DNA from: Thermodesulfobacteriaceae bacterium
GTDB taxonomy: Bacteria > Desulfobacterota > Thermodesulfobacteria > Thermodesulfobacteriales > Thermodesulfobacteriaceae
NCBI GenBank assembly: GCA_025062245.1
Contig: JANXAD010000009.1
Coordinates: 1 to 50,998 of the forward strand
Length of the DNA stretch: 50,998 bases
Reading direction: 5' to 3'
In this document: positions 1-50,998 of the stretch, piece after piece
How the letters are laid out: every line of letters starts with the position of its first letter
How positions within the stretch are numbered: position 1 is the first letter of the stretch
The notes under the pieces: generated by a model
Database searches by the model: none
The model's input: only the letters and a program-made list of their open reading frames with translations
Told to the model about the DNA's origin: nothing
Program-made: the position numbers and the translations under genes

Positions 1-54
1 TTAAAAACATAAAGCTCTACCTTTTATTTAAAGTATTTTTTTATCATATTTTAC

Positions 55-188
55 AAAATTTATAGGATTTAAGCAACCCGGTGTATGAGTCCATATGATT
101 TGGGACTGAGTAGAATTTTTGACCTAATTTTCGCCATACCATCTTAACGGCAATTTATTACTCAATCCATAAGGCCCCTCTCCACATT
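55..188 (-). pseudogene. 3' end of a decayed IS481-like transposase
   Basis: Read on the minus strand, this stretch keeps the tail of an integrase-type (DDE) transposase: a PYGLSNKLPLRWYGEN-like segment, then a stop, then a terminal block near IIWTHTPG. This matches the usual YN..RPHYGL...P ending and the W-T-H-T C-terminus of IS481/IS3-type enzymes. Only the last part of the gene remains, and it abuts a different element at about 190. Positions 83-188 are repeated at 33373-33478 with 7 mismatches in 106 bases, and there the rest of the same transposase survives in degraded form. Family assignment is from motif memory, not a search. Confidence 0.5.
83..188. repeat. 106-bp dispersed repeat, copy A
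   Basis: Nearly identical (99 of 106 positions by eye) to 33373-33478, in the same orientation. Similarity starts and stops abruptly on both sides. The repeat corresponds to the 3' end of the transposase remnant read on the minus strand, so it is a scar of a once-mobile element. Confidence 0.85.
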
Positions 189-195
189 TTTTTTT

Positions 196-568
196 TACTG
201 GATTGCTCCCCATTTTTGGACACCTTGAAGGTTAAGGTTAAATATGGCCTTTCAGAACAAAGGATCTACCCCAATCTTATCTCTTAGCAAAGCTTATTCC
301 CCTAAAGGCTTACCTCTCAGAGCTATCCTTAAAAGATTCTCTATTGCATCTTTAACTTTTTATTATAGCCTCAAAAAGACCAAAAAACCTGAAAAAAAGT
401 CTTTAAAAGAAAGGATAGAGGAGGGGTATAAGGTTAACCACAAGGGGGTTTTGAGGATATGGTAAGGAGAAGTGAGCTTTTTAATGGGATAGGGGCAAAT
501 TTGGCAGGGAAACTTTTGGGCTTTGGATTTTATTCACGACCAGCTTGAAAGTGGGAGAAGAGAGTGTC
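196..568 (+). pseudogene. Decayed IS3-family orfB transposase fragment
   Basis: The frame open from 244 to 465 looks like a 73-residue gene but reads as the start of an IS3-type OrfB. It has a FYYSLKK-like segment (family: S-x-x-YYY), then LKERIEEGYKVNHKGVLRIW, which joins the LKERI helix directly to the EGYxVNHKRVxRxW motif. The usual HPRYGYRRI segment between them is missing, implying an internal deletion. After a stop and frame change, 526-565 reads ALDFIHDQLESGRRECL, matching the first catalytic Asp region (MDFVHDxLxxGR). The rest of the DDE core is absent. At about 205-230 the opposite strand reads GGTGTCCAAAAATGGGG, typical of IS3-like termini. No functional protein is expected. Confidence 0.6.
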
Positions 569-1048
569 TTAAGGGTCCAAATTTTGGTGGCCTCTCAGAA
601 GGAGATAATTTTTAATTTTTTTGATTACTTCAGGAATAGATTTATTAACTTCAGGACTACATTCTTTATCAAATAGGGCAACCTCCTCTACTTCTATCCC
701 TATAATTTTTATTTCTTTGGGCATTCTTTCTGGAAAAACTTGATAACCTATTCTTATCACTTCGAATAAAGTTAAACTGTGAGTTCCACTGGCATAAATA
801 TAATCGAAACTTTTAAGAGGGTCTATTTCTATTATAGTTCCAGGTTTTAAAAGACCGGTTTTGACTCCGTCAACAATTATAGCCAAGTCATAATCAAGAA
901 TAACATCTAAAACCTTTAGGTCTGTACTTAAAAGGCAAAGAGTTTCTATTTCTTCTTGTTCTTTTCCTAAGCTTTCAACTACCTTATAACCTATTCCGTC
1001 ATCTTTAAAATTGGGATTTCCTATTCCTACAACAATAACTTTTTTCAA
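569..1048 (-). CDS. NiFe hydrogenase maturation protease (HyaD/HycI/FrhD type)
   Basis: Peptidase family M52, 159 residues, the normal length. It cleaves the C-terminal extension of the hydrogenase large subunit after nickel insertion, in the cytoplasm. Visible features are the N-terminal GIGNPNFKDDGIG loop (residues 8-20) and candidate nickel-sensing ligands D16, D60 and H90, which line up with E16, D62 and H93 of E. coli HybD. It is the last gene of the hdr-mvh operon, 28 bases after mvhA. The substrate is almost certainly that MvhA, which carries a 26-residue tail beyond its last metal-binding motif. The 3' side borders IS debris, so the operon end may have been a rearrangement point. Confidence 0.9.
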   Translation of the reverse strand: MKKVIVVGIGNPNFKDDGIGYKVVESLGKEQEEIETLCLLSTDLKVLDVILDYDLAIIVDGVKTGLLKPGTIIEIDPLKSFDYIYASGTHSLTLFEVIRIGYQVFPERMPKEIKIIGIEVEEVALFDKECSPEVNKSIPEVIKKIKNYLLLRGHQNLDP

Positions 1049-1076
1049 ATCTATTAATCCATTTTTTTTAATGATT

Positions 1077-2537
1077 TTAAAAGTTTCTCAAACTTTTTAT
1101 AAGTTGTCCATCCTTACCGTAAATCTCTATTTGGATAGGAAGTCTTCCGGGTAAAGTATGGGTTGCACAGGCAAGACAAATGTCATAGGGTCTGTAAGCA
1201 ATTTCTACTAAGTTTAAAATTCCCTCCTCTACCTTTCCTCCTTTAATAAAATTCTGGGCTGCTCTTTTTATAGCTACATTTATAGGTCCTTTATTATGGG
1301 TAGTGGCTACAATTATATTAGCATCTGTTACTAATCCTTTTGGATCCGTTTTGTAGTGATGAATTAAAGTTCCCCTGGCAGCCTCTACAATTCCTACCCC
1401 CTCTCCTAAGGGTTCTCCTAATTTTTGAGTAACCTCAGGGTTGGTAATATCTTCTTCTGAAGCAATTTTTTTCAATCTTTCAGCACAGTGTAAAAGTTCT
1501 ATGGCCCTTGCCCAGTGATAACCTAAAATATGATGGACAGGTTTTTTTTCAAAAAAGGCTAACATTTCCTCATAGGCTTCTTGAGCTTCTGGAGTATCAA
1601 AACCATTTCCTACATTAAATCTCGCTAAAGGTCCTACACTATAAAGACTGGTATTCTCTCCATCTATTATTCCTTTCCATCCCAATTTCTTTAAGTAAGG
1701 AGCTTTCTGGTAACTCCAAGGTAAGGTCCTTTCAGCAATCCAATCTAAGTATTCCCTACCTTTAAATCTTCCTATTTCTTTACCGTTTACATCAATAAAA
1801 ACTTGGGTTCCATCATAGTAGGTTATTCTTCCATTTTCATCTACAGTTCCTAAGTAGTTAGTAATTACCTTATAGGTGTCTCCTTTTATTAATTCTACAT
1901 ACTGAGGATTACTTAAAACTAAATCTTTGAAGGCCTTTAGAGTAAACCTTCCCAATTCTATACATTCTTCAGAAAGTTTAAGAATTTCTAAGCGTTCTTC
2001 TTCTTTTAACCTTTTGCTCCAACCTCCAGGAATTGCAGAAACAGGATGGGTTGGTTTTCCACCCAAAATCTCCATAATTTTTACTGCAGCAAATCTCTTC
2101 TTTAAAACCTCCCTTCCCACCTCTACTCCTACCTTTAGTATAAGCCCAATTAAATTTCTTTCTGCAGGAGAAGCTGTGGGACCACAAACAAAATCAGGAA
2201 GCCCTAAAGCATAAAGAATTTCCATGTGGTCTTCCACATAGTGAGCAGAATAAAAAAGTTCTCTTAGTTTTCTTGCAGTTTCAGTAGGTTTAACTCCAAA
2301 AATTTCATCGGTAGCTTTAAGAGAAGCCATAAAATGAACTGCTCTACACACTCCACAAATAGTGCTTACCGTTCGAGGAACCTCTTCTATGGGCATTCCT
2401 ATAAGAAACTTCTCATATCCCATAAACTCTACTGTTTGAAAAAAGGCATTTTCTACATTACCCTCTTCATCTAAAAATATGGTAATTTTCCCATGTCCTT
2501 CTAATCTGGTCATGGGATTAATTTCTATCTTAGGCAT
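1077..2537 (-). CDS. mvhA: F420-non-reducing (Mvh-type) NiFe hydrogenase large subunit
   Basis: Large subunit of a cytoplasmic group 3 NiFe hydrogenase, 486 residues. It oxidises H2 at a Ni-Fe(CN)2CO site. The four nickel cysteines are visible: ICGVC (C61, C64, with H68) near the N-terminus and DICLACATH (C454, C457, H460) near the C-terminus. The N-terminal MTRLEGHG motif is intact. The 26 residues after H460 form the cleavable tail handled by the protease encoded next. The gene sits between mvhG and the protease in the hdrA-hdrC-hdrB-mvhD-mvhG-mvhA order. Group 3c is inferred from the adjacent MvhD and Hdr genes. Confidence 0.95.
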   Translation of the reverse strand: MPKIEINPMTRLEGHGKITIFLDEEGNVENAFFQTVEFMGYEKFLIGMPIEEVPRTVSTICGVCRAVHFMASLKATDEIFGVKPTETARKLRELFYSAHYVEDHMEILYALGLPDFVCGPTASPAERNLIGLILKVGVEVGREVLKKRFAAVKIMEILGGKPTHPVSAIPGGWSKRLKEEERLEILKLSEECIELGRFTLKAFKDLVLSNPQYVELIKGDTYKVITNYLGTVDENGRITYYDGTQVFIDVNGKEIGRFKGREYLDWIAERTLPWSYQKAPYLKKLGWKGIIDGENTSLYSVGPLARFNVGNGFDTPEAQEAYEEMLAFFEKKPVHHILGYHWARAIELLHCAERLKKIASEEDITNPEVTQKLGEPLGEGVGIVEAARGTLIHHYKTDPKGLVTDANIIVATTHNKGPINVAIKRAAQNFIKGGKVEEGILNLVEIAYRPYDICLACATHTLPGRLPIQIEIYGKDGQLIKSLRNF

Positions 2538-2559
2538 AGCTCCCCCTCCCTTTTAAAAA

Positions 2560-3516
2560 TTATTTTTTAATCCTACCTCCTAACATTGAACCAGGTAAAC
2601 TGTATCTGTAAAACAGATGTAAAGGATCTTCTATTTTGTCCACTAACTCTTCATTTTCTAAAACACTGGCTATCATATTTATAGCTCTTAAACCAAAATC
2701 ACTAACCTCTGGAATAGGACCTCCGCATCCTCTACAAGGTATATTTACTTTTAAACAACTGGCTCCACAATCTCCTTGAGTGACAGGTCCGAGACACAGA
2801 TATCCGGCCTCAAGAAGACACCTTTCTTCTTCAAGCTCTCCTTCTATAATTCTCTTTACTTCTGTAGTTATTTCCTTGGACTTACCTTTTAATACAGGAT
2901 TTCTCTTACATATTTCACATACTGCATGTCCCATAGTTATCCAGCTCCCGGGAGGAGGAAGTTTTCCCTCAAGTAAAGCTATTAAAGCCTTTTTTACCTG
3001 TTCATAGTGGGGAGGACATCCTCCTATAAGATAATCTACTTCTACTACTTGTCCAAGAGTTCTAACTTCAGTCAGTTCAGGAAGTTCTAGTTCATATTTT
3101 CCGTCTACTGTTACCTTAGGACTGGGAAGTTCACCGGTGGGATTGTCTGTGCTAAAGGTATCTCGATAAGCCTTTTCTAAAAGTTCTTGATTAGTATAAA
3201 GATTAACCAATCCTTTTATACCACCCAAACTGGCACATATTCCATAGGCAATAAGAGTTTTACACTTCCTTCTCATGGTCTTGGCCATATGTTCATGCTC
3301 TTTATTTCTTACATTTCCACTCCAAAAGCCTACCTCTATGGAACCATCAGGTAAAGCTTCAAAATCTTTATATTTGACATCTAAAAGAGTGGGAGCAAAA
3401 AATACTATATCTACAGCTGTTACTACATCTATTAAAAATTCTGAAAGATCTACTAAACTTATATCACAACCCCCACAGCCCCCTGCAAGGTAATAGGCTA
3501 TCTTTGGTTTACCCAT
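2560..3516 (-). CDS. mvhG: Mvh-type NiFe hydrogenase small subunit
   Basis: Iron-sulfur small subunit (318 residues) that passes electrons from the NiFe site to MvhD. There is no Tat signal peptide, as expected for a soluble group 3 enzyme. The N-terminus has the GGCGGCDISLVDL motif (C14, C17) of the proximal cluster. Further cysteines are in GICASLGG and in GGCPPHYEQV, and a C-terminal cysteine-rich block near residues 234-266 (CLEAGYLCLGP, GDCGASC, PCRGCGGP) would hold the medial and distal clusters. The ATG follows mvhD by only a few bases and overlaps nothing. Function is well supported by family motifs and operon position. Confidence 0.94.
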   Translation of the reverse strand: MGKPKIAYYLAGGCGGCDISLVDLSEFLIDVVTAVDIVFFAPTLLDVKYKDFEALPDGSIEVGFWSGNVRNKEHEHMAKTMRRKCKTLIAYGICASLGGIKGLVNLYTNQELLEKAYRDTFSTDNPTGELPSPKVTVDGKYELELPELTEVRTLGQVVEVDYLIGGCPPHYEQVKKALIALLEGKLPPPGSWITMGHAVCEICKRNPVLKGKSKEITTEVKRIIEGELEEERCLLEAGYLCLGPVTQGDCGASCLKVNIPCRGCGGPIPEVSDFGLRAINMIASVLENEELVDKIEDPLHLFYRYSLPGSMLGGRIKK

Positions 3517-3519
3517 TTT

Positions 3520-3933
3520 TTATACCCCCCTTTTGATGGGATTAGGACCTAACTCTCTTATCTTGGCATCCAGTTCTGTTATAACCTCAGCAAATTTTTT
3601 AGCCTCACTTCCCGAAATCCACTCTAACCTTATTCTTTCTTCCTCTATTCCTAATTCCTCTAAAACTCTTTTTAGTAATTTGAATCTTCTTAAAGCTTTA
3701 TAATTACCTGAACGATAATGACAATCCCCAGGATGGCAACCTCCTATTAAAACAGCATCAGCTCCGTTAATTAGAGCCTTTACTATAAATTCAGGTTCTA
3801 CTCTTCCACTACAGGGTACTCTTATTATATGAGCAGTAGGAGGATAACTATATCTTAAACTTCCCGCAAGATCTGCAGCAGCATAGGTACACCAATTACA
3901 GGCAATGACCACTATTTTAGGTTCCCAACCCAT
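3520..3933 (-). CDS. mvhD: Hydrogenase iron-sulfur subunit MvhD
   Basis: Small [2Fe-2S] protein that links Mvh hydrogenase to HdrA. About 137 residues, typical for the family. Motifs are ACNWCTYAAADL near the N-terminus, VPCSGRVEP, and GGCHPGDCHYRSGN. I place the start at the ATG at 3933 (MGWEPK) rather than the GTG three codons upstream: the sequence AAGAGGAGG touches that GTG directly but stands eight bases before the ATG, a correct ribosome-binding spacing. With this start the gene no longer overlaps hdrB, whose stop is at 3935-3937. Confidence 0.93.
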   Translation of the reverse strand: MGWEPKIVVIACNWCTYAAADLAGSLRYSYPPTAHIIRVPCSGRVEPEFIVKALINGADAVLIGGCHPGDCHYRSGNYKALRRFKLLKRVLEELGIEEERIRLEWISGSEAKKFAEVITELDAKIRELGPNPIKRGV

Positions 3934-3934
3934 A

Positions 3935-4834
3935 TTAAGCACCTCCTCTTATTTTCTCAAGCACTTTCTCTATAGGAACTTCCGTTAAACCCAATACTTT
4001 TTCAGGCTCAGCTCCTAAAGCTAAAGCTACTAATTGAGCTATATGAACAGCTGGCAGTTCAAAATCAATTTTTCCCTCCTTTTTCATAACTGCCTGTCTA
4101 TTATCTCCTCTCAAAAGACAACTACTACAACCTACTACATAAAGTTCAGGATTTATTTCTTCTAACATAGTTTTAATTTTTCTGATAAAAAGGGTTTCCG
4201 ATTTATCCTTAGCTAAGGTTCCCAAGGCTCCCATTCCACAACAATCCGTTATAGTGCTATACCAAGGAGCTTCCCCTCCTAAGGCCTCACAAATCTCTCT
4301 TAGTCTTTTAGGTTGAAAGGTATTTTCGTCATTAGCTGGAAAGACCTTTTCTGGCCATAGATTATGACAACCTGGTTGGGCTCCACATATAAGCCCCTTA
4401 AGAGGAAATTTTACCTTTCTTTTTAGCTCATCTAAACCTACCAAATCATAGATTAGATTATAGAAATTGTATACTTTAACTTTTCCTTCATACTTTTTAC
4501 CCACACTACTTAATATTTCATTTACCTTTTGTTTGATTTCTGGATGTTTTTCCATATGATATTTAGCTTCATTTAAGCTTCCGTAGCAACTACCACATCC
4601 TGTAACTATATATTCTAACCCTTTTTCTTCAGCTATGCTCAGATTCCAAGCAGAACCTACGCACCAGGCTAAAAGGTCTACCGAAGGCATACTTCCAAAG
4701 GCAGGACAACAGGCTGCACCCTCTAAATCTACTACTTCAAAATCTAAAGCCTTTAAAGCGTATCGCATAGAATATTCCACATCAGGTCTTCTAAAAGGTA
4801 TATTACAACCTAAATATAAACCTACTCTTTTCAT
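3935..4834 (-). CDS. hdrB: Heterodisulfide reductase subunit B
   Basis: Catalytic subunit of the soluble HdrABC complex, 299 residues. The archaeal enzyme reduces CoM-S-S-CoB on two noncubane [4Fe-4S] clusters held by two CCG domains. Here the N-terminal domain shows ACCPAFGSM and GCGSCYGSL and the C-terminal domain shows DCCGMGALG and GCSSCLLRGD, with CGAQPGCHN between, so both CCG cores look intact. Bacteria usually lack CoM and CoB, so the natural disulfide substrate is unknown (perhaps a DsrC-type trisulfide or disulfide; inference). It lies between hdrC (18 bases upstream) and mvhD. Confidence 0.93.
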   Translation of the reverse strand: MKRVGLYLGCNIPFRRPDVEYSMRYALKALDFEVVDLEGAACCPAFGSMPSVDLLAWCVGSAWNLSIAEEKGLEYIVTGCGSCYGSLNEAKYHMEKHPEIKQKVNEILSSVGKKYEGKVKVYNFYNLIYDLVGLDELKRKVKFPLKGLICGAQPGCHNLWPEKVFPANDENTFQPKRLREICEALGGEAPWYSTITDCCGMGALGTLAKDKSETLFIRKIKTMLEEINPELYVVGCSSCLLRGDNRQAVMKKEGKIDFELPAVHIAQLVALALGAEPEKVLGLTEVPIEKVLEKIRGGA

Positions 4835-4852
4835 AATCTCTCCCCTCCTTTT

Positions 4853-5389
4853 TTAATCCAAAGGAAATGGAGCTACCTCTGCTAAAGCAGTTTGTTTAAT
4901 AACCTCTTGAAACTTTTTTCGCATCTCTTCATTTGAAAGAACCGTGGGAGGAACCTCAGGTAGCCCCAGCTTTCTTCTTCTTTCCTCATATCCTGCTGTA
5001 ATTACCGAATGTCCCTTTTCATAATAATTTCTTAAAGAATCTATGGTGGATGAAGGCATAGCATAATTTCTCATACACATTCTTCTTAAGGCCAAAATCA
5101 ATTCATAGGGTTTTATATCCATAGGACAGATTTCTACACATCTATTACAGCTTTGACATCCCCAGATAGAAGAATCTTCTAAGAAGATTTCCTTTAAACC
5201 TAAGATACTTGCGTGAACAATCTTTTTTATGAAATAGTCCAGTCCAGCCAAAGCCATAGGACAGGTAGCTGCGCACCTACCACATTGGATACATCTTCTA
5301 AGATCCTTTACCGACATTCCCATTTCTTCAATTTCTTCCCATAACTCTTGTAAAAATTCCTCACTTAATTTTATGAGATTTCCTTCCAT
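4853..5389 (-). CDS. hdrC: Heterodisulfide reductase subunit C
   Basis: Electron-transfer subunit (178 residues) with two classical [4Fe-4S] motifs: CIQCGRCAATCPM near residue 34 and CQSCNRCVEICPM near residue 79. It carries electrons from HdrA to HdrB. The length and the order hdrA-hdrC-hdrB are those of bacterial and archaeal soluble Hdr operons. The gene starts 17 bases after hdrA ends, consistent with one transcript. Confidence 0.93.
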   Translation of the reverse strand: MEGNLIKLSEEFLQELWEEIEEMGMSVKDLRRCIQCGRCAATCPMALAGLDYFIKKIVHASILGLKEIFLEDSSIWGCQSCNRCVEICPMDIKPYELILALRRMCMRNYAMPSSTIDSLRNYYEKGHSVITAGYEERRRKLGLPEVPPTVLSNEEMRKKFQEVIKQTALAEVAPFPLD

Positions 5390-5406
5390 TTATATCTACC
5401 TCCCTT

Positions 5407-7407
5407 TTAATAGGTGGTTAAGGCTTCTATTTGAGCCAAAATTTGTTCAGTAGTAAAGCCGTGAAAGATAATAGCTTTAGATGGACAGGCACTGGCGCAG
5501 GTTCCGCATCCTCCACAGAGGGCTGGTTCAACCTTGGCTTTATATATTCCTTGATACTCCTCTAATACAATGGCATTATAAGGACAAAGATTGACACATA
5601 CTCCACAACTACTACACTTATTTCGGATAACTTCTGCTGAGATAGCTTCAAACTTAATTTTTCCTGGCATAACGGTTGCTGCAGCAGAGGCAGCAGCTGC
5701 CTTAGCTTGAGAAACAGATTCAGGAATATCCTTAGGTCCTTGCACACATCCACAAATAAAAACTCCTCTTGAAGCTGTATCCACAGGATAGAGTTTGGTA
5801 TGAACCTCTCTCAAAAACCCCTCTCTTCCACAGGAAGCCCCAAAAAACCTACCCAACTTTTCAGTATCTATTCCAGGTTCTATAGCGGTAGCTAAAACTA
5901 CCAGGTCTACATCAACTTCCACAGGACTACAAAGGTCATTATCAAAAGCTCTAATTCTTAATTTTCCATTAGGTTTAATATCTACCGCAGAAACCCTTCC
6001 TCCTCTTATAACTTTAGCTCCCAATTGTTTAGTTGAAACATAAAACTCTTCAAAGTCCTTTCCAGCTGTTCTTACATCTATAAAAAAGAGATAAAGGTCT
6101 ATATCAGGATACTTTTCTTTTAAAATCTTAGCATGCTTAAACATATACATACAACAAACTTTAGAACAGTAAGTATGAAACCTTTCGTCTCTACTTCCTA
6201 CACAGGAAATAAAGGCTACGCTTTTAGGTTTTTTTCCATCTGAAGGCCTCCTTAATTCACCTTCCGTTGGTCCAGTAGCTGAAATAAGTCTTTCAAATTC
6301 AAGAGCAGTAAGAACATCCGGAGAGTTAGGAGAATACTCCTTAAAATGATGTTTTTCCATTACTTTAAAACCTGTAGCTAAAATTACTGCTCCGACCTTA
6401 ACAGTTAAAAATTCATCCTTATCTTCAAACTTGATAGCTTCAGCTGGACAACCAGCTATATTTTTACTGGGTATGCCCTTTTCACATATTTTACAAGCCA
6501 CTTTACCTGTTTTTCTTAAGGTTTTAAAATAAAGACAATTGTCAGTATCAATTACAGCCTTCTTAGGAACAGCTTGAGGGAATTCAATATAAATAGCAGT
6601 TCTGTCATTTAAACCGAGATTAAATTCATTGGGTGCTTTGGAAGGGCAAATAGTCATACAATGACCACACCCAGTACACTTTTCCCAATCTACATAACGA
6701 GCTTTTTTTCGTATAGTTACTTCAAAGTTTCCCACATAACCTTTAACATCCTCCACTTCTGCATAGGTAATAAGTTCTATATTAGGATGTACTCCAACCT
6801 CTACCATTTTAGGGGTAAGAATACAAGCCGAACAATCCATAGTAGGAAAGGTTTTGTCAAGTTTAGCCATGTTTCCACCTATGGAGGGTTGCTTTTCAAC
6901 TAAATAAACCTTTAATCCCATTTCAGCAAGATCTAAAGCTGCAAAGATTCCCGCAATTCCTCCTCCTATTACCATCACAGACTTTTCAGCCTCTTGATAA
7001 CGGTCCTCTAAAGGTTCTGCTAACTTTACCTTGGCTACAGCACTGGCTATTAATCTCTTAGCCTTTTCTGTGGCTCCCAATTTATCGTGCCAATGAGCCC
7101 AACTGTCTTGATCTCTTATGTTGGCCATTTCGTAAAAATATTTATTTAGACCTGCTTCTTCCAAAGCCTTTCTAAAAATAGGTTCATGGGTTCTGGGAGT
7201 ACAAGCTGCCACCACCACTCTGTCAATTAATCCCTCTTTAATATCCTCTTTTATTAAATTCTGACCAGGATCAGAACACATAAATTGATAATCCTTTGCT
7301 ATCACTACCTCAGGTAAGGTTTTAGCAAAATCTAAAACTTCTTGAATATTTACTGCTCCTTTAACATTTTCACCACAATGACATACATAGACACCTATTT
7401 TAGCCAT
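5407..7407 (-). CDS. hdrA: Heterodisulfide reductase subunit A, electron-bifurcating flavoprotein
   Basis: FAD-containing core of the HdrABC-MvhADG complex, about 666 residues. Domains in order: N-terminal VCHCGENVKG cysteine motif; Rossmann FAD site GGGIAGIFAALDLAE; the inserted MDCSACILTPKM motif; CTGCGHCMTICPSKAP; a CLYFKTLRK...CKICEK...GCPAEAI cysteine region; a second dinucleotide-binding part; and two C-terminal ferredoxin motifs, CSSCGVCVNLCPYNA and CGGCGTCASACPSKA. I choose the ATG at 7407 (MAKIGVYV): the GAGGAGG site lies nine bases before it but touches the alternative GTG at 7416. First gene of the minus-strand operon, behind a strong predicted promoter. Confidence 0.94.
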   Translation of the reverse strand: MAKIGVYVCHCGENVKGAVNIQEVLDFAKTLPEVVIAKDYQFMCSDPGQNLIKEDIKEGLIDRVVVAACTPRTHEPIFRKALEEAGLNKYFYEMANIRDQDSWAHWHDKLGATEKAKRLIASAVAKVKLAEPLEDRYQEAEKSVMVIGGGIAGIFAALDLAEMGLKVYLVEKQPSIGGNMAKLDKTFPTMDCSACILTPKMVEVGVHPNIELITYAEVEDVKGYVGNFEVTIRKKARYVDWEKCTGCGHCMTICPSKAPNEFNLGLNDRTAIYIEFPQAVPKKAVIDTDNCLYFKTLRKTGKVACKICEKGIPSKNIAGCPAEAIKFEDKDEFLTVKVGAVILATGFKVMEKHHFKEYSPNSPDVLTALEFERLISATGPTEGELRRPSDGKKPKSVAFISCVGSRDERFHTYCSKVCCMYMFKHAKILKEKYPDIDLYLFFIDVRTAGKDFEEFYVSTKQLGAKVIRGGRVSAVDIKPNGKLRIRAFDNDLCSPVEVDVDLVVLATAIEPGIDTEKLGRFFGASCGREGFLREVHTKLYPVDTASRGVFICGCVQGPKDIPESVSQAKAAAASAAATVMPGKIKFEAISAEVIRNKCSSCGVCVNLCPYNAIVLEEYQGIYKAKVEPALCGGCGTCASACPSKAIIFHGFTTEQILAQIEALTTY

Positions 7408-7442
7408 GATAGTCACCCTCCTCGGGCTTTATATTTTTAATT

Positions 7443-7471
7443 ATTATATTATAATTATATTTTTAATCCAA
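7443..7471 (-). promoter_or_regulatory. Sigma-70-type promoter for the hdr-mvh operon
   Basis: On the minus strand: TTGGAT (7471-7466), a 17-base spacer, then a perfect TATAAT (7448-7443). Transcription would start near 7436, about 29 bases before the hdrA ATG. The background is very AT-rich, but exact -10 plus 17-base spacing makes this one of the best promoters in the window. Confidence 0.65.
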
Positions 7472-7490
7472 AGAAATTTTTGAGAATAAT

Positions 7491-7508
7491 AAGTGAAAAA
7501 AATCACTT
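7491..7508. promoter_or_regulatory. CRP/FNR-family operator dyad
   Basis: Perfect 18-base inverted repeat AAGTGA-AAAAAA-TCACTT. Its GTGA-N6-TCAC core and spacing equal the CRP consensus (TGTGA-N6-TCACA). The centre (7499.5) is about 63 bases upstream of the predicted hdrA start and about 66 upstream of the predicted hypC start, close to the -61.5 used in class I activation. Which regulator binds is unknown; no crp/fnr-like gene is in the window. Confidence 0.5.
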
Positions 7509-7531
7509 TTAGGACCTGGGAAGAAAAATTT

Positions 7532-7559
7532 TTGTTAAAATTAGTAATATTAATCATAT
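7532..7559 (+). promoter_or_regulatory. Candidate sigma-70-type promoter for the hyp operon
   Basis: TTGTTA (7532-7537), a 16-base spacer, TCATAT (7554-7559), about 25 bases before the hypC ATG. Both boxes have two or fewer mismatches to consensus, but the region is AT-rich, so this is weaker than the divergent hdrA promoter. Confidence 0.35.
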
Positions 7560-7584
7560 TAAAACAAAAAAGAAAATAACAAGA

Positions 7585-7824
7585 ATGTGCTTAGCCTATC
7601 CTTATAAGATTATTGAAATAAAAGATGAATGGACAGCAGTAGCAGAAGTTCAAGGAGTTAAAACTGAAGTAGCTTTACATCTTTTACCTGAAAAAGTTCA
7701 GGAAGGAGATTGGATTTTAGTTCATGTGGGATTTGCTATTAAAAAACTAAGCCAAGAGGAGGCTCAAGAAAATTTAAAATACTGGGATGAAATCCTTAAA
7801 CTCCTTAAATTTGATATGGAATAA
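7585..7824 (+). CDS. hypC: Hydrogenase assembly chaperone HypC
   Basis: Small chaperone (79 residues) that binds HypD and the hydrogenase large-subunit precursor and delivers the Fe(CN)2CO group. The essential Cys2 is present (MCLAYPYKI), followed by the typical beta-barrel VQGVKTEVALHLLPEKVQEGDWILVHVGFAI, read here in pieces. First gene of the hypCDBEAF operon and divergent from hdrA. No strong ribosome-binding site is visible. Its 3' end overlaps the possible hypD start by 38 bases, suggesting translational coupling. Confidence 0.95.
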   Translation: MCLAYPYKIIEIKDEWTAVAEVQGVKTEVALHLLPEKVQEGDWILVHVGFAIKKLSQEEAQENLKYWDEILKLLKFDME

Positions 7825-8923
7825 CTTTAAAGACCCCCAGAGGGTTAAATTTTTAGTTAAGCTTATAAAAAAAGAAATAGAATCCCTAGGTAAATCTCTA
7901 AACCTTATGGAATTTTGTGGAGGGCATACCCATGTTATTTTAAAATATGGAATTGATGAACTTTTGAAGGATTATGTTAATTTTGTTCATGGTCCAGGAT
8001 GTCCTGTTTGTGTAATAGCTTTAGAAAGAGTAGATTTAGCCTTAGAGTTAGCTAAAAAACCTGAGATTCTTTTGTGTTCCTATGGAGACCTTATGCGAGT
8101 CCCTGGCTCCAAAGGTCATACCTTAGTTTCTTTAAGAGCTGAAGGTTATTCCATAAAAGCAGTCTCTTCTTCCTTAGAAACTTTAAAGGTAGCTAAGGAG
8201 TTTCCAGAAAAAAAGATAATTTTCTTTGCCATAGGCTTTGAAACTACTGCTCCTCATACAGCTGTCCTAATAAAGGAAGCTTACAAAAATAAAATTGATA
8301 ATCTTTTTGTTATTTCTAATCACATATTAGCTGTAAAAGTTTTAGATTTTCTTTTAAAAAGTGAAAAAAAACCTTTTGTAGAAGCTATTATAGGCCCTGG
8401 ACATGTAAGCACTATTACAGGAAGTAAGATTTACGAATCTATAGTGAAAGAGCATAACATTCCTATTGTAATTTCTGGTTTTGAACCTTTAGACCTTCTT
8501 CAAGCCATTTATCTAATAGTTAAACAAAAAAGAGAAAATCGTTGTGAAGTAGAAGTTCAATACACCCGGTCGGTAACTAAGGAGGGAAATCCTAAGGCTC
8601 AAGCTTTACTGGAAGAAGTTTTTATAATAAGAGATAGGTTTCCGTGGAGAGGTTTTGGAGATATCCCCTTTAGTGCCTATGGTATAAACTCTAAATACGA
8701 AATTTTAGATGCTGAAAAAAGGTTTCCTTTGGATATTTCAAAACTTGAGGAAAATCCCCACTGCTTGTGTGCTAAGGTTATAAAAGGAATTAAAAAACCC
8801 ACCGATTGTAAACTTTTTAAAAAAATTTGTACCCCCCAAAATCCTTTAGGACCTTGCATGGTATCTTCAGAGGGAGCTTGTTTAGCCTATTTTAAATATA
8901 AGGTAGGTAACCTTTATGTGTAA
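7787..8923 (+). CDS. hypD: Hydrogenase formation protein HypD
   Basis: Iron-sulfur scaffold (about 378 residues) on which the Fe(CN)2CO unit is built, with HypC and HypE. Visible motifs: EFCGGHTHVILKYGI (the iron-coordinating Cys), GPGCPVCVIA, IGFETTAPHTA, and the C-terminal cluster CLCAKVIKGI, DCKLFKKIC, GPCMVSSEGACLAYFKY. The ATG at 7787 gives a 38-base overlap with hypC. A TTG near 7811, just inside the hypC end, would give the more usual N-terminus (LIWNNFKDPQ), so the true start is uncertain by about eight codons. It overlaps hypB by 8 bases. Confidence 0.94.
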   Translation: MKSLNSLNLIWNNFKDPQRVKFLVKLIKKEIESLGKSLNLMEFCGGHTHVILKYGIDELLKDYVNFVHGPGCPVCVIALERVDLALELAKKPEILLCSYGDLMRVPGSKGHTLVSLRAEGYSIKAVSSSLETLKVAKEFPEKKIIFFAIGFETTAPHTAVLIKEAYKNKIDNLFVISNHILAVKVLDFLLKSEKKPFVEAIIGPGHVSTITGSKIYESIVKEHNIPIVISGFEPLDLLQAIYLIVKQKRENRCEVEVQYTRSVTKEGNPKAQALLEEVFIIRDRFPWRGFGDIPFSAYGINSKYEILDAEKRFPLDISKLEENPHCLCAKVIKGIKKPTDCKLFKKICTPQNPLGPCMVSSEGACLAYFKYKVGNLYV

Positions 8924-9626
8924 AGAATGTGGATGCACCCCCAAGAGGGAAACTTTAAACATTTTAGAAGATATAATGAAATATAATCAATTACAGGCTC
9001 AACATAATAGAAAACGCTTTGAAAAATACGAAATTTTAGCTATAAACCTTATGAGTGCCCCAGGTTCTGGAAAAACTACTCTTTTAGAAAAAACCATAGA
9101 TTTTCTCTCAAGTAAGTATAGTTTGGGAGTTATAGAAGGAGATTTAGAAACGGAAAGGGATGCAGAAAGAATAAGAAAAAAGGGAATTCCGGTATTTCAG
9201 ATTACTACAGGAAGTGCTTGCCATCTTGATGCAAGCTTAATTCATAAAGCTATGCATCAACTTCCCTTAGATAAGATAGAACTTCTTTTTATAGAAAACC
9301 TTGGAAATCTTGTATGCCCAGCCAATTATGATCTGGGAACTCATTTGAATGTTACTCTCCTTTCAGTTCCTGAAGGAGAAGATAAGCCTGAAAAATATCC
9401 TCTTATTTTTAAAGTTTCCGATCTTATTCTTATAACCAAAATAGACCTTCTTCCTTACTTAGATTTTAATCTGGAAAAGGTAGGAGAGAGTATAAAAAAG
9501 ATAAATCCTAAAGCTAAGGTTATGGCTCTTTCTGCCAAAACAGAAGAGGGTTTTAAAGACTGGATTGAGTTCTTAGAAGAAGCTTATAAAAACTATAAAC
9601 AAAGTATAGTCCATAAAGAACTATGA
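8916..9626 (+). CDS. hypB: Hydrogenase nickel-incorporation GTPase HypB
   Basis: SIMIBI-class GTPase (236 residues) that drives nickel transfer to the hydrogenase with HypA. The N-terminus carries the high-affinity metal motif CKECGC (residues 2-7). The P-loop is SAPGSGKTTLLEK, the metal-binding switch region is around GSACHLDA, and the guanine motif is ITKIDLLP. There is no histidine-rich stretch, so it is a transfer rather than nickel-storage form. Overlaps hypD by 8 bases and hypE by 4. Confidence 0.95.
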   Translation: MCKECGCTPKRETLNILEDIMKYNQLQAQHNRKRFEKYEILAINLMSAPGSGKTTLLEKTIDFLSSKYSLGVIEGDLETERDAERIRKKGIPVFQITTGSACHLDASLIHKAMHQLPLDKIELLFIENLGNLVCPANYDLGTHLNVTLLSVPEGEDKPEKYPLIFKVSDLILITKIDLLPYLDFNLEKVGESIKKINPKAKVMALSAKTEEGFKDWIEFLEEAYKNYKQSIVHKEL

Positions 9627-10633
9627 AGGTAGAAAAGATACTTTTATCTCACGGTGGTGGAGGAGAGGAAACTTTAGCCTTAATAAAAAATTTTTTTCTT
9701 AAATACTTTGACAATCCTATTTTAGGAAATTTAGAAGACTCAGCTATAATTTTAAATTCCTTTTCTAAGCTTGCTTTTACTATAGATGGATTTACGGTAA
9801 AACCTATTTTTTTTAAAGGAGGCAATATCGGAAAAATTGCTGTAACAGGAACCATAAATGATCTCGTAGTTATGGGGGCTAAGCCTCTTTATCTTACCGT
9901 AGGTTTTATTATAGAAGAGGGATTCAAAATAGGAGACCTTGAAGTTATTCTTCAAACTATGAAAGAAGAAGCTATAAAAAATGGAGTAACTATTGTAGCT
10001 GGAGATACTAAGATTGTTCCGAAAGGAGAAGTGGATGGAATATTTATAACCACTGCAGGGATAGGAGAAATCCTTTATGAAGGAATTTCTTGTAAAAACT
10101 TAGTTTCAGAGGATTTAATTATTCTTTCAGGATCCATAGGTGAACATGGAGCCTGTATTCTGGCTGAAAGAGAGGGAATAGGGGTAGAAATAGATTTAGA
10201 AAGTGATTGTAATTCTCTTTTTTCCTTAGTTGAACCACTTTTTGAATCTCGACTCGAAATTCACGCTATGAGGGATCCTACTCGAGGAGGTCTTTCTGCT
10301 ACTCTTCACGAATGGGCTTATGCTTCTTCGGTAGTTATTTTGGTTGAGGAGGAAAAGATTCCAGTTAAACCTCAGGTGAGAGCCTTTTGTGAAGCCTTTG
10401 GATTTGAACCCTATCACTTGGCTTGTGAGGGAAGGGTAGTTATAGCTCTTCCAGAAAAGGAAGCTAGTAAAGCTCTTGCACTTATAAGAAAACATCCTTT
10501 AGGAAGGGAGGCTCAAATTATAGGAAAGGTAATTAAAAAAAGTTCTTTTCCTCAAGTTCTTCTTAAAACCCTTTACGGAACTCATAGAATACTTGAAAAT
10601 ACCTCCGGAGAGCTTTTTCCTAGAATTTGCTAA
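9623..10633 (+). CDS. hypE: Hydrogenase expression/formation protein HypE
   Basis: PurM/AIR-synthase-family enzyme (336 residues) that dehydrates the carbamoyl group received from HypF to a thiocyanate on its own C-terminal cysteine. That cysteine is the last residue (FPRIC). Other family features are the N-terminal LLSHGGGGEE, TIDGFTVKP, AVTGTINDLVVMGA and DPTRGGLSATL. Starts inside the ATGA junction with hypB. Well conserved and apparently intact. Confidence 0.96.
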   Translation: MKVEKILLSHGGGGEETLALIKNFFLKYFDNPILGNLEDSAIILNSFSKLAFTIDGFTVKPIFFKGGNIGKIAVTGTINDLVVMGAKPLYLTVGFIIEEGFKIGDLEVILQTMKEEAIKNGVTIVAGDTKIVPKGEVDGIFITTAGIGEILYEGISCKNLVSEDLIILSGSIGEHGACILAEREGIGVEIDLESDCNSLFSLVEPLFESRLEIHAMRDPTRGGLSATLHEWAYASSVVILVEEEKIPVKPQVRAFCEAFGFEPYHLACEGRVVIALPEKEASKALALIRKHPLGREAQIIGKVIKKSSFPQVLLKTLYGTHRILENTSGELFPRIC

Positions 10634-10652
10634 AAAAGCTTTTTTGATCTAA

Positions 10653-11003
10653 ATGCACGAATACTTTATAGTTCAAAATATACTTAAGATTACTGAAGAA
10701 CTTATGAAAAAATATCCGGGAAAAAAAATTGTAAAGGTGGTTTTACTCATAGGAAGATATTCTGGAGTAGAACCAGACCTTCTAAAATCGGCTCTTGAAT
10801 TTTTCAAAAAAGAAAGCCCCTTAGAAGAAGCAGAAATCCTTATAGAAATTGAAGATTTTAAAATAAGATGCAAAGACTGTAAAAAAGATTTTAGCAAAGA
10901 AAAATGGGATCTAAGTTGTCCCTTTTGTGATAGTTTTAACACAGAAGTAATTTCTGGTGAAAAAATCTTATTAAAAACCTTAGAACTGATGGATGCTAAT
11001 TAG
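10653..11003 (+). CDS. hypA: Hydrogenase nickel metallochaperone HypA
   Basis: Nickel-binding partner of HypB, 116 residues. The N-terminal MHE (nickel ligands include His2) is present. The zinc site is the pair CKDC and CPFC in the C-terminal half. The gene order places it between hypE and hypF, and its end overlaps hypF by 11 bases. Confidence 0.94.
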   Translation: MHEYFIVQNILKITEELMKKYPGKKIVKVVLLIGRYSGVEPDLLKSALEFFKKESPLEEAEILIEIEDFKIRCKDCKKDFSKEKWDLSCPFCDSFNTEVISGEKILLKTLELMDAN

Positions 11004-13257
11004 ATATCGTATAGAAATAAACGGAGTAGTTCAAGGAGTAGGTTTTCGTCCCTTTGTGTACAATTTAGCTCAAACCTTAGGAGTAAAGGGTTTTGTAAAA
11101 AATGATCTCTCAGGAGTAATAATTGAAATAGAAGAAGATTCTAAAATCTTAGAACTTTTCCTTAAAAAACTTGAAGAGGAAAAACCACCTCTTTCTCAAA
11201 TTTATAAAATTAAAGTAAAAGAACTTCCCTTAGTAGGTTTTAAAAATTTTGTGATAGAAAAAAGCACCCAAGATAAAGAAATCAGCTTAGACATCCTTCC
11301 TGATGTAGCAACTTGTGAATATTGTCTTAAGGAAATGATAGATCCTCACGACCGAAGGTATCTTTATCCTTTTATAAATTGTACTCTTTGTGGTCCAAGA
11401 TTTACTATTATAGAAAAACTTCCCTATGATCGAGAAAACACAGCTATGAGGGTTTTTGAAATGTGTAAAGATTGCTATAAAGAATATGTAGATCCTAAGG
11501 ATAGAAGGTTTCATGCTCAACCTGTGGCTTGTCCTTATTGTGGGCCTTACTTAGAACTTTTTGATAATCAAGGAAACAAGGTGGCTGAAAAAGAAGAAGC
11601 TTTAAAAAAGACTACAGAGCTTTTAAAAGAGGGATATATCGTGGCAGTTAAAGGAATTGGTGGTTTTCATCTTATGGGTAAAGCAACCGATGCTAAGGTC
11701 ATAGATCTTTTAAGAAAGAGAAAAAGACGGTCAAGAAAGCCTTTAGCAGTAATGTTTAAAAATTTAGAACAACTTAAAATTTACTGTAAGATAAGTCCTG
11801 AGGAAGAAAGGGTTTTGCTATCTCCTGCAAGACCTATAGTGCTTTTAGAGGGAAGGGAGCTTTTACCTTCCCATATAGCTCCAGGTTTAAAAAGAATAGG
11901 AGCCTTTCTACCCTATTCTCCTTTACATCACCTTATCCTCCAAAATCTTGATTTTCCAGTTATAGCAACTTCTGGAAATTTTTCAGATGAACCTATAGTT
12001 ATCAAAAATGAAGAGGCTTTTAAAAAACTTATTTATCTGGCTGATTATTTACTTATGCATAATAGAGAAATTTTAAGAAGAGCTGACGATTCGGTAATTA
12101 AGGTAATTAATCAAAATCCAATTTTTATAAGAAGAGCCAGAGGTTATGCTCCTTTACCTATTTTTTTACCCTTTCAACTTAAGGAAAGAATCTTAGCAGT
12201 TGGTCCTCGTGACAAAAATACCTTTGCCATAGGTTTGGAAAACAAGGTAATTTTAAGTCAACATGTGGGTGATATAGAAACTGTAGAAGATTTGGAAGAT
12301 TTTGAAAAAACCTTAAAAGATTTTATGGAACTTTATAAATTTGAGCCTGAGGTAGTAGTATGTGATAAACATCCCTTTTATGAAACTACCAAATGGGCTG
12401 AAAGATTTACCCTGGAGAGGGAACTTCCTTTGGTAAAGGTTCAACATCACTTGGCTCACATCCTTTCTTGTATGGCTGAAAATGAAATTTTTGATGAAGT
12501 TTTGGGAATTGCTTGGGATGGAACAGGATATGGGGAGGATGGAACCGTTTGGGGAGGAGAATTCTTAGTAGTAAAAGGAAAAACCTATCATAGAGTGGCT
12601 CACCTTAGGCATTTCTGTCTTATAGGAGGAGAAAAAGCTATAAAGGAACCTAAAAGAGTAGCCTTAGCTCTTCTTTTGGAACTTTACGGAGAAAAAGCCT
12701 TAGAGAAACCTATACCTCTATTAAAAATTTTTGAAAAAAAGGAACTTTTACTTCTTTATAAAGCTTGGGAAAAAAGGATAAATTCTCCGCTCTCCTCTTC
12801 TTGCGGTAGACTCTTTGATGCAATTTCAGCCTTAATAGGAGTAAACTATATTAATCACTACGAAGGTGAATCTCCCATGATTCTGGAAGATCTTTTTGAT
12901 TACGAAGTAAAGGATTTTTATTCCCTAGAACTTTACCATGAAAAAGGAAAATATATTATAGATTGGAGCCCCATGATAGAAGCTATAACCTTTGGAAAGG
13001 AACCTATCCAGGTTAAAGTTTCCAAATTCATAAACACTCTGGCTAAAGCCTGTTTAGAAGTGGCTTTAAGGTTCGGAATAGAAAAGGTTTGTCTTTCCGG
13101 TGGAGTTATGATGAATAAACCTTTAGTAGAAAGAATAACAGAATTTTTAAGCTCAGAAGGCTTCAAAGTTTTTTATCAAACTAAGGTCCCCCCTAATGAC
13201 GGAGGTTTATCCTTAGGACAGGTTTTATACCAAGGATTAGAATTTTTAAATTTTTAG
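10993..13257 (+). CDS. hypF: Carbamoyltransferase HypF
   Basis: Large enzyme (754 residues) that makes carbamoyl-AMP from carbamoyl phosphate and transfers the carbamoyl group to HypE, the source of cyanide ligands. Domains: acylphosphatase at about 4-90 (GVVQGVGFRPFVYNLA), two zinc-finger modules at about 108-190 (CEYC...CTLCG, CKDC...CPYCG), YrdC-like at about 200-390, and a Kae1-like carbamoyltransferase domain to the end (VQHHLAHILSCMAE, GLSLGQVLYQ). The start ATG lies inside the last codons of hypA. Last gene of the hyp operon. Confidence 0.95.
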   Translation: MLIRYRIEINGVVQGVGFRPFVYNLAQTLGVKGFVKNDLSGVIIEIEEDSKILELFLKKLEEEKPPLSQIYKIKVKELPLVGFKNFVIEKSTQDKEISLDILPDVATCEYCLKEMIDPHDRRYLYPFINCTLCGPRFTIIEKLPYDRENTAMRVFEMCKDCYKEYVDPKDRRFHAQPVACPYCGPYLELFDNQGNKVAEKEEALKKTTELLKEGYIVAVKGIGGFHLMGKATDAKVIDLLRKRKRRSRKPLAVMFKNLEQLKIYCKISPEEERVLLSPARPIVLLEGRELLPSHIAPGLKRIGAFLPYSPLHHLILQNLDFPVIATSGNFSDEPIVIKNEEAFKKLIYLADYLLMHNREILRRADDSVIKVINQNPIFIRRARGYAPLPIFLPFQLKERILAVGPRDKNTFAIGLENKVILSQHVGDIETVEDLEDFEKTLKDFMELYKFEPEVVVCDKHPFYETTKWAERFTLERELPLVKVQHHLAHILSCMAENEIFDEVLGIAWDGTGYGEDGTVWGGEFLVVKGKTYHRVAHLRHFCLIGGEKAIKEPKRVALALLLELYGEKALEKPIPLLKIFEKKELLLLYKAWEKRINSPLSSSCGRLFDAISALIGVNYINHYEGESPMILEDLFDYEVKDFYSLELYHEKGKYIIDWSPMIEAITFGKEPIQVKVSKFINTLAKACLEVALRFGIEKVCLSGGVMMNKPLVERITEFLSSEGFKVFYQTKVPPNDGGLSLGQVLYQGLEFLNF

Positions 13258-13296
13258 ATTAAAATTTTAAACTAAAATTTTTTGAAAAAAATATTC

Positions 13297-14619
13297 ATGA
13301 TTAAAAGAATACTATTTTTAATTTGGTTTTTTTTGATTCCTTCTTTAGTTTTAGCAAGGGAGCTTACTTTAAAAGAAGCTATAGAATATGCTCTAAAAAA
13401 CAATTTGGAATTGAAGTCCTTTCAAAGTGAAATTAAAGCCTATGAGTTAGAAAAAGAGGCTATGAGGGGTCTATATTTTCCAAGATTTAAAATAGAGGAA
13501 ATTTTTTCCAAAAGCAATCTTCCGGTTCAAACCTTTATGTTTAAACTAAACCAAGAAGATTTTTCTGCTAAGGATTTTGAAATAAAAAGACTTAATCATC
13601 CTGGTAGTAGAGCTAATTTTGAAACTGTTCTAAGTATTGAGCTTCCCCTTTGGTTAGGTGGAAAAGTACAAGCTTTAAATAAAGTGGCAGAGTATAGGTT
13701 AAAAAGTGCTGAAAATCTTTATTTAAGAAAGGAAGAAGAAATCATTGGTGAAGTTTATCAAACCTATCTTTGGGCAGTCTTAGCTAAGGAAAGTATAAAG
13801 GTTTCAGAAACTTCTATAAGGGAAGCTCAAGAACATTATAGAATAGCTAAGACCCGCTATGAATCTGGATTAGCCCTTCTTTCAGATGTTTATCGGGCAG
13901 AGGTTTACTTAGCTAAAGCTGAGGAAAGCTTAAAAATAGCTAAAAATTATTACGCAATCGCTAAGAAACAGCTTAAACTTTTGATGAATATAAATTTAGA
14001 AGATTTTGAAGTGGTAGAACTTTGGGAGATTCCTCAGGTGAAAGTAGAAGAAATAAAAAAAATAGCCCTTTTAAAAAGAAAAGATTTTCAAGCCTTAGAA
14101 TCAGAAATAAAGGCCATTAAAGAAAATTACAGAGTTCAGCTTTCAGAGAATCTTCCCCAAATCTATGCCTTTAGTTCTTATCATTTAAATGATGAGAAGA
14201 CCCCCTTTGGAAGCGATGGGAGGGGATATTTTTTAGGAATTAGGCTAAGTTGGTCTTTTGATTTAGGACTTACGGTGATAAAAAAAGCTCAAGCTGAACT
14301 TAAAAGGGCTTTGGCTTTAGAAGAAAAATATCGTTACCTAAAGGAAAAAATTTTTTTTGAGATAGATAGGGCCTATGCAGATTATCAAAATGCCTTAGAG
14401 AAACTTAAAAGTGCAGAAGAGAGGGTTAAGGCTTCTCAAGAAATGGTAAGAATTATAGGTTTACGTTATCAAAATGGACTGGCCCGGATGATAGATTTGC
14501 TTGATGCTCAAGCTCAGTTAGATTTAGCAAGACTTGAAAAGGTAGAAGCTCTTAAAGCCTGTCAAGAAGCTTATGTTCAAATACTTTTAGCAGGAGGAAT
14601 TTTAAGGGAAAGCCTATGA
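13297..14619 (+). CDS. TolC-family outer-membrane efflux protein
   Basis: Outer-membrane channel component of a tripartite exporter. It begins with a hydrophobic signal peptide (about residues 1-20, cleavage near LA-RE). Two repeats of outer-membrane efflux protein (OEP) type follow, with the family LTLKEAIEYALKNN start and the alternating coiled-coil and beta segments (SALxxYRSGL-like at about 195 and GLARMIDLLDAQAQLD near the end). I prefer the ATG at 13297, where the signal peptide begins. A TTG at 13282 would add five residues, and neither has a clear ribosome-binding site. Its end overlaps the adaptor gene by 4 bases. Confidence 0.9.
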   Translation: MIKRILFLIWFFLIPSLVLARELTLKEAIEYALKNNLELKSFQSEIKAYELEKEAMRGLYFPRFKIEEIFSKSNLPVQTFMFKLNQEDFSAKDFEIKRLNHPGSRANFETVLSIELPLWLGGKVQALNKVAEYRLKSAENLYLRKEEEIIGEVYQTYLWAVLAKESIKVSETSIREAQEHYRIAKTRYESGLALLSDVYRAEVYLAKAEESLKIAKNYYAIAKKQLKLLMNINLEDFEVVELWEIPQVKVEEIKKIALLKRKDFQALESEIKAIKENYRVQLSENLPQIYAFSSYHLNDEKTPFGSDGRGYFLGIRLSWSFDLGLTVIKKAQAELKRALALEEKYRYLKEKIFFEIDRAYADYQNALEKLKSAEERVKASQEMVRIIGLRYQNGLARMIDLLDAQAQLDLARLEKVEALKACQEAYVQILLAGGILRESL

Positions 14620-15728
14620 AGGTTTATCTTAAATATCTTCTTTTTACTTTAATAATTCTTTTTATAGTTCTGTGGTTGGCAGGTGTTTTTAGACCTAAGG
14701 TAAAAAGTGTGGAAATAAAGCCTGAAATTAAAGTTGTTTCAGGTATAAAAATTGAGCCGGTAGAAAAGAGAGATTTTACTGAAAGTGCCTATATGGGAGA
14801 GGTTATACCTCAAGAAAGGGGAGAGATAGCTACTAAATTTATGGGAAAAGTTACTTCTATAAAAGTAAAGGAAGGAGATTGCGTAAAAACAGGAACCCTT
14901 TTACTTACCCTTGAAGCAGAAGACCTATATGCTCAGATTCAAGCTGTAAACCATCAGGTAAATCAAGCAGAGGCTGCCTACCGTTTAAGTCTTTCTCAGT
15001 TAGAGTTAGCTCAGAAAACTTATGAACGTTATCTTAAACTTTATCAAGAAAAAGCACTGACTCCCCAAGAATTTGATGAAGTAAAGGCTCGTTATGAATC
15101 AGCTAAGGAAGCTTTAAATCAGGCTAAAGAGGCTCTCTTTTACGCTAAGTCTCAACAAAAAGTCCTTTCTTCTCATTTGAAATATGTGAACCTTTCAGCT
15201 CCCTTTTCAGGTTGTGTAGTTGAAAAAAAGGTAGATTTAGGAGATATGACCCTTCCTGGTCAACCTTTAATTATTATGGAAAAGGGACCTTTGCAAGTAA
15301 AAGCAGAATTGCCAGAAAGGTTCTTTGAAAGGATTAAAAGGGGAGATTTTTTAGAAATAGAAGAGGAGTCTGGGAGAAGATTAAAAGGAAAGATTATAGA
15401 AAAAAGTCCTTCGGTTAATTTTCATACCAAAACTTTTACCGTTAAACTTGAATTAGAAAAACCCTTAGGTTTAAAAAGTGGAGCCTTAGTTAGGGTTCTG
15501 ATTCCAGAGAGGATTTCAGTTTTTTTAATTCCAGAAAGGGCTCTTTTTCAGAAATACGACTTTACGGGAGTTTTTGTAGTAAAGCCAGATAAAACCATAG
15601 AATTAAGATATGTAAAAATAGGTTCAAAAAGAAAGGATAAAATTGAGATTCTTTCCGGAGTAAAAGAAGGGGAAATGGTTATAGTTGAAGGGCTTGAGAG
15701 GGCTTGTGACGGCTGTAGGGTAGAATAG
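14616..15728 (+). CDS. RND efflux periplasmic adaptor (membrane fusion protein)
   Basis: Bridges the inner-membrane pump and the TolC-like channel; 370 residues. There is one N-terminal hydrophobic anchor (about residues 4-24). The first lipoyl half-motif follows (GKVTSIKVKEGDCVKTG near 80), then a long alpha-hairpin of alternating Q/A/L heptads (about 105-185), the second lipoyl half (SAPFSGCVVEKKVDLGDM), and beta-barrel domains. Overlaps tolC by 4 bases and is followed with no gap by the pump gene, so the three are translated as one operon. Confidence 0.92.
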   Translation: MKVYLKYLLFTLIILFIVLWLAGVFRPKVKSVEIKPEIKVVSGIKIEPVEKRDFTESAYMGEVIPQERGEIATKFMGKVTSIKVKEGDCVKTGTLLLTLEAEDLYAQIQAVNHQVNQAEAAYRLSLSQLELAQKTYERYLKLYQEKALTPQEFDEVKARYESAKEALNQAKEALFYAKSQQKVLSSHLKYVNLSAPFSGCVVEKKVDLGDMTLPGQPLIIMEKGPLQVKAELPERFFERIKRGDFLEIEEESGRRLKGKIIEKSPSVNFHTKTFTVKLELEKPLGLKSGALVRVLIPERISVFLIPERALFQKYDFTGVFVVKPDKTIELRYVKIGSKRKDKIEILSGVKEGEMVIVEGLERACDGCRVE

Positions 15729-18700
15729 GTGGAAAAGTTAGGGTTTACCGCAAGAATTGTTAATTATTTCATAGATTCCAAACTAACCCCTATAATTATC
15801 TTAGTTACTTTAGCTCTGGGACTTTTGGCTATTCTTAAAACTCCTAAGGAGGAGGAGCCTCAAATCGTTGTTCCCATGATTGACATGATTATCCAATATC
15901 CTGGAGCTGAACCTGAAGAAGTAGAAAAGAGAGTAGTAACTCCTTTAGAAAAGAAACTCTGGGAACTTAAAAATGTGGAGTATATTTACTCGGTGTCTAA
16001 GGCAGGTATGGCAGTAGTTACGGTTCGTTTTTATGTAGGCACAGATCCGGTTAAGGCTTTAGTTGATCTAAATTCTAAATGGATGTCGGCCTTAGATTTA
16101 GCTCCTCCCGGAGTTATCTTACCTCCTCTTATTAAGCCTAAGTCTATTGACGATGTTCCTATTTTAAGTCTAACTCTCTGGGGAGAAAATTATGACAGTT
16201 TTACCTTAAGAAGAATGGCTGCTCTTTTAGAAAATGAGATTAAAAAGCTTGAGAAGGTAGCTGAGGTTTATTTAATTGGAGGAAGACCGAGAGAAGTAAG
16301 AATCCTTCTTGATCCACTAAAACTTGAAGCCTATAGAATTTCTCCTCTCCGTTTAGCTCAAATTCTTAAAAATGCCCATGCGCAGTGTGTGAGTGGAAGA
16401 TTGAAGCAGGCTAATTTAGAATACTGGGTTCAAACAGGAGAATACTTGAGAAATAAAGAGGATTTTGAAAATATCGTAGTAGGTGTTTTTCAGAATAAAC
16501 CCGTTTACTTGAAAGATGTAGCTCAAGTAATAGATGGAGCCTCTGAAGTAAAAGATTATGTATTTATGGGAAAAGGCTCAAATATTTATCCTGCAGTAAC
16601 TATTGCTATTTCTAAGAGAACAGGCACTAACGCTGTGGAGGTGGCAGAAGAGGTTATAACTTTAGTTTCTCAAATAAGAGGTAAATTTCTTCCCTCCGAT
16701 GTAAATCTAACCGTAACTCGAAATTATGGAGAAACAGCTAAGGAAAAGGCTAATGAACTTTTGGAACATCTTTTTATAGCCACCTTTGCGGTTACCTTAC
16801 TTATAGCAGTAGTACTGGGATTAAGAGAGGCTCTTATAGTAGGTATTACAGTTCCTGTAACTCTTTCTATAGCTCTTTTTTTAAATATGCTCTATGGTTT
16901 TACCCTAAACCGAGTAACCCTTTTTGCCCTTATTTTTTGTATAGGAATTCTGGTTGACGACCCTATTGTAGATGTAGAAAATATTCATCGCTGGGCTAAA
17001 GCCAAACTTGCTCCAAATTTAAGGTTAATTATTATCGGAGCTATCAATGAAGTGAGAGCTCCTATCATTTTAGCTACTTTTACTGTTATTGCAGCTCTTA
17101 TGCCTATGGCTTTTGTTTCAGGGCTTATGGGTCCCTATATGAAACCTATTCCTATTAATGCTTCCGTAGCTATGTTTTTTTCTCTTTTAGTAGCCCTGGT
17201 TATTACCCCCTGGGCAGCCTATCACTTTTTAAAAAAGGAATTTCCTGACTCCTCTTTATCAAATTCAGAAAATAAAAATTTTTCTCCTTTAGAAAATTTA
17301 AAAGGCAAGGAAGTTTGGGAAGAAATTTCTGTGGTGAAACAAACTAAAATTTATCAATTTTATGCCCGTTTTATGAGTCCCTTTTTGATTAGTTCTAAAA
17401 AAAGATATCTCTTTTATGCTGGAGTAATTTTTCTTTTAGTTTTAAGTTTAAGTCTTTTTTATTTTAGAGTTATTTTAGTTAAAATGCTTCCCTACGATAA
17501 CAAAAGTGAAATTCAAATTGTAATTGATATGCCAGAGGGAACGCCTCTTGAGAAAACTTTAGAAGTAGCCAAAGCTATTGGAAACTATCTTTCCAGGGAA
17601 AGTATAGTTACTGATTATCAAATTTATGTAGGCACAAGTTCTCCTTACAACTTTAATGGACTTATAAGACATTATTATTTAAGAGAAGAACCTCACTTAG
17701 CAGATATTCAAGTTAATCTCTTAGGAAAACATAAGCGAAAAGAGCAGTCCCATGAATTTGCTAAGAGGATAAGACCTAAGGTTCATGAAATAGCCAAAGC
17801 TTATGGTGCTAAGTATATAGCTGTGGTAGAAATTCCACCTGGGCCTCCGGTTCTTTCTTCTATCGTAGCGGAAGTTTATGCCCCAGAGCTAAAAATTCAA
17901 GAAAGTTTTGCCAGAGAGGTATTAAAAATTTTTCAAGAAACTCCTCTTATTACAGATGAAGGAATTTATTTAGAAGACCCCTCTCCGAGACTTAGACTTA
18001 TAGCTAAGGAAGAGAAACTTAAAATAGCAGGTTTAAGCAAAGAAGAATTAGTTCAAACTTTAAAAGCCCTTTGTGATGGATTGCAGATAGGAGTTTTACA
18101 AAACACCGATACAGAACATGTCCCCATTATTTTAAAAATGGAAGAAAAATTTCGCACTTTAGACTGGTTAAAAACTCTTAAAATAGTTAACAAAGAAGGA
18201 AAGGTTATCCCCTTAGTTGAGTTGGTAGAAATTAAGGAAGATTTTGTGCCTTCAAGTATCTATCATAAAAATTTAAGAAGGGTTACCTACATAATCGGAG
18301 ATACTGCAGGAAGATATGAAGCTCCAATTTATGGAATTTTGGAGGTAAGAGATCGGATCAAACAGATTTCCAATCCCTATGGTAAGGTTGAGGAATATTG
18401 GATGGGTTTACCTGTTATGGAAGAGGTAATTTCTATAAAATGGGATGGAGAGATGCATATTACTTTGGAAGTTTTTAGAGACTTAGGATTAGCTTTTATA
18501 GGAGCCATTTTTGGAATGTATGTGCTTATTTTAGGATGGTTTAAAGATTTTAGAATTCCTGGAGTGATTATGGCACCCATTCCTTTAACTTTAATTGGAA
18601 TTATTCCAGGACATGTCCTATTAGGATCCTTTTTTACAGCCACTTCCATGATTGGTTTTATTGCCTTAGCTGGAATTATTGTTAGAAACTCTATTATCGT

Positions 18701-18998
18701 GGTTGACTTTGCAGAGCAGAGAGTTAAAAGAGGAATTCCTCTTCATTTGGCTGTAGTAGAATCTGCAGCTGTAAGAACCAGACCCATTTTATTTACTGCC
18801 ATAGGAGTCATCATCGGAGCCTTAGTTATTCTTTTTGACCCTATTTTTAATGGATTAGCTATAGCTTTAATTTTTGGAACCATAGGTTCTACCTTACTTT
18901 CCTTAGTTTTAATTCCTTTACTTTACTATGGACACAAGTTAAGAACTGGAATCTCCCAACCTGACTCAGAAACTCTTAAAAAAGAACTTTTTGATTGA
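15729..18998 (+). CDS. RND-family efflux pump, inner-membrane subunit
   Basis: Proton-driven transporter of the AcrB/CzcA superfamily, 1089 residues. It starts at a GTG immediately after the adaptor stop. The N-terminus has the first membrane helix, the EEEPQIVVPMIDM segment and the QYPGAEPEEVE porter motif. The proton-relay aspartate pair is in helix 4 (GILVDDPIVDVENI; most homologues have DDAIVVVENI). Two sets of membrane helices and the C-terminal TRPILFTA motif are present. The EEEPQIVVP signature suggests the broad drug/unknown-substrate group rather than copper/silver CusA, but the substrate cannot be read from sequence. Confidence 0.92.
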   Translation: MEKLGFTARIVNYFIDSKLTPIIILVTLALGLLAILKTPKEEEPQIVVPMIDMIIQYPGAEPEEVEKRVVTPLEKKLWELKNVEYIYSVSKAGMAVVTVRFYVGTDPVKALVDLNSKWMSALDLAPPGVILPPLIKPKSIDDVPILSLTLWGENYDSFTLRRMAALLENEIKKLEKVAEVYLIGGRPREVRILLDPLKLEAYRISPLRLAQILKNAHAQCVSGRLKQANLEYWVQTGEYLRNKEDFENIVVGVFQNKPVYLKDVAQVIDGASEVKDYVFMGKGSNIYPAVTIAISKRTGTNAVEVAEEVITLVSQIRGKFLPSDVNLTVTRNYGETAKEKANELLEHLFIATFAVTLLIAVVLGLREALIVGITVPVTLSIALFLNMLYGFTLNRVTLFALIFCIGILVDDPIVDVENIHRWAKAKLAPNLRLIIIGAINEVRAPIILATFTVIAALMPMAFVSGLMGPYMKPIPINASVAMFFSLLVALVITPWAAYHFLKKEFPDSSLSNSENKNFSPLENLKGKEVWEEISVVKQTKIYQFYARFMSPFLISSKKRYLFYAGVIFLLVLSLSLFYFRVILVKMLPYDNKSEIQIVIDMPEGTPLEKTLEVAKAIGNYLSRESIVTDYQIYVGTSSPYNFNGLIRHYYLREEPHLADIQVNLLGKHKRKEQSHEFAKRIRPKVHEIAKAYGAKYIAVVEIPPGPPVLSSIVAEVYAPELKIQESFAREVLKIFQETPLITDEGIYLEDPSPRLRLIAKEEKLKIAGLSKEELVQTLKALCDGLQIGVLQNTDTEHVPIILKMEEKFRTLDWLKTLKIVNKEGKVIPLVELVEIKEDFVPSSIYHKNLRRVTYIIGDTAGRYEAPIYGILEVRDRIKQISNPYGKVEEYWMGLPVMEEVISIKWDGEMHITLEVFRDLGLAFIGAIFGMYVLILGWFKDFRIPGVIMAPIPLTLIGIIPGHVLLGSFFTATSMIGFIALAGIIVRNSIIVVDFAEQRVKRGIPLHLAVVESAAVRTRPILFTAIGVIIGALVILFDPIFNGLAIALIFGTIGSTLLSLVLIPLLYYGHKLRTGISQPDSETLKKELFD

Positions 18999-19230
18999 AC
19001 ACTAAAAAGTTTAATTGCTTAATAAAACCTCATTTAAAATTCTAAATGAAATTACCTTCGTTACTTTTCTATTTTAAGGCAAGTAGAGGTAAAAATAAGA
19101 GACATGGTAGCTATTATAAGCAGTGGACTAAGCTTTGGGGTAGCCCTTGGTCAGAGTTTCAGTGATAATAAGTTTAATTATATAAACTTGTTTTTTTATA
19201 AAATTAGAATAAAATAAGTTTTAGCTGGTG
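18999..19230. other. Intergenic region with a short open frame and two hairpins
   Basis: Holds a perfect 7-base inverted repeat (TCATTTA/TAAATGA, 19030-19049) and a terminator-like hairpin (listed separately). A plus-strand frame reads DMVAIISSGLSFGVALGQSFSDN from 19104 on, with a membrane-like hydrophobic stretch. It has no good start or ribosome-binding site, so it looks like a gene remnant. Confidence 0.3.
19170..19197 (+). terminator. Possible Rho-independent terminator after the RND operon
   Basis: Stem AAGTTTA/TAAACTT (7 bp) with a 6-base loop, then G and seven T. The stem is AT-rich, so strength is doubtful, but stem plus T-run at an operon end fits. Confidence 0.4.
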
Positions 19231-19578
19231 ATGAAAAATAAATATTTTGGTATTTTTTTAGTAATCTTTTTTTTAATTATTTTAAAAGCTTGTAGTGTTA
19301 AGCCAGGACCAAATTTAGCTTCTAAAGCTTCTCTTATTCATCCCAATTTCACTACCAAAATAGAAGTTTTACAAATCCTTGGACCTCCTTTTCAGGCCTT
19401 TTCTAAATTTGACGGAACAGAGGAATGGTATTACTATTATCTTGTTAGGTCACCTACTAAAAAAGTTCCTTTAGTTAAAAGATATTTGGGAGAAGAGTAT
19501 ACAGAAGTTTTAAAGATAGTTTTTAAAGAAAATTTAGTTTTAAATTGCACTTATTACACTATACAGCCCAAAAGGTAG
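19231..19578 (+). CDS. Small BamE/SmpA-like lipoprotein
   Basis: About 115 residues with a hydrophobic N-terminus ending in a lipobox (LILKAC, Cys near 21), so probably lipid-anchored in the outer membrane. The body contains TTKIEVLQILGPPFQAFSKFDG followed by EEWYYYY, in the style of the BamE/SmpA fold (T-K-x-E-V-L-x-x-L-G-x-P...W.Y). BamE supports outer-membrane protein assembly, but several unrelated lipoproteins share this fold, so a Bam role is only possible. I use the ATG at 19231; a GTG one codon earlier is equivalent. Followed 12 bases later by pcm. Confidence 0.7.
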   Translation: MKNKYFGIFLVIFFLIILKACSVKPGPNLASKASLIHPNFTTKIEVLQILGPPFQAFSKFDGTEEWYYYYLVRSPTKKVPLVKRYLGEEYTEVLKIVFKENLVLNCTYYTIQPKR

Positions 19579-19590
19579 AAAGGAGTATAA

Positions 19591-20244
19591 ATGTCTGAAG
19601 AAGATGTTTATAGAGTAGCTCGGGAGAAAATGGTAGAAACTCAAATAAAGGCTCGAGGAATTAGTGATTCTCGGGTTATTCAAGCTATGCTTAAAGTTCC
19701 TCGCCATCTTTTTGTAGAAGAAGCTCTGAAGGATCAAGCCTATGGAGACTTTCCTTTACCTATTGGAGAAGGGCAAACTATTTCCCAGCCCTATATTGTA
19801 GCTCTTATGACTGAGGCTTTGGAACTTAAAGGAAACGAAAGGGTATTAGAAATTGGAACAGGTTCAGGTTATCAAACTGCTATTTTAGCTGAACTCTCTA
19901 CTTGGGTTTATACTATTGAGAAATATTCTTCTCTTTTGGAAAGGGCTAAAAAAGTTTTAAACAAGCTGGGCTATAGAAATATATCCTTTAGGTTAGGGGA
20001 TGGAAGTTACGGTTGGAAAGAGGCTTCCCCCTTTCAAGCTATTATAGTTACGGCAGCTGCACCTGACATCCCACTTCCTTTAAAAGAACAATTAGACGAA
20101 GGAGGAAGAATAATTATTCCTGTAGGAGATCCCTTTTCTCAAGTTTTAATAAAGGGGGTTAAAAGGGGAGGAGAAGTTCATACTAAAATTTTAGAATATG
20201 TTCGTTTTGTAAAATTAGTGGGAGAGTATGGTTTTAAAGACTAA
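19591..20244 (+). CDS. pcm: Protein-L-isoaspartate O-methyltransferase
   Basis: Repairs isoaspartyl residues in aged proteins using S-adenosylmethionine; 217 residues. Visible motifs: [24 protein letters not shown], the PCMT-specific [15 protein letters not shown], and the SAM-binding [13 protein letters not shown] at about residues 86-98. The ribosome-binding site AGAAAGGAG precedes the ATG well. Repair of heat-damaged protein fits a thermophilic host. Placed between a lipoprotein gene and aor. Confidence 0.94.
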
Positions 20245-20277
20245 AAACTAAGATAAACTACCAAAGGAGGTATACCT

Positions 20278-22074
20278 ATGTTTGGATACGCAGGAAAAAT
20301 CTTAAGAGTAAATTTAGGGGAAAATAAGGTAATGGTAGAAGCACTCTCAGAAGAACTTTGTAAAAACTACATAGGAGGAAGGGGTGTAGGAAGTAAAATT
20401 TTATATGATGAAATAGATCCTAAGGTTGAGCCTTTTAGTCCAGAAAACAAGCTTATTATTGCCACAGGTCCTCTTTCTGGAACACCTGCTCCTACAGGCG
20501 GAAGATACATGGCAGTAACTAAATCTCCCTTAACTTATGCCATAGCTTCTTCTAATTCTGGAGGACACTTTGGAGCAGAACTTAAATTTGCTGGTTATGA
20601 CTTAATTATCTTAGAAGGAAAGGCCAAAAAACCAGTTTATTTACTTATTGAAGATGATAGGATAGAAATAAAGGATGCTTCTCACCTATGGGGAAAGCTT
20701 GTTTCAGAAACTACAGATTCTTTAAGGAAAGAACATGGAGAAAAGGCAAAAGTGCTTTGCATAGGTCCTGCAGGTGAGAAACTTTCACGAATTGCTTGCA
20801 TAATTAATGATTACGATCGTGCAGCCGGGCGTTCAGGAGTAGGAGCAGTGATGGGGTCTAAACTTTTAAAAGCTATTGTAGTAAGAGGAACTAAAGGGGT
20901 TAGACTTTCCGATGAAGAGAAGGTTAAAAAAGTAGTAGAAGAAAAGCTTAAAAAGCTTCGTGAGCATCCTGTAACAGGTCAGGGCTTAGGAGCTTATGGA
21001 ACAGCCATCTTGGTAAACATTATAAATGAACATGGAATTTTTCCGATTAAAAACTTTCAATTTGCCTATCATCCAGAAGCAGAAAAGATTAGTGGAGAAT
21101 ATATGTCAGAAAAGCTTTTAACTAAGAGGAGTGCCTGTTATAGATGTCCTATAGCTTGTGGTAGAGTGATAAAACTTCAAGAAAAGGAAATAGCTGGTCC
21201 TGAGTATGAAAGTATTTGGGCTTTAGGAGCCGATTGTGGAATTTTTGATTTAGAAGCAGTCTCAGAAGCTAATTTTTGGTGTAATGAATTAGGAATGGAT
21301 ACTATTTCTGCAGGTGCAACTTTGGCTTCTGCCATGGAACTTTATGAAAAGGGATACATAAAGGAAGAAGAGATTAAAAAAGATGGACTTTCCTTAAGAT
21401 TTGGAGATGGTAGGGCTTTAGTAGGTTGGATTAAAAAGATGGGATTGAGGGAAGGTTTTGGGGATAAACTGGCTGAAGGTTCCTATAGGCTTTGTGAGAC
21501 TTACGGAGTTCCTGAATTTTCGATGTCAGTAAAAAAGCAAGAACTTCCAGCCTACGACCCCAGAGGGGTTCAAGGACAGGGTTTGGTTTACGCTACCTCA
21601 AATAGAGGTGGATGCCATGTAAGAGGTTATTTAATATCTGCAGAAATAATAGGAATTCCTGAAAAATTAGATAGGTTTTCAACCGAAAATAAAGCTAAGT
21701 GGGCTAAACTCTTTCAAGATCTAACCGCTGTGATAGATTCCTTAGGCCTTTGTCTCTTTACTTCCTTTGCTTTAAACTTGAGTGATTATACTGAACTTTT
21801 TAATGCTATTTGCGGAAATAATTATACTGAAGAGACTCTCTTAGAGGCAGGAGAAAGAATCTTTAACTTAGAAAGACTTTTTAACTTAAAAGCTGGAGTA
21901 GATCACACTCAGGATATTTTACCTAAGAGACTCTTAGAAGAGCCTATCCCTGAAGGACCTTCTAAAGGAGAAAGAAGTAAATTATGGGAAATCTTGCCTA
22001 ATTACTATCAAGTCCGAGGTTGGAAGGAAGAGGGAATTCCCTCTGAAGAAACTTTGAAAAGATTAAAAATTTAG
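20278..22074 (+). CDS. aor: Tungsten-containing aldehyde:ferredoxin oxidoreductase
   Basis: Oxidises aldehydes to acids with ferredoxin as acceptor, using a bis-tungstopterin cofactor and one [4Fe-4S] cluster; 598 residues, the family norm. N-terminal GYAGKILRVNL and GGRGVGSKIL are typical. The first three cluster cysteines lie in CYRCPIAC (about residues 287-294) and the fourth in DSLGLC (about 490). DPRGVQGQGLVYATSNRGGCH is the pterin-binding segment. A strong AAAGGAGG ribosome-binding site precedes the ATG. The next two genes encode a MoaD-like carrier and an E1-like enzyme, as often found beside AOR genes. Confidence 0.95.
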   Translation: MFGYAGKILRVNLGENKVMVEALSEELCKNYIGGRGVGSKILYDEIDPKVEPFSPENKLIIATGPLSGTPAPTGGRYMAVTKSPLTYAIASSNSGGHFGAELKFAGYDLIILEGKAKKPVYLLIEDDRIEIKDASHLWGKLVSETTDSLRKEHGEKAKVLCIGPAGEKLSRIACIINDYDRAAGRSGVGAVMGSKLLKAIVVRGTKGVRLSDEEKVKKVVEEKLKKLREHPVTGQGLGAYGTAILVNIINEHGIFPIKNFQFAYHPEAEKISGEYMSEKLLTKRSACYRCPIACGRVIKLQEKEIAGPEYESIWALGADCGIFDLEAVSEANFWCNELGMDTISAGATLASAMELYEKGYIKEEEIKKDGLSLRFGDGRALVGWIKKMGLREGFGDKLAEGSYRLCETYGVPEFSMSVKKQELPAYDPRGVQGQGLVYATSNRGGCHVRGYLISAEIIGIPEKLDRFSTENKAKWAKLFQDLTAVIDSLGLCLFTSFALNLSDYTELFNAICGNNYTEETLLEAGERIFNLERLFNLKAGVDHTQDILPKRLLEEPIPEGPSKGERSKLWEILPNYYQVRGWKEEGIPSEETLKRLKI

Positions 22075-22077
22075 TTA

Positions 22078-22299
22078 ATGATAAAGGTCAAACTTTTTGC
22101 AGATTTTAGAAAGGATAGAGGAAAGGAAGTAGACTTCGAGTATTTCGAAGGAATAAACGGAAAGTTTATTTTAGAAAAGTTAAAAATAGATGAAAAGGAA
22201 ATTGCAGTATTTTTGGTAAATGGAAAAAATAAGAAACTAGATGAACCTTTGGAGGACGGAGATGTAATTGCTCTTTTTCCACCTATTGCAGGTGGATAG
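22078..22299 (+). CDS. MoaD/ThiS-family sulfur-carrier protein
   Basis: Ubiquitin-fold protein of 73 residues ending in FPPIAGG. The double-glycine C-terminus is adenylated and then thiocarboxylated to deliver sulfur. Its place directly after aor (3 bases) and before an E1-like gene suggests a dedicated supplier of dithiolene sulfur for tungstopterin. That role is inferred from context; ThiS-like use is the alternative. Confidence 0.88.
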   Translation: MIKVKLFADFRKDRGKEVDFEYFEGINGKFILEKLKIDEKEIAVFLVNGKNKKLDEPLEDGDVIALFPPIAGG

Positions 22300-22318
22300 A
22301 TAATAACTTTATTGATGG

Positions 22319-22996
22319 ATGAAAAGATACGAAAAAAATATAGGCACTTTAAGTTTAGATGAATTTTTATCTCTTAGAAGATCTAAGGTATGTGTAGTTG
22401 GATGTGGAGGATTAGGGGGATATGTTATAGAGCTTCTTGCCAGATTAGGAGTTGGTTATCTTACTGTAGTAGATAAAGATGTTTTTGAAGAATCTAATTT
22501 AAATCGACAAATTTTGTGTGAGTTAAATTCTCTTGGAAAATCTAAAGCTTTAGTTGCTAAGGAAAGATTAAAAAATATAAATCCAGAAGTTGAAGTTCAA
22601 GCTATGGTCACAGAAATAAACTTAAAGAATGGAAAGGAAATTTTAAGAGGACATGACTTAGTGATAGATGCTTTAGATAATGCAGAGGGAAAAAAATTTT
22701 TAGAAGAGCTTGCTGAAGCTTTAGAAATTCCTCTGGTTCATGGAGCGGTAGCAGGATGGTTTGGCCAAGTAGCTTGTATCTTTCCAGGAGACAGATTGCT
22801 TAAAACACTTTATCTTTCTAAAACCTTTGGTATTGAAAAAGAAATAGGGGTTCCTTCCTTTACTCCAGCTTTAATTGCCTCCTTTCAAGTAAGTGAAGCT
22901 ATAAAAATTCTTATAAAACGGGGAGAAGTTTTAAGAAAAAAGGTTCTTTTAGTGAATTTGTTAAAGAATGAAATAGAAGTTATAGAATTCAACTAA
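22319..22996 (+). CDS. ThiF/MoeB/HesA-family adenylyltransferase
   Basis: E1-like enzyme (225 residues) that activates the C-terminal glycine of the neighbouring carrier. Seen: the nucleotide-binding GCGGLGGYVIELLARLG (about residue 28), the catalytic ESNLNRQIL motif, and VIDALDN. It is shorter than E. coli MoeB and lacks the paired CxxC zinc motifs near the C-terminus. Only four cysteines are present, none clearly at the ThiF thioester position, so it may only adenylate. It starts at the ATG at 22319; another ATG at 22315 is in a different frame. Confidence 0.85.
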   Translation: MKRYEKNIGTLSLDEFLSLRRSKVCVVGCGGLGGYVIELLARLGVGYLTVVDKDVFEESNLNRQILCELNSLGKSKALVAKERLKNINPEVEVQAMVTEINLKNGKEILRGHDLVIDALDNAEGKKFLEELAEALEIPLVHGAVAGWFGQVACIFPGDRLLKTLYLSKTFGIEKEIGVPSFTPALIASFQVSEAIKILIKRGEVLRKKVLLVNLLKNEIEVIEFN

Positions 22997-23014
22997 ATTC
23001 CAAGGTCCATTTAA

Positions 23015-25444
23015 GTGAAAAAAGACCAGTATCTGGAACTTCCTATAGTAGGAATGACTTGTGCAGCTTGTGTCAAAAGGGTAAGTGATCTTCTTTTAAA
23101 AGTGCCAGGTATAAAAGAAGCTAAGGTAAATTTAATTACGGAAAGGGCTACAATTAAAATAGAAGAAGAAACTTTAGTAGACCTTAAAGAAATAGTTAAA
23201 AAACTTCAAAGTGGAGGCTATGATTTAAGGATTCAAAAGTTAAATCTTCATGTAGAGGGACTTTCTTTGGGAGATCCCTTAAAACTTGAGAAAGAGTTTT
23301 TAAAAATTTTTGGCATTACTAAGGTTTCAGTTAATCCAGCAACTGAAATTTTAAGTTTAGAGTATGTTCCAACCTTAGTTGAAATTGATAATCTTAAAAA
23401 GATTTTAGAAAAACTTGGATATGGAGAGATCAAATTTTCTGAAGAAGAAGCAGAGACCTATGAAGAAATGGTCCAAATCAGAGAATATGAGGATCTAAAA
23501 AGAAGATTTTTAATAAGTGCTATTTTAACCGGCATCATTCTCCTGGATATGATTACCCATTTTTTTTATCATCTTAGTGATAGAGCTTTTTTAAACTATT
23601 TTCTCTTTTTTTTAACTACCCCTGTAGTATTTTACGGAGGTTCAAGATTTTTCAGAGCCTTTTTTAGAGGTATAAGACACCTTTCCTTGGATATGAATAC
23701 TCTTATTGCTTTAGGTACAGGTTCAGCCTATGTTTATAGTGTAGTAGCTACTTTTTTTCCTTCAGTTTTTTTATCCATAGGACAGAGGCCAGCGGTTTAC
23801 TACGAAACAGCAGCCATAATTATAACCCTTATTCTTTTTGGAAGGATGCTTGAAACTAAAGCCCGAAGAAAGACTACTGAGGCCATAAGAAAACTTGCTT
23901 CCCTACAACCTAAAAGGACGATTCTTTGGAGAGAGGGTCAAGAATTAGAAGTAGAATTAAAGGAAGTGCAAGTAGGAGATGTAATAGTAGTTAAACCTGG
24001 AGAGAGAATTCCCTTAGACGGGTTAATTTTAGAAGGATTTGGACAGGTAGACGAATCAGTAATCACCGGAGAAAGTTTTCCTGTAGATAAAAAGCCTGGA
24101 GATAAAGCAATTGGCGGAACCCTTAATCTTACAGGTAGTTTTAAAATTAAGGTCACTCAGATAGGTAAGGATACGGTATTATCTAACATTATAAAATTAG
24201 TAAAAGAAGCTCAAGCAACCAAACCCTCTATTCAAAGATTGGCAGATAGAATAGCCTCAGTTTTTGTTCCTATAGTGATGGCTATAGGTATTTTTTCCTT
24301 TTTAGCGTGGTTTTTTTCAGACTATGGATTAACCTTTGCTCTTATGAATTTTATTTCTGTTTTAATGGTAGCCTGTCCGTGTGCTTTAGGGCTTGCCACT
24401 CCTACGGCTATAGCGGTATCTACAGGTAAAGCTGCTGAACTGGGTATACTTATAAAGAATCCTGAAGTCTTAGAAATGGCAAATAAAATAAATTACCTAA
24501 TTTTTGACAAAACTGGAACTCTAACCTATGGGAAGCCCGAGGTGGTTAAAATTTACACTTTTAATAAAAGCTCAGAAGAAGAAATTCTAAGAATAATAGC
24601 TTCGGTTGAAAAAAACTCTGAACATCCCTTAGGTAAGGCTATAGTAGAGTATGCTAAACAAAAAAATATAGCTTTAACTCAACCTGAAGAATGGTATTAT
24701 CTTCCTGGGAAAGGAATAGTGGCTAAATTTGAAGGTAAAGAAATTTTGGTAGGAAATAGTTTTTTAATGGAAGAAGTTGGTATTGATATAAAAGATAGCC
24801 TTAAATTTTTAAAGGAGATTTCTCAAAAAGGGGAGACTCCTGTTTTAGTAGGAATGGAAAATAAACTTATAGGGGTAGTTACCCTTGCTGATAAGATAAA
24901 GGAGGAGGCTTGGGAGGTAATAGAGGAGCTTAAGAGAAAAAAAATAAAGCTTAGCCTTTTAACAGGGGATAATTTTTGGGCTGCTAAGGCTTTAGCTTTA
25001 AAACTTGGAATAGAGGATATTTGGGCAGAGGTATTACCAGAGGATAAAGCCCATAAAGTAGAAGAAATAAAAAGAGAGGGTTATACTGTAGCTATGGTAG
25101 GTGATGGAGTAAATGATGCTCCAGCTTTAGCTACAGCCCATTTAGGTATAGCTATAGGTTCAGGAACTGAAGTAGCCTCTGCAACTGCAGATATTATCTT
25201 GATTAAAAGCAATTTGAAAGACCTTTTAAAAACTTTGAAACTTTCTATTAGGACCTATCAAATTATAAAACAGAACTTTTTTTGGGCCTTTTTTTATAAT
25301 ATACTTCTAATACCGATAGCAGCTGGGCTTTTCTATCCTTTTTTTGGAATTTTATTAAAACCTGTGTTTGCTTCAGCTGCTATGGCCTTTAGTTCTCTTT
25401 TTGTTCTGACTAACTCTTTAAGAATTAAAAGATTGAAGCTCTAA
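23015..25444 (+). CDS. copA: Copper-translocating P1B-type ATPase
   Basis: Exports Cu+ from the cytoplasm; 809 residues. The N-terminal HMA domain has GMTCAAC (C16, C19). A second HMA-like fold at about residues 77-145 has lost both cysteines (GLSLGDP in place of GMTCxxC). Core motifs: actuator TGES, membrane ACPCALG, phosphorylation DKTGTLT, HP dipeptide in the SEHPLG loop, and GDGVNDAPALA. It starts at GTG after an AAGG site. Followed 12 bases later by a CopZ-like chaperone, a standard pairing. Confidence 0.94.
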   Translation: MKKDQYLELPIVGMTCAACVKRVSDLLLKVPGIKEAKVNLITERATIKIEEETLVDLKEIVKKLQSGGYDLRIQKLNLHVEGLSLGDPLKLEKEFLKIFGITKVSVNPATEILSLEYVPTLVEIDNLKKILEKLGYGEIKFSEEEAETYEEMVQIREYEDLKRRFLISAILTGIILLDMITHFFYHLSDRAFLNYFLFFLTTPVVFYGGSRFFRAFFRGIRHLSLDMNTLIALGTGSAYVYSVVATFFPSVFLSIGQRPAVYYETAAIIITLILFGRMLETKARRKTTEAIRKLASLQPKRTILWREGQELEVELKEVQVGDVIVVKPGERIPLDGLILEGFGQVDESVITGESFPVDKKPGDKAIGGTLNLTGSFKIKVTQIGKDTVLSNIIKLVKEAQATKPSIQRLADRIASVFVPIVMAIGIFSFLAWFFSDYGLTFALMNFISVLMVACPCALGLATPTAIAVSTGKAAELGILIKNPEVLEMANKINYLIFDKTGTLTYGKPEVVKIYTFNKSSEEEILRIIASVEKNSEHPLGKAIVEYAKQKNIALTQPEEWYYLPGKGIVAKFEGKEILVGNSFLMEEVGIDIKDSLKFLKEISQKGETPVLVGMENKLIGVVTLADKIKEEAWEVIEELKRKKIKLSLLTGDNFWAAKALALKLGIEDIWAEVLPEDKAHKVEEIKREGYTVAMVGDGVNDAPALATAHLGIAIGSGTEVASATADIILIKSNLKDLLKTLKLSIRTYQIIKQNFFWAFFYNILLIPIAAGLFYPFFGILLKPVFASAAMAFSSLFVLTNSLRIKRLKL

Positions 25445-25456
25445 GGAGGGAAGGAT

Positions 25457-25669
25457 ATGAAAAATTATACCCTAAGGGTTGAAGGCATGACCTGTCCCCA
25501 TTGTGAACAAACTATAGAGAAAGCCATAAAGGATACTTTTAAGGAAGTGCTTTCCGTAAAGGCAGATAGAAACCAAAGGCTTGTTTCCTTAACGGTGCTA
25601 AAAGAGATAAATTTGGAGGAAGTTTCAAAATTAATTAAGGACTTAGGTTATAAGGTTAGTGAGGGTTAA
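25457..25669 (+). CDS. CopZ-like heavy-metal-associated chaperone
   Basis: A single HMA domain of 70 residues with the GMTCPHCEQTIEKA metal-binding loop (C12, C15). It probably hands Cu+ to the adjacent ATPase. Preceded by AGGAGGG. The His between the cysteines (CPHC) is common in CopZ and MerP-like carriers. Confidence 0.92.
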   Translation: MKNYTLRVEGMTCPHCEQTIEKAIKDTFKEVLSVKADRNQRLVSLTVLKEINLEEVSKLIKDLGYKVSEG

Positions 25670-25682
25670 ATTTAATCTTTAG

Positions 25683-25710
25683 TTGAATTTGCTAAAATTT
25701 GTAATAATAT
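25683..25710 (+). promoter_or_regulatory. Candidate sigma-70 promoter for ftsH
   Basis: TTGAAT (25683-25688), 16 bases, TAATAT (25705-25710), in the 81-base gap before ftsH. The estimated start is near 25717, leaving a short leader with AAAAGGAG. Confidence 0.45.
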
Positions 25711-25750
25711 TTAATTGAGAAAAAATTTCTAAAAGGAGTTTGGTCTTTTT

Positions 25751-27547
25751 ATGAAAAATTTAGGTAAAACTTTAATAATATGGTTTTCAGCTATATTAAT
25801 AATTATTCTACTTTATGCCTTTTTTAATAGTAATTTTTCTCTTATTTCTTCTCCAATTTCTAATTTAACCTATACTTCCTTTTTGGAGAAGGTTGAAAAG
25901 GGAGAGGTTAGAGAAGTAGTTATTGAAGGTAAAAAAGTTACGGGAAAACTGGTTACCGGTGGTGAATTTGTAACCTATATTCCTGAAGATTCACAGCTTT
26001 TTCCTCTTCTAAAAGAGAGGGGGGTTATAATTTCAGTAAGACCTGAAAGTCAAAATCAATGGTGGACTTCCTTTTTAATTTCTTGGCTACCCTTTATTAT
26101 TTTAATTGTTTTTTGGATCTTTTTTATGAAGCAGATGCAACCGAGCAATAAGCCTTTTTCCTTTGTAAAAAGTAGAGCTCGATTAATTAAAAGTGGAGAA
26201 ACTAAGGTAACCTTTAAAGATGTAGCAGGTGTAGATGAAGCCAAAGAGGAACTTCAGGAGGTAGTAGAATTTCTCAAAAATCCTCAAAAGTTTATCAAGT
26301 TAGGAGCTCGTATTCCTAAGGGAATCCTATTAGTTGGTCCTCCTGGGACAGGAAAAACTCTTTTAGCTAAGGCTATTGCAGGGGAAGCAGGAGTTCCTTT
26401 TTTTAGTATAAGTGGTTCTGATTTTGTGGAAATGTTTGTAGGAGTTGGTGCTGCTAGGGTCAGAGACCTTTTTAGTCAAGCTAAAGCTAATGCTCCCTGT
26501 ATTATTTTTATTGATGAAATAGATGCTGTAGGAAGACAAAGAGGAGCAGGGTTGGGAGGAGGACATGATGAAAGAGAACAAACTTTAAATCAGCTCTTAG
26601 TAGAAATGGACGGTTTTGATACGGCAGAAGGAATTGTAGTCTTAGCTGCTACCAACAGACCTGATATATTAGATCCTGCTCTCTTGAGACCAGGAAGATT
26701 TGATAGACAAGTGGTGGTGCCTGTTCCTGATCTAAACGGAAGGGAAGCTATTTTAAAACTCTATGCTAAGAAATTCAAAGTGGATCCCCATATAGATTTT
26801 AGATCCTTAGCTAAGAGCACTCCAGGATTTACGGGAGCTAATTTGGAAAACATGTTAAATGAAGCAGCCTTAATTGCTGCTAAAAAAGGGAAAGATAAAA
26901 TTGAAATGGAAGATTTAGAAGAGGCTAAAGATAAAATCTTTATGGGAAAAGAAAGAAAGGGTATGTTTATTACTGAAGAAGAAAAGAAAATTATTGCCTA
27001 TCACGAAGCAGGTCATGCTTTAGTGGCCCATTATCTTCCTGACCCTGATCCGGTTTATAAAATAAGTATCATTCCCAGAGGTCAAGCCTTAGGAGTAACT
27101 CAACAGGTTCCCTTAGATGATAAACATATCTATACTGAAGACTATATTCTTAAAAAAATTACAGTTCTTTTAGGAGGTAGAGTAAGTGAAGAGATAGTTT
27201 TTAATAAAATAAGCACCGGAGCAAGGGATGATCTCAAAAAGGCTTGTCACATTGCTAAAAGAATGGTTTGTGAATGGGGTATGAGCCATAAATTAGGTCC
27301 CCTTACCTTTGGTAGAGGAGAAGAACATATTTTCTTAGGAAAAGAAATTTTCCAAATCAGAGACTACTCCGAAGAAACAGCCCGTATCATAGATGAAGAA
27401 ATCAGAAATATAATTAACTCCTGTTACGAAAAAGCTAAGGATATTGTAAATCAATATATGGATAAACTTCATAAGTTAGCTCAAGCTCTTTTAGAGGAAG
27501 AGACTATAGATGCAGAAAAATTTAAACTTATTCTTCAAGAAAATTAA
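25751..27547 (+). CDS. ftsH: ATP-dependent zinc metalloprotease FtsH
   Basis: Membrane-anchored AAA+ protease, 598 residues. Two transmembrane helices (about 7-27 and 103-125) flank a small periplasmic domain. The AAA module has GPPGTGKT, the [11 protein letters not shown] Walker B region and the second region of homology ([19 protein letters not shown], in part). The zinc motif HEAGH is followed by a distal Asp region. It leads an ftsH-folP-cdaA-cdaR-glmM cluster, an arrangement common in many bacteria. Confidence 0.96.
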
Positions 27548-27550
27548 AAA

Positions 27551-28396
27551 ATGTTAAAGGCACTTAAGATAAGAGGTAGAACTTTTAATTGGGAGGAAGC
27601 TCCTTTTTTTGTGGGAATAATAAATGTAACCCCAGATTCTTTTTCGGATGGGGGAGATTTTTTTTCCTTAGAGTCAGCTTTGAAAAGGGCTTATGAGTTA
27701 ATTGAAGAAGGAGCAGATCTTCTTGATATAGGTGGACTTTCAACCAGACCATACTCCGAACCTGTGCCTGAAGAGGAAGAAGTTAAAAGGGTAATTCCTG
27801 TGATTAAAGCTATAAGAGAGAATTTTCCAGATATTCCCATTTCAGTAGATACCTATCGTGCTAAGGTAGCTGAGCTAGCTTTTAATTCTGGCGCAGATAT
27901 AATTAACGATATTAGTGCGGGAAGGTTTGACTCCCAAATGATAGAGGTTTTAAAAGATACTCAAGCTCCGGTAGTAATTATGCATATGCAAGGAAATCCT
28001 CAAACTATGCAAATCAATCCTGTTTATCAAGATGTGGTAAGAGAAATTAAAGAGTTTTTAAAAGAAAGAGCCTATTTTTTTATAGAAAAGGGGATATCTC
28101 CAGAAAAAATTATCATAGATCCTGGGATAGGTTTTGGAAAAACCTTTGAACACAATTTGGAAATTCTAAGAAATTTAGAAAGTTTTCATGAACTTAACTT
28201 TCCTATTTTGATAGGTCATTCAAGAAAAAGCTTTTTGGGAGAGATCGTAAAAAAACCACCTAAGGAAAGAGATGGAGCTACCGTAGGAGTTTCTATTTGG
28301 GCTTTTTTAAAGAAAGTTCATCTTTTAAGGATTCATAGAGTTGACCTAAATAGAGATGCTCTCCAAGTTCTTAAGGTTTTATTGCAAAGAAATTAA
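27551..28396 (+). CDS. folP: Dihydropteroate synthase
   Basis: Condenses p-aminobenzoate with dihydropterin pyrophosphate in folate synthesis; TIM barrel, 281 residues. Signatures: GIINVTPDSFSDGG near the N-terminus, GADLLDIGGLSTRP, NDISAG, VIMHMQGNPQTMQ and GHSRKSFLG. The start is three bases after the ftsH stop. Intact. Confidence 0.95.
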   Translation: MLKALKIRGRTFNWEEAPFFVGIINVTPDSFSDGGDFFSLESALKRAYELIEEGADLLDIGGLSTRPYSEPVPEEEEVKRVIPVIKAIRENFPDIPISVDTYRAKVAELAFNSGADIINDISAGRFDSQMIEVLKDTQAPVVIMHMQGNPQTMQINPVYQDVVREIKEFLKERAYFFIEKGISPEKIIIDPGIGFGKTFEHNLEILRNLESFHELNFPILIGHSRKSFLGEIVKKPPKERDGATVGVSIWAFLKKVHLLRIHRVDLNRDALQVLKVLLQRN

Positions 28397-28435
28397 ATAA
28401 TTAGTTAAAAGAGTTTCTAAAAGGACCAAAAAATT

Positions 28436-29257
28436 TTGAAATTAGAACTTATTAGAATTTTAGATACCTTTAAAGGCTTAAGTTGGCAAGATTTAATTGA
28501 TGTAGGTATCGTATTTTTAATAATCTATAGAATTCTTCTTCTTATGCAAGGGACTCGGGCCTTACAAATGATGGCAGGCCTTACCTTCTTGGTTTTTCTT
28601 TACTTTGTTTCCGATCTTTTTCAATTACTCACCTTACACTGGATTTTAAACACCTTTATGTCCTCTATTTTTATTCTTATTATTATTATCTTTCAAGATG
28701 ACATTAGAAAAGCTTTAGCCCAAATTGGTAGAGCTCCTTTTGCTAAAATACAAACTCAATTTTCCTATGGAATAGAGGAAGTAGTAAAAGCTGTAACCTT
28801 TTTAGCAGAAAGAAAAATAGGTGCCTTAATCGTGTTTGAAAGAGAAAATAGTTTAAGGGAATTTATAGAAGGAAGTACTGGACTTGATTCTAAAATTTCT
28901 GAAGAGCTTTTGATAAGTATTTTTAATCCTGAATCTCCCCTTCATGACGGAGCAGTGATTATAAGTAAAGATAAGGTTTTAGCAGCAGGAGTAATTTTAC
29001 CTCTTTCTACCAATCCAGATATTGCTAAGGATTTAGGAACTCGACACAGAGCTGCCATAGGCATTACAGAAATAACAGATGCTGTAGCTATAGTAGTTTC
29101 AGAGGAGACTGGCTATATTTCTATTGCCGTAAATGGAAAAATAAATAGAGATATTACACCAGCAACTTTAAGAAAGATTCTTTCCCAACTTTTAGGCTTT
29201 GAATCTGAGGCTCCTTGGTGGAAAAGGGTAAGATTGGAATATGAAGAGAGAGCATAA
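28436..29257 (+). CDS. cdaA: Diadenylate cyclase CdaA
   Basis: Makes cyclic di-AMP from two ATP; 273 residues. Three N-terminal transmembrane helices (about 17-85), then the DisA_N catalytic domain with the DGA motif (PLHDGAVII, about 170) and RHR motif (GTRHRAAIG, about 201). It starts at a TTG with AAAAGGA ten bases upstream; no ATG alternative fits. It is followed by its regulator cdaR, with a 17-base overlap. c-di-AMP controls potassium and cell-wall homeostasis in other bacteria, and a TrkA-N-type channel gene lies 11 kb away. Confidence 0.94.
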   Translation: MKLELIRILDTFKGLSWQDLIDVGIVFLIIYRILLLMQGTRALQMMAGLTFLVFLYFVSDLFQLLTLHWILNTFMSSIFILIIIIFQDDIRKALAQIGRAPFAKIQTQFSYGIEEVVKAVTFLAERKIGALIVFERENSLREFIEGSTGLDSKISEELLISIFNPESPLHDGAVIISKDKVLAAGVILPLSTNPDIAKDLGTRHRAAIGITEITDAVAIVVSEETGYISIAVNGKINRDITPATLRKILSQLLGFESEAPWWKRVRLEYEERA

Positions 29258-29897
29258 ACTTAAAATTATAGCCCTAATTCTAACCATTGCTCTTTGGTAC
29301 TTTATCGTATGGGGGAAACCTATAGAAAAAACTATCGAAATTCCCATCGAATATTTTCCTTTAAAAAGAAATTATTTAATAGAAATAAATCCAGCTAATG
29401 CTCAGTTAAAAGTTTTAGGCACCAGAAGTTCTTTTAGAAATTTTAACCAAGATTCTTTAAAATTTGTTTTAGATATTTCTAAATACCCTTCAGGGGTTTA
29501 TCAAGTAAGACTTCCTATAGAAAAACTAAATTTACCTTCCGAAGTGAAGGTTAAAGAAATAACTCCTTCCTTTATAACCTTAGTAGTAAAAAAAATTATT
29601 ACGAAAGATTTTCCTGTAGAAATAGTTTTTGAGGAAGAGTTAGAAAGAAGCCAAAAAAATAAAATCCTAGTAGTTCCTTCTTATGTAAAAGTAAGGGGAA
29701 CTGTAGATGGAATTTACAATATAAATGCTATTTCCACTGAGCCTGTTAGCTTTTCTAAATTAGTTGAATATAGAGAATTAGAAATTAAATTAGTAACTCC
29801 ACCAGAGGTTATTGAAATAAAACCAGAACGAGTAAAAATTTTTTTAAAAGAAGTAAAGAAGGGGGGTAAGGATGAAAAGAAAGTTATTTGGCACTGA
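29241..29897 (+). CDS. cdaR: CdaR/YbbR-domain regulator of diadenylate cyclase
   Basis: Membrane-anchored partner of CdaA, 218 residues. One N-terminal helix (about 7-24, ending in ALWYFIVWGKP, the typical YbbR start), then extracytoplasmic YbbR-type beta repeats. It is shorter than Gram-positive CdaR, with about two repeats. Overlaps cdaA at the 5' end and glmM by 26 bases at the 3' end. Confidence 0.86.
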   Translation: MKREHKLKIIALILTIALWYFIVWGKPIEKTIEIPIEYFPLKRNYLIEINPANAQLKVLGTRSSFRNFNQDSLKFVLDISKYPSGVYQVRLPIEKLNLPSEVKVKEITPSFITLVVKKIITKDFPVEIVFEEELERSQKNKILVVPSYVKVRGTVDGIYNINAISTEPVSFSKLVEYRELEIKLVTPPEVIEIKPERVKIFLKEVKKGGKDEKKVIWH

Positions 29898-31221
29898 TGG
29901 AATTCGCGGAGAAGCTAATGTTTTTCCTATGCTTCCTGAATTAGCTCTTCAAGTAGGTAGAGCTATAGGTTATCTTTTTAAAAATCACACCTTTAGTAAA
30001 GTAATTATTGGAAAGGATACCAGGCTTTCTGGATACGTATTTGAAGCCTCTTTGGTAGCTGGACTTTGTTCTATGGGAGTTTCAACTTGGCTGGTAGGAC
30101 CTCTTCCAACTCCAGCTATAGCCTTTTTAACTAAGGATATGAGAGCAGATGCAGGAATTATGATTTCTGCTTCTCATAATCCTTACTATGATAACGGTAT
30201 AAAGATTTTTGATAAAGAGGGTTTTAAACTTTCAGATGAACTGGAAGAAAAAATAGAAAGCCTTATTTTTGATGAAAATTTTCAAAATATAAGACAATAT
30301 AAAGGGGACTTAGGGCGAGCTTTTAGAATTAAAGATGCCATAGGAAGATACGCAGTTCATCTTAAATCTTCCATTCCTACTTATATAAATTTTGAGGGAC
30401 TTAAGGTAGTGATAGATTGTGCTAATGGTGCAGCCTATCAAGTAGCTCCTCAAACCTTAGAGGAGTTAGGAGCTGAGGTAATTTCCTTGGGATGTTCTCC
30501 TAACGGTCTTAATATAAACGAAAACTGTGGAGCCCTTTTTCCTCAAAGGTTAAGAGAAAAAGTTTTAGAAAGTAAAGCCCATTTGGGAATAGCTTTAGAT
30601 GGAGACGGAGATCGGATAGTGATGGTAGATGAAAAAGGAGCTCTGGTTGATGGAGACGAACTTTTGGCTCTCTTTGGAGTAGAACTTAAAAATAGGAATC
30701 AACTTTTTCAAAATACCGTAGTTGGAACAGTAATGAGTAATCTTGCTTTAGAAAATTTCTTACTTCAAAAAAATATTAATTTCATAAGAACTCCTGTAGG
30801 AGATAGATATGTGGTTTCAAAATTAAAGGAAATTGGAGGAATCTTAGGAGGTGAAACTTCAGGACATATCATCTTTTTAGATAAAACTACTACGGGCGAT
30901 GGACTTCTTACAGCTTTAAAGGTTATGGCTCTCATAAAAGAAAAGGAAAAACCCCTTTCTGAATTAGTTCATCTCTTTGATAAGTATCCTCAAATTATAA
31001 AAAATGTTAAAGTTAAGTATAAAAAACCAGTAGAAGAAATAGAGGGACTCTTAGAAAAAATGACCCTGGCTAATAAAAAACTAAAGGGAAAGGGACGAAT
31101 TGTAGTGCGTCCCTCGGGAACAGAACCTAAATATAGGGTTATGGTAGAGGGAGAAGATGAAACCTTAATAAGAGAAATAGCTGAAGAACTTTCCCAATAT
31201 ATTGCTCAAAAACTAAATTAA
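29872..31221 (+). CDS. glmM: Phosphoglucosamine mutase
   Basis: Interconverts glucosamine-6-phosphate and glucosamine-1-phosphate for UDP-GlcNAc synthesis; 449 residues. Contains FGTDGIRG, the active-site serine loop ISASHNPYYDNG (phosphoserine S101), the magnesium loop DGDGDRIVMVD, the sugar loop GGETSGH, and the phosphate loop RPSGTEPKYRVMVEG. The start follows a GGGGGGTAAGG site inside cdaR. Last gene of the ftsH-glmM cluster. Confidence 0.96.
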   Translation: MKRKLFGTDGIRGEANVFPMLPELALQVGRAIGYLFKNHTFSKVIIGKDTRLSGYVFEASLVAGLCSMGVSTWLVGPLPTPAIAFLTKDMRADAGIMISASHNPYYDNGIKIFDKEGFKLSDELEEKIESLIFDENFQNIRQYKGDLGRAFRIKDAIGRYAVHLKSSIPTYINFEGLKVVIDCANGAAYQVAPQTLEELGAEVISLGCSPNGLNINENCGALFPQRLREKVLESKAHLGIALDGDGDRIVMVDEKGALVDGDELLALFGVELKNRNQLFQNTVVGTVMSNLALENFLLQKNINFIRTPVGDRYVVSKLKEIGGILGGETSGHIIFLDKTTTGDGLLTALKVMALIKEKEKPLSELVHLFDKYPQIIKNVKVKYKKPVEEIEGLLEKMTLANKKLKGKGRIVVRPSGTEPKYRVMVEGEDETLIREIAEELSQYIAQKLN

Positions 31222-31232
31222 GTCCTTAGATT

Positions 31233-31367
31233 ATGAAAAAAATTCTTTTTCTTCTTTTTTTTCTTTCCTTATGTTTAGGAATTCTTTTTTCCGGATATGA
31301 ATTTATTCATTCAAGAGCTTCTATAATTTGTATTTCCTGTATGGGATTAGAAGAAGATGAGGAGTAG
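31233..31367 (+). CDS. 44-residue CxxC membrane peptide (CD1871A-like)
   Basis: ATG at 31233, stop at 31365-31367. A basic start (MKK), a hydrophobic helix over about residues 4-21, then a short tail with CISCMG and an acidic end (LEEDEE). Size and layout resemble the tiny CD1871A-type CxxC proteins, which I recall often lie next to membrane ferredoxin genes. It overlaps the next gene by 11 bases, which suggests coupled translation. No clear ribosome-binding site; 11 bases after glmM. Function unknown. Confidence 0.6.
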   Translation: MKKILFLLFFLSLCLGILFSGYEFIHSRASIICISCMGLEEDEE

Positions 31368-32202
31368 GAAATGGGTTCAAATAGTTTCCACCTTTTTTCA
31401 TAACGGATACTTAGGTTTTCTAAATACTTCTCAAATCTATAATGGATTTTTAAAAAATTTCTGTGCTCCAGGTCTTAATTGTCACTCCTGTCCCTCAGCT
31501 CTCTTTTGCTGTCCCTTAGGTATGATTCAAAATTTTAACATCTCCTTAAGAGTTTTGCCCCTAACCTCTTTAATAGGTCCCTTTTTTTATCTTTTAAGTT
31601 TCTTTCTTTTTTTTGGCTTAACCTTAGGAAGGTTTATTTGTGGTTGGCTTTGTCCTTTTGGTTTTTTTCAGGAACTTTTATATAGAATACCCTTTTATAA
31701 GAATTCTTCAAATTTTAAAGGACAGGATTTCTTTAAAATCAGTCTTACCCTCCTTTTCGTTTTTATACTTCCTATTTTAATAATTTCAGAATTAGGTTAT
31801 GGTATTTTGTGGTTTTGTAAGTTCTTTTGTCCAGCTGGCACTTTGGAAGCCGGTTACTTTAACCTTTTTTTTCAACCTTTTCTTTTTAAAAATATAGGCT
31901 ATGTGTTTTATCTTAAAACCTTATTACTTTTGATGATAATTTTACTTTGTATAATTAATTTTAGATTTTTTTGTAAAACTGCCTGTCCTTTAGGATTAAT
32001 TTATGGCTATTTTAATAGGATTAGTATAGTTAAATTGACTTTAGAAGAAAAACGGTGTCCCTTTTGCAAGATTTGTGAAAAGGTCTGTCCTATGAGAATT
32101 TCTTTACCTGAAAAATTAGACTCTAAGGAATGTATAAGGTGTCTAATTTGTTTAAAAGTTTGCCCTTATAAAGCCATTAAGTTGAAGATTTCTCATCTTT
32201 AA
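31357..32202 (+). CDS. NapH/MauN-type membrane polyferredoxin
   Basis: Inner-membrane 4Fe-4S protein of 281 residues. A cytoplasmic-like N-terminal cysteine block (CAPGLNCHSCPSALFCCPLGM) precedes several hydrophobic segments. These carry paired CxxxCP motifs at the helix ends (CGWLCPFG, CKFFCPAG, CKTACPLG), and two ferredoxin motifs close the protein (CPFCKICEKVCPM, CIRCLICLKVCP). Such proteins pass electrons across or along the membrane to periplasmic or membrane reductases. The partner here is unknown; the overlapping CxxC peptide is the obvious candidate. Confidence 0.85.
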   Translation: MRSRKWVQIVSTFFHNGYLGFLNTSQIYNGFLKNFCAPGLNCHSCPSALFCCPLGMIQNFNISLRVLPLTSLIGPFFYLLSFFLFFGLTLGRFICGWLCPFGFFQELLYRIPFYKNSSNFKGQDFFKISLTLLFVFILPILIISELGYGILWFCKFFCPAGTLEAGYFNLFFQPFLFKNIGYVFYLKTLLLLMIILLCIINFRFFCKTACPLGLIYGYFNRISIVKLTLEEKRCPFCKICEKVCPMRISLPEKLDSKECIRCLICLKVCPYKAIKLKISHL

Positions 32203-32519
32203 CTTAATCTAACTTGGCCTTCTCGATTTTGTTTTTTATATCTAAAAGATTCGTAAGAGTAGTATAATAAAAATTGTGAATAGTCTGAAAGTTGAGGGGA
32301 AAGGGACCTCCTGATAACCACATTTTTTGCCAAAAGGAAAGGTTTTAAGACTAACTCATGTGGTCAAGGATGAGGTATTATTTAAGTAGAAAAGTTTTTA
32401 GGTTGGTAAAGATTTATAACTATAGCTAAAAGGTTCTCAAGGTCTGTAAAACTTTCAAACTTCTGTTCTATCCTAACTAACAAACTTGTTTAGAATCTTA
32501 GACCTTACAGCAAAGGATT
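32203..32519. other. Gene-free stretch with a decayed minus-strand reading frame
   Basis: No intact gene. On the minus strand one frame runs about 95 codons from near 32490 to 32207 with only two stops. It reads as protein-like text (VRIEQKFESFTDLENLL, later FLLAKNVVIRRSLSPQLSDY). There is no start codon and I do not recognise the family. It is probably a dead gene of the accessory island that begins here. Confidence 0.3.
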
Positions 32520-33296
32520 TTAATAATCTGTTTTTATTAAAAATATACCTCTTTCCTCAGCGATTTTAACAATTTCCTCTTTTACTTCCACACCTACTAC
32601 AGTGGGAATTATCTCTCTTTCAAGGAGAAAAGCTAAAAGAGCTGCTCTTTCTTCTGCTCTTTTAAGATCCTCTTCAAAAATACTGTAAGAAACCTCTACC
32701 GCAAGAATTACAGGTTTTTTCGTACTTTTTATAACTCCCTCTACTATAAGATCAAGTTTTAAGATAGATTCAAATTGGGACTCAGAAATTTTTCCCTTTT
32801 CTTCAGCTTCCTCCAAAATGGGAAGTATGGTTTCTATGGGTATTAAACGAGCCTTCCTTAGGATTTGCCCAAAGAAAGCAAAAAATTTTTCCCTAACGGT
32901 TCTTTCAAACTCTTTTCCTTTAAATCTTCCAAATTCACCTTTTAAATAGGCTACATCTTGTTTTAAAGTAGCTACATCTTGCTTTAAAATAGCTACATCT
33001 TGTTTTAAAGTAGCTACATCTTGCTTTAAAATATCTACATCTTGTTTTAAAATATCTACATCTTGCTTTAGGGTCCCTACGTCTTCCTCCAGTTTTTCAA
33101 CTTTTTTCAATAATTCATCAACCTTTTTAGGTAGTTCTAATAATTCTGAAGTGAGAATAATTTTTCTAATTTCTTCTAACCAATCAGGATGGGTCTTTAA
33201 AGCTCTAAGAATATCTGCAAAAGTTACTACAGGATATTCCTTAGCTTCCTCTTCAATTTCCTCAGGTGATTTTTGGGGTATTTCTTTTAAGCCCAT
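32520..33296 (-). CDS. Coiled-coil protein with C-terminal PD-(D/E)XK-like domain (DUF3782-type)
   Basis: 258 residues, no signal peptide. Residues 1-58 form a helical start. Residues 59-121 are a coiled coil whose core is seven near-exact heptads of the LKQDV type. Residues 125-258 form an alpha/beta domain in which LDLIVEG (D182) and ILAVEVSYS (E201) sit where D and E-x-K of PD-(D/E)XK folds would be, though the lysine position is Ser203. A related DUF3782 group is common in thermophiles and cyanobacteria; its function is not known. It has its own good promoter and stands alone between transposon debris, so it may be mobile or accessory. Confidence 0.75.
   Translation of the reverse strand: MGLKEIPQKSPEEIEEEAKEYPVVTFADILRALKTHPDWLEEIRKIILTSELLELPKKVDELLKKVEKLEEDVGTLKQDVDILKQDVDILKQDVATLKQDVAILKQDVATLKQDVAYLKGEFGRFKGKEFERTVREKFFAFFGQILRKARLIPIETILPILEEAEEKGKISESQFESILKLDLIVEGVIKSTKKPVILAVEVSYSIFEEDLKRAEERAALLAFLLEREIIPTVVGVEVKEEIVKIAEERGIFLIKTDY
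32934..33080. repeat. 21-bp in-gene tandem repeats coding for coiled-coil heptads
   Basis: Seven units of 21 bases, variations on AAA-GTAGCTACATCTTGTTTT on the plus strand. They encode V(A/D/G)(T/I/Y)LK(Q/G)(D/E) heptads on the minus strand. Unit number could vary by slippage or recombination between near-identical copies. Confidence 0.85.
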
Positions 33297-33337
33297 AAGT
33301 CAAATTCCTCTTTTTTTAAAAAATCCTTACCTTAACT

Positions 33338-33366
33338 ATTATACCTTAACTTTGAAAAAATTTCAA
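33338..33366 (-). promoter_or_regulatory. Sigma-70-type promoter of the coiled-coil gene
   Basis: Minus strand: TTGAAA (33366-33361), 17-base spacer, perfect TATAAT (33343-33338). It predicts a leader of about 35 bases. It directly abuts the 106-bp repeat (33373-33478). Confidence 0.6.
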
Positions 33367-33370
33367 AAAA

Positions 33371-33905
33371 CTGTATGAGACCATAGGATTGGGGACTGAG
33401 TAGAATTTTTGACCTAATTTTAGCCACACCATCTTAACGACAATTTGTTACTCAATCCATAAGGCCCCTCTCCACATTATACCACAACAAATACTTCATC
33501 ATCTCCCTGTTAAATCCCTCTATATCCAACTCCTCCTCCACATAATCTATCAAATCCGCATCCAACCTCCTATTAAATCGCTCAAACATAACTATTCTCC
33601 TTCAAATTCCTCGGATAATTAAAATAGTGCATATAAGTTTCAAAATATCTTATTATTCTCCCTATCCTCAATACCCACACCTTTCCCCATTCCTTTCTCT
33701 TTACAAAATCTATCCACAAAAGGCTTAAGCTTATCCTTACCTATTTCTGCTCTCTTCTGCTTTTCAAGCCTTCCTTTTTGGTGTTCTCGGTCTGGATACC
33801 AACACCTTTAAACAGTGCTTTTAGATACTCCATAAGCTTCTTTAGTAGTTTGAAGGCTATAGAGAACCTCCTCTTTGGAAAAAACTTCTTTAATAGAGTT
33901 TGAGT
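33371..33905 (-). pseudogene. Decayed IS481-like transposase
   Basis: Pieces of one transposase can be followed on the minus strand through stops and frame changes. First comes a helix-turn-helix segment, TKEAYGVSKSTV followed by a stop (about 33857-33808). Next is a linker, EIGKDKLKPFVDRFCKEKGMGK, read in parts. Then a core end, MFERFNRRLDADLIDYVEEE followed by FNREMMKYLLWYNVERG (33589-33468), which fits the VERFNRxLxxEFI...FNxxLxxYLxWYNxxRPH pattern. The last part is the repeat with WSHT near its end. At least three disruptions are visible, so it is inactive. The family name rests on motif memory. Confidence 0.6.
33373..33478. repeat. 106-bp dispersed repeat, copy B
   Basis: Partner of 83-188, same orientation, 7 mismatches. 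Here it continues into the decayed transposase at higher coordinates. Confidence 0.85.
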
Positions 33906-34198
33906 CTTTCAAGCATTTTTGTATCTTGAATAATATTTGGAAAGATAGTAAAGGAATACATGGAGAGGCGCTCCTGGGATTGATTTCTTGATTTTTAATT
34001 TTACCATTTTCTTATATTCCAATAAGAGGCGGGAACTTATGCAAAAAAACTTCGATGGCCTCATTAAAAATTTAGAATGGATAATTTCACATCCTACCAT
34101 TTTAAAAGTTTTTTTCTCTCCTATTGACTTTTAGTTTTTTGAAGTAAATTTTAAATTATTATTAAATATTTTTTAAAATTTATAAAACGGGGGGAGAG
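33906..34198. other. AT-rich gap before the chemoreceptor gene
   Basis: No supported gene. A minus-strand frame at 33909-34100 has no ribosome-binding site and no family resemblance I recognise. A weak promoter-like pair, TTGAAG (34139-34144) with TAAATA (34163-34168), 18 bases apart, precedes the chemoreceptor, which has a GGGGGGAGAG ribosome-binding site. Confidence 0.3.
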
Positions 34199-36079
34199 AT
34201 GAAAATAGCTAATTTAATAAAGTTAATCATAGGGATTCTTATAGTTTTTTCCTTACTTAGTGCTTTTTTAACCCTTTTTTACATTGACCAATTAATATAC
34301 GATGGAAGGTTAGTGAACTATGCAGGAATGGTTAGAGGGGGGACTCAAAGATTGATTAAACTTGAAACCGTAGGGAAACCCTCAGACAACCTCATAGAAA
34401 CCTTGGATAAAATTTTAGTAGGCCTCTCTGAAGGAAGTAAGGAGTTAAACCTTCCTAAGGTTAAAGATGAAAAGTTTCTCTCTAAACTAAAGGAAGTAAA
34501 AACTAAGTGGAATAATTTAAAGGAATTAATAAGACTGGTTCGTCAAGACAAAAATTACTTACCCAAACTTATAGAAGAATCTGAAAGTTATTTTAACTTG
34601 ACTAATGAATTAGTAAGCTTAGCTGAAGAGGCTTCAAGAAAAAAAGTTACTTGGGGAAAATTTTTAGCCTTAGGTCTTTTAATCGTCAATATTCTTTTAT
34701 TTCTCTTAATTTTTGTAATTATTCATAGAAAGATTATCAAATCCCTTTATAATTTTATTAATTTTATAGAGAAACTTACCCAGGGAGACCTAACCCAAAC
34801 TCTTGAAGTAAAAGGAAAGGATGAAATTTCTCTCTTAGCCAGTTATTTAAATAAATTAGTAGATTCTTACTCTAATATTATTAATAAAGTATTACAATCG
34901 GTAGCCAAAGATATTGATGCTACAGATAGATTGAGAGAAACTGCTTACCAAACCTTGAATCAATCTAAAAGTTTAGCTTCCCAATCTTTACAAATAAGTG
35001 CTTCTGCTGAGCAAATGAGTCAAACTATTGCAGAAATAGCCAAAAATACTACCCAAGTGGCAGAAAGTTCTGAGAAAGCTATGCAAATAGCTATAAGTGG
35101 GAAGTCTCTAAGCGATAAAGCTGTAACCAGTATTGAAAGTTTGTACCAAAGTTCTTCCCAACTTTCTGAAGTAATTAATCGCTTAAATCAGAGAACTCGG
35201 GAAATAGAAGAAATTGTAACTATTATAAAGGATATAGCTGATCAGACTAATTTATTAGCTCTTAATGCTACCATTGAAGCTGCTCGAGCAGGAGAACACG
35301 GAAGGGGTTTTGCAGTAGTAGCAGAAGAAATTCGTAGACTGGCAGAAAGAACTATCAAAGCTACCGAAGAAATCTCCGAAAGAATTCTAAATATTCAAAA
35401 TGATTCTGTAATTACGGTAAAATCTATGGAGACCTCCTTAAAAGAAGTTAAACAGGCTACAGACTCTATTAACGAATTGGGAAATTCCATACAACTTGTA
35501 GTAGAATCCTTCGTAAGAGTTAAAGAGCAGATTACTCAGATAGCTTCTGCTGTAGAAGAACAATCTATTACTACTGAAGACGTAGCTAAAAATATAGAAA
35601 AGGTCTCTCAAATTGCTAAAAATCTTGAAGCTGTAGCCAACGGAGTAATGGATAAAAGTAAAGAGGTTTTTAGAACTCTTAATGAACTTAGAAAAGCTAC
35701 CGAAGGACTAAAAACGAAGGAAGGACATCTTATTACCTTAGACTTAGCTAAAACGGATCACCGTATTTTTGTGGGAAGAATTTTTGCCCATTTAGAGGGT
35801 GCAACCGTAATAGATGTTTCTAAGCTTACAGACCATAGGGGATGTAAATTTGGGAAGTGGTATTTAGGTGAAGGGATGCAACTTTGTGGACATCTTGCTT
35901 CTTTTAAGGCCTTAGATGAGCCCCATGCAAAAGTGCATGCCTTAGCCAGAGAAGTAATTTTAGCCTCCAATAGAGGAGATAGAGCTAAAGCTTTTGAACT
36001 TTTTAAAGAGTTAGAAAAGGCTTCCCAAAAGATGATAGAGCTTATAGAAGAAACTAAGAGGGCTTGGAGAAGTGCCTAA
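34199..36079 (+). CDS. Methyl-accepting chemotaxis protein with PilJ-like sensor and CZB domain
   Basis: Transmembrane chemoreceptor, 626 residues. TM1 about 6-28; a helical periplasmic sensor 29-150 with [14 protein letters not shown], similar to the PilJ/NarX-type motif; TM2 about 153-175; HAMP about 176-228; then the signalling hairpin with the conserved tip [19 protein letters not shown]. The C-terminus (about 518-590) is a chemoreceptor zinc-binding (CZB) domain: [23 protein letters not shown] and PHAKVH supply the 3His/1Cys set. It may sense zinc or redox/chlorine stress through that domain. Its stop overlaps the miaB start by 8 bases. Confidence 0.9.
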
Positions 36080-37415
36080 GAAAAGGCTTTATATTAAAAC
36101 CTTTGGTTGTCAGATGAATGAAAACGATTCAGAAAAGGTTTTTCTTCTTTTAGCAGACGAGTATGAACTCACTTCCCATCCTGAGGAGGCGAATTTAATC
36201 TTAATTAACACTTGCTCTGTAAGAGAAAAGCCTCAACATAAAGTCTATAGTGAAGTAGGAAGGTATAAAGAACTTAAGAAAAGAAAGAAAAACTTGGTTT
36301 TGGGAATTATGGGATGTGTGGCTCAGCAAGAAGGAGAAAAACTTCTTGATAGACTTCCCTATATAGATTTGATTCTCGGAACCCAAGGCTTTTATTTTAT
36401 AAAAGAAGCCCTTAAAACCTTAGAAAAAGAAAAAAAACCTGTCATTATAACTGAACTAAAACCCCACTTTATCCCTCCTTTAGTTTTATCTAACAACACC
36501 TCTTTTAGCAGTGAAAGGGTAACTGCTTTTGTTACTATTATGCAAGGCTGTGATAACTTTTGTAGCTACTGTATTGTGCCCTATGTAAGAGGAAGAGAAA
36601 TAAGTAGACCTCCAGAGGATATCTTAAAAGAAGTTGAAACCTTAGTTAAGTCTGGAGTTAAAGAAGTTACCCTTTTGGGACAGAATGTTAATTCCTATGG
36701 AAAGAAGGAAAAAGACTTCCCAGATTTTGCTGAACTTTTGAGAATGATTTCAGAAATTGAGGGCCTTTGGAGAATAAGATTTACTACCAGCCATCCTAAG
36801 GACTTATCTGAAAAACTCATCCAAGAAATAGCTGAAAATCCTAAGGTATGTAAACATCTTCATCTTCCTCTTCAAGCAGGTTCAAATAGAATTTTAAAAA
36901 AGATGAATCGTAAATATACTAAGGAAGAATACTTAGCTAAGGTTGAAAGACTAAGAAGTTTAATTCCTCAAATAGCCCTTACCACCGATCTTATAGTAGG
37001 TTTTCCAGGAGAAACAGAGGAGGATTTTAAGGAAACTTTGGAAATGCTTGAGACCATAAGGTATCACGAAATCTTTTCCTTTAAATATTCAGATAGACCC
37101 TTTACCTTAGCTAAAGGGTTATCTGAAAAGATTTCTGAAGAGGTAAAGGAAAGAAGATTAGCAGAGGTTCACAGGGTTCAAGAAAAAATTACCCAAGAAA
37201 TATATCAAAGTTATGTGGGAAAAGAGGTAGAAGTTTTAGTTGAAGGTTTAAGTAAAAAAAGCTCCTCTTTTCTCACAGGAAGAACGACTACTAATGTTAT
37301 AGTTAATTTTTCTTCTCCCAGATTAGATTTAAAAGGAGCCTTAGTAAAGGTTTTCATTGAAGAAGCTGGCAAACATTCCTTAAAGGGAAGATACTTAGAG
37401 ACTGTAAAAATTTGA
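36072..37415 (+). CDS. miaB: tRNA-2-methylthio-N6-dimethylallyladenosine synthase
   Basis: Radical-SAM methylthiotransferase modifying A37 of tRNAs; 447 residues. Three domains are visible: N-terminal UPF0004 with [22 protein letters not shown] and MGCVAQQ; radical SAM core with [17 protein letters not shown] (CxxxCxxC); and C-terminal TRAM (about 375-440). The NEND motif separates MiaB from RimO and MtaB. Starts with GTG inside the chemoreceptor stop region. Confidence 0.95.
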
Positions 37416-38620
37416 CCTTTCAAACCTATTTCTGGATAGCCTTTTTATACTTTTTTTCAGGACTGCCCTTTGGCTTTTTTTACACCTTTTTACCGGTATT
37501 TTTTAGAATAAACGGTTTAGATTTAGTTAAAATTGGACTTTTTTCTTCAGCAGGAATTTTCTGGAGTTTAAAACCCCTTTGGGCTCCCCTTTTAGATAAA
37601 TATCTTAGTAAAAAATTTTGGATGGGCATAGCTCTCTGGGGAATTTCTGGAAGTATTTTATTTTTAAGTTCTACTTCCTTAGAAGATCCTAGATTTATTT
37701 TCCTTCTCTTTTCCCTTACCTTTTTTTCTGCCCTTTTGGATACAGCTTTAGATGGTTTTATTATAGAATGGGTTTTACCTGAAAAACTGGGAAAAGCCAA
37801 TGGTATAAGAGTAGCTTTTTATAGAATAGCCCTTATTTTTTCAGGTGGCTTCTTGACAGCTCTAACTCAATATTTAGAATTTAAAATAATTTTTTACTTA
37901 CTTTCTTTTTTTACTTTTTTAGCAGGAAATTTAATTTTTTTTTCAAGTTCCCTCTCTCTTAAACCTATAAAAAACTTCAATTATTCTGTAAAGGAACACT
38001 ATTTAGTTCCCTTGATGGAACTTTTTAAAAGACCTTCAGTAGCTATTTTACTTTTATTTATAGCTTCTTATAAAATAGGGGATGCCTTCTTAGGAGGTAT
38101 GGTTGCTCCTTTTTGGGTAGATAGAGGATTTAATAGAGTGGAAATAGGCTTTTTGGCAGGAGTTTTAGGAAGTGGTTTTACCATTTTGGGCTCCTTAGTG
38201 GGAGGTTATTACACAAGCAGATGGGGTGTTAAAAAGGCTTTATTAATTTTTGGTTTTTTGCAAGCCCTCTCCAATCTGGGATACACCATAGGAGCTCTTC
38301 CCTTCGTAAAAAAGGAGTTTATCTATTTAGCCAGTATAATAGAAAGCTTTACAGGAGGATTAGGAACAGCAAGCTTTTTAACCTTTTTAACTTTTTTATG
38401 TAAAAAGGAATTTTCTGCCACCCAATATGCTATTTTCTCTACCCTATTTAGTTTAACCTTAGTTTTAGCCCGCACCTTAAGTGGATGGGGTGCTAAAACC
38501 TTAGGATATGCCCCATTTTTTTTCCTAACCTTTTTAATAGCCCTTATTCCACTCTTACTTATTCCTAAGCTTTTCAGAATTAACGAAAGAAAATTCCCGT
38601 ATAAGTCAAAACTAAGTTAG
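37412..38620 (+). CDS. Major facilitator superfamily transporter
   Basis: Integral membrane protein of 402 residues with about twelve hydrophobic helices and the loop between helices 2 and 3 around PLWAPLLDKYLSKK (AmpG/MFS_1-like). SGLPFGFFYTFLPVFF opens helix 1. Similar proteins include muropeptide permease AmpG, and a NagZ-like gene lies in this window, but substrate cannot be assigned. TTG start overlapping the miaB stop by 4 bases. The 3' end overlaps the opposing peptidase gene by 41 bases. Confidence 0.8.
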   Translation: MTFQTYFWIAFLYFFSGLPFGFFYTFLPVFFRINGLDLVKIGLFSSAGIFWSLKPLWAPLLDKYLSKKFWMGIALWGISGSILFLSSTSLEDPRFIFLLFSLTFFSALLDTALDGFIIEWVLPEKLGKANGIRVAFYRIALIFSGGFLTALTQYLEFKIIFYLLSFFTFLAGNLIFFSSSLSLKPIKNFNYSVKEHYLVPLMELFKRPSVAILLLFIASYKIGDAFLGGMVAPFWVDRGFNRVEIGFLAGVLGSGFTILGSLVGGYYTSRWGVKKALLIFGFLQALSNLGYTIGALPFVKKEFIYLASIIESFTGGLGTASFLTFLTFLCKKEFSATQYAIFSTLFSLTLVLARTLSGWGAKTLGYAPFFFLTFLIALIPLLLIPKLFRINERKFPYKSKLS

Positions 38621-39221
38621 TTAAAAATAAAAGGACAGGATAAATAACCTTAGAAAGAACTCCTGAGAGGGCTAAAATTAAAATAATAAAAAATCCTATA
38701 AATTCATAACTTAAAAATTTGTATCTAAACTCTTGGGGTAGAAACTTAACTAAAATTTTACTTCCGTCTAAGGGTGGTATAGGAAGGAGATTAAAAATTC
38801 CGAGTCCTAAATTAATTCTAACTCCTAAATAACTCATCATAACTAAGGGCTCTAAAAAACTTAATTTTGTAAAGGTTAAATAAAGATAGTTAAAAAAATG
38901 ATAAAATAAACCCATAACTATAGCTAAAAGTAAGTTAGAGATGGGTCCTGCTAAGGAGACTAAAGCCATATCTCTCCAAAAATTTTTAAAGTAATGGGGG
39001 TTAATGGGAACAGGCTTAGCCCAACCTATGGCTTGAGTTAAAAAAAGGGTTAGGGTTCCAAAAAAGTCTAAATGTTTTAAAGGATTTAAAGTTAATCTTC
39101 CTGCCCATTTAGGAGTGGGGTCTCCAAGATGATAAGCTAATAAACCGTGAGAAAATTCATGAACCGTTAAAGCTAAAAGTAAAGAGGGAATTAGGAGAAG
39201 GAAAAGTTTAAAATCAAACAC
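38580..39221 (-). CDS. Site-2-protease-type membrane zinc metallopeptidase (M50)
   Basis: Polytopic membrane protease, 213 residues, Rip1/YwhC-like minimal form. Helix 1 holds the zinc motif HEFSH (H21, E22, H25), followed by GLLAYHLGDPTPKWAGRLTLNP, the usual family segment. The third ligand Asp is in IPPLDGSKI (about 150). There is no PDZ domain, unlike RseP. Directly follows ctpA on the same strand with one base between, so both proteases are probably co-expressed. Confidence 0.9.
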   Translation of the reverse strand: MFDFKLFLLLIPSLLLALTVHEFSHGLLAYHLGDPTPKWAGRLTLNPLKHLDFFGTLTLFLTQAIGWAKPVPINPHYFKNFWRDMALVSLAGPISNLLLAIVMGLFYHFFNYLYLTFTKLSFLEPLVMMSYLGVRINLGLGIFNLLPIPPLDGSKILVKFLPQEFRYKFLSYEFIGFFIILILALSGVLSKVIYPVLLFLTNLVLTYTGIFFR

Positions 39222-39222
39222 T

Positions 39223-40455
39223 TTAATATTTTAGATTAGCTATTTCTTTTATATTTTTTAAAATAGACAAAGCCATTTGGACTTGAAAATCTTCTTCCAC
39301 AGGGATTCTTCGTATAAAGGTGACATTTTCCGTTTTGGCTTCTTTATCTGTTTTTTTAGCTACTTCAACTTCGGGGATTTCTATATCTGGAGTTATTCCT
39401 ATTTTATTGATAGAAATTCCATTAGGAGTGTAGTAGTAGGCTGTGGTAAGCCTTACCGCATAACCTTCTTCTATAGGAATAACGGTTTGAACAGAACCTT
39501 TACCAAAACTTTTCTGCCCTAAAATTAGGGCTCTCTGATGGTCTTTTAAAGCTCCAGCAACTATTTCTGAAGCTGAAGCACTTCCATGATTAATAAGCAC
39601 TACTATAGGATAGGAGTGTTTTCTATCAGGGGGATTGGGTTTAGCTTCAAATTTCATTTGGGTTTCCTTAGCCTTGCCTTTTATAGAAACAATATTTCCA
39701 CTTTCTAAAAATTCATCTGCTACCTCTACTGCAGAACTTAAAAGCCCTCCGGGATTATTTCTCAAATCTAAAATTAACCCTTTTATAGAAATTTCCCTTT
39801 CTAAGGTTCTCAAGTTTTCTACTAATTCTTCAGGAGTTTTTTCTTGAAAACTTGAAATTCTTAAGTAAACATAACCAGGTTCTAATACCTGTCTTTTAAC
39901 ACTTTTAATAGGAATGACATCTCTTATTAAGGTAATTTCCCTGATATCCTTTTCATTTCTTAAAATAGTAATAGTAACTTTACTTCCCTTAGGTCCCCTT
40001 AAAAGTCTTACTGCCTCTAAAATGCTCATCCCTTTGGTGGATCTTCCGTCAATTCTTAAAATTTTATCCCCTGGTTTAATTCCAGCTTTCCAGGCTGGAG
40101 TATCCTCTATCGGAGTAACTACCGTTAAGACATCGTCTTTAATAGTAATTTCAATACCAATTCCAGTAAAGGTTCCCTTGGTTTCTATTTCTAATTCCTT
40201 ATACTCTTCAGGTTTTAAAAGGGAAGAATGAGGGTCAAGAGAAGATAACATCCCTTGAATAGCTCCATAAATAAGTTCCTTAGGATTTATTTCTGAAACA
40301 TAGCTATCTTCAATAAGTCTGAAAACTTGAGAAAAAAGCTTTAAAGCTCTGTAGGTATCTTCCTTTTTCTCTTTACTAAAGCCGTTTGAAAAAATAAACA
40401 AAGAAATAAGAAAAAGAACTAAATAAAATAAATAAACTCTTTTCTTGGAATCCAT
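39223..40455 (-). CDS. ctpA: C-terminal processing peptidase, S41 family
   Basis: Periplasmic serine protease with a Ser-Lys dyad; 410 residues. An N-terminal hydrophobic signal or anchor (about 7-24), the SLDPHSSLLKPEEYKEL segment, a PDZ domain (about 90-165, TFTGIGIEI and AGIKPGDKILRIDG), then the peptidase core with GSASASEIVAGAL (nucleophile Ser) and GQKSFGKGSVQ (Lys). Preceded by AAGGAGAAAG. A perfect inverted repeat lies in its leader. Confidence 0.94.
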   Translation of the reverse strand: MDSKKRVYLFYLVLFLISLFIFSNGFSKEKKEDTYRALKLFSQVFRLIEDSYVSEINPKELIYGAIQGMLSSLDPHSSLLKPEEYKELEIETKGTFTGIGIEITIKDDVLTVVTPIEDTPAWKAGIKPGDKILRIDGRSTKGMSILEAVRLLRGPKGSKVTITILRNEKDIREITLIRDVIPIKSVKRQVLEPGYVYLRISSFQEKTPEELVENLRTLEREISIKGLILDLRNNPGGLLSSAVEVADEFLESGNIVSIKGKAKETQMKFEAKPNPPDRKHSYPIVVLINHGSASASEIVAGALKDHQRALILGQKSFGKGSVQTVIPIEEGYAVRLTTAYYYTPNGISINKIGITPDIEIPEVEVAKKTDKEAKTENVTFIRRIPVEEDFQVQMALSILKNIKEIANLKY

Positions 40456-40477
40456 TTTAATCTTTCTCCTTAAAGAA

Positions 40478-40496
40478 GAATTCTTTTTAAGAATTC
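40478..40496. promoter_or_regulatory. Perfect 8-bp inverted repeat in the ctpA leader
   Basis: GAATTCTT-TTT-AAGAATTC, about 20 bases upstream of the ctpA start. On the minus strand it is not followed by a proper T-run, so an operator or leader hairpin is as likely as a terminator for the upstream channel gene. Confidence 0.4.
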
Positions 40497-40528
40497 AAAA
40501 TAACACCTAATTTATTTTTTTTCAATAT

Positions 40529-41533
40529 TTAAAAACTTAACTTACCTTGAGCTAATTTATCTAAGGTTTCAAGTTTTTCCTTTTCTCCTAAAGCAATTAA
40601 AACATCATATTCTTCTATAGTAGTAGAAGGAGAAGGATTAAATACCATAGTTCCATCGGCTCTTTTGATAGCTAAAATTATAGCTTCCGTTAAATCTCTT
40701 ATTTTACTTTGAGCTAAGGTTTTACCTGCTAAAAAGGATTTTGGGGCTACAATTACTTCCTCTATTTGAAGACTTAATTTAAGTTCTGGTGAGGCAAGCT
40801 CCATAAAATCCATCACATTAGGTTTAAGTAAAGCTAAAGCCATCTTTCTGGCTCCTATAATGTAAGGAGACAGCACTTTGTCTGCACCTACTTGATAAAG
40901 CTTCTTTTCTACCTTGGGATGATCCGCTCTACTTAAAATATAAAGATTAGGATTAAGATTTCTGGCAGTAATAGTGATATAAACATTTTCAGCATCCTCT
41001 CCCAAAGCTGCCACCAAAGCCTTAGCTCTCTCTATGCCAGCTTTTATAAGAGTCTCCTCTAAGGTAGCATCTCCCTCTATAAAAAGAATTTTCCTTTCTA
41101 AAAGCTCTTTAATAACCTCGGGATCCCTTTCTATTACTACTACAGGAATTTCAGTTTTAATAAATTCATAAATGTTTCTTCCTATTCTTCCAAAACCACA
41201 AAGAATACAGTGATTTTTAAGCTTGGCTAATTCTTTTTCCATTTTCTTACCCCAGAGATTTTCTACAGTTTGGCTAACTATAAATTCACTAACCAAAGCT
41301 AAAACATAAAAAAAATACCCGGCCCCTCCCAAAGCTAAAAAGATAGTAAAAATTCTTCCCTGGTCTGAAAGAGGCACATGTTCACCATAACCTATGGTAG
41401 TAATAGTAATAACCGTCATAAAAAGGGCATCTAAAAAATCAGCAGATTCAATAATTATATACCCTGAAGTTCCTCCAAATAAAAGTAAAAGGAGCCATAA
41501 AATACCAATGTAAAGGAGCTTTCTTCTGGGCAT
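40529..41533 (-). CDS. TrkA-N (RCK)-domain potassium channel
   Basis: Two-helix K+ channel with cytoplasmic gating domains (MthK type), 334 residues. TM1 about 7-26, pore with the selectivity filter TTIGYGE near 46, TM2 about 61-85. Then RCK-N with the nucleotide-binding CGFGRIGRNIYEFI and the acidic IERDPE, and RCK-C to the end. In other bacteria RCK-C domains can bind c-di-AMP, whose synthase is encoded in this window; a link is inference. No ribosome-binding site is obvious before the ATG. Confidence 0.9.
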   Translation of the reverse strand: MPRRKLLYIGILWLLLLLFGGTSGYIIIESADFLDALFMTVITITTIGYGEHVPLSDQGRIFTIFLALGGAGYFFYVLALVSEFIVSQTVENLWGKKMEKELAKLKNHCILCGFGRIGRNIYEFIKTEIPVVVIERDPEVIKELLERKILFIEGDATLEETLIKAGIERAKALVAALGEDAENVYITITARNLNPNLYILSRADHPKVEKKLYQVGADKVLSPYIIGARKMALALLKPNVMDFMELASPELKLSLQIEEVIVAPKSFLAGKTLAQSKIRDLTEAIILAIKRADGTMVFNPSPSTTIEEYDVLIALGEKEKLETLDKLAQGKLSF

Positions 41534-41546
41534 AGTTAAAATTTAA

Positions 41547-41572
41547 AAAGTTTTGCAAAAATTGCAAACTTT
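41547..41572. promoter_or_regulatory. Dyad, candidate enhancer site for the sigma-54 regulator
   Basis: AAAGTTTTGCAA-AAA-TTGCAAACTTT: two arms that match except for one extra T, followed by another TTTTGCCAAAA half-like repeat (41570-41580). It lies about 80 bases upstream of the GG of a -24/-12-like element, a typical enhancer distance. It is also in the gap facing the divergent channel gene. Confidence 0.45.
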
Positions 41573-41638
41573 TGCCAAAATGACAAGGTTTGACTTAAGT
41601 TTTTTATCATCTAAGCCTTAGCTATAGCTCAAATTTTT

Positions 41639-41655
41639 AGGTATGCTTTTTGATC
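41639..41655 (+). promoter_or_regulatory. Degenerate sigma-54 (-24/-12) promoter candidate
   Basis: AGGTATGCTTTTTGATC: GG (41640-41641), ten bases, then GA with TTG before it, compared with consensus TGGCAC-N5-TTGCW. The -12 C is replaced by A. Position, 55 bases before the first Spy-like gene, and the opposing NtrC-type regulator gene support it; the sequence alone would not. Confidence 0.3.
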
Positions 41656-41706
41656 TAAAAGCTTTATGAAAAACTTTAAAAAAATTATAGGAGGAGGGGA
41701 TTAAAA

Positions 41707-42111
41707 ATGAGAAAAAACTTAGTAAAAGCTTTAGCTGTCTTAGCAGGAGTTAGCACTTTAACAGGTTCGGCTTTAGCGTGGCGAGGAAGTGGTATGGGTA
41801 TGGGTCCTTGTGGAGGTTATTACCCTCCCTTCTTAGTTCAACAAGATCCGCAACAGTTGCCAAAGTTTCAAAGTTTTCTAAGAGAAACTTTACCTTTAAG
41901 ACAAAAACTTCTTCAAATGAGAGAAGAGCTTATGGAACTTTATACTCAGCCCCATCCTAATTGGGAGGCTATTACTAAAAAACGCCAAGAGATAGTTGCT
42001 CTTCAAGTGGAAATTCAAAAAAGAGCCCAAAACTATGGTCTTCCCTATTTTGGACTACCAGGAGGTTTAGGAAGAAAAATGAAAGGGACTTTTGGTGGAC
42101 CTTGGTGGTAA
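41707..42111 (+). CDS. Spy/CpxP/ZraP-like periplasmic protein 1
   Basis: 134 residues with a signal peptide (about 1-24, cleavage after ALA). A short Gly/Met-rich stretch with a single Cys (GMGMGPCGGYYPP) precedes a two-helix hairpin of Spy/CpxP type: PLRQKLLQMREELMELY, then a proline turn (PHPNWEAITKKRQEI), then VALQVEIQKRAQNYGLPY. The C-terminus is Gly-rich ending in WW. ZraP-type proteins bind zinc or copper and act as periplasmic chaperones. A strong AGGAGGGG site precedes the ATG. It is followed by a paralogue and faces a sigma-54 two-component pair. Confidence 0.75.
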   Translation: MRKNLVKALAVLAGVSTLTGSALAWRGSGMGMGPCGGYYPPFLVQQDPQQLPKFQSFLRETLPLRQKLLQMREELMELYTQPHPNWEAITKKRQEIVALQVEIQKRAQNYGLPYFGLPGGLGRKMKGTFGGPWW

Positions 42112-42157
42112 CTTTTTTAAAGTATAGTTAAAATATAAGATTTAGGGAGGAGAAAAA

Positions 42158-42514
42158 ATGAAAAATTGGAAAAGAGTTTTAGCAACAGCAGGAATTTTAG
42201 CTTTAACTACTTCAGGTTTCGTTTGGGCTCAAAGACCTTATGGAGGAGGACCAGCTAATTTTCAAATTGATCCAGCTAAAGCTCAAGCTTTCTGTCAAGA
42301 AGTTCAACCTCTTTGGCAAAGGGAGATGCAAATAAAAGGAGAACTCCTTACCCTTTGGGCTAAAACTCCACCAGACTTTAATGCCATTTTACAAAAGGAA
42401 ACCGAAAGAGCTAAAATAAGAGTAGAAATTCATAAGAAAGCCTATGAGATGGGGCTACCCTATGCTCCTACTGGAAAAAGAGCCTTAAAGCTCAGAAGAC
42501 TCTGTGGCTGGTAA
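42158..42514 (+). CDS. Spy/CpxP/ZraP-like periplasmic protein 2
   Basis: 118 residues, paralogue of the preceding gene. Signal peptide about 1-24 (cleavage after VWA). Shared pattern: PLWQREMQIKGELLTLW, PPDFNAILQKETERA, then VEIHKKAYEMGLPY. It keeps the last GLPY and the helix-turn-helix layout but has Cys in FCQEV and at the C-terminus (LCGW), where copy 1 has WW. Preceded by GGGAGGAG. Overlaps the next gene by 11 bases. Confidence 0.74.
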   Translation: MKNWKRVLATAGILALTTSGFVWAQRPYGGGPANFQIDPAKAQAFCQEVQPLWQREMQIKGELLTLWAKTPPDFNAILQKETERAKIRVEIHKKAYEMGLPYAPTGKRALKLRRLCGW

Positions 42515-42986
42515 AGGAATCTTATTAGGAGCTAAATTTCTTTCTTCCTCTTTCCCCCTTTTGGGGGGCTTTTTTTTAATCCTTGTTTCTCTCTTTTTAA
42601 GGATTTCACTACTTTTGGCTCAGGAAGAACTTTTTGAAAGATATGACCCTAATACTGAAATTACTCTTCAAGGAAAGATTGTTGAAATTTGGGTAGTGCC
42701 TAAAAGACCAGTGATAATAGGAGTTAAAAAACAGGAAAAAATCTATCAGGTAGTTTTAGCTCCTAAGTGGTTTATAATTGAAAATCATATAGAAATTGAC
42801 TATCAAGATGAGGTTGTCATTAAAGGAGCTAAATTTTTTACACCCGATGGAAATCTTTTAATCTTAGCTAAAACTTTAGAAAATTTAAGAACTAAGAAAA
42901 GGTATCTCTTAAGAGATGAATTTTTAAAACCCTTTTGGAGAAGAGGACCTCCTCAACTAAGACCCACTAAAGACCATATTCCTTAA
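42504..42986 (+). CDS. Exported OB-fold-like protein of unknown function
   Basis: 160 residues starting with GTG inside the preceding gene. A long hydrophobic N-terminus (about 18-38) ends at LLLAQEE, a likely signal peptide. The mature part, EITLQGKIVEIWVV and DEVVIKGAKFF, resembles small periplasmic OB folds (T-x-x-G-x-V-x-E-I) that sit beside metal-stress genes, and it ends with KKRYLLRDEFLKPFW. I do not recognise a precise family. The operon with two Spy-like proteins suggests an envelope metal or redox role. Its 3' end overlaps the opposing regulator gene by 20 bases. Confidence 0.65.
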   Translation: MAGKGILLGAKFLSSSFPLLGGFFLILVSLFLRISLLLAQEELFERYDPNTEITLQGKIVEIWVVPKRPVIIGVKKQEKIYQVVLAPKWFIIENHIEIDYQDEVVIKGAKFFTPDGNLLILAKTLENLRTKKRYLLRDEFLKPFWRRGPPQLRPTKDHIP

Positions 42987-44280
42987 GTTTGTGATAAAGG
43001 GTTCTTAAGGGTAGCCCTAAAATTTCAGAAGCTTTCCTTTTGTTACCCTTAGCCTTTTTTAAAGCCTCTAAAATAGCTTCCCTTTCTAAGCTTTTTAAAT
43101 CTAAAGGTTTGGCCCCCTCTTCTTGGAGGTCCTTTTTCCTATAGGATTCTTCTAAAAAGAGCTCTATTTCTTCTTCCTCACTTAAAATAAAGCTTCTTTC
43201 TAAAACATTTTCAAGTTCACGAATATTTCCAGGCCAAGGATAACTCAAAAGAAGATTTTTAGCTGACTTACTTAAAAATTTTTTTTCAGAACCCAATTTT
43301 TTAGCAATCCTTTCTATCAAAAATTCTGCTATTTTTAAAAGAGCCTCCTTTCGTTCTCTTAAAGGAGGAATATAAAGAGGAAAAACATTAATTCTAAAGT
43401 AGAGATCTTCTCTAAATTTACCCTGAGAAAGAAGTTCCTTTAAATTTTTGTTGGTGGCAGTGATAAAACGAACTCTTATTTTAATAGGAGTTAAGCTTCC
43501 TAACCGTTCAAAGGTTCTATCTTGAAGCACTTTTAAAAATTTAGCTTGCATACTTAAGCTCATCTCAGCTATTTCGTCTAAAAAGAGGGTTCCATCTTGA
43601 GCAAGTTCTATCTTTCCAGGTTTAGATTTGACAGCCCCTGTGAAAGCCCCTTTTTCGTATCCAAAAAGTTCCGCTTCCATGAGAGTTTCCGGTAAAGAAG
43701 CACAGTTTATTTCTACAAAAGACCCTTTTCTTTGGCTTAAAAAGTGAATAGCCTTAGCCAAGGCGGTTTTTCCAACCCCTGTTTCTCCATAAAGCATAAC
43801 TGTGGTATCGGTAGGAGCAACCTTTAATACTTTTTCATAGAGAGCTTCCATTCCAGCAAAAAGAATCTCCAAAGGAGGAAGTTCTTCAGTGGATTCCGGT
43901 TTAGGTGCTTTCTTTCTAAGGAGATTCTCAATTAAATCTAAAAATTCCTGAGGACTTGAAAAAGGTTTAGTAACATAATCTACCGCTCCCTTTTTAATAG
44001 CTTCAACTGCCGAAGGAATACTTCCAAAGGCTGTAATTACTACAAAATCTGCTTCTGGACAAAGTTTTTTAGCCTTCTCCATAAAAGCTATTCCGTCCAT
44101 CTTCGGCATTTTTAAGTCCGTTAAGACCAAGTGGGGTTTAAAATAAGTTATCTCTTTAAGGGCTTTTTCAGGATCAAAATAAATTTCTACTTCATACCCT
44201 CTTTCTCTTAAAATTAATCTTAAAAAAGAAGCCAAGGAAGTGTCATCTTCTACTACAGCTATTCTGAAAAGGTTAGCCAT
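42967..44280 (-). CDS. NtrC/ZraR-type sigma-54 response regulator
   Basis: 437 residues: receiver domain with phosphoacceptor D55 (LVLTDLKMP) and acidic ED at 11-12; AAA+ sigma-54 activator with Walker A GETGVGKT (about 165-172) and the GAFTGA loop (211-216); Fis-type helix-turn-helix at the C-terminus (KRKASEILGLPLRTLYHKL). It starts inside the histidine kinase gene (22-base overlap), so the two form a cognate pair. The converging Spy-like genes make a ZraR-like role plausible. Confidence 0.93.
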   Translation of the reverse strand: MANLFRIAVVEDDTSLASFLRLILRERGYEVEIYFDPEKALKEITYFKPHLVLTDLKMPKMDGIAFMEKAKKLCPEADFVVITAFGSIPSAVEAIKKGAVDYVTKPFSSPQEFLDLIENLLRKKAPKPESTEELPPLEILFAGMEALYEKVLKVAPTDTTVMLYGETGVGKTALAKAIHFLSQRKGSFVEINCASLPETLMEAELFGYEKGAFTGAVKSKPGKIELAQDGTLFLDEIAEMSLSMQAKFLKVLQDRTFERLGSLTPIKIRVRFITATNKNLKELLSQGKFREDLYFRINVFPLYIPPLRERKEALLKIAEFLIERIAKKLGSEKKFLSKSAKNLLLSYPWPGNIRELENVLERSFILSEEEEIELFLEESYRKKDLQEEGAKPLDLKSLEREAILEALKKAKGNKRKASEILGLPLRTLYHKLKEYGL

Positions 44281-45497
44281 ACCGTTGTTCCCTCACCCCT
44301 TTTACTTTCTATTTTATAATTAATTTTTAACTCCTCACAAAGCTTTTTTACTATAAAAAACCCCAATCCCATTCCCCTGACTTTAGTAGTAAAAAAAGGC
44401 TCTGCCATCTTTTTTAAAACTTCAACTTCCATCCCTACTCCATTATCTTTTATTCCTAAAACCAAAAAACTTTTTTCTCTAAAGACTTCTACTTCTATCT
44501 TCTTCACAGACTTCTCACTTTCTAAAACCGCATCCACTGCATTTTGAATCAAGTTTTCCATAATTTGTTTAAGTTTATCCCTATCACTAACTATCCAAAC
44601 TTCATCTTCTGAAATCTTTAAATTAAAGATAATTTCTGAATAATTATTTTTAAACGGTAAGATCACCTCATCCAAAAAAGTCTTTAAATTAATTTTGACA
44701 AAATTGGGCTTAGGAAATTCACTTAACACGGAAAGTTCCCTCATCAGTTTCTCAATTCTTAAACTCTCCTTTTCTATAAGATGAAGGTATTCTTTAAAAA
44801 CAGAATTTTCCATTTTTTCTTTTAAATATTGAGAAAAACCTTTGATACTGGCTAAAGGATTTCTTATCTCATGAGAAAGAACTTGAGATAAAAAAGCCAG
44901 ATTTTCAAGTTCCTTAACCTTTGCCTGAACCCTTTCTATTTTTCTTAGAAGTAAATGAGCTACGGCTCCCAAAAAAAGGATCAAAAAGGAAGAGAGAAAC
45001 TCCAGAGTAAAGTGAAATTGGGCCATTTTTAAACTTCTTTCTACTGGAGCTATATGTAGAGCAACTCTTAAAAGATAGGTCTTTCCTTCTATTTTAAGAA
45101 GACTATCCCCTACCAAAACTTCTTCTAAGGTTTTTAACTTTAAATACTTAAAGGAAGGAAATTTTTCTTTTTGGGAAAGGCTCTCTTTTTTTCCTATAAG
45201 TTCTGGATTAGAATGTAAAACTATTTTTCCCTCTTCATCATAAAGAGCTACATAGGCTATGCCTTCCCATTTTTCGTTTAAAATTAATTCAGAAAGAAAG
45301 GGTGATCTTTCTGAGGAAAGTTTTTTAAGGTTTAAGTTGGGGAGAAGGCTTTCTAAGGTAGCACTTACAGTGGTTGCCTGTATTTGTAAAGACCTTTCTA
45401 TAATTAATTTAAAACTTCTGTAATTTAAAACCGAAAAGAGTATCAAAAGGAAGGAAGAAAAAATTACCACTATCCATAGAATAAGCCGAATTTTCAT
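44259..45497 (-). CDS. Membrane sensor histidine kinase (ZraS-like)
   Basis: 412 residues. TM1 about 5-25, an extracytoplasmic sensor about 30-160, TM2 about 164-184, then a HisKA domain with H209 (VLSHEIRNPLASIKG) and the HATPase region with NLIQNAVDA, GIKDNGVGM and GMGLGFFIVKKLCEE. The sensor domain resembles no specific fold I can name and lacks a His-rich metal site. It lies in the minus-strand run after the FnIII-like lipoprotein gene (9 bases). Confidence 0.92.
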   Translation of the reverse strand: MKIRLILWIVVIFSSFLLILFSVLNYRSFKLIIERSLQIQATTVSATLESLLPNLNLKKLSSERSPFLSELILNEKWEGIAYVALYDEEGKIVLHSNPELIGKKESLSQKEKFPSFKYLKLKTLEEVLVGDSLLKIEGKTYLLRVALHIAPVERSLKMAQFHFTLEFLSSFLILFLGAVAHLLLRKIERVQAKVKELENLAFLSQVLSHEIRNPLASIKGFSQYLKEKMENSVFKEYLHLIEKESLRIEKLMRELSVLSEFPKPNFVKINLKTFLDEVILPFKNNYSEIIFNLKISEDEVWIVSDRDKLKQIMENLIQNAVDAVLESEKSVKKIEVEVFREKSFLVLGIKDNGVGMEVEVLKKMAEPFFTTKVRGMGLGFFIVKKLCEELKINYKIESKRGEGTTVWLTFSE

Positions 45498-45506
45498 AAA
45501 GCTTTT

Positions 45507-46232
45507 CTAAAAGGTTACGCACTTTTCAGGAGTTTTAGGACCAGGGATAAGGGTATCTCTAAAGTTTAAAACAGTCCTTACTGAGTAACAAGTTCTTTGA
45601 TTTTCTGAAGGTTCGTCCAAGAATTCGGTCTTTCTAAGTTGCCACACCTTTTCTTGGTTTTCAATTCTTTTAAAGAGTTCGTAAAAAACTTCACCTTCTA
45701 AGTAAAGTCCAAAAATATCCGTTGGAGGTCTTTCCCAAGTTAAAAAGACCTTTCTTTTTCCTAAAATTTTCAAGTCAAAGTTTTTTGGAAGCCCTGGAGG
45801 ATTGTGCCAAAAAACTTTTATCCAGGGACTCCAGTCCGTTTCAACCAAAAAGTCTTTAACTATTTTTATTCGGTAACTATACTGATGTCTATGTTTTAAC
45901 CTATAATCTGAATAAAGGAAGAGATTTCCTGCAGAGTGAAGTTTAGGGGAAAGCTTTATAATTTCTCTTCTTTCTTTAGCCTGTGGAAGGTCTAAGGACT
46001 TTTCTCCTTTTTCTATAAGTAATTTTTTTATAGAAACCAAGGTGTGGTTGCCCTGGGTTTTGGTTGGAAGAGTTATCCAGAGGTTAAAACCTGCTTGAGT
46101 TGCTTCTACTTCAAATTCAAAATCAGAAGGAATACTTTCTTCTATGGAAAGGGGAGGACTTTTTTTTCCACAGGAACTTATAAAAAATAATCCTATAATA
46201 AGAAACCAAAATTTTAAAGTAGTTTTAAACAT
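45507..46232 (-). CDS. Lipoprotein with fibronectin-III-like modules
   Basis: About 241 residues. I start at the ATG at 46232, preceded by AAGAAAGG and followed by a hydrophobic stretch with lipobox FISSC; the open frame extends 20 codons further, but that part lies inside the fumarase gene. The mature protein has two beta-rich segments with FnIII flavour: YRLKHRHQYSYRIKIV and VFLTWERPPTDIFG, then FYELFKRIEN. Such proteins are common, poorly studied outer-envelope proteins. It overlaps the fumarase 3' end by 19 bases. Function unknown. Confidence 0.7.
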   Translation of the reverse strand: MFKTTLKFWFLIIGLFFISSCGKKSPPLSIEESIPSDFEFEVEATQAGFNLWITLPTKTQGNHTLVSIKKLLIEKGEKSLDLPQAKERREIIKLSPKLHSAGNLFLYSDYRLKHRHQYSYRIKIVKDFLVETDWSPWIKVFWHNPPGLPKNFDLKILGKRKVFLTWERPPTDIFGLYLEGEVFYELFKRIENQEKVWQLRKTEFLDEPSENQRTCYSVRTVLNFRDTLIPGPKTPEKCVTF

Positions 46233-47050
46233 ACCTTTCTTGCAGAGTGACATTGAAAGTTTACAGCTACTGGCAGACTTGCTATATGACAAGGATAAAG
46301 CTCAAGATGCACAGCTAAAGCCGTAGTCCTTCCTCCCCATCCTAAAGGACCTATCCCTAAAGCGTTTACTTCCATCCAAAGCTCTTTCTCTAATTTCTCT
46401 ATCTCTTTATCAAAATGAAAACTTCCCAATTTTCTAAAAAGGGCCTTTTTAGCTAAAGAAGCACATTTTTCCAAAGTGCCTCCTATTCCAACTCCTATAA
46501 TAAGGGGAGGACAGGGATTAGGACCAGCTCTTTTAACCGTTTCTATTACAAACTCTTTTATCCCTTTCCAGCCTTGAGAAGGAGATAACATAGCTACTTG
46601 ACTCATATTTTCACTTCCACATCCCTTGGGCATAATCCAAAGTTCAAAAACCTCACCTTCTAACATTTCATAGTGAATCACTGCAGGGGTATTGGTCTTA
46701 GTATTTTTTCGGCTAAGGGGCTCACAAACTGAAGCTCTAAGATATCCCTCTTTACAGGCAAGCTCAAGCCCTTCATTTATAGCCTTTTCAAGATCCTTAA
46801 CCTTTACTTCCTCTCCCTTTCTTACCCAAACCACAGGAATTCCTGTATCTTGACAAAGGGGAATTCCCTCTCTTTCTGCAATCTCTGCATTTTCTATCAA
46901 AACCTCTAAAACTGCCTGAGCTAAAAGGTCTTCCTCTTTTAAGTAAGCTTCCCTTAAAGCCTCTTTTACTTCTTCAGGAAGTTTTAAACAAGCTTCTATA
47001 TACCCTCTCTTTACTGCTTCCACCACCTTTTCGTAGCTTATAACCTTCAT
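46214..47050 (-). CDS. Class I fumarate hydratase, alpha subunit
   Basis: N-terminal half of the two-subunit iron-sulfur fumarase/L-tartrate dehydratase, 278 residues. It carries the three cysteines of the [4Fe-4S] site: PLCQDTGIPVV, ASVCEPLSRKNT and GCGSENMSQ. GIGPLGWGGRTTAL is a further family motif. The beta subunit, normally adjacent, is not in this window. Fumarase is likelier than tartrate dehydratase for an anaerobic reductive TCA pathway, but the two are hard to separate by sequence alone. Confidence 0.88.
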   Translation of the reverse strand: MKVISYEKVVEAVKRGYIEACLKLPEEVKEALREAYLKEEDLLAQAVLEVLIENAEIAEREGIPLCQDTGIPVVWVRKGEEVKVKDLEKAINEGLELACKEGYLRASVCEPLSRKNTKTNTPAVIHYEMLEGEVFELWIMPKGCGSENMSQVAMLSPSQGWKGIKEFVIETVKRAGPNPCPPLIIGVGIGGTLEKCASLAKKALFRKLGSFHFDKEIEKLEKELWMEVNALGIGPLGWGGRTTALAVHLELYPCHIASLPVAVNFQCHSARKVCLKLL

Positions 47051-47320
47051 TATAGAGACCTTTGAAAAATTCGGTCTAAAAATTCTTTTAGTTTATCATA
47101 GCTTTAACTCGAATTTCTTACTTCTTATAGGTCTCTCTTTCAAGCTCCTCTAAACCCTCCCTATACAACTTCGTACTTTCCAGTGATTTGCAAAATCTAC
47201 ATATAATTAAATAATCTGGTACTTCCTTTTCTTCCCCAAACCCTAATTTTTAAAAGTCTTAAAATCCTTGTAAGACAATCAAATTTTACAAAGGTCTCAT
47301 TATCATCCTAAAAATTCCCT
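47051..47320. other. Intergenic region upstream of fumarase
   Basis: Contains a start-less CxxC frame (47118-47249, listed separately). Next to the fumarase ribosome-binding site is a 5-bp stem AGACC/GGTCT (47056-47060 with 47073-47077). No convincing promoter stands out. Confidence 0.35.
47118..47249 (-). other. Start-less 43-codon frame with a CxxC motif
   Basis: On the minus strand, after a TAA, the frame reads KLGFGEEKEVPDYLIICRFC, then CKSLES, then a charged helix EGLEELERETYKK before TAA. It looks like a real small zinc-ribbon-like protein, but no ATG, GTG or TTG is in frame and no ribosome-binding site fits. It is either a remnant or a gene missing its start by mutation. Confidence 0.35.
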
Positions 47321-48250
47321 TTAAGATAAAGTTTCTAAAATAAACAGACTTTCCTTTATTCTCTCTCTTAAAATCTTTCCTTTTTCTACTTCAGGTTTTA
47401 AATCCTCTAAAACTTTAAGAAGTTCCTCCCAATTTCCACCAAAGATTAAAAGAGTATGTCCTGCTACCAAACTTAAAATTATTCTTTCTGGCAGTTCCCA
47501 AGCCTTAAGTCCCTCCATAGTAAGATCATCTGTTAAAATTAATCCTTTAAATTCTAAAACCCTTCTTAAAAATTCTACACCCTTTTCTGATAAAGTCATA
47601 GGAAGCCTATCTAAGGAAAAAACTACTAAGTGGGTAGTCATAATAAAGGAAACCTCAGAACTTAGTTTTTCAAAGGGTTTTAAATCTTCTTTTTCTATTT
47701 TTTCAAGAACCGGAAGTTCTTTATGAGGATCAACTTTAACTTTTCCAAGTCCTGGAAAGTGTTTAATACAGGTAAAAATTTGATGCTCTTTATGAACCTT
47801 TATAAAAATTTTAGCTAAATAGGTTACTAAATCCGAATCTTTGCCAAAGGTTCTTTCTTTTAGAAATTCTGGAGCTTCTTCATCTCCCAAATCCAAACAG
47901 GGAGCAAGATTTAAGTTTAAACCCTGGCTTTTCAAGGAGAGAGCTATCTTTTCAGCCCAGCTTTTAACTATCCCTTCTCCTTTTTTAAAAAACCTACGAC
48001 TAATTTCTAAGGGTGAATCAAACTCTCCAGGTATACGGCAAACCTTCCCTCCTTCTTGGTCCACAGCTAAAAACTTAAGTTCCTTAAGGTTTTCTTTAAG
48101 CCTTCTTAGATAAAAAGAAAAATCCTCTACAAAGTGGTCCTTAAAAAAAATAAAATTTTTAAAGGAAAGACTTTGGTAAAATTCAAGTTCTTCCTTTGAT
48201 AAGGAAGGAGAAGGTTTGGTAAGAAAAAGAAGCCCCAGATTTTTAAACAT
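47321..48250 (-). CDS. nagZ: Glycoside hydrolase family 3 beta-N-acetylhexosaminidase (NagZ-like)
   Basis: 309 residues, cytoplasmic (no signal peptide). NagZ removes N-acetylglucosamine from muropeptides in peptidoglycan recycling. Visible: AVDQEGGKVCRIPGEF, the substrate motif IKHFPGLGKVKVDPH with the family K-H-F-P-G and an adjacent His, and LILTDDLTMEGL with the catalytic-site Asp. Slightly shorter than E. coli NagZ. It overlaps the cysteine desulfurase by 8 bases. A recycling role would fit a possible AmpG-like transporter elsewhere in the window. Confidence 0.85.
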   Translation of the reverse strand: MFKNLGLLFLTKPSPSLSKEELEFYQSLSFKNFIFFKDHFVEDFSFYLRRLKENLKELKFLAVDQEGGKVCRIPGEFDSPLEISRRFFKKGEGIVKSWAEKIALSLKSQGLNLNLAPCLDLGDEEAPEFLKERTFGKDSDLVTYLAKIFIKVHKEHQIFTCIKHFPGLGKVKVDPHKELPVLEKIEKEDLKPFEKLSSEVSFIMTTHLVVFSLDRLPMTLSEKGVEFLRRVLEFKGLILTDDLTMEGLKAWELPERIILSLVAGHTLLIFGGNWEELLKVLEDLKPEVEKGKILRERIKESLFILETLS

Positions 48251-49370
48251 AATAACGATTTAAGGTGTCCTTAAGGATTTCCAGGGCTTTTTCTATCTCC
48301 TCTAAGTTGGTATATCTTCCTAAGGAAAATCTTACTGCCCCTTCAGAAATTTCAGGAGAAGCTCCTAAAGCTGAAAGAGTAAGTGAGCCTTTGTGGTCGT
48401 GACAAGCTGCTCCAGTTGAAGCACAAATTTGAGGCATTCTACTTAAAAGCTCTGCTCCCTTTAGTCCTACAAAAGAAACCATCAAAGTGTTAGGTAAAGT
48501 TCTTTCAGGTTTTCCAAAACGGATTACCTTAGGATAAATTTCCTGTAATCCCTCCCAAAGTTTCTCTCTTAAAAATAAAAGTCTTTCTCCTTCAGCTTTA
48601 AGATCCCTTTGGGCTATTTCTGCTGCCTTAGCTAAGCCTGCAATAAGAGCCAAAGGTTCAGTTCCAGCTCTAAGTCCTCTTTCCTGACCCCCTCCTAAAA
48701 AAAGAGGACTAATTTTTATACCCTTTCTTATAAAAAGAGCTCCAATCCCTTTAGGGGCATACATTTTATGTCCTGCCAGACTAAGTAAATCACACTGAAG
48801 TTCCTTTACACTTACCGGAACCTTCCCCACAGCCTGACAGGCATCGGTATGAAGTAAAATTCCCCTTTCTTTGCAAATTTTAGCTATTTCCTTTATAGGT
48901 TGAAGAGTTCCTATTTCGTTGTTAGCTAACATAACAGAAATTAAGAGGGTATCCCTTTTAATTCTTTTGACCACTTCTTCTACCTCTACATATCCTTCGG
49001 AACTTACAGGGATAAAATCTACCTTAAAGCCCCTTTCAGAAAGCTTCAAAACTGGATATAACACTGAGGGATGTTCAAAGGCACTGACCAACAGATGACC
49101 CTTTTCTTTTTCTAAAGCTATTCCTAAGAGAGCTAAATGATTAGCTTCTGTGCCTCCTGAGGTAAAAACTATTTCTTCAGGTTCTGCCTCAAGAAGCTCT
49201 GCTACCACCTTTCTAAAATCCTCTAAATACCTTTTAGCCTCCCTTCCTAAGAAATGAGAAGAACTTGGATTTCCAAAGTTCCTTAAAGAAAAGCTTTCTA
49301 AAGCAGAAACTACCTCTGGAAGACAGGGAGTGGTAGCATTATAGTCTAAATAAATTACCTCTCCTTTCAT
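48243..49370 (-). CDS. Cysteine desulfurase (NifS/IscS family)
   Basis: PLP enzyme (375 residues) that mobilises sulfur from cysteine. Features: LDYNATTP start, GGTEANHLAL, HTDACQAVGKVP, the PLP lysine in LAGHKMYAPKG, and the active cysteine in ICASTGAACHDH. The STGAAC loop is NifS-like rather than the SSGSACTS of housekeeping IscS. No scaffold gene (iscU/nifU) is adjacent. It overlaps the upstream PAS-GGDEF-EAL gene by 4 bases and nagZ by 8. Confidence 0.93.
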   Translation of the reverse strand: MKGEVIYLDYNATTPCLPEVVSALESFSLRNFGNPSSSHFLGREAKRYLEDFRKVVAELLEAEPEEIVFTSGGTEANHLALLGIALEKEKGHLLVSAFEHPSVLYPVLKLSERGFKVDFIPVSSEGYVEVEEVVKRIKRDTLLISVMLANNEIGTLQPIKEIAKICKERGILLHTDACQAVGKVPVSVKELQCDLLSLAGHKMYAPKGIGALFIRKGIKISPLFLGGGQERGLRAGTEPLALIAGLAKAAEIAQRDLKAEGERLLFLREKLWEGLQEIYPKVIRFGKPERTLPNTLMVSFVGLKGAELLSRMPQICASTGAACHDHKGSLTLSALGASPEISEGAVRFSLGRYTNLEEIEKALEILKDTLNRYYV

Positions 49371-50998
49371 AAAAGACCCTGCCTTTTTAAAAAAGTCTCC
49401 ACCTCTTCTTCGGGTAAAGGAGGAGCCAGATAAAAACCCTGAACATAGTCACATCCCATGATATCTAAAATCTTGAGTTGTTCCTCTGTTTCTACACCTT
49501 CAGCTAAAGCTTTCATCCCTAAGGTATGAGCAAGATCTATAGCTGTTTTAACTAACCCCATTTCTTTTTTACCCTTAAGCATATCTTTTATAAAGATTCT
49601 ATCAATTTTTATTACATCTAAGGGAAACTCTTTTAGATAGATAAGAGAAGAGTAGCCAGTTCCAAAATCATCTAAGAAAATTTTAACTCCTGAGGCTTTA
49701 AGTTGAGAAATTCTTTTTTCCATAAATGCTACATTTTCAGCAAAATCCCTTTCCGTAATTTCAAGATCAAGATCTAAACCCACTTTATTTTTAATTGAAG
49801 TTACCAAAGTAACTATTTCATTAAAATTTTCTTCCATTTTTAAAGTATTAACTGAAACATTAAGAGAAATGGGAATTTTCCATTTGAAAATTTTTTTCTT
49901 TATTTCTCTTAAACTCCATTTGAAAAAGTCTTGCAAGTAAGGACATTTTTCTAAAATCTCAATAAACTCCAGAGGCAAATAAAGGGTTCCATCCTTTTCT
50001 TTTATTCTAACCAGGGCTTCCAGTCCTACTAATTTTAAATTAGAGAGGTCAAAGTAGGGTTGATAGTAAAAAGTAAATAGATTTTCTCTTAAGGCCCTTT
50101 TAACTAAGGATTCCTTGGTTAAATAGTGGGAAACCTCTTCTGCATAGATAGGATTAAAAAACTCTATAGTATTGGGATCCTTTTTTTTGGCTTTAGAGAG
50201 AGTAAGATTAGCCCTGTTCCAGAGGGTTTCAAAGTTTTGTCCGTCTTCTGGAAAACGAACCACTGCCGCATGATAAGAAAGGGTTAATAATCCCGTTCTT
50301 ACTGTAATCCAGAGAGGTTCTTTCATTTTCTTTTGAAGCCACCTTATAACTTTTTTGGCCTCTTCCTCCTCCTTAAAAGGTTTAAGGATTGCAAAATTAT
50401 CTGAGCCTATTCTGGACAAAATAAAATCCTCTCTATAAAAGTGATGGGCTACCTCCTTTAAACAGAGGTCTCCATATTCAAATCCATAAGTATGGTTGAT
50501 ATAGGAAAAATTATAAATGTCTAAAAGGATTAAAAGTCCTCTTTTTACTTCAGAGAGTTTTTCTGAAAAAGCCTTTACAAATCCATTATAATTCAAAAGA
50601 CCTGTAAGGGAATCGTAAGCTTGAGCTTTTTTTAGTTCTTCATAAAATTCTACCAATCTCAAAATGGTTTCGCCTGTCAAAATATAAGCCTCTTTTTCTT
50701 CAGAAAGTTTTACCCTGGTTATATCAAATTCAAACCAACTTTCGTGTCCTTCGTAAGAAATCCACTTAACAGGAATCTTCTGAGTTTCCTTTAGAAATCC
50801 CTTCTTAATAAATTCCTCTAAATTTTTATCTTCTATTAAAAAACCAAACCTACTTAGAGGTTCTCCTATTAAATCGTTTAAAGACATTTTTACAAGTTCA
50901 CAGGCTTTTTCGTTAGCCATAAGAATTTTACCCTCTTTGTTAACCACTATTAAAAATTCACTAAACCTTTTTAAGGCTTCAGCTAAAAGAAGTTGTAA
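49367..50998 (-). CDS. PAS-GGDEF-EAL cyclic-di-GMP protein, 5' end beyond the window
   Basis: The frame stays open to the window edge, so the start is outside; the GTG at 50947 is internal. Seen: part of a PAS domain (ILMANEKACELVKMSL), a diguanylate cyclase domain with the active-site motif degraded from GGDEF to GSDNF (RIGSDNFAIL), and an EAL domain with ALVRI, EITERDF and the intact DDFGTGYSSL. The cyclase half is probably inactive or regulatory, leaving phosphodiesterase function. First of a run that includes the cysteine desulfurase and nagZ. Confidence 0.9.
   Translation of the reverse strand, partial: LQLLLAEALKRFSEFLIVVNKEGKILMANEKACELVKMSLNDLIGEPLSRFGFLIEDKNLEEFIKKGFLKETQKIPVKWISYEGHESWFEFDITRVKLSEEKEAYILTGETILRLVEFYEELKKAQAYDSLTGLLNYNGFVKAFSEKLSEVKRGLLILLDIYNFSYINHTYGFEYGDLCLKEVAHHFYREDFILSRIGSDNFAILKPFKEEEEAKKVIRWLQKKMKEPLWITVRTGLLTLSYHAAVVRFPEDGQNFETLWNRANLTLSKAKKKDPNTIEFFNPIYAEEVSHYLTKESLVKRALRENLFTFYYQPYFDLSNLKLVGLEALVRIKEKDGTLYLPLEFIEILEKCPYLQDFFKWSLREIKKKIFKWKIPISLNVSVNTLKMEENFNEIVTLVTSIKNKVGLDLDLEITERDFAENVAFMEKRISQLKASGVKIFLDDFGTGYSSLIYLKEFPLDVIKIDRIFIKDMLKGKKEMGLVKTAIDLAHTLGMKALAEGVETEEQLKILDIMGCDYVQGFYLAPPLPEEEVETFLKRQGLL

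Follow-up and report, generated by a model that had tools for sequence, protein, structure and literature searches.

The palindromic dyad AAGTGA-AAAAAA-TCACTT between hdrA and hypC is best explained (with a probability of about 0.58) as a single predicted operator common to the divergent hdrACB-mvhDGA and hypCDBEAF operons, which belongs to an energy regulon of the genus Thermodesulfobacterium and is most likely read by Rex. The dyad probably does function as a switch in an energy-gene network of this genus; judging by the sequences of sites and candidate proteins, Rex, a redox repressor, is a likelier reader than a CRP/FNR protein, the family proposed in the initial annotation.

The proposed energy regulon has the half-site TWWGTGAW and the core GTGA-N6-TCAC. 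Its members in the window (the whole analyzed stretch of 50,998 nt) would be the genes of an H2-dependent electron-bifurcating complex, hdrACB-mvhDGA, and of its [NiFe] assembly machinery, hypCDBEAF. If Rex acts here as it does in other organisms, its dimer would occupy the DNA between both promoters and repress both operons in the oxidised state of NAD(H), and an increase in NADH would release it, giving a joint switch of structural and assembly genes. Repression is favoured over class I activation, the exact hdrA and hypC promoters being candidates. If this is right, the genus, thermophilic and sulfate-reducing, has a testable master switch of energy metabolism, and one operator sets the levels of the bifurcating hydrogenase and of its own assembly line together; a search of the open-access literature found no paper combining Thermodesulfobacterium, Rex and regulon.

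The two operons are organized divergently, as initially described, with hdr-mvh on the minus strand and hyp on the plus strand according to ORFs and family scans (Table 1). The ribosome site AGGAGG places the hdrA start at the ATG codon rather than at GTG in position 7416. The 159-aa ORF of the hdrA operon is likely a maturation protease, and hypA (10653-11003) was assigned by position and sequence alone. The reported dyad is indeed present, with an exact GTGA-N6-TCAC core in positions 7493-7506; its centre is approximately 92 bp away from the hdrA start codon and 85.5 bp away from that of hypC.

Table 1. Features of the hdrA-hypC region (positions in the window)
Feature	Position	Strand	Basis
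hdrA (HdrA2-like), first gene of hdrACB-mvhDGA; ATG start 7407-7405	5405..7407	-	family scan; AGGAGG ribosome site
hdrA ribosome binding site GAGGAGGG	7416..7423	-	read directly
hdrC, hdrB, mvhD (FlpD family), small [NiFe] subunit mvhG, large [NiFe] subunit mvhA, 159-aa ORF	569..5389	-	ORFs and family scans
hypC	7585..7824	+	TIGR00074 above cut-off
hypD, hypB, hypE, hypA, hypF	7787..13257	+	scans: HypD, CobW/HypB, AIRS (HypE), HypF
Candidate hdrA promoter TTGGAT-17-TATAAT, 9/12 matches, no better than shuffles	7443..7471	-	
Candidate hypC promoter TTGTTA-16-TCATAT, weak, -10 matches 3/6	7532..7559	+	
Palindromic dyad AAGTGA-AAAAAA-TCACTT, proposed Rex-like shared operator	7491..7508	.	read from sequence

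The initial annotation suggested looking for further GTGA-N6-TCAC dyads before energy genes, and two were found in the window genome: the identical 14-mer of the dyad occurs 360 bp before RsbRD_N-dsrMKJOP, and another copy of the core lies approximately 105-112 bp before gatB-mtnA-rex. The bare core, however, is not enriched, with only 7 copies in the window genome versus 4 for the control, and 64 versus 57 for the control across the 14 Thermodesulfobacterium genomes of the genus set (the window genome being G000). The intergenic copies share the flanks TGTGAWW-N3-WTCACTWA(W), and in these 14 genomes the pattern TGTGAWW-N3-WTCACTWAW, with one mismatch, has 45 matches versus 21 for the reversed control (the site statistics are based on pattern searches and selected stretches). 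Among 43 inspected matches, 25 (about 58%) are intergenic, the intergenic share of DNA being 7-12%. As coding and intergenic DNA have similar expected densities of matches (1.67 and 1.93 per Mb, respectively), composition does not account for this intergenic excess (P < 1e-10, and P of about 5e-5 to 1.5e-3 when the six seed sites are dropped and orthologous places are counted once).

Most targets of the motif belong to energy and carbon metabolism. In addition to RsbRD_N-dsrMKJOP and gatB-mtnA-rex in the window genome, they comprise, in congeners, a ferredoxin-nuo operon, cooS, acsB, an acyl-CoA synthetase-like gene, a YaaH-type acetate transporter and, in three species, an MFS transporter; further targets are THI4, a CBS-domain protein, a porin and a slipin-like locus (congener genes were named by reading their sequences, not by family scans). 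Most sites are located 70-85 bp before the start codon. A symmetric weight matrix was built from 15 sites, none of them from the window, and with it the dyad is the best site of the 51 kb (19.1 bits; the next one, with 13.1, is in coding DNA), falls within the range of the training sites left out in turn (11.9-24.0) and has a score reached with P = 0.0003 in random intergenic-like sequences of 350 bp, though these figures are somewhat flattering, as the motif seeds came from GTGA-N6-TCAC searches prompted by the dyad, which introduces some circularity. The genus-wide motif, standing mainly upstream of energy genes, thus supports the earlier suggestion that bifurcating hydrogenase and assembly genes have one regulatory site in common. 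One more intergenic dyad of the window genome (C10:569, GGGTGTGA...TCACACCC) was discarded because it resembles a hairpin repeat.

As the reader of this motif, Rex is favoured because it is widespread in the genus, keeps its DNA contacts, has matching motif, variants and targets, and has a site before its own operon in two species. In particular, Rex is encoded in 13 of the 14 genomes, including all near-complete ones. The protein of the window genome (G000:C11:80483) aligns to solved Rex repressors with E of about 1e-28 and keeps the DNA contacts R48, K49, Q46, S52, G58, G61 and Y64, with R60 replaced by Lys (contact residues and numbers from T. maritima Rex, PMC8836258). Throughout the genus Rex retains Q-x-R-K-x-x-S and the Gly/Tyr wing, the DNA-binding helix being intact in L203:507-1142 (minus strand) and in 12 congener rex genes. 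The rex operon is preceded by a site in the window genome and in its sister G005 (220 bp, score 17.3; G005 is not in the matrix training set), while in the other genus members examined it has no site.

The motif resembles Rex operators in the GTGA-N6-TCAC core, the spacing and the AT-rich spacer, and differs from them in outer positions, having TCACTWA rather than TCACAA, with AAGTGA/TCACTT in the window copy. Compared with the published consensus TTGTGAA-N4-TTCACAA (Staphylococcus, PMC2883068), the window dyad has 5 mismatches of 14, and other genus sites have 2-4. The half-site variants GAGA and GTTA of the genus motif are also observed in the T. maritima Rex operator (PMC8836258) and in the Desulfovibrio sat/apsAB sites (PMC545781); Rex represses sat in D. 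vulgaris (Christensen 2015, cited in PMC7531388). The predicted targets shared with known Rex regulons are hydrogenase, CODH, nuo and sulfate-reduction genes and, in the window genome and its sister, possibly rex itself. Moreover, in C. bescii, where Rex represses hydrogenase genes, one redox regulator likewise controls structural and maturation genes (PMC6391272), but there [FeFe] hyd/hydG and [NiFe] Ech have separate sites, whereas in the window MvhADG-HdrABC and hypCDBEAF would be controlled from one dyad.

The textbook Rex consensus itself, with at most three mismatches, shows no excess in the window genome (254 matches versus 263 for the control), and matches with at most two mismatches are mostly inside genes; a symmetric Rex-like pattern shows a modest excess (333 versus 255), some of its matches near rex falling inside mtnA. 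The best textbook site of the window genome, TTGTGAAATTTTTTACAA, has one mismatch (L336 1560-1581, G000:C14:10161) and is located between recA and a small gene of unknown kind upstream of a trpB-like gene.

Genus Rex proteins diverge from known ones in the cofactor pocket. All 13 genus sequences have replacements of Tyr100 (T. maritima) and of the second glycine in GxGxxG, and hence an NADH response should not be assumed; the molecule sensed may be different. Rather tentatively, Rex with such a rebuilt pocket (no Tyr100, reduced GxGxxG) and a drifted operator might link sulfate reduction, complex I and CODH/ACS in one regulon with H2-driven electron bifurcation and hydrogenase assembly, and would then respond to a signal different from the simple NADH/NAD+ ratio.

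A smaller but appreciable possibility is that both motif and operator are genuine and are read by some other conserved factor of the genus, outside the Rex and CRP/FNR families. The regulon evidence names no factor, the site is found at the rex operon in two species only, and the outer positions TCACTWA depart from the textbook TCACAA; however, the core, the spacing and the GAGA/GTTA variants match Rex operators, the targets are typical of Rex, and, of the two families surveyed (Rex and CRP/FNR), only Rex, present in all near-complete genomes, provided a matching factor.

The original interpretation of the dyad as a CRP/FNR activator site, from which the native CRP/FNR protein activates both operons in class I positions, is unlikely. 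The core of the dyad coincides with the E. coli CRP consensus, and the window genome encodes a single CRP/FNR protein, with DNR as the closest solved structure. In CRP, Arg180 is the residue that reads the G of GTGA. The recognition helix of the window-genome protein is (I)TPETLSR, compared with SRETVGR in CRP, so that Pro occupies the Arg180 position; TPET[LF]SR is found in all seven genus copies, none of which has the CRP-type reading set Arg180-Glu181-Arg185. In HcpR, Pro in this position accompanies a TTGAC-type signal (PMC545781), and by its sequence the window-genome protein looks like HcpR. The G008 homologue adjoins hcp, and an FNR box TTGATTTAAATCAA, but no GTGA dyad, is located between them. 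Furthermore, CRP/FNR proteins (PF00027) are absent from 7 of the 14 genus genomes, and five of these (G002, G003, G004, G009 and G012) still carry the motif before energy genes. Together with the lack of enrichment of the bare core, these observations argue against the proposed CRP/FNR identity.

CRP sites TGTGA-N6-TCACA and Desulfovibrio HcpR sites TTGTGA-N6-TCACAA have the same core and spacing as the dyad, while other HcpR sites are ATTTGACC-N2-GGTCAAAT (PMC545781). The Desulfovibrio sequence GTGA-N6-TCAC before sat was itself first assigned to the CRP/FNR protein HcpR (PMC545781), while later work demonstrated repression of sat by Rex (Christensen 2015, cited in PMC7531388), a known trap that the CRP/FNR reading of the present dyad would repeat. 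Separately, a parS-like palindrome TGTTCCACGTGGAACA was observed at the start of the G008 CRP/FNR gene (L106, approximately 1866-1883), and the encoded N-terminus FHVEH suggests the same palindrome in the crp/fnr genes of congeners (L102-L105).

Activation from class I positions relied on promoter guesses at the level of chance. Both hexamer pairs reported initially are present, and the estimated transcription starts are 63.5 (hdrA side) and approximately 66.5 (hypC side) bases from the dyad centre, compatible with class I, in which sites are centred near -61.5. Nevertheless, three promoter-like matches were found in the region versus 2.1 expected from shuffles, and several alternative promoters in the gap score equally with the two candidates; the symmetric class I geometry is thus not established, and the 63/66 spacing is unreliable.

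Comparison with relatives shows that the divergent hdrA/hypC gap is private to the window genome among the genus genomes compared. In all 12 congeners with hypC, the gene preceding it is CDP-alcohol phosphatidyltransferase-like, and hdrA is located elsewhere, without the dyad; G005, the closest relative, has no match to hypC or hdrA at the thresholds used. Positional conservation is therefore no argument for or against function. The site is also absent upstream of the hdrA and dsr genes of congeners.

The lack of conservation of the gap in congeners agrees with a functionless chance palindrome in AT-rich DNA, as does the frequency of generic inverted repeats with 6-bp arms, which occur in 91% of dinucleotide shuffles of the 176-bp gap. 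The bare palindrome is thus uninformative, but the specific dyad is informative, since GTGA-N6-TCAC has a probability of 0.0007 in shuffles of the same gap; in the 51-kb window one copy was found versus 0.14 expected (at least one in 12 of 100 shuffles). As the dyad is also the top match in 51 kb for a motif trained on other sites and its distances from both start codons are close to those usual for the motif, its origin by chance is quite improbable. A similarity search against plasmid DNA gave no match.

Finally, although the dyad is able to form a 6-bp stem, a role in RNA as a hairpin, terminator or Rfam element was rejected as very improbable, since fold stability is inside the shuffle range (z of -0.27 and -1.56), no terminator is predicted, there is no Rfam match, and the dyad is probably upstream of both transcripts.

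Several observations concern other features of the same genomes. The hdrA gene of congeners has an in-frame TGA at codon 195 or 196, corresponding to Cys198 of the window HdrA (DCSA-C/U-ILTP), in the loci L064, L043, L044 and L045 of the genus and L048-L050 of the order; in the genus loci it is followed by a possible SECIS-like stem GGGCGAGGTCGCCC. By these sequence features, HdrA is probably a selenoprotein in those congeners, with the Cys form in the window genome and in L042. In G013:C1, partial hdrA matches near contig ends (around 1239-2090, 1752209-1753585 and 1760262-1763765) suggest repeated or broken hdrA copies. In L129 (G004:C1:1221200-1224300), ORFs repeat the peptide FNPPKRNLN/FQSTKEEFK at even intervals, as if they read through a CRISPR array.
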